Below are positions 1-64,000 of a DNA stretch of 64,000 nt, piece by piece. Position 1 is the first letter of the stretch. Every line of letters starts with the position of its first letter. Location: positions 8,954,357-9,018,356 of the forward strand of contig NC_089863.1 in NCBI RefSeq assembly GCF_036373705.1, given 5' to 3'. The position numbers and the translations under genes were made by a program. The DNA comes from Amia ocellicauda (Eukaryota > Chordata > Actinopteri > Amiiformes > Amiidae). The notes below the pieces were generated by a model, which was not told the origin of the DNA, ran no database searches, and saw only the letters and a program-made list of their open reading frames with translations.

Positions 1-2230
1 ACTTGCGCAGGTAAGAGGCAGCGGCCCCGAACTCCGCCATTTCTGCATCTCCCATTGTTGCACTGTGGGGGGAGGGGAATCGGGGGGTTGGTGGAAGAGG
101 ACGCGGGGTCAGTTGTGACACTCATCCCTGTCCTACTGAGTGTGTGAGTATATCTCCACTCTCTGCCAGGATCAGGCAGGGCCAGTGTGCTGAGCAGCTG
201 TGCGCATCACATCGCATCAGTCTCGCTCTCTCTGCCCAGAAAAGCATCGGCAGCTGCCCTTCTCTCTGTCGCTATTCGTGCTCGTTGGACTAGTGAAAAA
301 CAACACGTTATCGTTCCTCTCTCATTTCGCCAATGGGTCTTTTAACCCTTTAGAAACCAGTGTGACCCCAACAGGCTGCACGGGGACATCTCCCCACCCT
401 GCCGCACAGGTGTAACAGAAGAAAGGATGGACAGGGAGCTCACCTGCGCACTGAACTTTCGAGGGAGGAATCAGGAAGAAAGGCTGATCACTGAACACCG
501 GTATTCACCTGGGAAAGTGTGAGAGATCAGAGAGAGAGACAGAAACAGGGGCTTTCAGTCACACACTCCTTTTCCCCCTCCTTTACCATCACACTCTCTC
601 GCTCTCTCTCCTCAATGCAGAGGGTTCACTCCCTGTCCTGACACTAGCCCATCTTCTACAAAACACACCTATAACCTTCACACATAGACACACTTATACA
701 CTCACACCTATAAGCTTACAGATACTGACACACACACCTGTACTCTCACATACAGTCTTATAAGCATACAGACACACACCTATAAACTTAAACACACAGA
801 CACACACACACTTATACACTCAAGCACACCGACACAGACACATGGATCAGTCTGCAGTTTAGTAACAGGCTGACATGCAGACGGGCTGTGCCACAGACAG
901 ACAGACAAACATGACACTGATACACAAAGAACAGCAAGGACAGACCTAAAGACTATCACTGACTGGAGGACGACCTGTGAGAGATGGACATACAGTCATG
1001 TAGAGACACAGAGAGAGAACCCGTCAGTGACTGACAGAGGCACAGACAGAGGGACAGACGTACAGACAGAGTGACGGACAGAGGGAGAGGGAGGTTCAGT
1101 CATACCGCGGCTGGCAGGGCTGGGTGGGATGCTGTATTGGGGCCTCTTCGCACCGGATGGCTTTATAGCCCCTCTGTCCTCCCTATAAGGCCAAGGACGG
1201 CGGCCCGCACCCTCCCCCTGACCTGCTGGCACCGGCCTCAAGGACAAGGCCCGTTTCCAGAGAAAACCCTCAGAACTGCGGCTTTTGTCTCCGCGGAATA
1301 CCTCCTGACTGGGCTGGCAGTCCGGCCGGGACGCAGGCCAGGAATCCAGCATTTCTGCAGCGTGAGTCACGGCGCGGGGCTGTGGTGTCGGAGCCCTGTC
1401 CCCTCTCCGCCGGGGAGACAAGGTCACCTAGCGCAGCTCCCCCCCCCCGCTGCTGCCGGGCAGGAATTTTAACAATAACATTTTTATCTGGAGGCTGTCC
1501 ATCACCTCACACATTCCTGCGTCGCCTGTGAGCACGGAGCGAGCCTGGCTAGCACCCCGCTGCACAGCACAGCACCCTCACAATGCTACCCAAACCTTGG
1601 GCTGCAGAAGAGTGTCAGGTGTCCTGTGGACTTTCTGCAATGATTAAAGGAGAAATATAATCGTTTTTTAACCTTGATCTGTATCTGCAAATGATTATAA
1701 CTGACGAATAACACCTGTACCTAATGAGAATATAATTATTATGCTTGTTTACAATTTTCTGCTAAATCAAATCTGATTTAACCCCCTCTTGCAATTTGCA
1801 GAGCTCAGCTACAGAAATTCTACTAAGGTGAAGTCGTACACGTTGAGACCAGCGCCAGTGCTCCCTGTGTCCAGTGCTCTCTTCTGTCCAGTGCTCCCTG
1901 TGTCCAGCACCAGTGCTCTCTTCTGTCCAGTGCTCCCTTGTGTCCAGTGCTCCCTCTGTCCAATGCTCCCTTGTGTCCAGTGCTGTGTCCTGAGCTGCGC
2001 AGTGGTGTCACATTGGTTGTGTGACCTGCACTGAGCCCGGCACTGCACTGTTTTCTAATGCTATTTACAGTGTTTGTGGCCCACGCTGCTGTAACCTCCT
2101 TGACCGCCAATAAACACAGTCAAAGCCTCTATATCTCTTGTCTGCCATTGTGTTTGTTGGGGGGACAGGGCTCTGAGGGTCTGGAATAAGTTTAATGGGA
2201 GAAGCGCTTGTATACATTCACACAAATATT
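1..2230. other. Unassigned flanking DNA with a possible splice donor at its left edge
   Basis: No protein family is recognisable here in any frame. The first bases read CGCAG|GTAAG, a good plus-strand splice donor, so an exon of an unseen upstream gene may end at base 10. Positions 1080-1460 are GC-rich with scattered CpG. Positions 660-840 hold degenerate CA-rich repeats. Positions 1600-1800 are AT-rich. A short tandem array of roughly 23-bp CAGTGCTC-type units sits at about 1848-1990. The open frames in this stretch look like chance. Confidence 0.4.
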
Positions 2231-2236
2231 TTAATT

Positions 2237-5200
2237 CTTCACACATTCACTTACACTGACACACTCGTATTCACTCACACTGACGCACTGACACACTCGT
2301 ATTCACTCACACTGAAACACTCGTATTCACTCTTACTGACACACTGACACACTCGAATTCACTCACACTGACACACTCGTATTCACTCACACTGACACAC
2401 TCGTATTCACTCACACTGACAGACACTCATATTGACTCACTGACTCACTCGTATTCATTCACACTGACGCACTGACACACTCGTATTCACTCACACTGAC
2501 GCACTGACACACTCGTATTCACTCTCACTGACACACTCATATTGACTCACTGACTCACTCGTATTCATTCACACTGACGCACTGACACACTCGTATTCAC
2601 TCACACTGACACACTCGTATTCACTCACACTGACGCACTGACACACTCGTATTCACTCTCACTGACAGACACTCATATTGACTCACTGACTCACTCGTAT
2701 TCATTCACACTGACGCACTGACACACTCGTATTCACTCACACTGACACACTCGTATTCACTCACACTGACGCACTGACACTCGTATTCACTCACACTGAC
2801 ACATTCGTATTCACTCACACTGACACACTGACGCACTGACACACTCGTATTCACTCTCACTGACAGACACTCATATTGACTCACTGACTCACTCGTATTC
2901 ACTCACACTGACGCACTGACACACTCGTATTCACTCTCACTGACACACTGACACACTCGTATTCACTCACACTGACAGACACTCATATTGACTCACTGAC
3001 TCACTCGTATTCACTCACACTGACGCACTGACACACTCGTATTCACTCTCACTGACACACTGACACACTCGTATTCACTCACACTGACACACTCGTATTC
3101 ACTCACACTGACGCACTGACACACTCGTATTCACTCTCACTGACAGACTCATATTGACTCACTGACTCACTCGTATTCACTCACACTGACGCACTGACAC
3201 ACTCGCATTCACTCACACTGACACACTGACTCACTCGTATTCACTCACACTGACGCACTGACACACTTGTATTCACTCACACTGACACACTCGTATTCAC
3301 TCACACTGACACACTCGTATTCACTCACTGACGCACTGACACACTCGTATTCACTCTCACTGACAGACACTCATATTGACTCACTGACTCACTCGTATTC
3401 ACTCACACTGACACACTCGTATTCACTCACACTGACATACTCGTATTCACTCACACTGAAACACTCGTATTCACTCACACTGACGCACTGACACACTCGT
3501 ATTCACTCTCACTGACACACTCATATTCACTCACACTGACGCACTGACTCACTCGTATTCATTCACACTGACAGACACTCATATTGACTCACTGACTCAC
3601 TCGTATTCATTCACACTGACGCACTGACACACTCGTATTCACTCACACTGACGCACTGACACACTCGTATTCACTCTCACTGACACACTCATATTGACTC
3701 ACTGACTCACTCGTATTCATTCACACTGACGCACTGACACACTCGTATTCACTCACACTGACACACTCGTATTCACTCACACTGACGCACTGACACACTC
3801 GTATTCACTCTCACTGACAGACACTCATATTGACTCACTGACTCACTCGTATTCATTCACACTGACGCACTGACACACTCGTATTCACTCACACTGACAC
3901 ACTCGTATTCACTCACACTGACGCACTGACACTCGTATTCACTCACACTGACACATTCGTATTCACTCACACTGACACACTGACGCACTGACACACTCGT
4001 ATTCACTCTCACTGACAGACACTCATATTGACTCACTGACTCACTCGTATTCACTCACACTGACGCACTGACACACTCGTATTCACTCTCACTGACACAC
4101 TGACACACTCGTATTCACTCACACTGACACACTCGTATTCACTCACACTGACGCACTGACACACTCGTATTCACTCTCACTGACACACTGACACACTCGT
4201 ATTCACTCACACTGACACACTCGTATTCACTCACACTGACGCACTGACACACTCGTATTCACTCTCACTGACAGACTCATATTGACTCACTGACTCACTC
4301 GTATTCACTCACACTGACGCACTGACACACTCGCATTCACTCACACTGACACACTGACTCACTCGTATTCACTCACACTGACGCACTGACACACTTGTAT
4401 TCACTCACACTGACACACTCGTATTCACTCACACTGACACACTCGTATTCACTCACTGACGCACTGACACACTCGTATTCACTCTCATTGACAGACACTC
4501 ATATTGACTCACTGACTCACTCGTATTCACTCACACTGACGCACTGACACACTCGTATTCACTCTCACTGACAGACACTCATATTGACTCACTGACTCAC
4601 TCGTATTCACTCACACTGACACACTCGTATTCACTCACACTGACATACTCGTATTCACTCACACTGACGCACTGACACACTCGTATTCACTCTCACTGAC
4701 GCACTGACTCACTCGTATTCATTCACACTGACAGACACTCATATTGACTCACTGACTCACTCGTATTCATTCACACTGACGCACTGACACACTCGTATTC
4801 ACTCACACTGACACACTGACACACTCGTATTCACTCTCACTGACACACTCATATTCACTCAAACTGACGCACTGACTCACTCGTATTCACTCACACTGAC
4901 AGACACTCATATTGACACACTGACTCACTCGTATTCACTCACACTGACGCACTGACACACTTGTATTCACTCTCACTGACAGACACTCGTATTCACTCAC
5001 ACTGACGCACTGACACACTTGTATTCACTCTCACTGACAGACACTCGTATTCACTCACACTGACACACTCGTATTCACTCTCACTAACAGACACTCATAT
5101 TGACTCACTGACTCACTCGTATTCACTCACACTGACGCACTGACACACTCGTATTCACTCACACTGACACACTGACACACTCGTATTCACTCACACTGAC

Positions 5201-8200
5201 ACTGACGCACTGACACACTCGTATTCACTCTCACTGACAGACACTCATATTGACTCACTGACTCACTCGTATTCACTCACACTGACAGACACTCGTAATC
5301 ACTCACACTGACGCACTGACACACTCGTATTCACTCACACTGACACACTCGTAATCACTCACACTGACGCACTGACACACTCGTATTCACTCACACTGAC
5401 ACACTCGTATTCACTCACACTGACACACACTGATTCTCACTCATATTCACTCACTGACAGACACTCGTATTTACTCACACTGACACACACTGACTCTCAC
5501 TCATATTCACACACTGACACACTCGTATTCACTCACACTGACACCCTCGTATTCACTCACAGTGACTCACACTCGTATTCACTCACACTGACACACTGAC
5601 ACACTCGTATTCACTCACACTGACACACTGACACCCTCGTATTCACTCACACTGACACACACTGACTCTCACTCATATTCACTCACTGACAGACACTCGT
5701 AATCACTCACACTGACGCACTGACACACTCGTATTCACTCACACTGACACACTCGTATTCACTCACACTGACTCACACTCGTATTCACTCACACTGACAC
5801 ACACTGATTCTCACTCATATTCACTCACTGACAGACACTCGTATTTACTCACACTGACACACACTGACTCTCACTCATATTCACACACTGACACACTCGT
5901 ATTCACTCACACTGACACACTGACACACTCGTATTCACTCACACTGACACACTGACACCCTCGTATTCACTCACAGTGACTCACACTCGTATTCACTCAC
6001 ACTGACACACTGACACACTCGTATTCACTCACACTGACATACTGACACCCTCGTATTCACTCACAGTGACTCACACTCGTATTCACTCACACTGACACAC
6101 TGACACACTCGTATTCACTCACACTAACACACTCGTATTCACTCTCACTGACACACTCATATTCACTCACACTGACGCACTGACTCACTCGTATTCATTC
6201 ACACTGACAGACACTCATATTGACTCACTGACTCACTCGTATTCATTCACACTGACGCACTGACACACTCGTATTCACTCACACTGACACACTCGTATTC
6301 ACTCTCACTGACACACTCATATTCACTCAAACTGACGCACTGACTCACTCGTATTCACTCACACTGACAGACACTCATATTGACACACTGACTCACTCGT
6401 ATTCACTCACACTGACGCACTGACACACTTGTATTCACTCTCACTGACAGACACTCGTATTCACTCACACTGACGCACTGACACACTTGTATTCACTCTC
6501 ACTGACAGACACTCGTATTCACTCACACTGACACACTCGTATTCACTCTCACTGACAGACACTCATATTGACTCACTGACTCACTCGTATTCACTCACAC
6601 TGACGCACTGACACACTCGTATTCACTCACACTGACACACTGACACACTCGTATTCACTCACACTGACACTGACGCACTGACACACTCGTATTCACTCTC
6701 ACTGACAGACACTCATATTGACTCACTGACTCACTCGTATTCACTCACACTGACAGACACTCGTAATCACTCACACTGACGCACTGACACACTCGTATTC
6801 ACTCACACTGACGCACTGACACACTCGTATTCACTCACACTGACACACTCGTATTCACTCACACTGACACACACTGATTCTCACTCATATTCACTCACTG
6901 ACAGACACTCGTATTCACTCACACTGACACACTCGTATTCACTCACACTGACACCCTCGTATTCACTCACAGTGACTCACACTCGTATTCACTCACACTG
7001 ACACACTGACACACTCGTATTCACTCACACTGACACCCTCGTATTCACTCACACTGACACACACTGACTCTCACTCATATTCACTCACTGACAGACACTC
7101 GTAATCACTCACACTGACGCACTGACACACTCGTATTCACTTACACTGACACACTCGTATTCACTCACACTGACTCACACTCGTATTCACTCACACTGAC
7201 ACACACTGATTCTCACTCATATTCACTCACTGACAGACACTCGTATTTACTCACACTGACACACACTGACTCTCACTCATATTCACACACTCGTATTCAC
7301 TCACACTGACACACTGACACACTCGTATTCACTCACACTGACACACTGACACCCTCGTATTCACTCACAGTGACTCACACTCGTATTCACTCACACTGAC
7401 ACACTGACACACTCGTATTCACTCACACTGACATACTGACACCCTCGTATTCACTCACAGTGACTCACACTCGTATTCACTCACACTGACACACTCGTAT
7501 TCACTCACACTGACACACTCGTATTTACTCACACTGACACACACTGACTCTCACTCATATTCACACACTGACACACTCGTATTCACTCACACTGACACAC
7601 TCGTATTCACTCACACTGACACCCTCGTATTCACTCACAGTGACTCACACTCGTATTCACTCACACTGACACACTGACACACTCGTATTCACTCACACTG
7701 ACACACTGACACCCTCGTATTCACTCACACTGACACACACTGACTCTCACTCATATTCACTCACTGACAGACACTCGTAATCACTCACACTGACGCACTG
7801 ACACACTCGTATTCACTCACACTGACACACTCGTATTCACTCACACTGACTCACACTCGTATTCACTCACACTGACACACACTGATTCTCACTCATATTC
7901 ACTCACTGACAGACACTCGTATTTACTCACACTGACACACACTGACTCTCACTCATATTCACACACTCGTATTCACTCACACTGACACACTGACACACTC
8001 GTATTCACTCACACTGACACACTGACACCCTCGTATTCACTCACAGTGACTCACACTCGTATTCACTCACACTGACACACTGACACACTCGTATTCACTC
8101 ACACTGACATACTGACACCCTCGTATTCACTCACAGTGACTCACACTCGTATTCACTCACACTGACACACTCGTATTCACTCACACTAACACACTCGTAT

Positions 8201-10215
8201 TCACTCACACTGACTCTCACTCATATTCACTCACACTGACACACACTGACTCTCACTCATATTCACTCACTGACAGACACTCGTATTCACTCACACTGAC
8301 ACACTGACACCCTCGTATTCACTCACACTGACACACTGACACACTCGTATTCACTCACACTGACACACTGACGCACTGACACACTCGTATTCACTCACAC
8401 CGACACACTGACACCCTCGTATTCACTCACACTGACTCACACTGATTCTCACTCATATTCACTCACTGACAGACACTCGTATTTACTCACACTGACACAC
8501 TGACACACACTGATTCTCACTCATATTCACTCACTGACAGACACTCGTATTCACTCACACTGACACACTGACACACACTGATTCTCACTCATATTCACTC
8601 ACTGACAGACACTCGTATTTACTCACACTGACACACACTGACTCTCACTCATATTCACACACTGACACACTCGTATTCACTCACACTGACACACTGACAC
8701 ACTCGTATTCACTCACACTGACACACTGACACCCTCGTATTCACTCACAGTGACTCACACTCGTATTCACTCACACTGACACACTGACACACTCGTATTC
8801 ACTCACACTGACACACTGACACCCTCGTATTCACTCACAGTGACTCACACTCGTATTCACTCACACTGACACACTGACACACTCGTATTCACTCACACTG
8901 ACACACTGACACACTCGTATTCACTCACACTGACACACACTGACTCTCTCATATTCACTCACTGACAGACACTCGTATTCACTCACACTGACACACTGAC
9001 ACCCTCGTATTCACTCACACTGACACACTGACACACTCGTATTCACTCACACTGACACACTGACGCACTGACACACTCGTATTCACTCACACCGACACAC
9101 TGACACCCTCGTATTCACTCACACTGACTCACACTGATTCTCACTCATATTCACTCACTGACAGACACTCGTATTTACTCACACTGACACACACTGATTC
9201 TCACTCATATTCACTCACTGACAGACACTCGTATTTACTCACACTGACACACACTGACTCTCACTCATATTCACACACTGACACACTCGTATTCACTCAC
9301 ACTGACACACTGACACACTCGTATTCACTCACACTGACACACTGACACCCTCGTATTCACTCACAGTGACTCACACTCGTATTCACTCACACTGACACAC
9401 TCGTATTCACTCACACTAACACACTCGTATTCACTCACACTGACTCTCACTCATATTCACTCACACTGACACACACTGACTCTCACTCATATTCACTCAC
9501 TGACAGACACTCGTATTCACTCACACTGACACACTGACACCCTCGTATTCACTCACACTGACACACTGACACACTCGTATTCACTCACACTGACACACTG
9601 ACGCACTGACACACTCGTATTCACTCACACCGACACACTGACACCCTCGTATTCACTCACACTGACTCACACTGATTCTCACTCATATTCACTCACTGAC
9701 AGACACTCGTATTTACTCACACTGACACACACTGACTCTCACTCATATTCACTCACTGACAGACACTCGTATTTACTCACACTGACACACACTGATTCTC
9801 ACTCATATTCACTCACTGACAGACACTCGTATTCACTCACACTGACACACTGACACCCTCGTATTCACTCACACTGACACACTGACACACTCGTATTCAC
9901 TCACACTGACACACTGACGCACTGACACACTCGTATTCACTCACACCGACACACTGACACCCTCGTATTCACTCACACTGATTCTCACTCATATTCACTC
10001 ACTGACAGACACTCGTATTTACTCACACTGACACACACTGACTCTCACTCATATTCACTCACTGACAGACACTCGTATTCACTCACACTGACACACTGAC
10101 ACACACTGATTCTCACTCATATTCACTCACTGACAGACACTCGTATTCACTCACACTGACACACTGACACCCTCGTATTCACTCACACTGACACACTCAT
10201 ATTCACTCACACACT
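2237..10215. repeat. Large 8-bp-modular tandem array (24/32-bp units), about 8 kb
   Basis: Almost 8 kb is built from 24-bp units containing CTCGTATTCACTCACACTG. They alternate with 32-bp units that carry one extra 8-bp module (ACACTGAC or GCACTGAC). Most units carry one CpG in TCGTATT; variants reading TCATATT are consistent with CpG decay. A higher-order copy is visible: the block at 2705-2902 recurs at 3857-4054, an offset of 1152 bp (48 x 24). The array is strand-asymmetric, with few G on the plus strand. It lies downstream of slc22a17 (minus strand) and overlaps no recognisable exon. Its open frames are by-products of the repeat. Confidence 0.97.
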
Positions 10216-11640
10216 CCTGGCCTGGTGAGGGATGAGGAAGCTCAGTGAAGTCTCTGTCTGCTGTGCTGTGGGGAGAGTCAGTGTCATTGTGGCCATGGGG
10301 TCACACACACACACACACACACACACTGACACACAGAGGGAAGTTCTGTGATGTCTCTGCCCAGGTGACCACAGGGGGATCCCTGGTCCGTGATCCCTTC
10401 ACACAGACACCCCAATCCCTTCTGATCCCTCTCAGAGAACCCACACTGAGAAGGAGAGAGAGAGAGAGAGGTAGGCACTACAGAGCTGCAACAATGGGGA
10501 ACGAGGGGATCAGTAATGTGGAAAATGGGCAGTGGAACAGGGTCACTACTCACTGAAGTACACTGGTGTGGGTGTGTGTGTGTGTTCCTGGGGGGGAAGT
10601 TCTCTCTCTCTATGGGTATTCCTGTAGGGTTGGGGTTGTTAAGGGTGGTGCAGCTCAGGGGATAATGAGGCTCCGGTCTGATTAACGATCAGTGACAGCT
10701 GGGGTCCAGATTCGGCTGCCTGTCTATCACAGCAGCTATCTTGATCACTTTCCCTCTCTCTCTCTCTCTCTCCCTCCCTCCCTCCCTCCCTATTTCCCTG
10801 TACCAGTTTCTGACTTGTTATCACTCTCCTTATTCCCCCCATCTCTTTCCTGTCATTCTCACTGCCTTCTGCTGCACTCTTTATTATTGATTTCTTCATT
10901 TCTTCGCTCTACGACTTGTTTACACAAGCAGCATTTGAAAGCATTACAAAATTACTCTTGCCCCACTGTTCTCATCCACCGTCTGTCTTTCACAGGAGCA
11001 AACTGACATCGATACAGACAGACTGAGAGACGTTCACACGGCACAGAGAGAGGGGGAGCTGGGGGGGGTAGACAAAGAAGGAGAGCGACAGTGAGATAAA
11101 TAGAGAGGATATTTAAAGAAACAATGACAGCTGAGTAACACGTGGCGTTCCGGACATACTGTAGCGCTGACACAATCACACACACACACACACATACATA
11201 CCAATACACAAACACACACACAGAGACACAGACACTGTCACACACTTTGATAAACTTAGTAACATCAATACACACACACACTCGAGATAAATAAACATAT
11301 TTTAAGCGATACACAGGTATATACATGGATACATAAACACTGATATACATACTCCCATAACAGAAACACACACACACTGATTCGCGGCACTACAGTACCT
11401 GATCCAGTTGGCAGGGCGGGGAACTACGCCCACTGGTGGTGACACTGGCTGTGGTACAATAACACACAAACCCATAGCAGTGTTGTGTCCATTGCCCTAA
11501 TGTGGACACAGCTGGTAACTGCAGCAGATCGCTGGAGAGCAGTGAACGCAACAAGGACAGCGGTAGACTGATAGATAGAGACACTGACTGACAGACAGAT
11601 AAGGAACGACTGACCGACCAGAACTGGGTTTTCTACAGAT
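10216..11640. other. Intergenic microsatellite-rich stretch
   Basis: No gene is seen. The stretch holds a (CA)n run at about 10300-10325, GA and CT runs at about 10450-10470 and 10755-10790, and CA-rich repeats at 11180-11370. It separates the large tandem array from the 3' end of slc22a17. Confidence 0.6.
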
Positions 11641-11641
11641 T

Positions 11642-11647
11642 TTTATT
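11642..11647 (-). terminator. slc22a17: Polyadenylation signal of slc22a17
   Basis: TTTATT on the plus strand reads AATAAA on the minus strand, about 420 bp beyond the slc22a17 stop codon. The 3' UTR in between contains ATT-rich and GA-rich simple repeats. Confidence 0.6.
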
Positions 11648-12064
11648 GTCATTTTCAAATCAGTTGAGAATCAGTAACATTGTAACTACACCCCTGTCAC
11701 ACGCCTCCATCACAGAATTATATTATTATTATTATTATCAATATTATTATTACTATTATCTCCATCCTCATCAATATTATGCTGATGGATGCTGCTGCTC
11801 TCGCTGTGAGGAGGGACAGAAACTGTCTGCGAGAGAGGGGGAGGAAGCAGTGACAGAGTGAGGAAGCAGAGAGAGAGGAGGGAGGAGAGAGGGAGGAAGC
11901 AGAGGGAGAGAGCAGATGGAGAGGAAGGAGTGAGAAGGAGGAGAGGTGGAGAAGGGGTCATGGGCGTGACCAATATGAGAAGGGTACGGAGAAAATAGAG
12001 AAAGAGAGAGAGGACCTCTCTATCTCTCTGCCTCTTCCCCCCCCTCACTCTCTCCCCCTCTCTC

Positions 12065-13297
12065 TCAGATGGAGGGGTTGGGGGTGGACAGCAGGGGCAC
12101 GTTGTCCTTCCTGCGGCGGCCCAGCGGGGGGCGCCGGTACGCCTCCCCGTCCGCCAGCGTCTCGGGCAGCGGCTTCCTCTTGCTCTCGGGCAGCAGCAGG
12201 ATGGAGAGGACACAGAGCAGCGCCAGGGACGAGTAAACCACGTGGTGCAGGAAGTAGCCGTAGTGGTTGTGCAGGTCCATGAAGGGGGCGCTGAGACGGC
12301 CCACCCAACCCAGCGCCACCACCACCCCCACGCCACAGCCCCTGGGAGAGAGAGGGAGAGATTAGTACACAAACACACACAGAGAGGGAGAGAGAGAGAG
12401 GGAGGGGGAGAGATTAATACACTAACACACTGACAGAGAGAGGGAGATGGAGAGAGCGAGAGTGAGAGAGGGAGAGCGGTTAATGTACTGACACACTCAC
12501 TGACTGCAGGAGAAATAAAGGCACAAAGAGACAGAGAGGAGGAGGAGGAGGAAGAGAGAAAGGGAGAGGGGGATGATGGGAAGAGAGGGGGCAGTACCGG
12601 ATGACTGTGGGGACGATCTCGGCGGTGAAGAAGATGCAGAGCGACGCTGCAGCCTGAGAGGAGAAGAGCCCCAGCACTGAGAACACCGTGATGGCTGCCT
12701 CACTGAGGTCTGAGAGAGAGAGAGAGAGAGAAGGGAGTAAACGATGCAGTAAATGACTGCATTCACACTGCAGTGAGAATCACACTGTAGTTCATAAAAG
12801 CAGCCACAGGAGGGCAGGATAGGGCAGTGGATTGTGTGCACTGTAATACATTAACACGACCACCAGGTGGGGCTATTCAACCTGCAGGAGTTTGAGAGAC
12901 AGACTAAAATGTTACACTGTAAAACTAAACACTTACACTGTAACACACACACATACATTCACATGCACACACATACACACTCACTCTCACACGCACTCAC
13001 ACTCGATGAGGCCCAGCAGGATGAGGGAGGCCAGGCCCGTCATGGTCATGGCGAGGAGCAGGATGCCACGGCGTCCGCAGCGGTCCACGGTGACACACAG
13101 CACAGCGCAGGCCAAGCCCCCCGTGCCGCTCGACACCAGCCAGGACCAGTAGAGGCTGGGGGGGGTGCCTCGGACGTCACCGCGGAAAGAAGTGTAGCAG
13201 CGATGGATGCCGTGAGAGATGAACCTGAGAGGAGGAAAAGAGAGACGGGGTTCATATATGAGGACTGGATAGAGATAGAGAGAGAGAGAGAGTTTCT

Positions 13298-13336
<39 letters not shown>

Positions 13337-16300
13337 TGAGGAGAGAGGTACTGACGAGGTGAATCCCAGCACGCAGATGTTCTTGGCGATGTTCCTGCAG
13401 TGCAGCAGCTCCCTCATCCCCAGCCATGGGGCACCGCGGGATGCCGGCTCGAACAGCGACACGGAGTCCAGCTCTGGAATGACAACAGTGTCACCGTTAC
13501 ACAACAACTACAGTGTCGCTGATACAACACTGTGCCACTGCTACACAACAACTACAGTGTCATTACTACAAACACCACCATGTCACTGCTACACAACAAT
13601 TAGAGTCTCTACTGCACAATTAGTGTCACCGCTACAACACCGTGACACTGCTACAACAACAACTACAGTGTCACTGCGAAACAACAAGTGTCACTGCTAA
13701 ACAACAGCTACTGTGTCACTGCTACGCAATAACTACAGTGTCACTGCATGACAACACATCTGACCTGTGAAGTTGTCTTCCTCCCTCTCTCTCTCTCTTT
13801 CCCTTTCTCTCCGCTCGGTGAAGGAGTGCACGTCGGGCTGCTGCCGGCCGGAGAGCAGTAGCCAGCGGGGAGACTCTGGAAACACCCCAGGAACCCTGAG
13901 AGAGAGAGATGTGAGGGGTCACTACCGACTGATTTATGTCCCTGATTTATTCAGGACAGGACAGCAGGAAGTGCAGCTCTCCATCTACCTCTCTAGTTAG
14001 AGCTCATCTGGATACTGTGGACAGTTCTGGGCTCCACACTTCAAGAAAGATATCGCTGCTCTAGAGGCAGTTCAGAGGAGAGCAACCAGACTTATTCCAG
14101 GTCTGAAGGGAAAGTCCTACTGAGAGACTGAGGAACTGAACCTTTTCACCCTGGAACAGAGGAGACTACGTGGGGACTTGATCCAAGTCTTCAAAATCAT
14201 GAAAGGCATCGACCACATCAAACCAAAGGAGCTTTTCCAGATCAGCAGGGACACACGGATGTGTCCAGTGATTTTGAAGTTGAAAACTTGGGAACATTCA
14301 AAAATAGACTCGATAGGATCCTTGGATCAATTATGCTCCGTTTCCACTGGCCACGTTTAGCTGCACCTCAGCGTGGCCGTGCCGTGCCGGGGGGTTTCCA
14401 CTGGGGCTCAGCTGCACCTCCGCCTGTGCCGGACCAGTTTCAGGAGCGCAGTTTCGTATATCGTATCGGCTGAGTCCCACACAGGTCCGGTCGGTACTGT
14501 GACGTCCTGACGCAACGCCACTGCTTTTGGAAATTGTAACTACAGTGATGGCGGCCGCTCTTGATGGGAGAGATGCGCTAGAAACTTTTCACAAGAAGGA
14601 ATGTGTGTGTTTACCTTGGGAAAATGTTTCATCTGGAGCAGTTATTAATGCACGCTGGAAAAGTGCCACACAGGATTAATTGCTAGGCACAGAAAGACAT
14701 TTAAGAGTGTTTGAAAAGATCGCAAAATCCTGCCAGAGAAAGGACTGCAGGACTGCAATACAATGTGCCCTGACGAAATACATTGCTTTTTTTTATAAAT
14801 ACATGCAAACATGAAATATTCGTCCTGGATTTACATTAAATGTCCCGATGTCTTGTAAATTCTCTCAAAATTATTTAAATGACATGGTTTTTAGCTTCCC
14901 CCTGTTTACACTCCATTAAAACTATTAAAATGTTTGAAACAGAGGGTCATTTTTATGTGATCAATCGCGTGTATTCGTAATCGTATATTTTAATTATATT
15001 TGTAATCCCTCATTATCGCTATAACTCTATGTTAATGGTAATCCAAATATAGACGCTTTACCGACTGCAGAAATACAAACCCTACAACCTCACAAAACTT
15101 AGCGATTAATACAGCTGATCATTACGGTGTCAATGTTTTTTTTAAAGGAATCCCATTCACAATAAAAGCTGATGCCCCATGATGTTATTGATGTGATTTT
15201 TATTTTGCACATTTATGAAGCTGCAGTTACACAGAGAAAACATGCTGACACTGAATCTGTGAAAAAACTGTTCAGTAAGTTATGGATGCCAGAGTGTTGT
15301 AGCCGTATTTATATACACATGTATGAGTTTTGCTTAAGAAACTGGCTGTGACTGTCATACTGTATATTTCATGATATAGATATGTAGTTTAAACCCAGCA
15401 CACTGTATTTAATAATGCAACGCAGCTCATTCTCCCACAGATAAATAATAATGGACAATATGTAGGATTACTTACATTAGTATTGTCAATGTTAATCGGA
15501 TGATACAGGGAGAAGCAACACGGTTATTTACGATGCGCTGGTAAACAAAATAAACATGCAATTTTAAGTGATGTCATTTGTTTTATATATTGTTTCAATG
15601 TGTCCCTGTTTCTACTTTTGAATATCTGGTATAACTTATACTATAAGACTGTTAGATATGGTAAAAACATTTCAGCCCAAAGTGTACTGCACTGTAATGT
15701 TACCGGTATTTAACCTCCAGTTTAAAACACTAAATCCCAGAGTGCCGAGTGTCCAGATGCGGTTTGACCTTCGTGTCTCAGTCTCTTCCCAGGGCAGCCG
15801 GACCCGCGACACTGAGTGGAAACGCTGCGGGACAGTGTAGGTGCGCAGACACAGCACGGCCGCGCTGAGGGGCAGCTGAACTGGCCAGTGGAAACGGGGT
15901 ATCAGTTATTAATGGACACCAAACGAGCACGATGGGTCGAATGGCCTCCTCTCGTTTGGACACTTTCTCATGTTCTCCAGATATATATGTATAAATCTCT
16001 CTCTCACCCGTAGCTCAGGAACAGGGCGAGGGGGGCAGTGATCGCCCCCTGCAGGCCCCTCCAGGACTGGCACCCCAGAGCCACGCCTAGCAACAGGAAC
16101 TCCCCGGCAACCATCACCAGCCCTGCTGCCATGGTGACCATCAGCCTGAGTGAGGGGTCACACAGCTCCACACCTGTCAATCAAACACACAGCTCCACAC
16201 CTGTCAATCAAACACACAGCGCTGTCCCCGAAACACACACCCCACTCTCCAGCTTCCTCCGCCTCTCTCGCTATCCATCTCCCTTCCCCATACTCTCCTT

Positions 16301-16944
16301 CTCTCTTGCTCTCCCTCACTCCTTCCCTCCCTCCCTCTCACTCTGTGCCTCCCTCAGGCTGTACCTCCATCGATCCTTCCCTCACCCTTTCTATGCCTCC
16401 CCCCCTCACTCTGTGCCTCCCTCACTCTCTGCCTGCCTCATGTGCTCCCTCGCTCCCCCTCACTCCCTCTGTGCCTCCCTTGCTCCATCAATCACTCTGT
16501 CTCCCTCCCTCCCTCGCTCTCTGCCTGCCTCCCTCCATCCATCCCTCTCTCTTCCTCCATCCATCCCTCCCTCCATCAATCCCTCTCCCTCTGTGCCTCC
16601 CTCACTGCCTCCATCCATCCATCCGTCCGTCTCTCTCTGTGTGTCCGTCTCCCTCCCTCTCTTGCTCTATGCCTCCCTCTCCCTCTGTGGCTCCCTCCAT
16701 CCATCCATCACTCTCCCTCTGTGCCTCCCTCTTTCCCTCTTGCTCTCCCCCTCTCCCACTCACGAGTGATGTACAGGGTTAGGTAGGCCCCAGCAGTGGC
16801 AGCGGCGAGCAGGAAGCGAGTGATGATGAAGATGGAGGGCGAGGGGGCGACGCACACGAGCACCCCGAACACGGCGGAGAGAGAGAGGGAGGAGAGGAGG
16901 GCCTTGAGCCGGCCACAGCTGAAAGACAGGGGGAGGGAGGGAGG

Positions 16945-16981
<37 letters not shown>

Positions 16982-17035
16982 TAGTGTTCAGAGTATTTTA
17001 ATCAGGGTGAATACGCTTCAGGGCATCTGCTAATA

Positions 17036-17075
<40 letters not shown>

Positions 17076-18478
17076 ACAGTCACTGCTGTGCTCATACAGT
17101 CAGGAACCCCCCCACCCTCACCGGTCAGCAGTGTATCCCAGCAGCAGGCAGCCAGTCAGGACCCCCAGCATGAAGCACACCTCCTCCACCGGCACCATCC
17201 AGTAGCGCTCACACACCAGGTCCCACTAAGAGAGAGAGAGGGAGGGATGGAGAGAGGGAGAGAATTTTATTTTTATTGTATCTCTAATTGCTTTGGCAAT
17301 ACTTGTGTAAACATATCTTGCCAATAAAGCTCATTTTGAATTTGAATTTGAATTTGAGAGCAGGAGAGGGGAAAGAGAAAGAGGGAGAGGGTAAAGAGTG
17401 AGAGGGGGTAGGGGGGGAGGGAGAAGCCATTCATCAGGTCCCACCGAGAGGGGACCGGGCCTCACTGTCAGACACCACCCTGCTCAAACACCACCTTGCA
17501 ATAGTGTACAGTGTGTAAATGTGTGGGGTACATCTCAGTGTACAGTGTGCAACAGTGTATGTTAGTGTGCAGTGTGTATCAATGTGAGACAGTGTGAATA
17601 TCTGACATTTGCAGTGTGTGCAGTGAGATGCAGTGTCAGTGTGTTGCAGTGTGTGAGTGTATCAGTGTGCTGCAGTGTGTGACAGTGTATCAGTGTGTGT
17701 AGTGAATCAGTGTGTTAGTGTGCTGCAGTATGTGACAGTGAATTGTTGTGTATCAGTGAGATGCAGTGTCAGTGTGTTGCAATGTGTGACAGTGTATAGG
17801 TGTGTGACAGTGTGTCGCTCCTCTATCGCGCCTACGGTCACCCTCGTCTCATCACGGTATACTCGAGTGATTGTTCAGCGGTACCTCGGTGACCATGTTG
17901 TCACGCAGCCCCTCGGTGCGGTTGTAGACCCAGCCCCTCTGGCAGGCGACGGGCAGGGTGGGCGGCGCGGCGGGGGTGCCGTTCTGGAACGGGTACTGCT
18001 GGCACTGGGAGAGCGCGCCCCCCTCGCCGGGCAGGGACATGTTGAGCAGCTGGGGCAGGGGCAGCGGGCGCAGGGCGGGCGCCAGTGCGGCGGGAGGCGG
18101 CAGGGCGCAGCGGTGCGGGGGGGCGCGGGTCAGCAGCGTGTCGGAGGACAGGATGAAGGAGAGGAAGAGGCAGGGCAGCAGGGTCAGGGCCAGCAGGAGG
18201 CGCTGCCGGCGCCGGCCAAGGGACAGGACCACCCACTCCGCACGAGGGCAGGGAGGAGAGGAAGAGGAGGAGGAAGAAGAGGGTGGAGGGGGAGGAGGAG
18301 GTGGCGCCAGGGACGGTGAAGGCCGGGGGGCGGCATCCGGGAGTGAGGAGGACGAGGAGGAGGAAGGAGGGATGGGCCGGGGGGGCGCAGGAGCAGGAGG
18401 AGGAGAGGGAGAGGGAGCTGGCAGGGGGCTGGGGGAGTCCAGGCTGGGGCTGGGGAGGGAGTCCGAGAGAGAAGACAT
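12065..18478 (-). CDS. slc22a17: Solute carrier family 22 member 17-type protein (brain organic cation transporter / lipocalin-2 receptor)
   Basis: Nine coding exons: 18478-17885, 17225-17122, 16918-16764, 16173-16008, 13895-13765, 13473-13356, 13224-13001, 12709-12598 and 12341-12065. They join in frame to 626 residues. The protein is a major-facilitator membrane protein. In mammals SLC22A17 is an atypical member linked to siderophore-lipocalin uptake rather than classical cation transport. Visible features are a Pro/Ser-rich N-terminus (1-80), TM1 near 93-112, NMS/NGT/NRT glycosylation sites in the first luminal loop, GYTADRCGRLK in the TM2-TM3 loop, PESPRWLL after TM6, and VDRCGRRG in the TM8-TM9 loop. 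The C-terminus ends [11 protein letters not shown], which resembles human SLC22A17. The N-terminal layout, with a real TM1, is closer to SLC22A23, the main alternative identity; the C-terminus and gene neighbours favour A17. The cytosolic TM6-TM7 loop (367-379) is a Glu-Arg run encoded by a microsatellite. Confidence 0.9.
13985..14333 (+). mobile_element. Degenerate LINE fragment (reverse-transcriptase C-terminal region), left part
   Basis: Conceptual plus-strand translation gives pieces such as [37 protein letters not shown] and [10 protein letters not shown]. These resemble the C-terminal part of non-LTR retrotransposon polymerases. Frameshifts and stops break it. It lies in intron 4 of slc22a17 and is interrupted at 14334 by a second element; its tail continues at 15901. 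Confidence 0.75.
14334..15900. mobile_element. 1.57-kb DNA transposon inserted in the LINE (8-bp target duplication, hAT-like)
   Basis: Both ends carry CCGTTTCCACTGGCCA as inverted repeats (14338 onward, and the complement ending near 15898). The similarity continues through about 45 bp, including GCTGCACCTCAGCG against GCTGCCCCTCAGCG. The element is flanked by ATCAATTA (14326-14333) and ATCAGTTA (15901-15908), 7 of 8 bases matching. Removing it restores the LINE sequence. No intact transposase is seen inside and the interior is AT-rich, so it looks non-autonomous. The 8-bp duplication suggests hAT; a 3-bp TTA duplication (Harbinger) is the alternative. Confidence 0.75.
15901..15985 (+). mobile_element. 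LINE fragment, right part (3' end)
   Basis: This continues the LINE remnant that stops at 14333. One frame reads [15 protein letters not shown], followed by FGHFLMF. It ends just before the slc22a17 exon at 16008. Confidence 0.6.
16159..16212. repeat. 27-bp tandem duplication spanning a splice acceptor
   Basis: Two copies of a 27-bp unit contain the acceptor of slc22a17 coding exon 4. The exon uses the copy at 16173. The upstream copy (exon start 16200) would bring in an in-frame TGA after a few codons. Confidence 0.7.
16260..16750. repeat. Pyrimidine-rich CTCCCTC/CATC tandem repeat in slc22a17 intron 3
   Basis: About 490 bp of imperfect CCTCCCTC, CCATC and CTGTGCCTCCCT units fill the intron between coding exons 3 and 4. 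The three overlapping Pro/Ser/Leu-rich open frames come from this repeat. Confidence 0.85.
17258..17358 (+). mobile_element. Retroelement 3' tail with TTTGAA repeats
   Basis: The stretch reads TTGCCAATAAAGCTC and ends in a (TTTGAA)n short repeat. This is the form of a fish LINE/SINE 3' terminus, probably 5'-truncated. It lies in slc22a17 intron 1. Confidence 0.5.
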
Positions 18479-19026
18479 GTCCCTGAGGGAGGGGGGAGAG
18501 AGAGAGTGCAGTTTGTGTGTGTGTGTGTGTGTGTGTGCGCGTCACACTGTGAGAGTGTGTTTCTGCTCAGTGCAGAGAGGAGGAGGGAGAGAGAAAGACG
18601 GTCCGAGTCTCAGCCCCCTCCCTCCCTCTCTCCCTCCGTCCAGCGCCCAGCAGAGAGAGAATCTGTGAAAGAGAGAGAGACTCAGTATTCACCTGTCTCT
18701 GCCTAACCAACCACACAACGCAATGCACAACACAGTGCACCACTCCACATGATACAACTACACACGATACACCAGTCACAACAAAAGGCACAGCTCCACA
18801 CACAACACTGCATAGCACATAACACATAACATGACCATGCAAATAGTACAATACACACACAGACCTCAGTACACATATAAACCACCACACATACACAACC
18901 AGCAACACAGACACACAGACACACAAACTTCTATAAGCACAGCCACAAACTTATCAACACACCGACACACACACAGAAACTCATTCCCAGTCTGACTGAC
19001 AGATTGACACACAGCCCTGTCCTACC

Positions 19027-19378
19027 TGCTGCGGATGGGAGCCGCTGCGCCGTGCGGCCGGGCAGGGGGGTGCTGTGCACCGGCCGGGGAGGGACCCCCC
19101 ACCCCCCTCGCCTCTCCGCGCTCCGGAGCGGACTGTGCTGTCCTAAGGCAGGGGCTCAGGAGGACATCTTCGCCGCATCTCTTTCTGCCTTTTCTCCGCC
19201 TCTCTTGGCCTTGGAATCGGCGGATCGACCGGGGTCGGAGTCCCCAACCGGGACAGACACACCGTCAGGATCCGAGACCGGCCGCGACAGGACCCCCCAC
19301 TCCGCGTCTCCGTGTCTCGTCTCCGGGAGCCGGTCCGGTGCTTGCTAGGTTCTGGTTGCTCGGGCCCAATGTTTTTGT
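19027..19378 (-). other. slc22a17: Probable noncoding first exon of slc22a17
   Basis: On the minus strand this CpG-rich segment ends in CAGCAG|GTAGGA, a plausible donor. The start-codon exon opens at 18482 with an acceptor CTCAG|GGACATG just before the ATG. The 5' boundary is inferred from a TATA box about 30 bp upstream. No coding potential related to the family is seen here. Confidence 0.55.
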
Positions 19379-19404
19379 CTGCCGACAGTAAAAGCAGGTT
19401 GCGA

Positions 19405-19412
19405 ATATATAC
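19405..19412 (-). promoter_or_regulatory. slc22a17: TATA box of slc22a17
   Basis: The minus strand reads CCGTATATATTCGC within GC-rich DNA. It lies about 30 bp before the inferred transcription start and directly upstream of the noncoding exon. No other good TATA motif occurs nearby on this strand. Confidence 0.5.
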
Positions 19413-19554
19413 GGCCGCCGAGCTCTTTAAAGGGGAGGGCGCTGGATGAAGTGGTTGGCTGGCAGTGGGAGGAAGGGACGGAGAGAGGGGGGTGAGAGAG
19501 AGAAGGGGATGGCACAGACAGACTGAAAGAAGTGAAATTAAAAGCTATGATAAA

Positions 19555-19567
19555 TAATAGTATTATT

Positions 19568-19602
<35 letters not shown>
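19555..19602. repeat. (AAT)n microsatellite
   Basis: A run of TAA/AAT triplets lies between slc22a17 and tm9sf1. The rest of 19450-20080 shows no gene; a CpG-containing block at 19640-19880 is unassigned. Confidence 0.85.
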
Positions 19603-20080
19603 AACATGAGAGTTAGACAGTATGCGTCTTTGCTTTAAGACGAATTCGGAAACACTCGGGATTCCAGAACACGGAAAGGTGGGACAGTTCGGGCATTCTC
19701 GGAAAAATAACACGAATTTCCTTCACTTCTCCGACAAGGGCTCGGGAACGCTCGGCCTTTCATCTGTGTCGACCTTCGGACAGACTCGGATTTCTTCGGA
19801 AACAGTGGCGTGTCGTGACATCACCTTCCCGCAGGTACACCCGCAGCGCTTGGCCACACGGGGGAGACAGAGGCGCTGTACTACACAATTATTCAACAAT
19901 AAAAAAAATACAATTGGATTCAATTAACTGTAGAGATTTATTTAAAGGATTATTTATAACTGTCCCCTCTTCCCCCCCCCTCTTCAATCATCTATTAACT
20001 TATGGCACAGTAGTGTCAGTTCGGGACTGACAGACCCCTATCCATCACCACACTGATGTACTGTAAGAAAAAGGACCCAC

Positions 20081-20086
20081 TTTATT
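20081..20086 (-). terminator. tm9sf1: Polyadenylation signal of tm9sf1
   Basis: AATAAA on the minus strand lies about 510 bp beyond the stop codon. The intervening 3' UTR contains CA/CT-rich repeats. Confidence 0.6.
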
Positions 20087-20598
20087 GAAAACAGCCTGTA
20101 TATTTACATCAGTAAAGTCACTGCTAGTCGATGGAAGTTGAGAATTGTACACAGTGTTGCGCCCCCTACCCACCCGCCCGGACCCCGACACTGACTGACT
20201 GACACTCCCACACACCCTCACCCACTCACAAACACTGACACTCTCACTCACAAACCCACTGACACTCTCACTCACCCACTCACAAACACACTGACACACC
20301 CCATCTCCAACACCCTCCTCTCCCACACACTCTCTGTCCGTCTGTCCGTCCATCCCTCTCTCTCGCTCCCCCGTCCCCCTCCCTCTCTAGATTTTTCAAT
20401 TAACTGCTAATAAAGTGCAGTTAAAAGTAAAAGTCTCCCCTCCCCCACTCTCTTGGCTCCAGCCACAGATGCAGCAGGAACTTCTCCATCTCCGTCTTTT
20501 TCCATAACTCTAAATCCCCTCCCCTTCTTTGCTGCTTCTGCTCCTCCTCCTCTCCATCCCTCCCTCTCTCCCCCAGGTCCGCTCTCCTCTCCCCCCCA

Positions 20599-23500
20599 TC
20601 AGTCCATCTTGAGGTTGCGGTAGATGTAGCGGATGAAGGCCAGGGAGGCGTAGAAGGACACGGTGCCGAGCATCAGCGTGAACACCAGCGCGGTGAGGAA
20701 GGAGTAGCCGAAGAACTCGGCGCCCTGCACCAGGCCGCTCATGCTGGAGCGGTGCCGGTAGTAGAACAGGCAGTACAGGAAGATGAAGAGGCCGGTGGAG
20801 CCGGTGCTCAGCACGCTGCGCCACCACCAGCGGTGGTCCTCACCCGACAGCAAGAAGTAGGTGAGCGCCACGGAGATGCAGGCGCCCACGGACAGCAGGA
20901 TGGCGAACACCACCAGCAGGATGCCGTACAGGGTGTAGTGCTCCCGGCCCCACACCGTGGCAAAGATGTAGTACAGCTCCACGGAGATGGCACTGAGGCG
21001 CGGGGGGGAAAGGGGAAAGAGATCAATACAGGCACGGTGATGTCATTGTTCTCTGTGACACGTTTCTACGGTTCCATTCTGCGCTCGTTCAGTGTTGTTT
21101 TCACATTTGCAGTTTTGTCAAAATTATTTTTGACTCTTTTCTGACCGACAAAGCATAGATCAGGCATCCTAGATTATCATCAGCACGATCGATCTCCATT
21201 CTCATCACACACGGCCCCCAGGAGGGGGAGAGTGTAAAACGTGGCTTAACACTAGAAGCGCCGAGCCGGTCAATTTGACCGATTTGGTTATTACAATTTT
21301 AATTAATCTGTGTTCCTAAATACACTGCGCATACCCATTCATGACGCAGGTGTAGAAAGTTTAGTCTTACATGTACAAGTTGTATTTCTGCACTCTCGAA
21401 TTTTGACTATCAATTCACTCCATACATCTCTCTCCTGAACACAGAATAATCTGGGAATTTAATATCAATACAGTGTGTGATCACAATATACTGATTGACT
21501 GACTGACTGACTGTATGCTACAGCACAAACACACCCTTAGGCCCCCCTCTTTCCCTCCCTCCCTCTGTCCCTCTCTCCATCTCTCTCACCTGAAGGGCAG
21601 AAAGCCCCCGATGGCCATGTGCACGGCCGTGTGTTTGTACCAGGGCTGCGCCGGCACCTGGCGGGGGATGTTGCGGGTGCGGCAGGGCGCCTGGAATGGC
21701 CCGGCCCGGTTCTTGCCCAGGATGCCCCCGATCACGGCCAGTGGGAAGCCCACCAGTGCCCACACCGCCAGCAGCAGCAGCACAGTGGTGACGGGCAGGG
21801 CCTGCGTGGAGCCACTCAGCCAGTGAACGGTGTTCACCACACTCCACGTCACGAACAGGGGGCCTGAGAGAGGGAGAGGAGGGTCAACAGACTGACAGAG
21901 AGAGAGACACAGAGACCAAGCGAGACACCCACACAGAGACCGAGCGAGACACCCACACAGAGAGACCGAGCGAGACACCCACACAGAGAGACCGAGCGAG
22001 ACACCCACACAGAGAGACCGAGCGAGACACCCACACAGAGAGACCGAGCGAGACACCCGCAGAGACACCGAGCGAGACACCCGCAGAGACACAGAGCGAG
22101 ACACCCGCAGAGACACAGAGCGAGACACCCGCAGAGACACAGAGCGAGACACCCGCAGAGACACCGAGCAGTCCAGTGCGGGGCTGTACAGTACCTGAGA
22201 AGAGGCTGGAGGTGAGGATGATGTTCCAGACCCAGCGCTGGCCCTCGATCTGCCGGTAGAAGTTGGAGGACACGTAGCCGGCCACACCGCTGGTCAGGGC
22301 GTACAGCGCGATGGCCGCCGAGTTGATGGCACCGTGGCGGTGGACGTTAAACATGCCCAGTAGCGCCATGACAATGATCGCTGTGGGAAGAAGACAACAG
22401 GACAGAACCAGTCAGCCCCTGGACAGGCTGCAGTGAGAGAGAGTGTGAAAGAGGAGAGTGCGCTCACCAGTGGCCAGAGTGAGGAACTGCGCCCCCACAC
22501 CCAGCACGGCGCACAGCAGGCTGCGGTGGGGGGGGAAGCGGAACACGTCGGTGTGGATGATCTTCCAGCCGTTGTCGCCCTGATCCACGTCGTCGCAGCC
22601 CGCCTCCTCCTCCACATTGTACCTGGCATGCGGGGCAGAGGTGGGTCAGTATAGACCAGGACTGCTTTCATCTCTCCACTCCCTCTCCCGCCCACTCTCC
22701 GCCTCTCCCTCCAACCTCCCGCTTTTCCATGTAAATGTGTGAAACTGGATTAGTGCTTGGGAGGGATATGGGAATGTGGTACCTGGTATATACATATACA
22801 CAGACACACTATACTTACACAATAGGTATATATTTATTGAGTAATTGATAATGACATTTGACTGATGTTAAATGCTGTTCTTTCCACACTCCCTCCTTCC
22901 TTCCTTCCTCCCTCCCTCTCCTCTTCCAACACACCCTCTCCCCACACTCCCTCTCCTCCCTCCTCTTCCCACCCTCCCTCTCTCACCGAGCAAAGTCGTT
23001 CTTCAGGACCCTCATCAGGATGATGATGACGAAGCCCAGCAGCAGCACCACCAGCACCAGGGAGTTGATGATGGACAGCCAGTGGATCTCCAGGGTCTTG
23101 GGGAAGAAGCTGTAGTCCCGCAGCCTCTCGGCCCGCCGGGCAGCCGGCAGGGAGCTCTCGAACCAGCGCACGCTGTAGGTGTGCATGACAGCCAGGCCCC
23201 GCCCACCATCCGTCCCGCCGCCCCCGGCCTCCAGCGGCACGGGCTTCACGTCACGCACCGACACGTTGGCGAACACTACCGCCTCGCCACTGTACTCGAT
23301 GTTGAAGTCCAGGTGCGTCCACAGGCCCACCTGAGAGAGGGAGGAAGAGGAGGGAGGTGGAGAGAAGGGGAGAGAGGGTGGAGGGGGAGGCGATGGGGTC
23401 AGTGGTGCTATATGAAAAGTATGATTCCTTAATGGAATGCATGGTGTCCCTCTGCCTCCACCTAGTGGTCCAGCAGCAGTATTATAGCATGTGTCCCAGG

Positions 23501-23636
23501 CGGTCTGTGGCACCTTGTGGCTGTGTGGCAGGAAGCCGCTCTCCTCCATGTATCCCACGAAGCCCCAGATGGGGATCTCATCCAGAACGAACTCGAAATA
23601 ATACAGCTCCTCCACGGCCTCCCTCAATTGCTCCAC

Positions 23637-23675
<39 letters not shown>

Positions 23676-26600
23676 GGTGTATCAGACAGTCAATATTAAC
23701 CCCCCAACAACCTCTCTCTATCTGTCAAACTGGTTTTATTGTCCTGACAGGAGGATGGTTTCCAAAACCGGGAGAAAATTCCAGGCCCAGGTTTTTGGAG
23801 TTTAAAATTCATAAACCCAGGGTCCCCGGGGCACCCGGGCTTGAAGCCAAATTATTTAATAGGCATATAAATGGAAAAAAATATCCATATGGAAACAAAA
23901 TTAAATAAATAAAAAACACTAAGATCACTCTAAACTTTTCCGATTGCGCCTCTCTCTTTCGCTTCACCCTGTCACACACTGTTAGACACATCAAACGTAT
24001 GTCTGAACTCCTCAAATCTTACTTTTTCACCCTTCTTTTATTGATTAAACTAGAACCCCTGGCCATATCAAGGAAATACTACATAAGTAAAATAATAAAT
24101 GCCATTTTTGTGGAGCTGAAATTAAACACAAACTCAGTTATACTGCATTATTATTATTATTTATTTATTCACATAGTTATTATGTATAGATCATTTGTAT
24201 AAACTGAAGTGACCTTGTAGAACCCCCAGCTGTTTGTAATACCTTGTTTGCATACTTTTTGCATTTGGCTGATTGGCCATGCACTTCTTGTAGGAAGTAG
24301 AACCAAACCAAGCTTGGATCGCAACATTTTTCTTGAACTCCTTGTATTTTGCAACGGTGCTCAATTAAATTGTAGGTTTTGCCGCCAGGTTACTGAATGA
24401 ACATCATTCTTCTCACCAAATGAAAAAATACATGAAAGCATACAAGAGTGCACTGTTGCACTGTGCACGTAAGTATGTTTTTTGTTTGGTTTTTTTCCCC
24501 CGTCAACCCCGGTTTTAAACCCATGTCAAACCCAGGCTTGTGGGTTTGAGAAATCGTCCGGGTTGGAAACACTAGACGGGAGTGATCCAGTGTTGCCAAA
24601 GCATTTAAGCAACACAGCGGTTAATTTCATATAATATTAATAACAGACAACATTAATGCAATGACATGATATAATACCCCCCTCCCCCTTAACACAATCC
24701 CACTCTCTCTCTCAGTACCTCAGTGTCGGTGAGTGTGAGTTGGCACAGAGTGCGTCTCTCAGTGTTCTGTCTGAAGTGGATCTCATAGAGACTCTCGGCC
24801 ATGCGGTCCCCATCCAGCACCTCCCCCAAGCTCAGCGACTTGTGATGCACCTGACAAACACAAGTACATGGTCACACAACTGCACAGTCAAACCACAACA
24901 CCAGCACAGAGTCACACAACTGCACAGTCACACCACAACACCAGCACAGTCACACAACTGCACAGTCAAACCACAACACCAGCACAGAGTCACACAACTG
25001 CACAGTCAAACCACAACACCAGCACAGAGTCACACAACTGCAGTCACACAACACCAGCACAGAGTCACACAACTGCACAGTCACACCACAACACCAGCAC
25101 AGTCACACAACTGCACAGTCAAACCACAACACCAGCACAGAGTCACACAACTGCACAGTCAAACCACAACACCAGCACAGAGTCACACAACTGCAGTCAC
25201 ACAACACCAGCACAGAGTCACACAACTGCACAGTCAAACCACAACACCAGCACAGTCACACAACTGCACAGTCAAACCACAACACCAGCACAGAGTCACA
25301 CAACTGCACAGTCAAACCACAACACCAGCACAGAGTCACACAACTGCACAGTCACACAACACCAGCACAGAGTCACACAACTGCACAGTCAAACCACAAC
25401 ACCAGCACAGAGTCACACAACTGCACAGTCACACAACACCAGCACAGAGTCAAACAACTGCACAGTCAAACCACAACACCAGCACAGTGTCACACAACTG
25501 CACAGTCACACAACACCAGTACAGAGTCACACAACTGCACAGTCACACAACACCAGCACAGTGTCACACAACTGCACAGTCAAACCACAACACCAGCACA
25601 GTGTCACACAACTGCACAGTCAAACCACAACACCAGCACAGTCACACAACTGCACAGTCAAACCACAACACCAGCACAGTCACACAACTGCACAGTCAAA
25701 CCACAACACCAGCACAGTCACACAACTGCACAGTCAAACCACAACACCAGCACAGAGTCACACAACTGCAGTCACACCACAACACCACCACAGTGTCACA
25801 CAACTGCACATTCAAACCACAACACCAGCACAGAGTCACACAACTGCAGTCAAACCACAACACCAGCACAGAGTCACAACACCAGCGCAGAGTCACACAA
25901 CTGCAGTCAAACCACAACACCAGCACAGTCACACAACTGCACAGTCAAACCACAACACCAGCACAGTGTCACACAACTGCACAGTCAAACCACAACACCA
26001 GCACAGTCACACAACTGCACAGTCAAACCACAACACCAGCACAGTCACACAACTGCACAGTCAAACCACAACACCAGCACAGTCACACAACTGCACAGTC
26101 AAACCACAACACCAGCACAGAGTCACACAACTGCAGTCACACCACAACACCACCACAGTGTCACACAACTGCACATTCAAACCACAACACCAGCACAGAG
26201 TCACACAACTGCAGTCAAACCACAACACCAGCACAGAGTCACAACACCAGCGCAGAGTCACACAACTGCAGTCAAACCACAACACCAGCAGAGTCACACA
26301 ACTGCACAGTCAAACCACAACACCAGCACAGTCACACAACTGCAGTCAAACCACAACACCAGCAGAGTCACACAACTGCACAGTCAAACCACAACACCAG
26401 CACAGAGTCACACAACTGCAGTCACACAACACCAGCACAGAGTCACACAACTGCAGTCAAACCACAACACCAGCACAGAGTCACACAACTGCAGTCACAC
26501 AACACCAGCACAGTCACACAACTGCACAGTCAAACCACAACACCAGCACAGAGTCACACAACTGCACAGTCAAACCACAACACCAGCAGAGAGCCACAAC

Positions 26601-29600
26601 ACCAGCACAGAGCCACACAACTGCACAGTCAAACTACAACACCAGCACAGAGTCACACAACTGCACAGTCACACCACAACACCAGCACAGTCACACAACT
26701 GCACAGTCAAACCACAACACCAGCACAGAGTCACACAACTGCAGTCAAACCACAACACAAGCACAGTCACACCACCACAGTGTCACACAACTGCACATTC
26801 AAACCACAACACCAGCACAGAGTCACACAACTGCAGTCAAACCACAACACCAGCACAGAGTCACACAACTGCAGTCACACAACACCAGTACAGAGTCACA
26901 CAACTGCACAGTCAAACCACAACACCAGCACAGAGTCACACAACTGCACAGTCAAACCACAACACCAGCACAGAGTCACACAACTGCACCTTCAAACCAC
27001 AACACCAGCACAGTCACACAACTGCACAGTCAAACCACAACACCAGCACAGAGTCACACAACTGCACAGTCACACAACACCAGCACAGAGTCACACAACT
27101 GCACAGTCAAACCACAACACCAGCACAGAGTCACACAACTGCACAGTCACACAACACCAGCACAGAGTCAAACAACTGCACAGTCAAACCACAACACCAG
27201 CACAGTGTCACACAACTGCACAGTCACACAACACCAGTACAGAGTCACACAACTGCACAGTCACACAACACCAGCACAGTGTCACACAACTGCACAGTCA
27301 AACCACAACACCAGCACAGTGTCACACAACTGCACAGTCAAACCACAACACCAGCACAGTCACACAACTGCACAGTCAAACCACAACACCAGCACAGTCA
27401 CACAACTGCACAGTCAAACCACAACACCAGCACAGTCACACAACTGCACAGTCAAACCACAACACCAGCACAGAGTCACACAACTGCAGTCACACCACAA
27501 CACCACCACAGTGTCACACAACTGCACATTCAAACCACAACACCAGCACAGAGTCACACAACTGCAGTCAAACCACAACACCAGCACAGAGTCACAACAC
27601 CAGCGCAGAGTCACACAACTGCACAGTGAAACCATAACACCAGCACAGAGTCAAACAACTGCAGTCACACCACAACACCAGCACAGTGTCACACAACTGC
27701 ACAGTCAAACCACAACATCAGCACAGTGTCACACAACTGCAGTCAAACCACAACACCAGCACAGAGTCACACAACTGCAGTCACACCACAACACCAGCAG
27801 TGTCACACAACTGCACAGTCAAACCACAACACCAGCACAGAGCCACAATACCAGCACAGAGTCACACAACTGCAGTCAAACCACAACACCAGCAGAGTCA
27901 CACAACTGCACAGTCAAACCACAACACCAGCACAGAGTCACACAACTGCAGTCACACAACACCAGCACAGAGTCACACAACTGCAGTCAAACCACAACAC
28001 CAGCACAGAGTCACACAACTGCAGTCACACAACACCAGCACAGTCACACAACTGCACAGTCAAACCACAACACCAGCACAGAGTCACACAACTGCAGTCA
28101 CACCACAACACAAGCAGTGTCACACAACTGCACAGTCAAACCACAACACCAGCACAGAGTCACACAACTGCACAGTCAAACCACAAGACCAGCAGAGTCA
28201 CACAACTGCACATTCAAACCACAACACCAGCACAGTGTCACACAACTGCAGTCAAACCACAACACCAGCACAGAGTCACACAACTGCACAGTCAAACCAC
28301 AACACCAGCACAGTGTCACACAACTGCACATTCAAACCACACCAGCACAGAGTCACAAAACTGCACAGTCAAACCACAACACCAGCACAGAGTCACACAA
28401 CTGCACAGTCAAACCACAACACCAGCACAGAGTCACACAACTGCAGTCACACAACACCAGCACAGTGTCACACAACTGCACAGTCAAACCATAACACCAG
28501 CACAGAGTCACACAACTGCACAGTCACACAACACCAGCACAGTCACACAACTGCACAGTCAAACCACAACACCAGCACATAGTCACACAACTGCACAGTC
28601 AAACCATAACACCAGCACAGTCACACAACACCAGCACAGAGTCACACAACTGCAGTCAAACCACAACACCAGCACAGAGTCACACAACTGCACAGTCAAA
28701 CCACAACACCAGCACAGAGTCACACAACTGCAGTCACACCACAACACCAGCACAGTGTCACACAACTGCAGTCAAATCACAACACCAGCACAGAGTCACA
28801 CAACTGCAGTCACACCACAACACCAGCAGTGTCACACAACTGCACAGTCAAACCACAACACCAGCACAGAGCCACAATACCAGCACAGAGCCACACAACT
28901 GCACAGTCAAACCATAACACCAGCACAGTCACACAACACCAGCACAGGGTCACACAACTGCACAGTCAAACTACAACACCAGCACAGTGTCACACAACTG
29001 CACAGTCAAACCACAACACCAGCGCAGTGTCACACAACTGCACAGTCAAACCACAACACCAGCACAGTGTCCCACAACTGCAGTCAAACCACAACACCAG
29101 CACAGAGCCACAACACCAGCGCAGAGTCACACAACTGCAGTCAAACCACAACACCAGCAGAGTCACACAACTGCACAGTCAAACCACAGCACCAGCACAG
29201 AGCCACAACACCAGCACAGAGTCACACAACTGCACAGTCAAACCACAACACCAGCACAGAATCACACAACTGCAGTCACACCACAACACCAGCACAGTGT
29301 CACACAACTGCACAGTCAAACCACAACACCAGCACAGTGTCACACAACTGCACAGTGAAACCATAACACCAGCACAGAGTCAAACAACTGCAGTCACACC
29401 ACAACACCAGCACAGTGTCACACAACTGCACAGTCAAACCACAACACCAGCACAGTGTCACACAACTGCAGTCAAACCACAACACCAGCACAGAGTCACA
29501 CAACTGCAGTCACACCACAACACCAGCAGTGTCACACAACTGCACAGTCAAACCACAACACCAGCACAGAGCCACAATACCAGCACAGAGCCACACAACT

Positions 29601-31500
29601 GCAGTCACACCACAACACCAGCACAGAGTCACACAACTGCACAGTCAAACCACAACACCAGCACAGTGTCACACAACTGCACAGTCAAACCACAACACCA
29701 GCACAGAGTCACACAACTGCACAGTCAAACCACAACACCAGCACAGAGTCACACAACTGCACAGTCAAACCACAACACCAGCACAGAGTCACACAACTGC
29801 AGTCACACAACACCAGCACAGAGTCACACAACTGCACAGTCAAACCACAACACCAGCACAGTCACACAACTGCAGTCACACAACACCAGCACAGAGTCAC
29901 ACAACTGCACAGTCAAACCACAACAATAGCAGTGTCACACAACTGCACATTCAAACCACAACACCAGCACAGAGTCACACAACTGCAGTCACACCACAAC
30001 ACCAGCACAGTGTCACACAACTGCACAGTCAAACCACAACACCAGCACAGAGCCACAATACCAGCACAGAGCCACACAACTGCAGTCACACTACAACACC
30101 AGCACAGAGTCACACAACTGCACAGTCAAACTACAACACCAGCACAGTGTCACACAACTGCACAGTCACACCACAACACCAGCACAGAGTCACACAACTG
30201 CACAGTCACACCACAACACCAGCACAGAGTCACACAACTGCACATTCAAACCACAACACCAGCACAGAGTCACACAACTGCAGTCACACCACAACACCAG
30301 CACAGAGCCACAACACCAGCGCAGTCACACAACTGCACAGTCAAACCACAACACCAGCACAGAGTCACACAACTGCACAGTCAAACCACAACACCAGCAC
30401 AGAATCACACAACTGCAGTCAAACCACAACACCAGCACAGTGTCACACAACTGCACATTCAAACCACAACACCAGCACAGAGTCACACAACTGCACAGTC
30501 AAACCACAACACCAGCACAGTCACACAACTGCAGTCAAACCATAACACCAGCAGTGTCACACAACTGCACATTCAAACCACAACACCAGCACAGAGTCAC
30601 AACACCAGCACAGAGTCACACAACTGCAGTCACACCACAACACCAGCACAGTGTCACACAACTGCACAGTCAAACCACAACACCAGCACAGAGCCACAAT
30701 ACCAGCACAGAGCCACACAACTGCAGTCACACCACAACACCAGCACAGAGTCACACAACTGCACAGTCAAACTACAACACCAGCACAGTGTCACACAACT
30801 GCACAGTCAAACCACAACACCAGCACAGAGTCACACAACTGCACAGTCAAACCACAACACCAGCACAGAGTCACACAACTGCACAGTCACACCACAACAC
30901 CAGCGCAGAGTCACACAACTGCACAGTCAAACCACAACACCAGCACAGTCACACAACTGCAGTCAAACCACAACACCAGCACAGAGTCACACAACTGCAC
31001 AGTCAAACCACAACACCGGCACAGAGTCACACAGTCACACCACAATTACTTCAGCATCCTCAAAACCTTGTGTGGGAGATGGTATGTGGGTGGATAGTGT
31101 GTGTGTGTGTGTGTGTGTGTAGGAACAGCACATGTGGACAGTGTGTGGGTGGACGATGTGTGAGGACATTGGGTGTGTGCGGACAGCGTGTGTGCAGATG
31201 GTGGGTTTGTGGGGACAGCGGCAGTGGGGACGGCAGGTGCGCGGGGACAACTGGTGGGTGGACAGCGTATAGGCGGACGGCGGGTCTGACCTCCTTGGGC
31301 CGGCACACGGGCAGGGTGTAGTAGTGGTAGGTCTCCTGGGGGTTGTGGTACGGCCCGACCTTGTTGACATACAGAGTCACGGGGTCACCGGTGCGATAGG
31401 TAGCCCCACCGCTGCCCAGGGGCAGGAGCAGGAGCCCCCCAGTCACGACACACCACCACAGTCCCCCGCCAGCCAGTCGCAGGCCCTGCCTCGTCAACAT
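20599..31500 (-). CDS. tm9sf1: Transmembrane 9 superfamily member 1
   Basis: Eight coding exons: 31500-31291, 24850-24719, 23636-23514, 23330-22987, 22622-22468, 22380-22195, 21863-21590 and 20992-20599. They join in frame to 605 residues, close to the mammalian length. Nonaspanins act in the endosome/Golgi system; TM9SF1 has been linked to autophagy. Seen in order: a signal peptide (about 1-32), a conserved luminal domain with [36 protein letters not shown] and TYSVRWFES, then the nine-helix region beginning at [16 protein letters not shown] conserved cytosolic stretch reads [19 protein letters not shown]. The C-terminus is NLKMD, a KxD-type motif that in this family mediates COPI-dependent Golgi retention. 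ATG is the first codon after an acceptor (CTCAG|AGGTTGTC). The first intron (6.4 kb) is almost wholly minisatellite. Confidence 0.96.
21246..21290. mobile_element. Possible piggyBac-like terminus
   Basis: TTAA followed by CACTAGAAGCGCCGAGCCGG resembles a piggyBac-type end after its TTAA target. A short inverted motif (GGTCAATTTGACC) follows. No opposite end was found nearby, so this would be a remnant. It lies in tm9sf1 intron 7. Confidence 0.35.
21900..22170. repeat. GCGAGACACCC tandem repeat in tm9sf1 intron 6
   Basis: Tandem units of about 24-30 bp (GCGAGACACCCACACAGAGA type, changing to GCGAGACACCCGCAGAGACA) fill most of the intron between coding exons 6 and 7. Confidence 0.85.
23752..24572. 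mobile_element. Possible degenerate DNA transposon in tm9sf1 intron 2
   Basis: The left edge reads TGGTTTCCAAAACCGGG. The complement of the right edge reads TGTTTCCAACCCGG, a weak inverted match. Both edges are followed by GGGTTT-rich sequence and the interior is AT-rich with no transposase. A target duplication was not resolved. Confidence 0.3.
24868..31045. repeat. 6.2-kb minisatellite in tm9sf1 intron 1 (about 40-bp unit)
   Basis: Roughly 150-160 units of about 36-40 bp contain CACACAACTGCACAGTC and ACCACAACACCAGCACAG. Short forms lack ACAG or AG. Larger periodicities are visible: a 365-bp shift relates 25696 to 26061, and a 1718-bp shift relates 25696 to 27414. The array starts within about 20 bp of the exon 2 acceptor and nearly fills the intron. 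Long Thr/Gln/His/Asn/Ser open frames on the plus strand (up to 1208 codons) are antisense to the gene and come from the repeat. Confidence 0.97.
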
Positions 31501-31506
31501 GACAAC

Positions 31507-31510
31507 CTCT

Positions 31511-31552
<42 letters not shown>
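31507..31552. repeat. GA/CT microsatellite at the acceptor of the tm9sf1 start-codon exon
   Basis: On the minus strand this is a (CT)n run directly ahead of CCTCAG|AGGTTGTCATG. It acts as the polypyrimidine tract of the exon that carries the initiator ATG. Confidence 0.7.
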
Positions 31553-31554
<2 letters not shown>

Positions 31555-32460
31555 TTAAAACACACTGACTGACTGGGCAATACAGTACATTACCACTGCT
31601 CGGGAAGAGAGAATGGGGGGTAAAGAGGGATGGATAGAAAGAGGGAAAGGGAAAAAGAGAGAGAAAGAGAGGGGCAGGTTGTGGAGAATGTGGTTGAACT
31701 AGTTCTGCAGGCAGACACCCCACACACACTCATATTAACACACAGATACAATGTGTTTGTCTGTGTCTCTGTGTTAATTACTGCATAATTACAGACAAAC
31801 ACACACTGAAAGGGACACACATATAGTAGCACAACGTCATACACAACGAACTCACAGGACAAAGACTGGAATCATACCAGAGTATTTCCTTATTGCTCCC
31901 TCGCTCCCTCCCTCCCTCTCTGTCTCTCTCTGTCTCTCTCTCTCTCTCTCTCCTCAGGTATGTAAATGTGTGCTGCGTGTTTACATATCAATACCCTGCA
32001 GCTCCAGCTCCTGGACGAGCGATAAAAGTGAGAGCTGTCCCGCCGCAGCCGCCTCCCGCTCCCGGGGCGGTCCGTGTGCGATGCCGGAGAAGGGATCCCC
32101 GTGTCCGGCTACAACTATCTCTCCCAGCCCGACAGAGACCTCTCCGGCGGCGGCGGCGGCCCAGTCCTGCGTCCACTTTTTTTGTATGTTAATGATGTAT
32201 ATATGTGACTGTGTATATCTCCACATATAGATATCCCCTTCTGAGTCGGTGGCTTGGTTCTCGTCCCGGGGAAGCGAGAGCCCGGACTGCAGGAAATCCG
32301 TCCCGGTACTGCGACGTGTGCTCCGGCTGCAGAGAAGCGGGCCACCGCTCCGGTTCAGGCGCTGCTAGGGACACCTACTCCACGTCAACTTCCAAACAAA
32401 CACCCCGACGGCAGTTCCGGGGTGGGCGGGGCTCCGGCGCTGACAGACCGCGTTGGAAGA

Positions 32461-32493
32461 GGCCACGCCCCCTGTAGCAGAGCGGCCATCTTG
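32461..32493 (-). promoter_or_regulatory. tm9sf1: Probable tm9sf1 promoter element: YY1 site plus GC/CACCC box
   Basis: The minus strand reads CAAGATGGCC (32484-32493), a YY1 motif in the orientation usual near vertebrate start sites. GGGGGCGTGGCC follows just downstream. Positions 31990-32490 are GC-rich and CpG-rich. The exact noncoding first exon and its donor were not resolved. Confidence 0.45.
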
Positions 32494-32499
32494 AGTGAT

Positions 32500-33040
32500 A
32501 ATAAAGTCACTATACCCCAGACACACAAACATGACACGAAAGGTAGCCTGTGAATCTAAATGCGAGATATAGAAAGATATAATAACCCGGAAATCCTGTT
32601 TACCGAGGCATACGCTTCTTAAAAAGTGTTTAGAAAATATCTAAGATAAATACTTCTAATCCTAGTATACATATAATTGTCTCCAAATAGTTTCACACCT
32701 TTCTAGAAGTGTAAGTTCAATGTATCATTATAAGACTTATATATCCTGTATTAAGTTTTACATTATTGCCCATATTTATAGAAAATTAGCGACCTATATC
32801 ACATACAAGCCATATTATATATTAATTCATATTTGTATTATATAGTATTATAATGGACATCAAATAATCTGCGAGACAATTAGTCTGTATGTGACAACTA
32901 ATACTATGTACTGCCTTAATTAATATATTGCCCTTATCTAAATATGAGATATGCATTAGACAGCTTACATATTTTGAGTGTTATCATATGTTTGCTATTG
33001 ATTTTAGTTTGATCTCATGCAACTGAGTTGTGCAGTGTGT
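32500..33040. other. AT-rich DNA between the tm9sf1 and fen1 promoters
   Basis: Nothing recognisable: no repeat family, no exon and no conserved motif. Confidence 0.5.
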
Positions 33041-33304
33041 GTGTGTTTGTCACGACACAAACAGTGTGTCAAAGTTTAAACGCTCTCCCAGATGGCAGGC
33101 AGCCTCCGGGCCATTACACCTGCATCGCGTAGGCCCGCTCAATCAAACCCCGAGCCGCGGCTCTCGATGGTGCACGGCCATCGATTTCCCCACATCGATG
33201 ACTTCTCCCTGGCAGGGGCAAAAGCAATCGATCCAGACCGACGGATAGCCCGCACTTGTCGGGTGTCTGACTCGACTGTAGACTGGTGATGCCTAGTTGG
33301 CCGG

Positions 33305-33316
33305 TTTCGCGCGAAA
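33305..33316 (+). promoter_or_regulatory. fen1: E2F palindrome upstream of fen1
   Basis: TTTCGCGCGAAA is a perfect 12-bp E2F consensus palindrome. It lies 367 bp before the fen1 ATG, at the end of a CpG-rich block (33060-33330) that also carries three ATCGAT motifs. FEN1 is an S-phase replication gene, so E2F control fits. Confidence 0.6.
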
Positions 33317-33597
33317 TAACCCCATCGTGCTGTGTTGAGCGGTTTGCAGAGGATAAAACTTCCGTGCAACACAGACAGACAGACACACGACTGCAGTATT
33401 ATTGATAATAATACATTAAAACGCTTCTGCCGGTTGAAATATCCTACAGCGAGGGAGAGAGATCTGTGATCAGCACTTAGTAAACATTTATCAGAGAGAG
33501 AGACGGTGGCCGAGGTGATCCGAAAAGTGCGGAGGTACTTCGTGTGTGGTGTGTGTGTGTGTTGTGTCATCTTTCTGGCTCCACATCTCGTCTGACA

Positions 33598-33642
33598 GTT
33601 GTTGTTGTTGTTGTTGTTGTGGTTGTTGTGGTGGTGGTGGTA
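33598..33642. repeat. GTT/GTG triplet run in the fen1 5' leader
   Basis: A (GTT)n run grading into GTG repeats lies about 40 bp before the fen1 ATG, probably within the 5' UTR or next to an acceptor-like TGGTAG. Confidence 0.7.
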
Positions 33643-33682
33643 GGAGACATTGCGGCTGCTGGGCTGTTCTTGAGCGCTTGCC

Positions 33683-36600
33683 ATGGGAATTCACGGGCTG
33701 GCCAAGCTGATTGCGGACCAGGCGCCCGGGGCCATCAAGGAGAACGACTTCAAGAGCTACTTCGGTAATACTGTCATCATTATCATAGTATTATAGTTAT
33801 ATACAGCTCTGGACATTTTTTTTCTTTAATCAGCATCTCTACATGTATGGCAGCCATTCCATTCCATTCATATTTGTATTTGGAATTTGGGAGACATGTT
33901 GTCAGAAGTTTATAGAATAAAACAAATGTTCATTTTACCCAAACACATACCTATAAATAGTAAAACCAGAGAAACTGATCAAATTGAGAGACCTCTGCAA
34001 AAGTTTCCAGAGCTGTAGGCCTATATGTATTTGTATTGTTATTGTTTGTCAGTGAAGGTAAAAGGTTGTGTACAGTGTGTCAATTCTTCTCTGCTCTCTC
34101 TCTCTCTCTCTCAGGTCGTAAGATCGCTATTGATGCCTCCATGAGTATCTATCAGTTCCTGATCGCTGTGCGGCAGGACGGCAACGTGCTTCAGAACGAG
34201 GATGGAGAGACGACCAGGTATCCTGTCTCTCACCGCCTGACACACACTGCTGTGAAGGGTTCATGTACTGTAGTGAAGTCAGTGTATCATTGTATCCATC
34301 TCTCTCTCTTTCAGTCACCTGATGGGGATGTTCTACAGGACCATTCGGATGCTGGAGAGCGGGATCAAGCCGGTGTACGTGTTTGACGGGAAGCCACCGC
34401 AGCTCAAATCAGGAGAGGTCAGGGTCACTGCTTTGTTGATCTGTCTCTCTTTGTCTGTGTACCAATAGATACTGTTTATTTGGTTAAGTATTTCACATTT
34501 TACAAAATTAAAAACAATTCCAATTTTAATACCAATAGATAGTGTACCAATAGATAGATATAGCAATCACCCTCTCTTTTTCTCTCTCTGTCTCTATCCA
34601 GTTAGTGAAACGAGGGGAGAGGAGAGCCGAGGCAGAGAAGCTGTTGGCTCAGGCCCAGGAAGCAGGTAATGGACTGCAGCACAGTGCATTATGGGTGGCA
34701 GAATTATGACACAGGGCGCTGTGGGTCCCGGGACTGTGCAGCAGAGTCATGCTGTCAGGTGACTGGTGTAGCAGCGGTGTGTGTTTTGTGTTTGCAGGGG
34801 AGCAGGAGAACATCGAGAAGTTCAACAAGCGGCTGGTGAAGGTCACTCCGCAGCACAACGCAGAGTGCAAGGCCCTGCTGACTCTGATGGGGGTGCCCTA
34901 CGTCGAGGTACTGAGTCTGTTACACTAAAACACTGATTATCCGACCGCTGGGGTGGGTGGGTGTGTGGTCAGGGCAGTGACCGACCCGTGTCTCTCTCAG
35001 GCGCCCTGCGAGGCGGAGGCCAGCTGCGCGGCGCTGGTCCGGGCGGGGAAGGTGTTCGCCACAGCAACCGAAGACATGGACGGGCTGACCTTCGGCACCA
35101 CGGTGATGCTGAGACACCTGACCGCCAGCGAGGCCAAGTAACCCATCAGTTCCCTCTTTCTGTCAGCTCTTATCTATCGTCTATACCAGGGGTTTTCAAA
35201 CCGGTCCTGGAGTACCCCCTGCCCTGCTGGTTTTTGTTCCAACCTAGGTCTTAATTACTTAATTGACTGGCATATTGCTTTGTTAGGTCAATTAAGGATT
35301 CAATTAAGCAATTAAGACCTCAGTTGGAACAAAAACCAGCAGGGCAGGGGCTACTCCCGGACTGGTTTGAAAACCCCTGGTCTATAACTTTCGGCTATTA
35401 TGTATACTGTACAATACAAGTAATGGTATATACTGTACACCGGGGGTCCCCAATAGGTCGATCGCGAGCTACCAGTCTCTGGGGGGCTGGCCAAACGATT
35501 TAGAAAATGCAAGCAAAATAGCGGCTCCCCCCGAACCCAGAAGAAAGTACTGTCAGCAGAGATCCTTACACAGAGTAGCTCTCTCGTGATAAGAAAGGTT
35601 TGGGGACCCCTGGTGTTCACGGACTGTAACTCTTCCTCAGGAAGTTGCCGATCCAGGAGTTCCATTTCAACCGTATCTTGGAGGAAATGGGGCTGACGCA
35701 CGAACAGGTACAGTCCCTCTGTCCCTCTCTTTCCCTCTCTCTCCTCCGTGCACGGTGAAGGAGCTGTGTTGTACTGTCCCCTCTCTGTGTGTCGTTGCCC
35801 CTGTCTCCGTGACACGACTGTGTTGCTGACCCGCTCTGTGCGTCTCTCAGTTTATAGACCTGTGTATCCTGCTGGGCTGCGATTACTGTGGCACCATCAA
35901 GGGCATCGGGCCCAAGAGAGCCATGGACCTGATCCGGCAGCACCGCTCCATCGAGGAGATCCTGGATAACATCGACCTGGCCGTAAGCACAGCCTGCAGC
36001 ACGGCAGTCATAGTAGTGGTGTTGTGTGTTGCAGTGTGTTAGTGTTGCTGTGGTTGTGTGTTGTGCAGAAGCACCCTGTGCCCGAGGGCTGGCTGTTTCG
36101 AGAGGCGCGCGCCCTGTTCCTGAAGCCCGAGGTGGTGGACTGCGACACCGTGGACCTGCGCTGGACCGAGCCGGACCAGGAGGGACTGGTGCAGTTCATG
36201 TGCAATGAGAAGAACTTCAGGTGCGGAGAGACACTGAGGGACACAGAGAGAGAGAGAAAGACACACAGTGAGGAAACAGACACACTGGGAGGAGAGAGAT
36301 GCACACTGAGGGACAGAGACACACTGAGGGACACAGAGAGAGAGAGAGACCCTGAGGACACAGACACTGAGGGACACAGAGAGAGAGAGAGACACTGAGG
36401 ACACTGTGTTAGAAGTGTTGTGGTATTTTTTGCAAATGGATGTGATACTGATGCTGTGTTGTGTGTTCTTTTGTGCGTATACAGTGAGGACAGGATCAGG
36501 AATGGCTGTAAGAAGATCCTGAAGAGCCGTCAGGGCAGCACACAGGGCCGGCTGGACACCTTCTTCAGCGTGACTGGCTCCCTATCCTCCAAGCGCAAGG

Positions 36601-36825
36601 TACACACACACACTCACAAACCCTCTCCCCCTCAACCCCACACAGACAACACACTTCCTGTCCTCCAAACGCCAGGTACTCTCCCACTCAACCACCCACA
36701 CATACACACGCCGTCTTGTACTGACTCACTTCCCTCTCTTTTCTCAGGAGCCCGAGATCAAAGGATCGGCCAAGAAGAAGCAGAAGACAAGTGCGACTCC
36801 GGGGAAGATGAAGAGGGGCAAATAG
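33683..36825 (+). CDS. fen1: Flap endonuclease 1
   Basis: Eleven exons: 33683-33764, 34115-34217, 34315-34417, 34602-34665, 34798-34907, 35001-35137, 35641-35707, 35851-35982, 36069-36220, 36485-36599 and 36748-36825. They join in frame to 380 residues, the same length as human FEN1. The enzyme removes 5' flaps during Okazaki-fragment maturation and long-patch base-excision repair, in the nucleus and mitochondria. The N domain starts [10 protein letters not shown] with catalytic D34. VFDGKPP gives D86, CEAEAS gives E158/E160, TEDMD gives D179/D181, and GCDYC begins the helix-hairpin-helix region. The PCNA-binding box is QGRLDTFF near the C-terminus, followed by a Lys-rich tail. All metal ligands appear intact. 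The coding region is split by ten introns, whereas the mammalian coding region lies in one exon. It converges on pck2. Confidence 0.97.
35187..35379. mobile_element. 193-bp hAT-like MITE with long inverted repeats, in fen1 intron 6
   Basis: The element opens CAGGGGTTTTCAAACC and closes with the complement of CCAGGGGTTTTCAAACC. Arms of about 80 bp make it nearly palindromic. GTCTATAC (35179-35186) and GTCTATAA (35380-35387) form an 8-bp target duplication, 7 of 8 matching. There is no coding sequence. Confidence 0.88.
35441..35612. mobile_element. 172-bp second hAT-like element in fen1 intron 6
   Basis: The ends are CGGGGGTCCCCAA and TTGGGGACCCCTG, inverted to each other. The flanks CTGTACAC and GTGTTCAC match at 6 of 8 bases. 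The interior contains GGTCGATCGCGAGCTACCAG, a motif common in vertebrate hAT-derived repeats. It starts about 60 bp after the first MITE and ends just before exon 7. Confidence 0.7.
36225..36400. repeat. GAGACACTGAGGGACACAGA tandem repeat in fen1 intron 9
   Basis: Imperfect tandem units of about 25-30 bp begin directly after the exon 9 donor. Confidence 0.85.
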
Positions 36826-36986
36826 AGAGTGGGGCAACACAGGGAGATTAATTCAGGGGGATGGGATGGGATGGGGTGTGTGGGGCAGAGAAATGTACAA
36901 ACAACAGAGTGGGAGGGAGAGAGTGGGAGAGACTGAGATGCAGCTGGTGATGCCCAGTGACTCTTAGTGTTTGTTTCTTTTAATGA

Positions 36987-36992
36987 AATAAA
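36987..36992 (+). terminator. fen1: Polyadenylation signal of fen1
   Basis: AATAAA lies 162 bp after the stop codon. A second plus-strand AATAAA occurs near 37172, past the pck2 signal, and could be an alternative end. Confidence 0.65.
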
Positions 36993-37096
36993 GAGATTTT
37001 GATAATCTGAGCCTGGATTCCATTAATCACATGACTCTTGTGTGTGTGTGAGTGAGTGCTGAGGCTTTTCAAAGACACGCAGACTGTAGTTTAGTC

Positions 37097-37102
37097 TTTA
37101 TT
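37097..37102 (-). terminator. pck2: Polyadenylation signal of pck2
   Basis: AATAAA on the minus strand lies about 500 bp after the pck2 stop and only about 100 bp from the fen1 signal on the opposite strand, so the two genes end almost tail to tail. Confidence 0.6.
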
Positions 37103-37246
37103 TGGATGTTGTTACAGCAAACTGTCCTTCATGTTTAAAAACAAAATTAAACAAATCTCAAAATCACCTGCAATAAAGCTTTTCATTTTTTGGTATGGTT
37201 TCTAAACAAAAAAAAAAAAGCCTTTGGTTCTACTATTGCCTCCTGA

Positions 37247-37375
37247 GCCAATCATAAGACTGGGATTGCCCAGGTCCCTGAGCTCTGGACCAATCAGCGT
37301 CCAGTCTTCCCTGGCTGGGCGGGGCTCGCAAAGCCGAGACCTAATCAATGTGGCCGACCGACCAAGATGGCTGCC
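37247..37375 (+). promoter_or_regulatory. Promoter-like motif cluster inside the pck2 3' UTR
   Basis: In order on the plus strand: GCCAATCA (37247-37254), ACCAATCAG (37289-37297), the GC box GGGCGGGGCT (37317-37326) and the YY1 motif CAAGATGGCTGCC (37363-37375). This is the layout of a TATA-less vertebrate promoter, pointing antisense into pck2. No plus-strand exon is recognised downstream. Confidence 0.4.
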
Positions 37376-37597
37376 GCACGTACTCGCTACCAAATAAAGA
37401 GTAAAGCCCTGCAGTGTGGCTCCTGAGCGATCACCTGTAAACTGATGCTCCATACACGATTCCTTGCATAGATACATTAAGGCACTAGTGAGGACTCCCT
37501 CCCCAGCCCGTCCCTGTCCCATCTCGTTACTGTCCTGTAGTGTCTGTCGGTCAGTCCCTCCAATTCATCCCCCCTCCCCCCGGTTTCTCTCTCTTTC

Positions 37598-40500
37598 TCA
37601 GTCCCTCATGGCCTTCACTCTCTCCTCCAGGCCCCTCAGCTCCTCCTCTACGGGGCCAGGTAGGTCCTCGCCCACCTGCTGGGTGAGGTACTGCCGGACC
37701 TCCGCCGCCTCCTTCTCCCAGAAGCCCCGGGGCAGGGAGAAGAGCGCGGCCATGTCCACGGGCTGGGGCAGGCCGGACAGGTCCAGGGCGCCCTCCGCCG
37801 GCAGCCAGCCCACTGCGCTGCTTGCCGCGCCGCCAGCCGAGCCCTCCTGCTCCCCGCAGCGCTGGAAGATCCACTTCAGCACGCGGGCGTTCTCACCGAA
37901 CCCGGGCCACAGGAAGCCGCCAGTCGCCGTGTCGCGGCGGAACCAGTTGACGTGGAAGATGCGGGGCAGCCGGCGCCCGGGTGTGGCGGCCATGGACAGC
38001 CAGTGCGACAGGTAGTGGCCGAAGTTGTAGCCGAAGAACGGGCGCATGGCGAAGGGGTCGTGCATGATGACCTTGCCTGCAGAAAGAGGGAAGAGAGGGG
38101 TCAGTCTGGAGTACGGGACAAAAACACAGCACTGGGAGAGTCAGTCAGTTGGACAGCGGTCAGTAGGTCAGTCTCTTACCCTTGTGCTCAGCGGCCGCAG
38201 TGGACTCTGACCTCATGGCAGCGCCAACGAAAACACCATGACGCCAACTAAACGACTCGTACACCAGAGGAACACCTGAGAGAGGGAGAGAAAGAGAGTT
38301 AGAGACAAGGACAGACAGACAGTGATAAACAGACAGAGACAGATGTCCAGTGTGTCAGAGACAGGGACGGACAGACAACGATAAACAGACAGAGCCCCAC
38401 CTTCAGGCCGGCGTCCCCCAAAGATGATGGCGTCGATGGGCACACCCTCGGGACTCTCCCACTGCGGGTCCATGCTGGGGCACTGGGCCGCCGGGGCACA
38501 GAACCGCGAGTTGGGGTGGGCACAGAGCCGGGAATCACCTGCGGGCATCAGCACAGTTGGCATCACACACTGCTCAGTCTTACTCGCTGCACCGCAGCAT
38601 CACACAGTACAGCGCAGTCACCTAGTTTCCAGGGCTGGCCCAGCCAGTCGGTGAGGGTGACCCCGGGGGCCGGGATCTGGTCGATGCCCTCCCACCACAC
38701 TCCGCCATCGCTGGTCTCCCCCACGTTGGTGAAGATGGTGTTGCTCTGGATGGTGGCCATGGCGTTAGGGTTGGTCTTCATGGAGGTGCCGGGGGCCACG
38801 CCGAAAAAGCCATTCTCTGGATTGATCGCCCGCAGACGCCCTGAGAGGAGGAAGGGTTTCACAAGAAGAACAGTTCAAGACATGGACAGAGACGGTTAAC
38901 TATCTGCTGCCAGACGTGGCCATAAGGCCACTGAGGAAATACTTCTCTTTCAGAAGAGAGATGTGCACTGGACTTGAGACAGACAGGGAAGAGATCAGAT
39001 ACATTGTGTTGAAACATATAATCTCAAATGCCGTGTGCGATCACGAAGAAATTAGTTTTATTAGCAGCATGGAGTGAAATTCACGGCAAGAAACAATGAC
39101 TGATACAGTTAATATCCGAGTGCATTAAACACTGTGATTTCACAGACCGGTACAGCACCTGACTAGTTACAATAAACTGAAGGATAATAACCGGATCGTA
39201 GCAGCCGACGTTATTAATATTTTATGAACAGCTGGCCGGTGTTTCAGGGTGTGTTTTGTGAATGGTGTGCAGGTCTGTTGAGCCCCGCAGAGACTATCAG
39301 TGTGAAGGCGAACACGATTTAGTTAACGTGTGTCCATTTACAAGTTAAATAAATGAATACATAAATACAGCAGATCTGGGTTTCCCTCTAAAACATTAAG
39401 GACTGGTTTAATAAATGCGTCCATAAACGCCATGACTGAGACACGCGCTTTAGTTCAATCAAAGCTGCTATATTGTATCCGGATGATTAATGTGAAACGT
39501 GTGTGTTTTGTTTCACCTGTAACTTGCCCTGGTTAAGGACGTCTGAGAAGTAAATTATAAATAATACGGCAAATAGTATAATTTGCAGTTACAAATCTGT
39601 AGAAAGTGTAATAAAAGGGAGTCACGTTGTCCCGTTTAAAATATACTAGCACAAATGATGACGATAATAATAATACTAAATAGCAAATATATATTGTTAT
39701 TGTTGCACATGGAAACGTTTTCTTACGGTAAAGTAATGCATGTCTGAATATAATGTTGTCTATACATGTGTAGCTCTTCCTAATATCTCTTAACAGAAAC
39801 GTGTATTTATTACTCTGTTTACAATCATGTAAAGCAGAAAGAATAAAACAGACACAGAAGTCTTCTCCTCGTCAGGCTCTATCGCTCGTAGTGTTGCTCT
39901 CTGTTTCCATTTTTAAAACGAAACACAAACCAAACCCACAGTCGCTGCTCCTCCCATAAGAGGGACGGACTTCACAACGGCCTGGTTTTACAAAAAAAGC
40001 TCTGGGACTACGGCACGGCATGACATGACATAACATGACACTTAAGCCAGTGGAACTAAAGCAATAGAGAGAGAAAGAGAGGGGCAGAGAGAGAGAAAGG
40101 GACACAGAGAGAGAGAGAGAAGGGGAGTGGGTGATCTACCCTGGCTGTCGAACTTCATCCAGGCGATGTCGTCGCCCACGCACTCCACCTTCCAGCCGGG
40201 CAGCGCTGGCTGCATCATGGCCAGGTTGGTCTTGCCGCAGGCGCTGGGGAAGGCCGCCGCCACGTAGCGCTTCTCTCCCGCTGGGCTCGTCAGGCCCAAG
40301 ATCTGCACACAGGGGCTGCGTTACTTGCCAGGCAGGGTGCCAGCATGTCAGTCAGCACGTCAGACAGTGTGCCAGTCAGTGCGTCAGTCTGTCGGTGCGT
40401 GTGTCAGTCAGTGTGTCGGTCTCGGTCCGCTCGGTCTCGCTGACCAGCATGTGCTCCGCCAGCCAGCCCTCATCCCTGGCGATGGTGGAGGCGATGCGCA

Positions 40501-41400
40501 GGGCGAAGCACTTCTTCCCCAGCAGGGAGTTGCCGCCGTACCCGCTGCCGTAGGACTCGATTTGCCGCGCCGAGGGCAGGTGGGCCACCAGCGTCCGGGC
40601 CGGGTCACATGGCCACGAGCTCACCAGAGGGGCTGCAGTGGGGGAGAGGAACACACCGAGCTGACAGGCATGTACAGGTACCGACATACTCACACTCACA
40701 CACTCACAGAGGAATACAGAGAATACAATCAATGTATCAGTCAGTCAGTGTGTGTCTCAGTGTCTCAGTGTACTGGACTGTGCTTCTCAGCAGGTCAGTG
40801 TACTGGACAGTGCGTCTCACTGGGTCAGTGTACTGGACAAGCGTGTCTCACTGGGTCAGGGTACTGGACTGCGTGTCTCACTGGGTCAGGGTACTGGACT
40901 GCGCGTCTCACTGGGTCAGGGTACTGGACAAGCGTGTCTCACTGGGTCAGGGTACTGGACAAGCGTGTCTCACTGGGTCAGGGTACTGGACAAGCGTGTC
41001 TCACTGGGTCAGGGTACTGGACTGCGCGTCTCACTGGGTCAGGGTACTGGACAGTGTGTCTCACTGGGTCAGGGTATGGCATCAGCCAGTGTGTTAGTGC
41101 ACTGGTCCAGTACAGTGGACAGTTTCAGCTGGTCAGTCTGACCTTTCAGCGGCAGAGGTCGCCCCACGGAGTGCAGGCAGCGCACGAAGTCCCCGTCAGC
41201 CAGCCGCTCCATGACCTCTGGCCCCATGCGGGTCATGATACCCATGCTAGCCACCACATAGGGCGAGTCTGTGAGCTGCACGCCCAGCTTCGCCAGCGGA
41301 GAGCCAACGGGACCCATGCTGAAGGGAATCACATACATCTTCCTCCCTGTTGGAGAGAGAGAGAGAGAGGAGGGTTATTACAAACATTATCACTGCATTG

Positions 41401-41431
<31 letters not shown>

Positions 41432-42144
41432 CTTGAGGGAGCGCTCACCTGCCATGCAGCCGGGGAAGCGCTCTGCCCTGGCCTTGGCGAACTCGCTCTC
41501 GCTCATCCAGTTGCCCAGCTGGCTCTTGGCGCCCGCTGCTGTCGGAGGCAGGGCATCACGCTGCTGCGGCGTCACCATCACAGTCTTACTCTCCACACGA
41601 GCCACATCCTTGGGGTCTGTACGAGCCAGCCAGCTGGGGAGGGTAGAGGAGAGAGGGTCAGGAGGTGGGATGACAATACAGATCGACTGACTGAACATTC
41701 ACCGACACACAGAGACACACACAGATGCACACAGGGACATGGAGACATACACAGGGACACAGGGAGACACAGAGACACCGGTATAAAACCAGAGACACAC
41801 AGGGACATAGGGACATACACAGAGATACACACAGGGACACGGAGGCACACAGAGACACCTGCAAACAGACAGAGACACACACAGGGACACTGTAGTGACA
41901 TAGGGAGACACACAGGGTCACAGAGACTGACCAGTTGTTGTATTTCCTCAGTCTCCTGATCACTCCGTCTCTCTCCAAGACGCCTAGGATCTCGGCTGTC
42001 TCCTCGGGCTTCCCGGTCATCACGGAGATGCCCGCTGGCCGGCACATCTCCACGGCCCCGCCCACATACTCCTGCACGGAGCGAGGGAGCGAGGAGAGAG
42101 AGAGCGAGAGACAGCGTACACCCCCCCCACCCAGAGCCCAGTGC

Positions 42145-42183
<39 letters not shown>

Positions 42184-43725
42184 GTTGGGTTAATATAGAC
42201 AGTGTTGTCATTGTTCTGTGACCCATCTCTCTCCTGAACACAGAGTATAATCTGGGAATTTAATATCAATACAGTGATCACAATCTTAACACCGATACAC
42301 TGACTTTCGGACTAGACACTGCAGTACAATAACAATACACTGACGGAAAGAGAAGAAGAAAGAGGGGGATGGAGGGAGACAGGGGGGGGGGGGGGGTCAG
42401 TGAGTGCCGTTAAGGGGCAGGGGAGGGGGCTGATGTACACAATCCAGGTCACATTGCTGGCATTACTGCTGTGTTGTTGTAGCTTTTATGTGGTTGTTGC
42501 GTTCATTTTTGTGGTTATTGCATTTATTATTACGGTTGTTGTGGTTGTGGCATTTGTTTTTGGGGTTGCGGTCTCTGCAGGGGTAACTGTGTGTGGGAGT
42601 GCAGGGTGACTCTGCTAGTGCTGATCGGCTGAGTGCAACAGGTGATCAACACAGCTCGGACTGTCACTCCCCCAGAAAGCATGTCAGGAATGAACAGAAC
42701 GGAACAGAGAGAGAGAGGTAGCGGGGGAGGGTGGATCTCTGCATGACTCTTCACCCAGTTTCCCTGACAGAGCAGCAAGGCACACTGGCTGAACCAGCTC
42801 ACACCCTCCCTTCCTCTCTCTCTCTCTCTCTCATGTTCCTGGTGACTTTTGCCCTATCCTGTTCTGAGGAACTGTATGAAGGCACATCCCCAATGCCCTG
42901 GCCAATCACAGAGCACCGCCCCGGGACACGCCCACCACCCTCTCTCCCCCCCGACACAAAAAAAAAAAAAACACTGATTTACACACGTACGACATGCACT
43001 CTCACTCACACGTAGGCACACACTAACAAAAAACACAATCACTTTGAGAGAGAGAGATTGAACATTGAATTGCACCACAACGCACAACATGTCCAGTGTT
43101 TTTGCACTACAGTGGTGTGTCAGTCAGTCGCTGTGTCAGGCCCAGTCAGTGTGTCAGGCCCAGTCAGTGTGTCAGGCCCAGTCAGTGTGTCAGGCTCAGT
43201 CAGTGTGTCAGGCTCAGTCAGTGTGTCAGGCCCAGTCATTCGGTGTGGTGGTGCCGGGAGACAGTCAGGTGACAGACAGCGAACACGTTGCTAGGATGCC
43301 TGCGGCCCGCTGCCATAGTGCCCTGTAACCCGACACCCAGAGTTTCCAGACTGACCTGCAACACACACTGAGCATTGCATCATGGAGAGAGGGGGCTGTG
43401 TGCTTCTCATTTACTGCACATTTGTACGGTACACTCTGTTACACGGCACTGCAACACAGTACACACACTCTAGTCTACAACACATGGCACTACAACACTA
43501 TACACTCTGAAATACAATAAAATGTTATACTATACTGCAATCCACCACCACATTATTATACTACACTGCAATAAACTGCACTATACTACTGTACAATACA
43601 CTACACTGCACTATACTACAGACAGTACCATGCATTACATTAAATAAATATAGGTCAGTGAGCGAGTCGTCCGTGGAGACTGGGCCAGAGGTGAAGAGTC
43701 AACTAATTAGTGAAAGTGTGCCACA

Positions 43726-43766
<41 letters not shown>

Positions 43767-44749
43767 GATAGACACTGTGTACACATTACACACACTGTGC
43801 AAACTCTGCTATCCTACTGAACACACAATACACTGTGCAAACCGCAGACACACACAGCGTATATCCTGTACAAATGGCACACACACACACAACTCATATC
43901 CTGTACAAACTGCACACACACAGCGTATACACTGCAAACTGCACACACATAGCTCATACCATGTACAAATTACACATACACAGCATATACCTTGTACAAA
44001 CTACACACACACACAGCGTATACACTGCACAAACAATACACTGCAAACTGCACACACAGCTCATACCCTGTATGTACCCTACACACTATAAACACTACAC
44101 ACTATAAATACTGCATACACACTGTACAATACACTACAACCAAACAGTACACACTATATCCTACACACGCTGTACACAGATGTGACAAGGAGCACCCAAC
44201 TCCCTATACACACACTATACTACACCACAGTGCACTACACACACTGTACACTACACACTACACTACACACAGTGCACTACACACTCTATACTACACAGTA
44301 CACTACACACTGCACACTACACTACACACTACGTACACTATACTACACACACTGCACACTACACTACACACAGTGCACTACACACACAGTACACTACACA
44401 CTGCACACTACACACACTATACTACACACACTGCACACTACACTACACACAGTGCACTACACACACAGTACACTACACACTGCACACACTATACTACACA
44501 CCACACAGTGCACTACACACACAGTACACTACACACTGCACACTACACACACTACACACTACACACACTATACTACACACACTGCACACACTGTACACTA
44601 CACACACTATACTACACACACTGCACACTACACTACACACAGTGCGCTACACACTGCACACTACACTCACTACACAAACTACACACACACTACACACCGC
44701 GCCCGGGCGGGACTCACCTCCGGGACAGCGCGGACAGACAGGCAGACAT
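37598..44749 (-). CDS. pck2: Phosphoenolpyruvate carboxykinase (GTP), mitochondrial
   Basis: Ten coding exons: 44749-44718, 42144-41932, 41633-41449, 41346-41143, 40632-40445, 40302-40140, 38840-38622, 38538-38401, 38275-38180 and 38076-37598. They join in frame to 638 residues (human PCK2 has 640). The enzyme converts oxaloacetate and GTP to phosphoenolpyruvate, GDP and CO2. Seen: an Arg-containing leader (residues 1 to about 38), [50 protein letters not shown], the P-loop FPSACGKTN (about 292-300, with the reactive Cys near 296), [21 protein letters not shown] and the C-terminal NWFRRD and [10 protein letters not shown] motifs. A leader plus the gene neighbours supports the mitochondrial isoform over PCK1. 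The start exon encodes only [10 protein letters not shown], then splices to an exon whose leader part is a CT microsatellite read as LSLSLSS. The first exon boundary is the least certain. Confidence 0.94.
38880..40130. other. Long pck2 intron without recognisable repeats
   Basis: About 1.3 kb of AT-rich unique-looking sequence lies between pck2 exons 6 and 7. It shows no exon, inverted repeat or simple repeat, which is unusual beside its repeat-filled neighbours. Confidence 0.5.
40785..41080. repeat. 31-bp tandem repeat in pck2 intron 4
   Basis: About nine units of CACTGGGTCAGGGTACTGGA type, with the variable inserts CAAGCGTGTCT, CTGCGTGTCT or CTGCGCGTCT. The unit is present in all three plus-strand frames but is intronic. 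Confidence 0.92.
41700..41920. repeat. CACAGGGACA / CACAGAGACA repeat in pck2 intron 2
   Basis: Imperfect short tandem units of about 10-22 bp fill the intron between pck2 coding exons 2 and 3. Confidence 0.8.
42200..42300. repeat. Dispersed repeat shared with tm9sf1 intron 7
   Basis: CTCTCTCCTGAACACAGA, ATAATCTGGGAATTTAATA and CAATACAGTG occur here in the same order as at 21429-21490. GTCATTGTTCT also precedes both copies. The family is unknown and no ends were resolved. Confidence 0.6.
43127..43240. repeat. 18-bp tandem repeat CAGTGTGTCAGGCCCAGT in pck2 intron 1
   Basis: Seven near-identical units, two of which carry GGCTCAGT. It lies in the first pck2 intron. Confidence 0.92.
43720..44695. 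repeat. (CA)n and CACTACACA-type repeats in pck2 intron 1
   Basis: A (CA)n run at 43724-43763 is followed by CA/TGCACAAACT units, then by almost 500 bp of CACTACACACTG-like degenerate repeat that ends about 25 bp from the first coding exon. The Thr/His/Leu-rich open frames here are repeat-derived. Confidence 0.9.
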
Positions 44750-45460
44750 CGCCGCAGAGCCGCCTGTCACTCACCGCCGCTGGCCGTCTGGATGTGCGGT
44801 AAGGTCTGCGGCGGCGACACACCGTGCAAAACTGCAGACAGATGTTGTTATTAAGATTATGATTAATTATTCTTATTGTAAAGGCGAGATTGCTACAGTA
44901 TTAATAATACCGCTAATAATAACAAGCGCAACAGTAACTAGTTAGTGAAAACAACCCGAGAGAGAGACACTGGGTGGCTGGCAGACTTCTCTCTCCTCTC
45001 ATCCCTCTCTCTCTCTCTCTCCTTCCCTCCTTCTCTTATTGCTCGACGTGAACTTTGACTCTCAGTCTCTGCTCGGAAAGAGAAAGTAGTCCCCCTGCGG
45101 GCAGAGCACACCCCGACCAGGAAGCACCGCAGGCGGCCGCCGGGGGGGGGGTCGCCGTGTGTCTTCCGCGTCCATTGTGTTATAATTATTTTTTATTAAT
45201 TTTGACATTGTTCGTCTCGTTATGATTATGGATAAAAATGCTGATTCCTGGTCGCTTATTGAAACGGACACAGTCAGCACTTCTCGCTGAAGCGCGGGGC
45301 GCAGGGATACCTCCAGGTGACGTGTGTTTCGGTGGCAGCGGCGCTCGCCAGGACCGGTCGGCCGGGACCGCTTGCTAATTTGAATACTGGGCGGGAACGG
45401 AGGCCAGTGAGCGCCACGTGTTTCTATATATATAGCTGTAATGCAGAGACTTAACAGGGC
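44750..45460 (-). promoter_or_regulatory. pck2: Probable pck2 upstream/promoter region
   Basis: The region upstream of the start codon contains GC-rich blocks, a TGACGT motif (45318-45323) and a CACGTG E-box (45415-45420). No TATA box or defined start site is visible, so the assignment rests mainly on position. Confidence 0.35.
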
Positions 45461-45747
45461 AATTAAATAGTAACAGGAATGATGATACCACGCCGGTCTG
45501 TGCCAGCAGCGCCCACAGTGTTCAGCACAGCGCCGGTATAGCAGGATGTCTGAGCCCTGATATTGGTCCAGTCCAATCATTAACTGCAGTATTACAGTCC
45601 AGTCCAATCAGTGACTGCAGCAGTAGAGTCCAGTCCAGTCAAGTCAGTGACTCTGCAGCAGTCCAGTGTAGTCCAGTTAGTGACAACAGTTCAGTAAGAA
45701 GTCTGCTAAAGGCATACACATACATACGTATATATATATATTTATAT

Positions 45748-46852
45748 GCTCAGCAAAAAAAGAAATGTCCTCTCACTTTCAACTGCTTTTATTTTCAGCA
45801 AACTTAACATATTTCTAAGACATAAACTGAACATGTTTCACAGACATGTGACTGACAGAAATGGAATAATGTGTCCCTGAACAAAGGGGGGTCAAAATCA
45901 AAAGTAACAGTCAGTATCTGGTGTGGCCACCAGCTGCATTAAGTCCTGCAGCGCATCTCCTCCTCATGGACTGACCCAGATCTGCCAGTTCTTGCTGTGA
46001 GATGTTACCCCACTCTTCCACCAAGGCACTTGCAAGTTCCCAGACATTTCTGGGGGGAATGGCCCTAGCCCTCACCCTCCGATCCAACAGGTCCCAGACG
46101 TGCTCAATGGGATTGAGATCCGGGCTCCTAGCTGGCCATGGCAGAACACTGACATTCCTGTCTTGCAGTAAATCGCGTCCAGCGAAGGCGGGTTTGTGCC
46201 CAGAGGCGACGTTGTTGCAGGTGATGTCTGGTAAAGACCTGCCTTACAACAGGCCTACAAGCCCTCAGTCCAGCCTCTCAGCCTATTGCACACAGTCTGA
46301 GCACTGATGGAGGGATTGTGCGTTCCTGGTGTGACTCTGGCAGTTGTTGTTGCCATCCTGTACCTGTACCAGGTGTGATATTCCGATGTACTGATCCTGT
46401 GCAGGTGTTGTTACACGTGGTTTGCCACTGCAAGGACGATCAGCTGTCCTTCCTGTCCCTCTTTCTTAGGCGTCTCACAGTACGGACATTGCAATTTATT
46501 GCCCTGGCCACATCTGCAGTCCTCATGCCTCCTTGCAGCATGCCTAAGGCACGTTCACGCAGATGAGTAGGGACCCTGGCCATCTTTCTTTTGGTGTTTT
46601 TCAGAGTCAGTAGAAAGTTCTCTTTAGTGTCCTAAGTTTTTATAACTGTGACCTTAATTGCCTACCATCTGTAAGCTGTTGGTGTCTTAATGACTGTTCC
46701 ACAGGTCCATTAATTGTTTATGGTTCATTGAACAAGCATGGAAAACATTGTTTAAACCCTTTACAATAAAGATCTGTAAAGTTATTTGGATTTTTACAAA
46801 ATTATCTGTAAAATACAGTGTCCTGAAAAGGGACATTTATTTTTTTACTGAG
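45748..46852 (-). mobile_element. Decayed Tc1/mariner-type transposon
   Basis: The ends read CTCAGCAAAAAAAGAAATGTCC and, on the opposite strand, CTCAGTAAAAAAATAAATGTCC, both within TATATA-rich DNA. The minus strand encodes fragments of a Tc1-family transposase: an N-terminal helix-turn-helix part after MARVPTHLRERALGML, and a C-terminal part with SPDLNPIEHVWDLLDRR and GGHTRY. The central catalytic region is missing and frames are broken, so it is non-autonomous. It lies between pck2 and psme1. Confidence 0.9.
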
Positions 46853-46859
46853 TTATATA

Positions 46860-48560
46860 TATATATGATATATATACATTACTGTGCTGTAATAACATAA
46901 GTGTATCTGAGTGGGTGTTTAATAACAGGCCTGTGAAGGAGAGGACACACATAATGCACATAGATAGCATTACGCAAGAGAGGGGGAGGGAAGGAGAGAT
47001 ACATTCGGTTAAACTTCACCCCCAAGATTACAATAGTGCTTAGATCAGCACTCACACACTATTGCAACAAATACACAATCACCGCCACTATACACACACA
47101 GGTCTCACTCTTTCTCATACTCTCTCTCTCTCTCTCACACACAGCATGCCAGACTGGATTGGTCTCTAATGAGTCATTAATTAACCCCCCCGCCCCCCCA
47201 GTGTGATAGGCAGGGGTCAGAGTCGACAAAAACAATGGCACCTTTGGCCTTTGAACTCCAGAATCAGAATGTCATTATCTGGCAGGAAAAAAGAGGAGCT
47301 AGCAATTTATAACAAAACAAGAAGCATGGATGTGGAGAGGGGCAGAGAAAGAGAAAGAGCACAAGGAGGCCTGATTGTTGAACGTTTAAAATTGATTATA
47401 TACTTTTCTGTGTGTGTCTGTGTGTATGATTCTGTGTGTCTCTACGTGTGTGTGTGTGAGTGTGTATCTCTGTGAGTGTGTGTTTGTGCAAGAATGCGAA
47501 CAGTAGGTGTGAGTGAGTAAGTGCATAGGCAGACTGGCCATCGGGCAATTCCAGAAGGGCTGGTCAATTTTTTAGTTTGGTGGACTGGTTGATTCTTGTG
47601 TGTGCCAGCCTCTACCCCCTTCCTGCTCTCCTCAGTGAGGGTTAAAGTCCAGGGACAATTTTTGGTCCCAGTCCGCCCCTGAGTTTGTGTCTCTGTGCGT
47701 GCCTGTGTGTGTGAGACTGATTGTGTCTCTGTGTGTCCTTGTGTGTGTGAGAGAGACTGATTGTGTCTCTGTGAGTTCCTGTGTGTGCCTGTGGCTGTCT
47801 GTGTGTCTCTCTGTACTTCCACTTACTGTACAGACTGAAATGACAACGTCATACTCCCATAACCTCAGATACCCACTGCAACAACAATAAAAATAATCAC
47901 AAGATTTATTTAAACGTGATTTATGTAAATATATTTACTGCTACCTTATTAAATATGTAAATTGGTGTTAAATAATATGCAGAATAAAAAGAAAGAAATA
48001 CCTGCACACTTACTACAGCTCCAAAAAATAAAAAATATTTATTTAGCCCGTGCTTCACATGTTTTTATGACAACATTTCCATCTACCAGAGATCATCAGG
48101 ATATAGAAATAATAAGCAGCCCACATATGCTGAATGTTAACGTGTCCTTCCTGCAGTTTCTGGCTGTGACACTCAGTCAGTGGACTCTGTTCAGGGTTTA
48201 TATCAGGGCAGTATATCGGGGACCGCTAGAGGGCGCCCCGTCTCCAGCTGGAGCTCGCCGCTGTCGGGGGCAGTTTTAATCAGCCCCGGGGAGGGACTGA
48301 GTGGGCTATTGAGAACAGTACAGTACAGTACAGTACAGGAAACGGGTTGGGGATGAATACGGGTGTGTCACAACAAAATGAGCAGTAGCACTAGTTAGAA
48401 ACTTCTCTGTTCTCCATTGTTCCGTAACACACTACAATCACAACACTCTTAGCGAGGTGCTTGCTGGGAGTTGTAGTTCTTTCGACCCGCTCCACCGCGG
48501 CCGGCCCTGCCTCGGAGACTACAGCTCCCGGCAGGCTGTGCGGCGCTAGGGGGCGGGGAG
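46860..48560. other. Intergenic region upstream of psme1
   Basis: No gene is recognised. It contains GT-rich microsatellites (47400-47480, 47690-47800), the small hAT-like element at 47524-47681 and AT-rich unique sequence (47880-48150). GC content rises from about 48200 towards the psme1 promoter. Confidence 0.5.
47524..47681. mobile_element. 158-bp hAT-like MITE
   Basis: The left end reads CATAGGCAGACTGGCC. The complement of the right end reads CAGGGGCGGACTGGGACC, a known hAT-type terminus in fish repeats. The flanks AGTAAGTG (47516-47523) and AGTTTGTG (47682-47689) match at 6 of 8 bases. Confidence 0.7.
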
Positions 48561-48624
48561 CCGCCAGCACCGGGGAGATTCCCCATAACTCCGGCCGTTT
48601 CACACTGTGACTGCTTTTAATTTT

Positions 48625-48636
48625 ACTTTCAATTTC
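48625..48636 (-). promoter_or_regulatory. psme1: ISRE (IRF-binding element) in the psme1 promoter
   Basis: The minus strand reads GAAATTGAAAGT, matching the GAAANNGAAA core bound by IRF factors. It lies 195 bp before the psme1 ATG in a GC-rich block. Mammalian PSME1 is induced by interferon-gamma through such an element. Confidence 0.65.
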
Positions 48637-48830
48637 GCTTTTGCACCGAGAGGAAGAAAGCAGGCCCCGACATCTCGCTCCCCGCATCCCTGCGCCCCGC
48701 CTCGCACACCGCAGCGCAGCCGACCCCTGCAAGGGACCCGCAGACAGACAGGCTCAGTCGTGACAGCAGCGACACAGACAGAGACAGAGCCGGCATAAGT
48801 TGTGACAAAGTCCCTTCGACAGGCGCGACG

Positions 48831-51529
48831 ATGACTACGCTGGAAATGAGACCCGAGGCCAAGAAACAGGTGAAACACACATTTGCACTACCACCACTAC
48901 TACTACTAGTCTACTACTACTTCTACTGCAACTACTAGTTCTACTACTATTGATTTGTTTATTGTTTTTTATATTGTTATACTGTTGTAGAGATGCAACA
49001 GTGCGTCATGTTCAGTGTTTAAAAGATGGACAAGGGAAGGAGTGAGAGACAGGCAAGGAGACGCAGAGAGAGGCAGTGGGAGGGAGTCAAAAAGAGAGAG
49101 AGAGGCAGGGAGACACAGAGAGAGGCAGAGGGAGGGAGTCAAAAAGAGAGAGAGAGGCAGGGAGACACAGAGAGAGGCAGAGGGAGGGAGTCAAAAAGAG
49201 AGAGAGGCAAGGAGACACAAAGAGAGGCAGAGGGAGGGAGTCAAAAAGAGAGAGAGAGGCAGGGAGACACAGAGAGAGGCAGAGGGAGGGAGTCAAAAAG
49301 AGAGAGAGAGGCAGGGAGACACAGAGAGAGGCAGAGGGAGGGAGTCAAAAAGAGAGAGAGGCAGGGAGACACAGAGAGAGGCAGAGGGAGGGAGTCAAAA
49401 AGAGAGAGAGGCAGGGAGACGCAAAGAGAGGCAGAGGGAGGGAGTCAAAAAGAGAGAGAGAGGCAGGGAGACGCAAAGAGAGGCAGAGGGAGGGGGTCAA
49501 AAAGAGAGAGAGGCAGGGAGACGCAAAGAGAGGCAGAGGGAGGGAGCCAAAAAGAGAGAGAGGCAGGGAGACGCAAAGAGAGGCAGAGGGAGGGAGTCAA
49601 AAAGAGAGAGAGGCAGGGAGACACAGAGAGAGGCAGAGGGAGGGAGTCAAAAAGAGAGAGAGGCAGGGAGACGCAAAGAGAGGCAGAGGGAGGGAGTCAA
49701 AAAGAGAGAGGCAGGGAGACGCAAAGAGAGGCAGAGGGAGGGGGTCAAAAAGAGAGAGAGAGGCAGGGAGACGCAAAGAGAGGCAGAGGGAGGGAGTCAA
49801 AAAGAGAGAGGCAGGGAGACGCAAAGAGAGGCAGAGGGAGGGGGTCAAAAAGAGAGAGAGAGGCAGGGAGACACAGAGAGAGGCAGAGGGAGGGAGTCAA
49901 AAAGAGAGAGAGAGGCAGGGAGACACAAAGAGAGGCAGAGGGAGGGAGTCAAAAAGAGAGAGAGAGGCAGGGAGACGCAAAGAGAGGCAGAGGGAGTCAA
50001 AAAGAGAGAGAGGCAGGGAGACACAGAGAGAGGCAGAGGGAGGGAGTCAAAAAGAGAGAGAGGCAGGGAGACGCAAAGAGAGGCAGAGGGAGGGAGTCAA
50101 AAAGAGAGAGGCAGGGAGACGCAAAGAGAGGCAGAGGGAGGGGGTCAAAAAGAGAGAGGCAGGGAGACGCAAAGAGAGGCAGAGGGAGGGGGTCAAAAAG
50201 AGAGAGAGAGGCAGGGAGACGCAAAGAGAGGCAGAGGGAGGGAGTCAAAAAGAGAGAGAGAGGCAGGGAGACGCAAAGAGAGGCAGAGGGAGGGAGTCAA
50301 AAAGAGAGAGAGAGGCAGGGAGACGCAAAGAGAGGCAGAGGGAGGGGGTCAAAAAGAGAGAGAGGCAGGGAGACGCAAAGAGAGGCAGAGGGAGGGAGCC
50401 AAAAAGAGAGAGAGAGGCAGGGAGACGCAAAGAGAGGCAGAGGGAGGGAGTCAAAAAGAGAGAGAGAGGCAGGGAGACGCAAAGAGAGGCAGAGGGAGGG
50501 AGTCAAAAAGAGAGAGAGGCAGGGAGACGCAAAGAGAGGCAGAGGGAGGGAGTCAAAAAGAGAGAGAGAGGCAGGGAGACGCAAAGAGAGGCAGAGGGAG
50601 GGAGTCAAAAAGAGAGAGAGAGGCAGGGAGACGCAAAGAGAGGCAGAGGGAGGGAGTCAAAAAGAGAGAGAGAGGCAGGGAGACAGAGAGAGGCAGAGGG
50701 AGGGAGTCAAAAAGAGAGAGAGGCAGGGAGACACAGAGAGAGGCAGAGGGAGGGAGTCAAAAAGAGAGAGGCAGGGAGACGCAAAGAGAGGCAGAGGGAG
50801 GGAGTCAAAAAGAGAGAGGCAGGGAGACGCAAAGAGAGGCAGAGGGAGGGAGTCAAAAAGAGAGAGAGAGGCAGGGAGACACAGAGAGAGGCAGAGGGAG
50901 GGAGTCAAAAAGAGAGAGAGGCAGGGAGATGCAAAGAGAGGCAGAGGGAGGGAGTCAAAAAGAGAGAGAGAGGCAGGGAGACGCAAAGAGAGGCAGAGGG
51001 AGGGGGTCAAAAAGAGAGAGAGGCAGGGAGACGCAAAGAGAGGCAGAGGGAGGGAGCCAAAAAGAGAGAGAGAGGCAGGGAGACGCAAAGAGAGGCAGAG
51101 GGAGGGAGTCAAAAAGACAGAGAGGCAGGGAGACGCAAAGAGAGGCAGAGGGAGGGAGACGCAAAGAGAGGCAGAGGGAGGGAGTCAAAAAGAGAGAGAG
51201 GCAGGGAGACACAGAGAGAGGCAGAGGGAGGGAGTCAAAAAGAGAGAGAGGCAGGGAGACACAGAGAGAGGCAGAGGGAGGGAGACGCAAAGAGAGGCAG
51301 AGGGAGGGAGTCAAAAAGAGAGAGAGGCAGGGAGATGCAAAGAGAGGCAGAGGGAGGGAGTCAAAAAGAGAGAGAGAGGCAGGGAGACGCAAAGAGAGGC
51401 AGAGGGAGGGAGTCAAAAAGAGAGAGAGAGATGCAGTGTTGGGAGCTCTGCTGTAACCTAACTCTCTCCCTCTCTGGCTCTCTCAGTGAAGTGTGAATAA
51501 CACCTGTCACAACAACACAACACTGGGGG

Positions 51530-51575
<46 letters not shown>

Positions 51576-54500
51576 GTGTGTGTGTGTCAGACGCAGGCTG
51601 TGTAGCTCTGATTGTCACTGATCGTTCTGTGTGTTTCAGGTGGACGCCTTCTGCAAACAGCTCAGCAAAGAGGTGAGTGACTGAGTGTGTTGAGCGCGGC
51701 TGCTGAATCGATGTGTGTCGAGTTGTGCTGTTGTACTGATGTCGTGTATTGATCGTTAATTGTCTGTCGGCTCTTCCAGGCGGAGACCCTCGTTGCCTCT
51801 TTCTTCCCTCAGAAGATCGCAGAGATGGAGGAACTGCTACAGGTACAGAGAGAGAGAGGGGACAGAGGGATAAGGATGGATGGAGAGGGATGGAGGAATA
51901 GGGATGGAGAGGGTTGGAGAAAGGGACGGAGGGATAGGGATGGAGAAAAAGGGATGGAGAGGGACAGGGATGACGAAGCACAGAGGGATGGAGGGATAGG
52001 GATGACGAAGCACAGGGACGGATGGATAGGGATGGAGAGAGGGACAGGGATGGAGAACGGGACAGAGGGATGGAGGAATAGGGATGGAGAGGGTTGGAGA
52101 AAGGGACGGAGGGATAGGGATGGAGAAAAAGGGATGGAGAGGGACAGGGATGACGAAGCACAGAGGGACGGAGGGATAGGGATGACGAAGCACAGGGACG
52201 GATGGATAGGGATGGAGAACGGGACAGAGGGATGGAGGAATAGGGATGGAGAGGGTTGGAGAAAGGGATGGAGAAAAAGGGATAGAGGGATGGAGAGGGA
52301 CAGGGATGACGAAGCACAGAGGGACGGAGGGATAGGGATGGAGACGGACAGAGGGATGGAGAGGGACAGTGATGGAGAAAGGGACAGGGATGAAGAAGCA
52401 CAGAGGGATGAAGGGATAGGGATGGAGAGGGACGGAGGGATGGAGGAATAGGGATGGAGAGGGTTGGAGAAAGGGACGGAGGGATAGGGATGGAGAAAAA
52501 GGGATAGAGGGATGGAGAGGGACAGGGATGACGAAGCACAGAGGGACGGAGGGATAGGGATGGAGAAAGAGGGATGGATAGGGATGGAGAGCGGGACAGG
52601 GATGGAGGAATAGGGATGGTGAGGGTTGGAGAAAGGAATGGAGGGATAGGGATGTAGACAGGGACAGAGGGATGGAGAGGGACAGTGATGGAGAAAGGGA
52701 CAGGGATGAAGAAGCACAGAGGGATGAAGGGATAGGGATGGAGAGAGGGACAGGGATGACGAAGCACAGAGGGACGGAGGGATAGGGATGGAGAAAGAGG
52801 GATGGATAGGGATGGAGAGAGGGACAGGGATAGCGATGGAGAGAGGGACAGGGATGCATAGAGGGTTGGAGTAAGAGGGATAGGGATGGAGGCAGGGACA
52901 GAGGGATGGAGACGGAGGGATGGAGGCAGGGACAGAGGGATGGAGAGAGAGGGATGGGTGGAGATGTACAGCAGTGTACTTGCACAGTAGAGTCCTGTAT
53001 TATCAGTGCATTGCGCTGTATGCAGTTTTACTGTGCAGTTTACTATACTGTGGCCCTGCACTGCATGATCTATATTGTCATTATAGTACACTGTAGTGTA
53101 GCAATGAACGCTGCAGCTCCCACAGGGTCTCAGTGTTTCTGTTTACATTTGCCATTAACGATATGTTTACGATATCACTTGGTCAACAATTTCGGCCAAT
53201 CGGAGCTCTTCTAAGGGGACTCGCCAGGCGTCAGCCAATCAGCGACAGCCTTTTGTGAATGTTTCTCTTCACTGTGATGTGCGTTGCCTGCCTATTAATG
53301 GTTTAATATGTTCTTACCACGTTATAACTGCGTGTTTAACGTTTTTTGGGAGAAAAGGCTCAACTACCGATTGTCTTGAAAGTAATTAAGCCTTAAACAT
53401 GTATTTCCTATATTCGATTAACGACCATTTCAATTAAGTTCAGTTAGGCTATTATCGCTACCCGCCGGACCACGGTCCTGTAACGCTGGCCTGTGTTGCT
53501 GTGTGTCCTCCCGTCCAGGAGGAGGCACTGAATGTGAAGGACCTGTCGTCTCTGAAGGCTGAGCTGGACATCCCCATCCCCGACCCGGCCAAGGAGGAGC
53601 TGAAGAGGAAGAAGAAGGAGGAGGTTGGGCTCCATCTTTTCAGTCGTCCACACCTGTATCAACATACCAGTCACCCTCTCCCTCTCTGTGTCTCATTGCT
53701 GTTTCTCTGTTCTTCCTTCAGAAGGAAGCGAAGGAGGGAAAGGACGAGAAGAAGAAGGATAAGGACGAGGAAGACGAGGGTGAGGAGCAGTAACCCTGTG
53801 GTGGCTGTGGATGAAGGCCTGTGTGTTGAGCTGTGTAACAGAGTTGCGGTGGTGTAACCGTGTTGTTGTTGTTGTGTGGTGGTGAGTGCAGGCCCGCCCT
53901 GCGGCCCGGTGAGCTGCAATGCCAAAGTGGAGTCCCTGCTGAAAAGAGTGAAGCCAGAGATTCAGACGCTGAAGGAGAAGCTCAACACGGTCAGTCTCTT
54001 AACACACTGATCACTGTGCTGAACACTGACTGACACACCATCTCCCACGACCTTTCCTTACTCTCCATCTCCCACACTCGCACCCCTCTCTCTCTCTCAG
54101 GTATCTATGTGGGTGCAGCTCCAGATCCCCAAGATTGAGGATGGCAACAACTTTGGTGTCGCTGTGCAGGTCAGTGTGTGTGTGTGCAGTGCTGTGCAGT
54201 GCTGTGTGTGTGTGTGTGCAGTGCTGTGCAGTGCTGTGTGTGTGTGTGTGCAGTGCTGTGCAGTGCTGTGTGTGTGTGTGTGCAGTGCTGTGCGTGAGTG
54301 CAGTGCTGTGTGTGTGTGTGTGCAGTGCAGTGCAGTGTGTGTGTGAGTGCAGTGCAGTGTGTGTGTGAGTGCAGTGCAGTGTGTGTGTGAGTGCAGTGCA
54401 GTGCAGTGCAGTGTGTGTGTGAGTGCAGTGTGTGTGTGAGTGCAGTGCAGTGTGTGTGTGAGTGCAGTGTGTGTGTGAGTGCAGTGCAGTGTGTGTGTGA

Positions 54501-56074
54501 GTGCAGTGTGTGTGTGTGTGAGTGCAGTGTGTGTGTGAGTGCAGTGCAGTGTGTGTGAGTGCAGTGCAGTGCAGTGTGTGTGTGAGTGCAGTGCAGTGTG
54601 TGTGTGTGAGTGCAGTGCAGTGTGTGTGTGAGTGCAGTGCAGTGCAGTGTGTGTGTGAGTGCAGTGCAGTGTGTGTGTGTGAGTGCAGTGCAGTGTGTGT
54701 GTGTGTGTGTGCAGTGCAGTGCAGTGCAGTGTGTGAGTGCAGTGCAGTGTGTGTGTGGTGCGGTGCTGTGTGAGTGCAGTGCAGTGTGTGTGTGTGTGCA
54801 GTGCAGTGCAGTGTGTGTGAGTGCAGTGCAGTGTGTGTGTGAGTGCAGTGTGTGTGTGAGTGCGGTGCAGTGCAGTGTGAGTGCAGTGCAGTGTGTGTGT
54901 GTGCAGTGCAGTGCAGTGCAGTGCAGTGCAGTGTGTGTGTGGTGCGGTGCTGTGTGTGAGTGCAGTGCAGTGTGTGTGTGAGTGCAGTGTGTGTGTGTGT
55001 GAGTGCAGTGCGGTGCTGTGTGTGTGCAGTGCAGTGCAGTGTGTGAGTGCAGTGTGTGTGTGGTGCGGTGCTGTGTGTGAGTGCAGTGCAGTGTGTGTGT
55101 GAGTGCAGTGTGTGTGTGTGTGAGTGCAGTGCAGTGTGTGTGTGAGTGCGGTGCAGTGCAGTGTGTGTGTGAGTGCAGTGCAGTGTGTGTGTGTGTGCAG
55201 TGCAGTGCAGTGTGTGTGTGTGTGAGTGCAGTGCAGTGTGTGTGAGTGCAGTGTGTGTGTGGTGCGGTGCTGTGTGTGTGCAGTGCAGTGTGTGTGTGAG
55301 TGCAGTGCAGTGTGTGTGTGAGTGCGGTGCAGTGCAGTGTGTGTGTGAGTGCAGTGCAGTGTGTGTGTGTGTGCAGTGCAGTGCAGTGTGTGTGTGTGTG
55401 AGTGCAGTGCAGTGTGTGTGAGTGCAGTGTGTGTGTGAGTGCGGTGCAGTGTGTGTGTGAGTGCAGTGCAGTGTGTGTGTGTGCAGTGCAGTGTGTGTGT
55501 GTGTGAGTGCAGTGCAGTGTGTGTGAGTGCAGTGTGTGTGTGGTGCGGTGCGGTGCTGTGTGTGTGCAGTGCAGTGCAGTGTGTGAGTGCAGTGTGTGTG
55601 TGGTGCGGTGCTGTGTGTGAGTGCAGTGCAGTGTGTGTGTGAGTGCAGTGCAGTGTGTGTGTGAGTGCGGTGCAGTGCAGTGTGTGTGTGAGTGCAGTGC
55701 AGTGTGTGTGTGTGTGCAGTGCAGTGCAGTGTGTGTGTGTGTGAGTGCAGTGCAGTGTGTGTGAGTGCAGTGTGTGTGTGAGTGCGGTGCAGTGTGTGTG
55801 TGAGTGCAGTGCAGTGTGTGTGTGTGCAGTGCAGTGTGTGTGCAGTGCAGTGCAGTGCAGTGTGTGTGTGTGAGTGCAGTGCAGTGTGTGTGTGTGTGAG
55901 TTCAGTGCAGTGCAGTGTGTGTGTGAGTGCAGTGCAGTGTGTGTGTGTGTGCAGTGCAGTGTGTGTGTGAGTGCGGTGCAGTGCAGTGTGTGTGTGAGTG
56001 CAGTGCAGTGTGTGTGTGTGTGTGAGTGCAGTGCAGTGTGTGTGTGAGTGCAGTGCAGTGTGTGTGTGAGTGCG

Positions 56075-56106
<32 letters not shown>

Positions 56107-57285
56107 AGTGCAGTGCAGTGTGTGTGTGTGTGTGCAGTGCAGTGCAGTGCAGTGCAGTGCTGTGCAGTGCTGTGGGTGTGAGTGCAGTGCAGTGCAGTGT
56201 GTGAGTGCAGTGCAGTGCTGTGTGTGCAGTGCAGTGTGTGTGTGGTGCGGTGCAGTGCAGTGTGTGTGTATTAACAGTGTGTTTGTGTTTCAGGAGAAGG
56301 TGTTTGAGCTGATGACTGGCACTCGCACAAAGATCGAGGCGTTCCAGACACAGATAAACAAGTAAGTACACAGAGCACTACACAACTCACAAAACCCTGC
56401 ACGGCACACACAACACTGCACAACATTCACAACAAACAAAGCACACAATACTACACAACACACTACTCCTAATATTTAATAACACATATTATAGTCAGTA
56501 ATAACAATAACGCTAACATTAAAAGCAGGAACAGTAATGTGTGTGTTTGTGTGTTTCAGGTATTTCAGTGAGAGAGGAGACGCCGTCGCCAAGGCCTCCA
56601 AACAGACGCATGTGGTGTGTGTCTGTGTGTCTATCTTTGTGTGTGTCTGTGCGTGTGTGTGTGTGTGTGTGTGTGTATGTGTCTGTCTGTGTGTCTGTTT
56701 GTTTGCAGTGTGCGACTGTTGTTTAGCTGTGTGTTTTCAGTACAGTGTTTTCCAGTACATGTGACAGTAGTTGTGTTGCACCGTGTATGAGGGTGTTGCT
56801 GTGCTGTTGCAGTTGCAGTGTGTGTGACTGTGTCTTGCAGTGTATGTGAGTGTTTTGTGTTGCAGTGTTTTCCTTTACATGTGACTGCAGTTGTGTTGTT
56901 GTCATGCTGTTGCAGAGTGTGTGACTGTAGGGTTGTGTTGCTGTGTTGTTGCAGGGGGACTACAGGCAGCTGGTGCACGAGCTGGACCAGAACCAGTACT
57001 GCGAGATCCGCATCATGGTGCTGGAGATCAGGAACACCTACGTGAGTCCGCGGTCATCTGCAGTTCCCCTCGGAGCCTGATCAGCGAGGGGGCGCTGTTT
57101 CTCACCATTACATATTATTGTTTTTCCTACATCCCATCTCGTTAGTGTGATGATGATGCTGTATTCCGTCATGCGCTGTGATGTAATGGTGTCTCTCCCC
57201 GCAGGCGGTGCTCTATGACATCATCAGCAAGAACTTCGACAAGATCAAGAAACCCAGAGGAGACTCCAAAGCCCTCATCTACTGA
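48831..57285 (+). CDS. psme1: Proteasome activator subunit 1 (PA28-alpha)
   Basis: Eleven exons: 48831-48869, 51640-51672, 51780-51842, 53519-53623, 53722-53779, 53892-53989, 54101-54169, 56294-56361, 56560-56614, 56955-57041 and 57205-57285. They join in frame to 251 residues (human 249). PA28-alpha with PA28-beta forms the 11S heptamer that opens the 20S proteasome gate and aids MHC class I peptide production. Seen: an N-terminal helix, a Lys/Glu KEKE insert (about 60-101), GPPCGPVSCN, the activation-loop motif IPKIEDGNNFGVAVQEKVFELM, YFSERGDAV, GDYRQLVHELDQ and the proteasome-binding C-terminus ending ALIY. Match to alpha is clearly better than to PSME2/PSME3, whose KEKE inserts and tails differ. 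Introns 1, 3 and 7 are filled by three unrelated minisatellites. An ISRE sits upstream. Confidence 0.96.
49050..51432. repeat. 2.4-kb purine-rich minisatellite in psme1 intron 1 (about 50-bp unit)
   Basis: About 48 units of 46-52 bp contain GGCAGGGAGACGCAAAGAG, GCAGAGGGAGGGAGTC and AAAAAGAGAGAG. Copies differ mainly by GA count and by CGCAAAG against CACAGAG. The plus strand is nearly pure purine and open in all three frames (about 810 codons each); this reflects composition, not coding. Confidence 0.97.
51536..51585. repeat. (GA)n then (TG)n microsatellite
   Basis: A GA run followed by GT repeats lies about 55 bp before psme1 exon 2. Confidence 0.9.
51845..52960. repeat. 1.1-kb GGGATGGAGA minisatellite in psme1 intron 3
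   Basis: Units of GGGATGGAGAGGGA, GGGACAGGGATGACGAAGCA and GGAGGAATA type are arranged in larger blocks. The block near 51891 recurs at an offset of 180 bp (52071) and again near 52441. It starts directly after the exon 3 donor. Confidence 0.95.
54172..56275. repeat. 2.1-kb GTGTGTGAGTGCAGTGCA repeat in psme1 intron 7
   Basis: Alternating (GT)n and GCAGT modules make imperfect units of about 18-26 bp across almost the whole intron. They start within a few bases of the exon 7 donor and end about 20 bp before the exon 8 acceptor. The 786-codon minus-strand frame is a repeat artefact. Confidence 0.97.
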
Positions 57286-57414
57286 GACCCGGACGCACCG
57301 ATGCCCTGACTGACGCACTGACTGACCGACTGACACCCTGACTGACCGGCTAATAGAAGCTCATAGACAGACTGTAGCGTATGGCTTGACTCGATCCACT
57401 TCCCATAAATTTAC

Positions 57415-57420
57415 AATAAA
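57415..57420 (+). terminator. psme1: Polyadenylation signal of psme1
   Basis: AATAAA lies 130 bp after the stop codon. Confidence 0.75.
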
Positions 57421-57429
57421 ACGAATTCA

Positions 57430-58410
57430 CCACACTGTGCGTCAGCGTGGTCACTGTGTAGTTTCAAACAAGTTATCTCGACCAGTCATTTATTTTTACA
57501 AGCACACAGTTTATGTAGGTATTGATTTTACTCGCATGAAACATGTTAACCTTCCAGTAAAGCGCCTTACTCATAATAAACTGTATGCTTGTGTCAGAAA
57601 TCGCAAATAGTGTAAACCCCTTGATGAATATACCCTGGTGTTCAGTTACATTAAAAACTATACTGAAAGTAGGAAATACTAAAGACACCGGAACACAGTA
57701 ACCTTAACATTTGGGTTAACTATAATAGAAAGACTGCCTTCTACAGTTCAGAGTTTGTGTCAACATTATATATTTTTCGGTACGTAATAATAATAATGTT
57801 AATAATAAGTAAATTGCATCAAACTTGCAGAGTTTGTGTGAAGCTGCGTACTAAATGGGATGATCTTTGCTGCGCTGCTTTCAGTTTATTGCAATTGACC
57901 CATTAAGCATAATAAAAAATGTATAATAATCAAAACTTGCCTTATTGGTTAAATGATCCCGGAGATTGCTCGTTCCTCTGTGATTTACCAGTTTTCAGTT
58001 GTGTTGCATTAACCCTTTATTGGTGTGCTGGCATGCTACAGTATTCAAAAGCAATGTGATTGTAACGTGACGAACCTTCGAAGGTTTGTAAGAACCTCTG
58101 AAGGTCTGGAGACCGAACGTTCAAACCTTCAGAGACAGCCCTAGTAGTGTGTGTGTGTGTGTGTGTTCAGTGTGTACGGTGTTTAGTGTGTAGTGTGTAC
58201 TATGTTGATGGTGGACTGTGCAGTGTGAGCAGTATTCAGTGTACTGGTCATTGTCGTGTGTTGAGTGTGTAGTGTGTTGAGTGTGCACAGCGCAGTTTGT
58301 TCAGTTTGTACTGTGCAGTGTGTATAGTGTGTTCAGTTTGTACTGTGCAGTGTGTACAGTGTAGTGTGCAGTGCAAACAGCTGTGAGGCAGGGTTGCTGC
58401 TGTATCCATA
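57430..58410. other. Intergenic DNA between psme1 and the fitm1-like gene
   Basis: No gene. AT-rich unique sequence runs to about 58030. A GAACCTTCGAAGGTTTG inverted motif at 58070-58145, followed by GGGCTGTC on the opposite strand, may be a solitary hAT-type terminus. GT/CAGTGTG-type degenerate repeat occupies 58145-58380. Confidence 0.45.
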
Positions 58411-58411
58411 C

Positions 58412-58417
58412 TTTATT
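58412..58417 (-). terminator. Polyadenylation signal of the fitm1-like gene
   Basis: AATAAA on the minus strand lies about 230 bp beyond the stop codon at 58649. Confidence 0.6.
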
Positions 58418-58648
58418 GCAGATGCTCAGTGCTACAATCAGTGGTCAATAATCGATCAGAGACAGCGGCAGAACACAGACTGGACTGGACCCCCTGTCCC
58501 TGTCCCCAAGTCCCTATGTGCCCCTGTCCCTCCGTCCCTCTGTCCCTGCCCCCATCCCTCTTCAGTCCCTCTGCTCCTCCCTCCCGCTCTCCCTTCCACC
58601 TCCTCCTCTCCATCTCTCTCCCTCTCCCACCCCCCACTCCCCCATCTC

Positions 58649-60477
58649 TCAATCTGGGATAAACAGTCCCACTCCGGGCCGGCCGGGGCAGAGCCAGCCT
58701 GGGGTCTGGCGGAACCAGCCCTGGTACAGCGCCCGCCAGGCCAGGCAGCCCAGCGCACCGCCCAGCAGCTGGGAGGGGAAGGAGGGCCGGTAGGCCAGCA
58801 GGCACAGCAGCAGGAACAGCCACAGCAGCAGGAGGGTGACGCAGAGCAGGAACAGCAGCCGCAGGGGGCCGCACACGCCCACCGAGCCCAGCGCCGACCA
58901 CACCCGGGCCACGGGTGACCCGACCGCCGCCCCGTCCCTCTCCGGCCCCGCCCGCCCCCCCGCCAGGGCCAGGTAGGGGGCGAACACGGCCATCTCTTCG
59001 GCCAGCAGGAGGCAGCACAGCACCAACAGGAAGGTCTCGTCCGACACCTCGTACCCGCGCCACTGCAGCCCAGCACCCACGCAGCCCGCCTTGCCCTGGC
59101 CCTCCCGCAGCAGCAGCAGCGTGGGGGGCTCCGGCTGGGGGGCCGCCGAGGAGGAGCGGAAGTCCGAGCCCAGCCCCAGCCCCGCCAGAGAGGAGGCGGC
59201 GGGGTCAGAGGAGGAGGGCGGCGCCAGCGGCTGGTAGCAGCTGCCCGTGGCGTTTTCCAGCACCGCCAGGCCCCGGCGCACCCCCCACCACAGCGCCGCG
59301 GCCACGGCCAGCCGGGACAGGTGGCGCAGGGACAGGGACGGGCGGCCCCGGCAGCTGTAGGACAGGAGTAGCACGAAGGAGCCACACAGGACACAGGTCC
59401 AGCCGCAGCCCGAGCTCAGAAACGCACTGAGAGAGAGGGGGGGGAGGGAGAGAGAAGGATGGAGAGGGAGAGATGGAGATGGAGATGGAGGGGGAGATGG
59501 GGGTAGAGAGATGGAGAGGGAGAGGGAGATGGAGAAGGAAGGAAGGAGGGAGGGAGGGAGTAAGGTGGAGAAGAAGGAGGGAAAGAAGGAATGGAGGTAT
59601 AAGGAGGTAGGAGAGAGAGAGGGAGGGAGGGGGAGCAGAAAGGAGGGAGAAGAAGAAGGTGGGATAGATTGAGCAGGAGAAGGAGGGAGAGCGAGGGGGA
59701 GAAGAAGGATGGAGAGGGAGGCAGTAGAGAGGGAAAGGGGGAGAAGGAAGTAGGGAGAGAGGGAGGGAGGGGAGAGATGGAGTGGGAGAAGGAAAGGGAG
59801 GAGGAGGGGTCAAGAAAGAGGGAGGGGAGAAGAAGGAGGGATAGAGGGAAGGAGGAATGGAGGTATAAGGAGGGAGGCAGTAGAGAGAGGTGGAGAAGGA
59901 AAGAGGGAGGGGAAAGATGGAGGGGGAGAAGGAAGTAGGGAGAGAGGGAGGGAGGGAGGGAGGGAGGGAGGGGAGAGATGGAGTGGGAGAAGGAAAGGGA
60001 GGAGGAGGGGTGAAGAAAGAGGGAGGGGAGAAGAAGGAGGGATAGAGGGAAGGAGGAATGGAGGTATAAGGAGGGAGGCAGTAGAGAGAGGTGGAGAAGG
60101 AAAGAGGGAGGGGAAAGATGGAGGGGGAGAATGAAAGAGGGAGGGAGGGAGGAGAAAGAGGGAGGGAGGGGGAGATAGAGGGAGGGGGGTTGAGGGAAGG
60201 AGAGAGGGGTAGAGGGATGGAGAGAGGGAGACAGTCAGGCAGTGTGTCAGTCAGTCAGAGAGTCAGGGTGTCCGTGTGTCCGGGTGTCGGTGACTCACCG
60301 GTACAGGTAATGCCTCTTGTTGGCGAACACGCTGTGCTGAGACGCCCACAGGCTCAGCGCCGGGCCCAGCAGAACCAGCGCCGACAGCATCAGGTGGAAG
60401 TGCCGGCGGAAGGACGCATGGCCAAGGAGGTAGGCGGCTCCGTCCGTCACCAGCGCCAGAACCGTGTACAGAATCAT
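58649..60477 (-). CDS. FITM1-type fat storage-inducing transmembrane protein lacking the conserved histidines
   Basis: Two exons, 60477-60299 and 59426-58649, join in frame to 318 residues (human FITM1 has 292). FIT proteins are multi-pass ER membrane proteins; FIT2 and yeast homologues act as acyl-CoA diphosphatases in lipid-droplet and ER lipid homeostasis. Family marks are GCGWTCVLCGSFVLLL (66-81), RHLSRLAVAAALW (94-106), ATGSCYQPL (119-127), WRGYEVSDETFLLVLCCLLLAEEMAVF (182-208) and AWRALYQGW near the end. The position of the first family histidine (SSHTFLL in human FITM1) is E190, and the second (near YTHK) is S278. The exon 2 segment at 128-170 is Ser/Pro/Leu-rich. ATG at 60477 is the first in-frame methionine. 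It could be a fish-specific FITM1-like paralogue rather than FITM1 itself, so no symbol is given. Confidence 0.88.
59430..60235. repeat. GA-rich minisatellite filling the fitm1-like intron
   Basis: The GGGAGA/AAGGAAGGAGGG-type repeat has a larger period: a block containing GGAATGGAGGTATAAGGAGG near 59851 recurs near 60056, about 205 bp away, and in part near 59590. It lies directly ahead of the exon 2 acceptor in transcript orientation. Confidence 0.9.
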
Positions 60478-60509
60478 CCGGACTGGACTGGAGTGCAGCA
60501 CTTCACCAG

Positions 60510-60870
60510 TCTATTACACTGCGCCGGCCCGGCCCGGCTCTGTGCTGCCCAGTAGCGATCCAGCGAGAACAAGCCCAGTGTGAGCGGTTTGGCGGGGATC
60601 CAGTGAAGATCGAGGGAGAATTCTCTCTCTCTCTCTCTGTCTCACGTTCTGTCTATACCATGCAGACTCTCAAGCGTCCTGTGAGAGCAGAGGGCTCTCT
60701 GTGTCTCTGCCTCTCTCCGTCAATCCCTCTCTCTGTTTACCACCTTGCCCTTGACCACCCCTCCCTCTCTCCCTCTTTTTTCCCCCTTTTTCTCTACTTC
60801 TCTTTCTCTCTCTCCCTCCTTGTACCAAATAATGCACAGAAGTTTCTAATGACGTTTAGGAAAGGACACG

Positions 60871-60907
<37 letters not shown>

Positions 60908-61860
60908 CGACACTGAGGAAGTTATTAAAAGTAATATGTAACCCTCCCTCTCTCTCTCGCTCTATCTCTCTCTCAGGGGGAGTTACAGAAAAAGACACAT
61001 GCTCAGGCCCCTGCCCCCTCTGCCCGTCCCTCCGCTCCTCTGTTAAAAGTTCAGAGGTCAGAGGTGGGTGGGGGGGTGGACACTGAACCACACAGAAATC
61101 ACAACACACACACTGTGCTCTGATACTTTACTGTATTATACTGCACTACACGTACTGTAAAGCACTGTGCTGTGCCGACACAGTGAGTATAGTGCACAGT
61201 ACACACTTTACTGTAGTATACCACACTATACCAGACTTGCTGTTGTATGGTAATATTATACTGTAGTGTAATATACTGGAGTCTACTGTAGTACACAACA
61301 CTGGGCCCAGTGAGAGTACTGTAGTATACTGTGCTGTATGTAGTATTTTAGTATATTGCACTATATTGAATTTAGTGGTGTACAATACTGTACTGTAATA
61401 TATTGTAATATACTGCACTGTAGTGCAATATACTGTATTGTACTATAATATACTGTATTGTAGTGTAATATACTGTACTATTTTGTATTATATTTCACAG
61501 TACTGTCCACCTGTAGCTGTAACTGTAGCTTTAAACATTGACCCCCTCCTCTCGCTCTCCCTAATCCCCAGATCGACTGTACCTCCTTCCCTCTCTCTCT
61601 CTCCATTCTTAGGCACACAGCTGTCTGTCCTGGCCTCTGTCTCTGTCAATCACCCCCTCTCTCCCTCTGTTCTAGCTCACAGCACTGTCCGTCATCTCAA
61701 TCCTCACATTCCCGTCGTTCCTCCACACACTCCCCCTCCCTCTCTCTCTATCCCCCTTCTCTCCACTGTCACAATGCATACTGAATTGGAGCTGCAGTTC
61801 CCATTTCTGCCTGTGCCATACGAGGGGCGCTGTTTCTCCCACACCATATTGGCAGTGTAT
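60510..61860. other. Intergenic DNA between dcaf11 and the fitm1-like gene
   Basis: No gene. It contains CT microsatellites (60625-60640, 60870-60905), CT-rich pyrimidine stretches and a TACTGTA/TAGTATACTG degenerate repeat at 61120-61500. Positions 60480-60600, directly upstream of the fitm1-like start, are GC-rich and may hold its promoter. Confidence 0.45.
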
Positions 61861-61871
61861 GAATGATATTG

Positions 61872-61877
61872 TTTATT
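61872..61877 (-). terminator. dcaf11: Polyadenylation signal of dcaf11
   Basis: AATAAA on the minus strand lies about 340 bp after the stop codon. Confidence 0.55.
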
Positions 61878-62216
61878 GACAAAGCCCACAAGGAATTTCT
61901 TGTCAATTTTATTATTATTGTACAACTGAACACACTGACCCCCGATACACACACTCACATACACACATTCACACTGACACGCGCACACACATTCACACAC
62001 TTACGCAACCTCTTATACCCACCCACCCCCAGATACACGCTCCAACACTGCCCCTCCCCACTCTGAATATTAATTTGAAGAATTTACACCTTTACAAAAT
62101 AATAAGAACAATAATAATAATGATGTTGAAGATGATGACGGTGATCATTTTGATGGGCAGAAAAGCGGAGAAGAGGAGGAGAAAGCTGCCTCCAGGACTC
62201 TCTCTCGCTCTTTCCT

Positions 62217-64000
62217 TCACTCCACCGTCCCCTCCTCCCCACACTCCTCCTCTTCAGGTTTCACCCCTCTCTCTCTCTCCCGCTCCCTCTCACTCTCTCG
62301 CTCCTCGTCGAAAAGGTGACTCTGTCGGTGCTCCCAGAGTCTCACCCCTCCATCCCACTGAGGGAGAGAGAGAGAGAGGGAGGAGAGAGAGAGAGAGTAT
62401 TAACAATTACAAAAAACAGTACAGACACACACTACAGTACAGTAGACACACAGTACAGTATGCTACAACACAAACAGTGCAGACAGACACACAGGCACAG
62501 ACAGACGGAAGAACAGACACCCAGACAGACGGACAGGCAGACAAACAGACAGACAGGCAGGCAGGCAGGCAGACAGACTCACAGAGCTGCTGACAATGCT
62601 GTCCTCGTATGGGTGCCAGCTGACGTCCCTCACACAAGCGTCGTGGTCCGACAGCCGAGACACCACACAGCCCGTCAGCACATCATAGACTGGGAGAGAC
62701 AGAGAGAGGGGTTAATATACACAGACACTCTCTCACTCACACACACAGAGAAACTCCTCTCTCGCTCTCTCTCGCTCTCTCTCTCATGGACTCACTGACG
62801 ACCCGGCCCGTGGAGCAGCCGGTGTAGATGTATCTCTGGCCGGTGCTGAACTCCGGGGAGAAGCGGCATCGGATCAGAGTGTGCAGGACCCCGTGGCCCC
62901 GGTACGTCATCACGGACGTGTCCCCCGCCAGCTTGTGCCTCTTCAGAGCTGAGGGGGGGGGTGGGGGGAGAGAGAGACGGCATGTGAGGAGTGTCTCTTG
63001 AGGTGCGGATCGGGGTCCGTCTCAGCGCCGGGCCCCCCGGCCCCGCTCACCTCTCTGGGGGACCTGCTGCCAGCGGTAGTCCCAGTTCTGCTGCGTGACG
63101 GCGAGCCGTGAGGCTGCCAGCCCCTCCTTGGGCGAGAAGCGCCGCACGTCCCAAAGCTTGATGGACTGGTCCTTCGAGTTACTGATCAGGTACCGGCCAT
63201 CTCCCTGACAAAGGGGACACAGGTTCAGTGTGTCAGTCAGTCAGTGTGTCAGTCAGTCTCTCAGTCAGTCAGTGTGTCAGTCAGTCCGTCAGTCAGTGTG
63301 TCAGTCAGTAAGTCAATCATTCAGTCAATCAGTCAGTGTGTCAGTACCTTGCTGTGGATGAAGGTCAGCCCATCCCTGTGTCCGGCCAGCTGTCCCACAG
63401 GCTGAGGCCTGTCCTCCCTCAGCGTGCGTCTGTCCCAGACTTTACAGAGCGCGTCGTCGCTGCCTGACAGCACGATCTGACACGAGCTGTCGGCAAACTG
63501 CACTGCGTTCACATCGTCCTCGTGAGCGTCAATCTGAGAGAGAAAAAGAAGGGGTGCGGGGTAAATACACACCCTGACTGACAATGAAAGAGAAAATAAT
63601 AATAACAATGTCGATCATAATAATAAATACCTTCAGTGTTCGTTTGTTCTGTTCGCGGTCGAATACGTAGAGACAGCCGTCATTCGCCCTGAGAGAGGGA
63701 GTTGTTTTTAAAACCACATGTAGATACACACACACTCTCACACACAGACACACACACTCACACAGATACACACTATCACACTTACACACACCCACACACT
63801 CACTTACTCACCCCCCTAGAATCTCTCGTCCATCTGACGACACTGTCAGAGAGAACACACAGAACCGCCTCTCATCTGGACTGAGAGAGAGAGAGAGCGA
63901 GAGAGGGAGAGAGGTGTTAATCTACACTGCTGTTACTATCAGCGTTACTAACGATCGATCAGTGTCGCCAGATACTCACTTGAGGTCGAGGGCAGTGTGT
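62217..64000 (-). CDS. dcaf11: DDB1- and CUL4-associated factor 11 (WDR23), 3' part
   Basis: Partial: the gene runs off the right edge. Exons seen are 64000-63980 (cut), 63880-63812, 63688-63631, 63533-63348, 63204-63051, 62948-62796, 62689-62583 and 62357-62217, giving about 295 C-terminal residues in frame. DCAF11 is a WD40 substrate receptor of the CUL4-DDB1 ubiquitin ligase and controls NRF2-type factors and histone-mRNA binding protein turnover. Seen in order: PDERRFCVFS, GANDGCLYVFDREQNKRTLK, AHEDDVNAVQFAD, KVWDRR and LWDVRR (WDxR boxes used for DDB1 contact), WDYRWQQVP, MTYRGHGVLHTLIRCRFSP, YTGCSTGRVV, SDHDACVRDVSWHPYED and WDGGVRLWEH. The tail after the last WD repeat is a Glu-Arg run encoded by a GA microsatellite, unlike the mammalian tail. 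Confidence 0.95.
62460..62580. repeat. CAGACAGACAGGCAGG repeat in the last dcaf11 intron
   Basis: Tetranucleotide CAGA/GGCA repeats run up to the exon 62583-62689 donor. Confidence 0.9.

Follow-up and report, generated by a model that had tools for sequence, protein, structure and literature searches.

The window, by which we mean the whole stretch of 64,000 nucleotides analysed (C20:8954357-9018356), contains an intact FITM1 gene whose product, the sole copy found in the genome of Amia ocellicauda, keeps some features of the FIT membrane frame and appears from its alignment to have lost the LPT/PAP2-type active site. We consider this protein to be probably a non-catalytic lipid binder. The gene model, the neighbouring genes, the loss of the triad and the histidines of the FITM2 encoded by the same genome are observed; from these we infer the inactivity of FITM1, its lipid binding, its tissue and its location.

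Gene model and family membership

The gene lies on the minus strand and comprises the following features.

60299..60477, minus strand: FITM1 exon 1, coding part, from the ATG to the split codon R60, ending in CG directly before GTGAGT
59427..60298, minus strand: FITM1 intron, phase 2, 872 bases, GT-AG
58649..59426, minus strand: FITM1 exon 2, coding part and stop codon, 100% match in the same genome
58412..58417, minus strand: candidate poly(A) signal AATAAA, 232 bases past the stop codon, assigned by motif only

The frame runs unbroken from the ATG at 60477 to a stop codon ending at 58649 and encodes 318 amino acids in two exons, with no stop in 318 codons; the limits given by the first-pass annotation (58649..60477) are exactly these two ends. 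After the intron, the reading frame picks up again at 59426, directly after CCTCTCTCTCAG. The two-exon structure proposed in that annotation is confirmed by the GT-AG intron, by the unbroken frame and by the FITM2 gene of the same genome, the intron of which falls in the same phase at the aligned codon (V58 in FITM2, R60 in FITM1), and an error in the gene model was rejected because of this shared position and phase. GC content at codon positions 1, 2 and 3 is 0.70, 0.55 and 0.91, and an in-frame stop (first base 60513) precedes the ATG with 11 codons in between. Purine-rich tandem repeats make up most of the intron, and 2.3 copies of a 201-base unit among them occupy 59727-60188. Within 60478-61700 there are two CA[CG][CG]TG E-boxes, each more than 1 kb from the ATG. 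Searches of the 64,000-nt window for Rfam families and tRNA genes returned neither.

The FITM1 protein matches the Pfam family FIT (PF10261) over residues 49-294 with 27.3 bits (cut-off 21.4, E 3.2e-6), and none of four control sequences (the reversed protein and three block-shuffled copies) matched any family at E<=10. The family signature, described as strong on first inspection, is thus above the curated cut-off, but that description was an overstatement: the FITM2 of the same genome scores 88.4 bits against the same family, the Pfam search across the whole genome at E<=10 did not return the window FITM1 at all, and three fragments of the protein scanned separately against Pfam all stayed below the cut-off (17.0 bits, 12.4 bits and, for the fragment carrying the C3 motif, no match). 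Searching with the FITM1 protein, we recovered no relative from the PDB at E<=10 and no NCBIfam family. A PAP2 match in FITM2 is below its cut-off (18.8 versus 27.2 bits, E 0.0015), and the Pfam scan of FITM1 gave none at E<=1. Among GTDB genome contigs, 590 pattern matches were obtained, of which none was confirmed.

Neighbouring genes

On one side of FITM1, an exon at 63336-63536 matches DCAF11 (PDB 9ptu, E 3.6e-29), the third of 409 matches in the PDB search. The two chains ranked above it are both called Tako8, and we take them to be designed propellers. On the other side, two exons on the plus strand (53507-53719 and 56952-57077) match the N- and C-terminal domains of PA28, the second favouring PSME1 (5msj, E 2e-9) over PSME2 and PSME3 (about 8e-4).

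53507-57285, plus strand: exons of PSME1 (PA28 alpha), from domain and PDB matches

Further along the window, exons of PEPCK lie at 38.6-40.3 kb (the best PDB chains are cytosolic, in a search that did not separate PCK1 from PCK2) and pieces of EMP70 at 20.6-23.7 kb. Human FITM1 is located at 14q12 (PMC9644577), and a table of human patient data gives the gene order PCK2, three disease loci, DCAF11, FITM1, PSME1, PSME2, RNF31, IRF9, REC8L1 and TM9SF1 (PMC10340279). As DCAF11 and PSME1 flank the window gene in the way they flank human FITM1, the window gene is FITM1 by position.

Other features of this region were recorded. One PSME1 intron (about 54170-56270) consists by eye almost wholly of TG and CAGTGCAG repeat over about 2 kb. 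An exon at 36042-36170 (plus strand) matches flap endonuclease 1, FEN1 (about 4e-9), and beside it, at 35830-35982 (plus strand), there is a 5_3_exonuc match below its cut-off. A short frame at 45965-46231 (minus strand) resembles the end of a transposase, presumably of the Tc1/mariner type. Since the available portion of the human table (PMC10340279) shows no FEN1 among the genes surrounding FITM1, the linkage of FEN1 here may differ.

Loss of the active-site motifs

The same genome encodes a FITM2 on contig C4, assembled from exon 2, found by the genome Pfam search, and an exon 1 located in the adjacent sequence; it has 258 amino acids and both histidines (SGH, FHNIEH). FITM1 and FITM2 are identical at 77 of 252 aligned columns (about 31%), and the alignment is free of gaps in the regions of the catalytic motifs and of KxNxxN. 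The two proteins have in common the FIT family, the position and phase of the intron, the TM4 signature and the cysteines of loop 3/4, whereas SGH, HxxxH-K and KxNxxN are kept by FITM2 and absent from FITM1.

For naming the catalytic positions we used the definitions of Hayes et al. 2017 (PMC5798408), in which SGH contains H-1, HxxxE contains both H-2 and the third residue, and K+5 is conserved. There, the third triad residue is E, sometimes Q or H and rarely D, the C3 consensus is TAOYFHTOOEKOOG, and [K]xNOON is the loop 1/2 motif of FITMs. The corresponding stretches of FITM1 are as follows.

59036..59044, minus strand: altered C2 motif, SDE (residues 188-190) in place of SGH, with Glu190 at H-1 by alignment to FITM2
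58760..58792, minus strand: altered C3 motif, YRPSFPSQLLG (residues 272-282) in place of YFHxxxEKxxG, by alignment to FITM2
60301..60318, minus strand: altered luminal KxNxxN motif, KRHYLY (residues 54-59), aligned to KRNVLN of FITM2

The first-pass annotation had set Glu190 and Ser278 opposite the two family histidines. For Glu190 the assignment is correct: the landmarks H155 and FLL157-159 of FIT2 fix the spacing of C2 and place this residue at H-1, and S152-G153-H154 of FITM2 aligns with S188-D189-E190. Ser278 has to be reassigned to the third triad position, with Pro274 at H-2 and Gln279 at K+5, according to the C3 consensus and to FITM2, in which Y214-F215-H216-N-I-E-H220-K221-L-L-G224 aligns with Y272-R273-P274-S-F-P-S278-Q279-L-L-G282 of FITM1 and H220 is the third triad residue. 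We base this C3 assignment on the alignment with FITM2 (about 31% identity) and on the published consensus, because the gene has only a modest Pfam score and escaped the genome-wide Pfam search, and because the C3 fragment had no match. The claim that neither catalytic site carries a histidine stands, as the FITM2 alignment places none there, and the full protein sequence contains no histidine after residue 95. Both asparagines of KxNxxN are also replaced (by His56 and Tyr59) and K54 is kept; this motif is not obligatory for every member, since it occurs in only 13 of 40 Scs3p homologues (PMC5798408). Judged from the aligned residues, the whole LPT-type triad is absent from FITM1.

Retained family features

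Residues 191-206 of FITM1 are identical to FITM2 at 9 of 16 positions, including F192-L193-L194 and E203-E204. FITM1 therefore shows the TM4 signature used as a test for the FIT family (FLL with E203 and E204), of which the FLL form is described in PMC2875400. The better-than-average conservation of TM4 may reflect membrane packing only. The two cysteines of loop 3/4 are also kept, with C123 and C175 of FITM1 aligned to C120 and C139 of FITM2.

An AlphaFold2 model built from the two sequences is of low confidence (mean pLDDT 47.7, pTM 0.33) and contains long helices at residues 2-17, 23-47, 55-84, 89-120, 189-215, 242-272 and 278-300, plus two short ones; in it, Glu190 starts one long helix and Pro274-Ser278 sits between two others. 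The hydropathy profile separates fewer than all six of the transmembrane segments expected of the FIT family, in which both ends are cytosolic. The predicted structure weakly supports the FIT topology, and that only.

FITM1 carries a 33-residue insert in loop 3/4 that FITM2 does not have (residues 131-163, encoded by exon 2), rich in Ser, Pro, Ala and Gly. Also encoded by exon 2, N118 begins an N-A-T sequon a little ahead of the first cysteine of loop 3/4, where FITM2 has D-L-T, and a luminal N-glycan on FITM1 is possible from this motif.

The loss of the motifs could also be explained by a FITM1 recently released from constraint and now decaying, in which the active site was lost before any break in the frame arose. 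We regard this as unlikely, although the modest Pfam score agrees with it and, of the ten residues that define the motifs (K, N, N, S, G, H, F, H, the third residue and K+5), only K54 and S188 are identical to FITM2, which is no better than the 77 of 252 columns overall. If the release were recent, an unbroken frame would be no surprise, the probability of no stop still being 0.57 at 0.02 and 0.25 at 0.05 neutral changes per site; at 0.1 changes per site, however, 2.8 stops are expected and this probability falls to 0.06 (in a simulation, 142 of 2000 sequences stayed free of stops), and at 0.2 to 0.004. The estimate considers point changes only, under a rough substitution model, with 2.9% of such changes giving rise to a stop. 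The absence of stops in 318 codons, together with the intact splice pair, speaks against a long decay of FITM1, without showing selection. The kept TM4 signature and loop cysteines also argue against decay.

Probable function

We favour the reading first suggested, that of a pseudoenzyme which binds lipids or serves as a scaffold; the sequence supports it in part. The case is now stronger than when it was first made, because the changes affect KxNxxN as well as every position of the triad. Histidine-based phosphotransfer of the LPT type by FITM1 is very unlikely on this evidence, since the C3 histidine, required for all PgpB activity, is a proline. H-2 is essential to every activity of PgpB and is always replaced in the LPR/PRG pseudoenzymes (PMC5798408), pseudo-phosphatases of the LPT family which resemble FITM1 in this replacement, in a likeness drawn from published description only and with a different family.

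The proposal that Asp189 and Glu190 sustain an altered chemistry is poorly supported because the second histidine, which PgpB needs, is a proline here. An enzyme using this pair or other residues seems to us quite improbable: the acidic pair does sit exactly at C2 (SDE), and changes of H-1 and D-3 in PgpB affect its substrates variably (PMC5798408), but such an enzyme would have to work with Pro274 at a position essential for PgpB, with K+5 and KxNxxN changed as well, and with no histidine after residue 95.

TAG and DAG are bound by both FITM1 and FITM2, which also partition TAG into droplets; FITM1 binds less and makes smaller droplets (PMC9644577). The non-catalytic lipid binder that we propose would reside in the ER/SR membrane, bind di- and triacylglycerol and help triacylglycerol to enter lipid droplets, without catalysis; any acyl-CoA cleavage in this genome would be performed by FITM2, which has both histidines.

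The role of FITM1 might instead be regulatory rather than in lipid storage, either by pairing with FITM2 or, by analogy with LPR/PRG and SMSr, as a phospholipid sensor. Pseudoenzymes of the LPT family and related proteins have been described as sensors (PMC5798408), and FITM1 retains the luminal loop and the cysteines in it; we hold this explanation to be unlikely.

Within the lipid-binder reading, we give somewhat less than even credence to the bolder proposal that the only FITM1 of this genome is a dedicated non-catalytic member, which would have shed the triad, K+5 and KxNxxN and kept a neutral-lipid-binding frame under selection. If this is true, it is a natural separation-of-function protein, and the lipid-droplet work of FIT1-type proteins does not need the diphosphatase step. 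A FITM1 without an active site, in a genome whose FITM2 has both histidines, would provide a natural test of whether FIT proteins act at lipid droplets by cleaving acyl-CoA or by binding lipids: should droplets still be induced, catalysis would be dispensable for that part.

Relation to known FITM1 proteins

According to one review sentence and to the remark of Hayes et al. that in FITM1 the G of SGH is replaced by S (PMC5798408), mammalian FITM1 has the histidines. The window gene resembles mammalian FITM1 in its Pfam family, in its neighbours DCAF11 and PSME1, in the Ser of the C2 motif and, like the human and mouse genes, in having a single intron between two exons (PMC9644577); it differs, as set against published descriptions, by Glu at H-1 and Pro at H-2. 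Murine FIT1 has 30 extra N-terminal residues (PMC2875400) that seem to be absent here, since the window FITM1 starts level with FITM2.

Changes of key residues in a small number of FITM1 proteins, above all those of fish, have been noted by Hayes et al. 2017 (PMC5798408). The window FITM1, which by comparison with this description has likewise lost key catalytic residues, is for this reason a further case of a phenomenon in print since 2017. What is new here is the corrected assignment of the sites, the joint loss of the triad, K+5 and KxNxxN, the presence in this genome of a FITM2 that retains both histidines, the orthology by neighbouring genes and the lack of a detectable second FITM1. Our literature search returned no mention of fitm1l and no fish FITM1 sequence in the texts available.

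Copies in the genome

A search of the whole genome (988,188,214 bases, 385 contigs) with the FITM1 protein gave seven matches. Two are the exons of the window gene itself, three belong to FITM2, and the remaining two are weak hits on contig C5 (one at E 0.32 with two stops, the other at E 1.15). At the latter, the frames of at least 70 amino acids, including the matched frame, showed nothing FIT-like by eye. A second FITM1 or a FITM1-like paralogue was thus not found by this whole-genome protein search, in which a very divergent copy could be missed because the genome Pfam search missed even the window FITM1. Of the four places returned by the Pfam search for FIT domains, FITM2 alone exceeds the cut-off; at one of the other three, all weak (L004), the matched frame was not FIT-like by eye. 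At 258-1298 of L013 (minus strand) there is a long open frame of 346 amino acids, transposase-like, which we take to be a Tc1-type transposase.
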